Made by a program: the position numbers and the translations under genes | Notes under the pieces: generated by a model | Databases searched by the model: none | The model's input: only the letters and a program-made list of their open reading frames with translations | Told to the model about the DNA's origin: nothing | Source: Faecalimonas sp. | Lineage (GTDB): Bacteria > Bacillota_A > Clostridia > Lachnospirales > Lachnospiraceae | Length of the DNA stretch: 7,130 nucleotides | Direction of reading: 5' to 3' | NCBI GenBank assembly: GCA_026169575.1 | Contig: JAPFCT010000061.1 | Span: 1 to 7,130 of the forward strand | Part shown: one piece after another, positions 1-7,130 of the stretch | Layout: each line of letters starts with the position of its first letter | Position numbering within the stretch: the stretch's first letter is position 1

Positions 1-1
1 G

Positions 2-952
2 TACAATCTACAGAAGTGTACAGTGGTAATATTGGTTTGTTTGGCGAAAGTGATAGATGCTTTGGAAGACGTATTTCATGGCATGTTTCAGCAACATCTC
101 AGGTTGGATGTAGCAGGGAAGATCCTTACCATAAGGATTATGAGTTACATAGTTGTATATTTTGTTTTTTATATAATTACAGAAGATTTAATTATAACAT
201 CTGTGATTGCTCTTATTGTATCGTTTGTTCAATTTTTGTTGTTGAACTATATAGCGCTGAAAGAATTTGAAATTGAGAAGAAGAAATGGCGCTGCAATCA
301 GATGAAGAGATTATGCAGAGAATGCTTCCCGTTATTTATCGCCTCATATTTAGTGATTTATATAGGTAATGCTCCTAAATATGCTATTGATAAAGTGATG
401 TCCAGTGAAGCTCAGGCATGTTTTACTTATATTTTTATGCCTGTATTTGTGATTAGTCTTTTGAGTCAGTTTGTGTATCAGCCAGTAATCAGTAAGATGG
501 CATTGTTATGGCATGAAGGAAAATTTACGCAGTTTAAAAATTTAATATGGAAGCAGGCAGGACTTATCGTTTTGCTTTCTATGGTAGCGGTTTTGGGAGG
601 ATATTTTCTGGGGATTCCAGTATTATCTCTGCTTTACGGTGTAAACTTAAAAGAATATAAAACCGCATTGGTAATCTTGCTGATTGGTGGTGGGGCATTG
701 GCTTTTGTAAATTTCTTCCAAATGATTATTACAATAGTAAGAAAGCAAAATTTATTGATTGTCGGTTATATGTTTGCATTTTTATCATTTGTTTTCGGTG
801 GAAGGAAGGTTGTAGAACATTTTGGAATTGTAGGTATTTCCGGCTTTTACACAATAGTAGTAAGTGGAATTGGAATTGTTTTTACCGTATTAATTGTAAG
901 CCTCATTAACAAAAAAGGAAAAGAGAATGATAATTTTAGAGAAAAGATGTAA
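2..952 (+). CDS. Polysaccharide flippase (MOP/Wzx-like), 5' end cut by window edge
   Basis: Integral membrane protein that probably moves lipid-linked oligosaccharide units across the cytoplasmic membrane for capsule, exopolysaccharide or wall-polymer assembly. The frame is open from base 2 with no start in view. The GTG at 23 gives a 309-residue ORF, but the coding-like residues before it and the missing N-terminal helices show the real start lies upstream. Counting from base 2 (316 residues), about eight hydrophobic helices are visible, near residues 42-53, 56-78, 102-117, 133-158, 178-200, 214-237, 243-262 and 268-297. Family-like stretches are the segment with ALEDVFHGMFQQ and RLDVAGK, and NAPKYAID followed by a membrane stretch with FMPVFVISLLSQF, typical of Firmicutes polysaccharide flippases. 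About 110 N-terminal residues seem to be missing compared with the family. It ends with TAA 19 bases before the next gene, so the two are probably co-transcribed. The substrate cannot be read from this fragment. Confidence 0.85.
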   Translation, partial: YNLQKCTVVILVCLAKVIDALEDVFHGMFQQHLRLDVAGKILTIRIMSYIVVYFVFYIITEDLIITSVIALIVSFVQFLLLNYIALKEFEIEKKKWRCNQMKRLCRECFPLFIASYLVIYIGNAPKYAIDKVMSSEAQACFTYIFMPVFVISLLSQFVYQPVISKMALLWHEGKFTQFKNLIWKQAGLIVLLSMVAVLGGYFLGIPVLSLLYGVNLKEYKTALVILLIGGGALAFVNFFQMIITIVRKQNLLIVGYMFAFLSFVFGGRKVVEHFGIVGISGFYTIVVSGIGIVFTVLIVSLINKKGKENDNFREKM

Positions 953-957
953 AATAT

Positions 958-965
958 AAAGGAGA
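958..965 (+). promoter_or_regulatory. Ribosome binding site of the CAP-domain gene
   Basis: AAAGGAGA lies six bases before the ATG at 972. It fixes this start and sits in the short gap after the flippase stop, which leaves little room for a separate promoter. Confidence 0.8.
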
Positions 966-971
966 GAAAAG

Positions 972-2474
972 ATGTACAAATTTTTGAAAAGTGCTATAGT
1001 GTGTATTATAACAGTAGTATGTTTTGCTTTTTTAGGGGAAAGTAAGGTTTCTGCAGCAGATGAGATGAATGACAACATACAAAATATTAATATGTCGGGA
1101 ATGGAGGGGGAAATAAATATTGGAGAAGCAATGAATGCAGGAGATGAGATTCCTGCTTTTCAGTATGAGGAAGAGTGTACGGATATCTGGCTGGAGGGAA
1201 CATACCTCTATGAGGAGGCATGGAGGGTACTTGAATTAGTGAATCAAGAACGGACAAAAGCAGGTGTACCGGAAGTATCTATGGATAAAGATCTGTTACA
1301 TGCTGCTATGACGAGGGCGATAGAAACACAGATAGATTTTTCTCATACACGACCAAATGGGAAGAACTGTTTTTCTATTTCGGATAAAGCATCTGGAGAA
1401 AATATTGCAGCTGGGAATTCCACTGCAGAGGGGACAATGAATCAGTGGATGAATTCATCAGGACATAAGGCAAATATTCTAGATAAAGACTTTTCTATTA
1501 TGGGGGTAGGTTGTTTTACACAAGGTGGTGTCAGATACTGGGTACAATTATTCGGAAATTCAGAAGCCGTACCTACCGACGAAAGAGAAAATATTAACAC
1601 ACAGGAGGCTGTTGAGGTAATTACAGATAATATTCAATGCCAAATGAATGTGGGAGATCCATATCGATTAGCAAGAGGAGAAAAAGAGGATTATGATGGA
1701 AAATTTGTACTGTTAAATAATGGGTGGAACATAGCTGTCACATGGATTTTGCCATCAGCAGTTGAGTGGAGTAGCTCTGATATAAAAGTATTTCAAGTAG
1801 ATACATTGGGGCATTTAACAGGAGTAAAGGTTGGTTCGGGAACATTAACAGCAAAGCTGAAGGAGAAACCGGAGATACAAGATACGCTTAGAATTAATGT
1901 ATATGATCCTTATGGCTTGGAAAATGTAAGAAATCTAAAAGCTATTTCTTCAGGAAAGAATAAAGTGCTTTTATCATGGAATGTATCTGGAAATGCAGAA
2001 GGTTATTTAGTTTACGCGCAGAAAAGTGGCAAATACGGTTATGTGGGTATGACAACAAAGGGGACAACATTTACAGATAAGAACGCATTGGATACGGATT
2101 ATAATTACTACTGGGTATTCCCATATGTCACTGACCAGAATACCGGAAAAATGATCCCGGGTACATGTGAAAAATATGTTTATGCAAAAGGTGTGATTCC
2201 GGCAGTGCAGAATCTGAAAGCATCTTCTGTAAAAGGGGGAGTGAAGCTGACATGGACAAAACAAAATGATGCAGAAGGATATCTTGTATACGGGCAAAGA
2301 GCCGGTGGGAAATACGGTTATGTAGGCATGACAACAAAAGGAACAACATTTGTAGATAAGAAAGCATCTAAGACGGCATACAATTATTACTGGGTATTTC
2401 CATATCATAAAGATAGTAGAGGAGATATGATTGTGGGTGGAACACCGAAGTATACATATGGACGGGCATTGTAA
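972..2474 (+). CDS. Secreted CAP/SCP-domain protein with Ig-like domain and two Fn3-like C-terminal repeats
   Basis: A 500-residue exported protein. Residues 1-28 form a Sec signal peptide (basic start, hydrophobic core, probable cleavage after VSA or SAA near 28-29). A low-complexity acidic stretch follows to about residue 75. Residues 84-196 are a CAP domain (SCP/PR-1/YkwD type): VLELVNQERTKAG at the start, His125 in SHTRPNG, Glu143 in GENIA, His165 in GHKANIL, then GVGC and YWVQLFG. The cavity His/Glu residues are therefore kept. Residues 213-312 look like a Big_2-type bacterial Ig-like domain (VEWSSSD, then a GxLTGVKVGSGTLTA pattern). Residues 316-407 and 408-500 are two Fn3-like repeats also found in the downstream protease. 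No LPXTG or transmembrane anchor ends the protein, which stops at KYTYGRAL. Bacterial CAP proteins are secreted, but their molecular role is mostly unknown. The family call is firm; the function is not assigned. Confidence 0.9.
   Translation: MYKFLKSAIVCIITVVCFAFLGESKVSAADEMNDNIQNINMSGMEGEINIGEAMNAGDEIPAFQYEEECTDIWLEGTYLYEEAWRVLELVNQERTKAGVPEVSMDKDLLHAAMTRAIETQIDFSHTRPNGKNCFSISDKASGENIAAGNSTAEGTMNQWMNSSGHKANILDKDFSIMGVGCFTQGGVRYWVQLFGNSEAVPTDERENINTQEAVEVITDNIQCQMNVGDPYRLARGEKEDYDGKFVLLNNGWNIAVTWILPSAVEWSSSDIKVFQVDTLGHLTGVKVGSGTLTAKLKEKPEIQDTLRINVYDPYGLENVRNLKAISSGKNKVLLSWNVSGNAEGYLVYAQKSGKYGYVGMTTKGTTFTDKNALDTDYNYYWVFPYVTDQNTGKMIPGTCEKYVYAKGVIPAVQNLKASSVKGGVKLTWTKQNDAEGYLVYGQRAGGKYGYVGMTTKGTTFVDKKASKTAYNYYWVFPYHKDSRGDMIVGGTPKYTYGRAL
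1221..1559 (+). other. CAP (SCP/PR-1-like) domain
   Basis: This part encodes residues 84-196 of the CAP protein. The signature residues are His125, Glu143 and His165, with the closing YWVQLFG strand. About 113 residues fits the short bacterial YkwD-like CAP form. Confidence 0.85.
1917..2192 (+). repeat. Fn3-like repeat A1 (CAP protein)
   Basis: Encodes residues 316-407. The repeat starts around NLKA and the VLLSW strand, runs through AEGYLVYAQ, KYGYVGMTTKGTTFTDK and YNYYWVFPY, and ends at KYVYAKG. It is homologous to repeats A2, B1 and B2. The strand pattern is Fn3-like, but the aromatic-rich YNYYWVFPY core is distinctive. Confidence 0.8.
2193..2471 (+). repeat. Fn3-like repeat A2 (CAP protein)
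   Basis: Encodes residues 408-500 up to the stop codon. It differs from repeat B2 of the protease at only six of 93 residues by eye, while the DNA shows many silent differences. The coding sequence ends directly after KYTYGRAL, with no anchor. Confidence 0.85.
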
Positions 2475-2607
2475 GAATTGTCGGTGATCGATGGAAAGTA
2501 TTACGGATATATTAATGATTTGTGGAAGTGTCTTGTTCATAGATATATGAGGCTCCGAAGTTTTGAAGTTTGTAATTAAGAAACATGTGATTATATGAGG
2601 AGAAATT
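2475..2607 (+). other. Intergenic gap, no clear promoter or terminator
   Basis: This 133-base gap separates the CAP gene and the protease gene. I see no GC-rich hairpin with a T-run and no -35/-10 pair at normal spacing. TTGTCG at 2478 and TATATT at 2508 are 24 bases apart, which is too far. Read-through from the CAP gene is therefore plausible, with only the ribosome site at the 3' end. Confidence 0.5.
2598..2602 (+). promoter_or_regulatory. Ribosome binding site of the IdeS-like protease gene
   Basis: AGGAG lies five bases before the ATG at 2608. The 13 bases 2590-2602 (ATTATATGAGGAG) recur exactly at 5087-5099 before the helical-protein gene. Confidence 0.8.
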
Positions 2608-4716
2608 ATGAGTAGAAAAAAGACAATATACAGCGTTTCTGCTATTTTAGCAGCAATTATGGTAATGGTACAGATTGATTTCCCGGCAAGCCATGCGATG
2701 GAGCCGGATGGAGGCACTCAAAATGAACTTTTTGCTGAAGAAGAAAACTTTTCAAAGGAAGAAAATGTAATTACAGAGTATTTCAATGAGGATGATCAGG
2801 AACAAAAGCAGATTATATGGGCGCAAGGTGTAAATCCACCTAAAATGGGAGGAGCGGACAGCGAATTTAAGAGAGAGACGCTTAATGATCCTCAGGGGAA
2901 TCCGCTTTTCATTGAATATAAGGTTCCTTATATTCCGAATAAAGGCTGGTATGATGTGAATAAGACAGAGGACAGAGAGGGAGATCAGGCTTTGTGTTTC
3001 GCGGCAGCGGCTTCCAATATGCTACATTGGTGGCTGGAACAGAATTCTGAATATATTGGACAGTATTTAGAAAAGAATCCAGATGCTCCTAAAAGAGAGG
3101 AATTAGAAAGTTTTTTAAATTCTTTTAAAAGTCAGTCAGATAGCGCGATATATAAAATGTTTTTCAAATATTATGCTTATAATACAGATGGATATTGGTC
3201 TGATATTTTAGTAGACCTATTTATAAATGGCTATCCGCCTAAGAAAGGGGGAGGGACAAATCATTCGGATGCTGATAAAGAAAAGCTTGAGCAGAATGGT
3301 CCGGATGAGAGAGGAGGATTTTTCTACAATATATTTGAAACAACTTTATTGACTGAACGAAGAAGCTACTTTGGAAGTTATGATTTGTTTAGCCGGGAGG
3401 TAAAAGAGCTATTACTTGCGGGAAAGCTTATGGTTGTAGATTATCAGAGGGGAAATTCTGCATTTGCCCATGTAATTACGATTTGGGGTGCGGAATTTAA
3501 TACAGATGGAAAACTCAGTGCTATATATGTTACAGATTCTGATGATGATAAAAGCCAGGGTATGATGCGATATATGGTAAAAAATATAGGCGGACGCCCT
3601 GCAATTACCACTAAAGTAAGTAATGATAATGTGCAAACCTTTGTTAATTATCTCCAAATTATTTCATCGGGAAAGGAAATATGGGAGGAAAAATTAAACG
3701 GAAAACAACCCGAAAAGTATCAGGTAACGGTAAATGGAGGATATGCAAGTGCGTCCAATGCCAGGGAAGGGGAGAAAGTGACAATTACTGCGGAGGAGCC
3801 AGAGGGAGAACAGTTTGTACGCTGGAATACAGAAGATCCAGAAGTGTTAATAGATCAGCCGGAAAGTCCGGAGACTACGTTTATTATGCCAGCAAATAAC
3901 GTAGAGATCACTGCAGAATTTAAAGTTAAAGAAGCAGAAAAATACGAGATAAAAGTAAATGGAGGTCATGCTGATACCATAAAAGCGCAGTCAGGTCAGA
4001 GGATAACGATTACAGCAGAAGAGCCATCGGATCAGCAGTTTGTGCGTTGGAACACAAAAAGTGAAGGAGTAGTGTTTGAAAATGCCGAAAGTGTACAGAC
4101 TACATTTGTCATGCCGGAAAATGATGTGGAGATTGCAGCAGAATTCAGAATAAAATTGCCAGAAGCAGTGACTAATTTAAAGAGTGTTTCGGATGGGAAG
4201 CAAAAAGTAAAATTAACCTGGGATGCATCAGCTGGTGCAGAGGGATATTTGATTTATGCACAGAAAGATGGAAAATACGGATATGCAGGAATGACAACAA
4301 GAGGAACAACATTTACAGATAAAAAGGCATTAGATACTGATTACAATTATTACTGGGTATTTCCGTATGTCACAGATATAGATAGCGGGAAGATGTTACC
4401 GGGAAAATGTACAAAATATGTCTGGGCAAAAGGTGTGATTCCGGCGGTGCAGAATCTGAAGGCATCTTCTGTGAAAGGAGGGGTAAAACTTACCTGGACA
4501 GAACAGAAGGATGCGGAGGGATATTTAGTATATGGGCAAAGAGCCGGTGGAAAATACGGATATGTAGGAATGACAACAAAAGGAACAACGTTTACAGACA
4601 AAGAGGCTTCAAAAACAGCGTATAACTATTACTGGGTATTTCCTTATCATAAGGATAGTAAAGGAAAAATGATCGTGGGAGGAACACCGAAATATACATA
4701 TGGACGGGCGCTATAA
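2608..4716 (+). CDS. Secreted IdeS/Mac-like cysteine protease (family C66) with InlB-type and Fn3-like C-terminal repeats
   Basis: A 702-residue exported protein, probably an immunoglobulin-cleaving endopeptidase. Residues 1-30 are a signal peptide (cleavage likely after ASHA). An acidic linker runs to about 68. Residues 69-358 match streptococcal IdeS along their length as I recall it: WAQGVNPP, NKGWYDVNKT, ALCFAAAASNMLHWW, LVDLFINGY, DERGGFF, and HVITIWGAEF followed by AIYVTDSD. The nucleophile is Cys130, with His288, Asp310 and Asp312. The His-to-Asp spacings of 22 and 24 equal those of IdeS His262/Asp284/Asp286. Lys119 fits the oxyanion-hole Lys84, with one extra residue before Cys. IdeS itself ends soon after this domain. 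Here two divergent InlB B-repeats (about 370-440 and 445-514) and two Fn3-like repeats (518-609 and 610-702) follow. No LPXTG is present. IdeS cleaves IgG below the hinge and relatives cleave IgM. The substrate of this enzyme is unknown; IgA would suit a gut host but is a guess. Confidence 0.9.
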   Translation: MSRKKTIYSVSAILAAIMVMVQIDFPASHAMEPDGGTQNELFAEEENFSKEENVITEYFNEDDQEQKQIIWAQGVNPPKMGGADSEFKRETLNDPQGNPLFIEYKVPYIPNKGWYDVNKTEDREGDQALCFAAAASNMLHWWLEQNSEYIGQYLEKNPDAPKREELESFLNSFKSQSDSAIYKMFFKYYAYNTDGYWSDILVDLFINGYPPKKGGGTNHSDADKEKLEQNGPDERGGFFYNIFETTLLTERRSYFGSYDLFSREVKELLLAGKLMVVDYQRGNSAFAHVITIWGAEFNTDGKLSAIYVTDSDDDKSQGMMRYMVKNIGGRPAITTKVSNDNVQTFVNYLQIISSGKEIWEEKLNGKQPEKYQVTVNGGYASASNAREGEKVTITAEEPEGEQFVRWNTEDPEVLIDQPESPETTFIMPANNVEITAEFKVKEAEKYEIKVNGGHADTIKAQSGQRITITAEEPSDQQFVRWNTKSEGVVFENAESVQTTFVMPENDVEIAAEFRIKLPEAVTNLKSVSDGKQKVKLTWDASAGAEGYLIYAQKDGKYGYAGMTTRGTTFTDKKALDTDYNYYWVFPYVTDIDSGKMLPGKCTKYVWAKGVIPAVQNLKASSVKGGVKLTWTEQKDAEGYLVYGQRAGGKYGYVGMTTKGTTFTDKEASKTAYNYYWVFPYHKDSKGKMIVGGTPKYTYGRAL
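2812..3681 (+). other. IdeS/Mac-like (C66) protease domain
   Basis: Encodes residues 69-358. All five residues known to matter in IdeS have counterparts: Lys119, Cys130, His288, Asp310 and Asp312. The length is close to mature IdeS (about 310 residues). The region between 150 and 280 is the least conserved with IdeS and includes the loops likely to set substrate choice. Confidence 0.88.
3715..3927 (+). repeat. InlB-type B-repeat 1 (protease)
   Basis: Encodes residues 370-440. The pattern is YQVTVNGGYA, then GEKVTITAEEP, FVRWNT, TTFIMPANNVEITAEF. This is the divergent InlB B-repeat / bacterial-repeat fold, a small beta domain common in Gram-positive surface proteins as a stalk. Confidence 0.8.
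3940..4149 (+). repeat. InlB-type B-repeat 2 (protease)
   Basis: Encodes residues 445-514 and repeats the previous unit: YEIKVNGGHA, GQRITITAEEP, QQFVRWNT, TTFVMPENDVEIAAEF. The two copies are clearly homologous but diverged, so the duplication is not recent. Confidence 0.8.
4159..4434 (+). repeat. Fn3-like repeat B1 (protease)
   Basis: Encodes residues 518-609. It is the counterpart of A1 in the CAP protein: it shares AEGYL.YAQK.GKYGY, TDYNYYWVFPYVTD and the KY-aromatic-AKG ending, but it differs more in its first third than B2 does from A2. Confidence 0.8.
4435..4713 (+). repeat. Fn3-like repeat B2 (protease)
   Basis: Encodes residues 610-702 to the stop codon. It is 87 of 93 identical to A2 of the CAP protein, including the terminal KYTYGRAL. 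The differences are E/K, K/N, T/V, E/K, K/R and K/D. Confidence 0.85.
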
Positions 4717-4776
4717 AAATAGGGGAAGGTTATTCATATAGAAATACGGAAAAGTCAAAAGCAATAAGATATCTTC

Positions 4777-4816
4777 CAGATAGATGTTAAAATTTACCTG
4801 CGGTATTTTTTATCTG
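4777..4816 (+). terminator. Candidate weak intrinsic terminator after the protease gene
   Basis: TACC (4795-4798) pairs with GGTA (4802-4805) around a TGC loop and is followed by six T (4806-4811). A flanking helix, CAGATAGA (4777-4784) with TTTATCTG (4809-4816), could extend it. The stem is short and AT-rich, and the outer helix uses part of the T-run, so this is not a classical strong terminator. Confidence 0.3.
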
Positions 4817-4953
4817 ATTTCTGTGAAAGAAGTTCAAATAAAGTGTGGGTAAATTAAAACTATTGGTTTTTCATTTTATAAGTAAGAGAGTATCATAAGA
4901 GAAAGCTGCGTGCTATTTTTCAAAAATATTTTGATTAAAAAAGTAGAGAAGAT

Positions 4954-4963
4954 TTGACGTCAA
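4954..4963. promoter_or_regulatory. Perfect palindrome TTGACGTCAA, possible operator
   Basis: This 10-base sequence equals its own reverse complement. It lies about 75 bases upstream of the -10 box of the helical-protein gene, a position that could suit an activator or repressor dimer. A single copy could also be chance. Confidence 0.3.
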
Positions 4964-5013
4964 CTTGTTCTTGGGTTAGTGAGATGAAAAATGTACAGAA
5001 TGCTAAAAAATAA

Positions 5014-5042
5014 TAGCTTTCTCCCCCAAAAGCTGTTATAAT
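5014..5042 (+). promoter_or_regulatory. Extended -10 promoter of the helical-protein gene
   Basis: TGTTATAAT (5034-5042) is a perfect extended -10 (TGnTATAAT). The -35 position (about 5014-5019, TAGCTT) is poor, as expected for extended -10 promoters. The predicted start near 5049 gives a leader of about 58 bases. The inverted repeat AATAGCTTT / AAAGCTGTT (5012-5020 and 5029-5037, one wobble pair) with loop CTCCCCCA overlaps the spacer and the first base of the -10, so it could be an operator. Confidence 0.6.
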
Positions 5043-5094
5043 GAAACAAGCTTATAAGGTCGGACAGAAAGAGTAGTATTTATTATATTATATG

Positions 5095-5100
5095 AGGAGG
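5095..5100 (+). promoter_or_regulatory. Ribosome binding site of the helical-protein gene, deciding its start
   Basis: A perfect AGGAGG lies six bases before the ATG at 5107. An in-frame ATG at 5092 would add MRRNL, but it sits upstream of this site and has none of its own, so 5107 is preferred. Confidence 0.85.
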
Positions 5101-5106
5101 AATCTT

Positions 5107-7130
5107 ATGAAGAGAAAACAAGTTGTAGCATTTCTGTTATGTGGAACACTGACATTAGGTGCGGCAACTCCTGTTATGGCAGCAGAGCCGGAGCCGGCTG
5201 TTGAAAAAACAGTAGAAGCAGGGCAGCAGGAAAGTCAGGAGATAAAGCCGGAAGTTACTGGGCCGGACGCTGGGGTTTCCCAGGAGACAGCGAAAGAAAC
5301 ACAAAAATCTGAGGAAATGAAAGTTCAGGAAGAGCCGGCTGCAGATCCGGTTGTACAAGGGCAGGAAGAAACAAAACCGCAGGAAGAGAACGGTACAGTA
5401 GCAGAAGAAGCAAAGCAGGGAACTCCGGAGGCTCCGCTGAAGGATCTGGCGTTAATGAGTAAGAATCTGACAGAGCTGGTGAATCAGGTAGAAACATTTT
5501 ATTCACAAATGTCAGAGAAGGAAAAAGCAGCGATTTCAGAAATCACCGGAAGTTCTGTTGATGTTTCCGGTAAGCTTGCCCAGTTAAAAGGAGCAGTATC
5601 CGAGACAACGTTAAGTGTTTTGGTACAGAATCTTCCGCCGGAAGAGGCCACAGCGGTTTTAGATGTCTATGAAGAGCAATTTGTTATGGAAGTAGATAAT
5701 CTGAAGAAAATATTACAAGATGCAAAGAATTATGTGTCAGATTATGAAGCGTACCTGACAGAAAATCTGACTATTTTGCGGCGCCAGTTAGAATCTATTC
5801 TGGCAACGAACCCGGAATTATTCATGGACGATTATCTTGTACAAATTCAGAGTTATTATGAGAAAGCGATTGCTTTTTCGGCAAATAATAACAGTCCGGA
5901 AGAGATTATAAAGCTTTTTGATGAAGCCATGGCTTATGCGGATGACATGGAAAAGCATCTGAATCCGGCAGTCCTGGAAGATGGTATAAAAGCAGGCGCT
6001 GCATTTGCAGGCTTTCTGAAGAGTGCACCGGCTTCTATGGCAGGCCAGACAGCATACAGTCTGGGTGGAGGAGACGTTTATACATATCAGAGAGTGGCAG
6101 ATGAACTGGCGCCGGACGCTGCTTCCTATGGACAGCAATTGCTGGAGGAATATAAGAATGGGCAGCTTTCTTATGCCAGCCTGTCTGATTATAATACATA
6201 CTATTATGAGAATGTAATGAATGCATACCAGAATGTTTCGGCAACAATTTTAAAAGAGGTCAGTGAGACTGTAGAAGGGGCGAATGCCATTGGATATGCC
6301 GGAGCAGAAAAAGAGAACTATGAGACCGCATTGCAGGAATATCAGTCTGTGTTTGCAGCAAAGAACTACGGCGCTCTTTCCGGCGCGGCAGATAAACTTC
6401 AAAAGGCAGCAGATGCATATGCTCTTGCAGCAGAAAAGTATGCAAAAGAAGAGGGAGCAAAGCAGTTCGCAGACTTAAAAGAGCAGTTAGTGAAAATCCA
6501 GAATGATATAAAAGAGCATTCTGAGTACTATCAGGAGACTTATCTCAAGGAAGTGACAGAGATGATCGCAAAAATGGATGCGGCAGATCTGGATACGATG
6601 AGTGGACGTGATATCATTCAGATGGTTACTGATGCAAAAGCAGTTGCTGTAAAACAAGGCTCCAGCTATTCTGAAAAACTGACGGATCTTGTAGCAGATG
6701 CTGACAGTATGGTTACAAGCGCCCGGGCATGGTGGGAGTATCTTTCGGAAGAACTGAAAAGCAAGGATCCATATCAGGAAGCGGTTGAGATGACAAATGC
6801 TCTGTCAGAGGCACTGCAGACTTCCAATGGGGTATATGATTTAGAACAGCTCACTGCGGCATACGAGAAGTTTGCTTCTGATTATGCGAAAACAGATGGA
6901 AAACTTCAGACAGCAGCAAAGGCAGTCGCGCAGTATGTGCTGGATCAGGCAGAAAACGTATATGCGGAGGAATTAAAAAAAGAACATACAGAAGGTGTTC
7001 TGAAGGCTTTTGGAGATGCAATCGAAAATCTGAAAAAACAGATCGAAAAATGGGATTTTAATGGTACACGTTCAGCCGTTGAAGCAGTGAAAGCAGCAGA
7101 AAATTCCTTATTAAATGATAAGCCTGTGAA
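5107..7130 (+). CDS. Large secreted Ala/Glu-rich helical protein, 3' end cut by window edge
   Basis: The frame is open for 674 codons from the ATG at 5107 to the right edge with no stop. Residues 1-26 form a Sec signal peptide (MKRK start, hydrophobic core, cleavage after VMA or MAA). The Cys at 12 lies inside the core and is not in a lipobox. Residues 27 to about 110 are an acidic Glu/Gln/Pro/Lys-rich linker, probably disordered. From about 111 on, the chain is almost entirely predicted helix: many Ala, Glu, Lys, Tyr and Leu, few Gly or Pro, and no Cys. Segments at 430-480 and 599-655 look like long coiled-coil or helical-bundle stretches. I do not recognise the family. It may be a surface fibril, an adhesin or a ligand-binding protein; any anchor would lie beyond the window. 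It has its own promoter and follows the protease gene by 390 bases. Base composition looks richer in GC than in the flippase. Confidence 0.85.
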   Translation, partial: MKRKQVVAFLLCGTLTLGAATPVMAAEPEPAVEKTVEAGQQESQEIKPEVTGPDAGVSQETAKETQKSEEMKVQEEPAADPVVQGQEETKPQEENGTVAEEAKQGTPEAPLKDLALMSKNLTELVNQVETFYSQMSEKEKAAISEITGSSVDVSGKLAQLKGAVSETTLSVLVQNLPPEEATAVLDVYEEQFVMEVDNLKKILQDAKNYVSDYEAYLTENLTILRRQLESILATNPELFMDDYLVQIQSYYEKAIAFSANNNSPEEIIKLFDEAMAYADDMEKHLNPAVLEDGIKAGAAFAGFLKSAPASMAGQTAYSLGGGDVYTYQRVADELAPDAASYGQQLLEEYKNGQLSYASLSDYNTYYYENVMNAYQNVSATILKEVSETVEGANAIGYAGAEKENYETALQEYQSVFAAKNYGALSGAADKLQKAADAYALAAEKYAKEEGAKQFADLKEQLVKIQNDIKEHSEYYQETYLKEVTEMIAKMDAADLDTMSGRDIIQMVTDAKAVAVKQGSSYSEKLTDLVADADSMVTSARAWWEYLSEELKSKDPYQEAVEMTNALSEALQTSNGVYDLEQLTAAYEKFASDYAKTDGKLQTAAKAVAQYVLDQAENVYAEELKKEHTEGVLKAFGDAIENLKKQIEKWDFNGTRSAVEAVKAAENSLLNDKPV

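Follow-up and report, generated by a model that had tools for sequence, protein, structure and literature searches.

A predicted exported Mac-1 (C66) cysteine endopeptidase with a fibronectin type III tail from Lachnospiraceae: active site, relatives and candidate substrates

Does the open reading frame at 2608-4716 of the window (the whole 7,130-nucleotide stretch of DNA analysed here) encode an active member of the Mac-1 (C66, IdeS) family of cysteine endopeptidases, and which host protein would such an enzyme cut? The family consists of host immune-protein proteases and not of antibody proteases alone: T-Mac of Treponema denticola, according to the available part of PMC11833123, cuts C3, C3b, C4 and factor H, and not IgG, IgA, C5 or C4bp. 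Therefore, family membership by itself is no proof of an antibody substrate.

Catalytic domain and active site

The reading frame, directly preceded by the ribosome-binding-like GAGGAG, encodes a 702-aa protein (Table 1) that matched the Pfam profile PF09028 (Mac-1) far above chance (285.5 bits against a cut-off of 20.3, E 7.3e-85, residues 45-359, profile positions 46-361 of 361). Among PDB chains, phmmer retrieved IdeS/Mac-1 (2au1, 1.6e-41), IdeC (9hb1, 1.7e-39) and T-Mac (9arc, 3.3e-10), and the structure was predicted with high confidence as the papain-like two-lobe fold of IdeS, with IdeS and IdeC as the closest solved structures. The IdeS/Mac-type assignment proposed in the sequence-only reading has thus been borne out by the Pfam and PDB matches, and the product is, as judged from its sequence, a Mac-1/C66 (IdeS) family member with an intact active site. 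The limits of the domain, formerly set at residues 69-358, were corrected to approximately 45-362. The supposed family block WAQGVNPP lies outside the phmmer alignments to IdeS, because these begin only at residues 96-106, but its residues W71 and G74 recur unchanged in all three compact IdeS-type sequences.

Table 1. Features of the window around the Mac-1 gene
Feature	Position	Strand	Basis or remark
End of polysaccharide flippase-type membrane protein, upstream	2..952	+	Polysacc_synt, below cut-off
CAP-domain (PF00188) protein, 500 aa, upstream neighbour	972..2474	+	ends in FN3 tail 84% identical to that of the Mac-1 protein
Whole ORF: exported Mac-1 (C66) cysteine endopeptidase (predicted), 702 aa	2608..4716	+	ATG start, stop included
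N-terminal export signal (predicted), residues 1-31	2608..2700	+	read from sequence: basic start, hydrophobic stretch, AxA-like end
Mac-1/IdeS-type papain-fold catalytic domain, residues 45-362	2740..3693	+	
Lys119, counterpart of IdeS Lys84 (oxyanion hole)	2962..2964	+	alignment to IdeS
Cys130, nucleophile (IdeS Cys94, IdeSsuis Cys195)	2995..2997	+	sole Cys in catalytic domain
Loop before catalytic His, residues 280-287	3445..3468	+	counterpart of IdeS prosegment binding loop
His288 (IdeS His262)	3469..3471	+	alignment to IdeS
Asp310 (IdeS Asp284)	3535..3537	+	alignment to IdeS
Asp312 (IdeS Asp286)	3541..3543	+	alignment to IdeS
Two divergent InlB B-repeat domains (PF18998)	3694..4164	+	Pfam, two stretches; linker between catalytic domain and tail
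Tandem fibronectin type III (FN3) tail, residues 520-702	4165..4713	+	common to other secreted proteins, including cell-wall enzymes

In the phmmer alignment, K119, C130, H288, D310 and D312 stand opposite K84, C94, H262, D284 and D286 of IdeS (numbered as in the excerpts of PMC11833123 and PMC12418751), with 11 residues from Lys to Cys against 10 in IdeS, and with 22 from His to Asp and two from Asp to Asp in both proteins, which confirms the places, order and spacing first assigned to these five residues. They are invariant in all 116 near full-length Mac-1 domains among the matches listed (118 of the 120 listed proteins with the domain, minus two that are N-terminally cut; the window's own protein is included). 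By this correspondence, Cys130 would cut together with His288 and Asp310, and Lys119 of the oxyanion hole would be held by Asp312.

Outside these residues, two peculiarities of the site deserve attention. The loop 280-287 has the length of that in IdeS and is two residues longer than in most aligned sequences of the gut clade described below. Tyr255 of IdeS is reported as important in the part of PMC11833123 available, and in IdeC, as given in an excerpt of PMC12418751, Asp286 and Tyr255 hold Lys84; the corresponding place is taken by R281 in the window protein (by spacing) and by Thr in the S. suis sequences. Since the latter also do without Tyr255, its loss is no argument against activity. 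The longer loop and the missing Tyr255 counterpart are, besides, all that could be put forward, and nothing of it directly, for a decayed or inactive homologue acting by ligand binding only; with a full reading frame, the five residues kept, a high-confidence fold and nine positions that deviate from what 90% of the other 31 gut-clade sequences agree on, none of them an active residue, such a homologue is very improbable.

Tail, neighbouring genes and host

No LPXTG-type motif was found anywhere in the 702-aa protein. Behind the InlB B-repeat region, which is poorly modelled in the structure prediction, the tail was predicted as two FN3 domains (pLDDT 95.9, Foldseek matches to FN3 pairs). The relatives of this tail total 677; among the 120 of them listed, LRR proteins are its commonest carriers, with tails 88-93% identical to that of the window protein (89% in P0165, an LRR protein of Lachnospiraceae bacterium 9_1_43BFAA), and the other carriers include four GH25, two CHAP, one NlpC/P60, two transglutaminase and four CAP proteins, one of the last being the window's own. 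These counts were read from Pfam accessions, of which we take PF05257 to be CHAP, PF00877 NlpC/P60 and PF01841 transglutaminase. The tandem FN3 tail appears as a shuffled module, present on lysozymes and LRR proteins too, and the tails of the CAP and Mac-1 genes (window 1932-2471 and 4174-4713) share 77% DNA identity over 300 nt. In genome G938, of the genus of Mediterraneibacter massiliensis, a GH25 protein with the FN3 tail lies next to nucleotide-sugar genes and a flippase relative; a protein of 1514 aa has this tail at its end as well. Downstream in the window (5092-7128), a long exported Glu/Ala/Lys-rich protein begins, probably a coiled coil, which runs off the window and has weak Pfam matches only (LemA, below cut-off).

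The flippase upstream of the CAP gene is 71% identical at the DNA level to a locus of G938, and this, together with the tail identities to the LRR proteins, supports a Lachnospiraceae host well. Of the gut Clostridia host proposed in the sequence-only reading, the taxonomic part is therefore upheld by these relatives, and the gut origin is suggested by the same relatives only.

The simplest reading of the tail, drawn from the company it keeps, is that it perhaps holds secreted proteins at the cell wall. The linker and the tandem FN3 tail would then display the catalytic domain, probably at or near the wall, and cell-bound molecules would be cut there at the surface. The C-termini of five gut-clade Mac-1 proteins (L001, L002, two of L003, and L004; loci carry L numbers and proteins P numbers) consist of a hydrophobic stretch and basic residues; thus, surface display by differing means may be common in this clade.

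Tree position and distribution of carriers

The tree was built by IQ-TREE from 77 Mac-1 domains (323 columns, midpoint root; duplicates and fragments excluded) with 34 of the 35 protein representatives, P0080 being omitted since it lies on the contig of L002. The window domain falls, with full support, in a clade of 32 sequences, the five named ones of which (the loci L001-L004, L003 twice) are all from gut Lachnospiraceae and the remainder are protein records. Eight S. suis-type sequences join those of a Johnsonella MAG (L005), P0103 and L007 at 95/89, this set joins the Lachnoanaerobaculum sequences at 97/89, and the resulting set of 24 adjoins the gut clade at 94/88, i.e., below the threshold for a starred branch. 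The compact IdeS enzymes L056-L058 (L057 matching the PDB IdeS with 712 bits) lie beyond a starred branch of 100/97. L059 is treated here as the IgM protease of the literature because it groups with the named S. suis sequences and its active Cys is number 195 from the first Met (1141 residues), the residue changed in the published C195S mutant. Among characterised enzymes, the one from S. suis that cuts IgM, rather than the IgG-cutting IdeS, would then stand nearest in the tree, as far as the joining branch of 94/88 carries. The groupings of the gut clade with IdeS (AU p 0.0059) and of IdeS with S. suis (AU p 1.5e-5) were both rejected, the groups having been chosen after the tree was seen.

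The identity to the window domain reaches 61% in other gut-clade sequences, and it amounts to 45-48% for the named gut-clade loci, 40-45% for the oral set, 39-41% for S. suis, 34-35% for IdeS and 23-25% for Treponema and Cruoricaptor; the S. suis domains are 32-43% identical to those of the gut clade. Of the columns in which S. suis and IdeS differ, the gut clade agrees with S. suis in 10 and with IdeS in eight, a split so nearly even that specificity is not readable from them. The S. suis-type domains (L059, L060, L012, L014-L018) stand inside the oral Lachnospiraceae-type Mac-1 set, and this nesting suggests a transfer between clostridia and S. suis in either direction.

These results bear on two alternatives concerning the target. 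An active enzyme of the T-Mac kind, aimed at complement or another defence protein (C3, C4, factor H) with no antibody cleavage, is an unlikely candidate, for which the T-Mac precedent exists within the family; however, the Treponema and Cruoricaptor sequences are far from the window domain and stand on long branches outside the others, with N at the place of D312 in 3/3, T-Mac of T. denticola itself not being among the tree sequences. A T-Mac-type grouping was accordingly set aside by branch and by D312. An IgG protease acting like IdeS, which we regard as rather improbable, would agree with IdeS and IdeC as the closest solved structures, with the kept triad and with the IdeS-like length of loop 280-287, unlike most of the gut clade, but the tree separates IdeS from this clade, the identity is only 34%, and IgG is a minor isotype in the gut. 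Moreover, the nearest-fold ranking is unable to favour IdeSsuis, because no S. suis entry was among the PDB matches.

One scan of genome contigs gave 30 Mac-1 loci. The gut carriers are a Roseburia sp. MAG (cat, per title), Mediterraneibacter massiliensis, M. glycyrrhizinilyticus and Dorea phocaeensis; the others are oral Lachnoanaerobaculum and kin, S. suis and other streptococci, Peptostreptococcus porci, a Ruminococcus MAG, Treponema and Cruoricaptor, the body sites of these organisms being partly a matter of general knowledge. P0077 of the protein list is named as Agathobaculum, and two Lachnospiraceae records (P0053, P0080) are already titled 'IdeS/Mac family cysteine endopeptidase [Lachnospiraceae]' by NCBI, so that, as far as annotation goes, genes of this kind are no novelty for gut Lachnospiraceae. 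Among the matches listed, the open-licence literature showed no functional study of the gut clade. Several loci are of separate interest: two Mac-1 genes, which could differ in target, lie in one locus of M. glycyrrhizinilyticus (L003:1463-3775 and 8779-11127) and likewise in P. porci (L026); a fragmentary second match with stop codons (G665:C1:2263845-2264159, L055) shortly follows an intact one and is perhaps a decaying duplicate; a Peptostreptococcaceae MAG (L021:10001-10867) shows Tyr where the catalytic His should align, which may mean either an inactive form or an alignment error; and a plasmid record of Bacteroides finegoldii (H2, NZ_OY725919.1:14584-15198) holds an 'IdeS/Mac family cysteine endopeptidase' gene of 26% identity.

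With the centre genome included in each count, the family was found in 9 of the 397 sampled Lachnospiraceae genomes (one of the nine barely above the cut-off), in eight of the 391 of the class (six above the cut-off) and in 14 of the 147 of the genus to which the S. suis locus L012 belongs. Such rarity among Lachnospiraceae means no general commensal need, and together with differing neighbours (no common neighbour gene was seen by eye among the ORFs flanking L001-L004) it would fit a gene passed around and often lost. The same rarity, the absence of any noticed virulence-type gene within the 7.1-kb window, the neighbouring CAP protein and a tail common to cell-wall enzymes would also suit a general nutrient or self-processing protease acting on mucosal, dietary or own surface proteins, for which host immunity is irrelevant. 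This reading is improbable, however: the carriers of discernible origin, as known from titles or generally, come from animals or people (several MAGs are ambiguous), and the characterised relatives act on host immune proteins, as far as the parts available of PMC11833123, PMC9759587, PMC12418751 and PMC6177247 go.

Candidate substrates and comparison with known enzymes

That a gut species has an enzyme able to cut antibodies is plausible, and an even chance is given here to an active exported Mac-1 endopeptidase, perhaps wall-held, that would cut a host immune protein, most likely immunoglobulin, with IgM as the first candidate. IdeS, as described in an excerpt of PMC9759587, contacts the IgG Fc over a broad area and by means of a loop that opens ahead of the catalytic His. 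The window enzyme would recognise a large host immune protein by an extended surface rather than by a short motif, the substrate being most probably an immunoglobulin heavy chain. IgM would come first on account of the tree, where the IgM protease of S. suis is the closest of the characterised enzymes, and IgA, the dominant antibody of the gut, next; IgG and complement would be less likely. According to the available part of PMC6177247, porcine IgM is the sole substrate of IdeSsuis and its C195S mutant no longer cuts IgM, and the cleavage is placed between constant domains 2 and 3 in the text at hand of PMC4404118; since IdeSsuis itself is so narrow, the isotype and the host of the window enzyme may differ.

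More tentatively, and with somewhat less confidence than the reading for the single enzyme, the gut Lachnospiraceae may hold a broad clade of immunoglobulin proteases, displayed on the surface and scattered horizontally, with the S. suis IgM protease as its streptococcal offshoot. With these enzymes, commensals would locally cut the coating IgM or polymeric, secretory antibodies, and the clade would be the counterpart among cysteine proteases to the M64 IgA protease of Thomasclavelia ramosa. Should IgM or IgA be what the gut clade cuts, ordinary commensals would attack the secretory antibodies of the gut with a second enzyme family, unrelated to the first, and IdeS would be joined by new tool enzymes specific for an isotype; if the target is complement or another protein, the automatic label IdeS/Mac misleads on function for many records. 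The tree also puts the IgM protease of S. suis in a new light, as nearer to clostridial enzymes of the mouth and gut than to IdeS.

Among the known systems, IdeSsuis of S. suis (C66) resembles the window protein in its Mac-1 domain (41% identical in L059), in the same five residues, in the lack of a Tyr255 counterpart and in having a long C-terminal part behind the catalytic domain, but its C-terminus is a hydrophobic segment that includes basic residues, in place of the InlB repeats and the tandem FN3 tail. IdeS/Mac-1 of S. pyogenes and IdeC of S. canis are compact, without linker or tail, and belong to another branch of the tree (34% identity for L057). T-Mac (C0362) of T. denticola shares the Mac-1 papain fold and the Cys-His-Lys site; unlike the window protein, it is a far relative and a complement cutter, with N-terminal Ig-like domains as described in the part of PMC11833123 at hand. 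The 'IdeS/Mac family' proteins of gut Lachnospiraceae (Mediterraneibacter, Dorea phocaeensis, the Roseburia sp. MAG) belong to the same clade and have the Mac-1 domain at the N-terminus as well, some of the clade carrying Big_3_5 Ig-like domains, in difference from the window protein with its InlB repeats and FN3 tail. ThomasA of T. ramosa, an IgA metallopeptidase of family M64 that, according to an excerpt of PMC12402451, recognises the IgA Fab, is also an antibody protease of a gut commensal, but of an unrelated metallopeptidase family.
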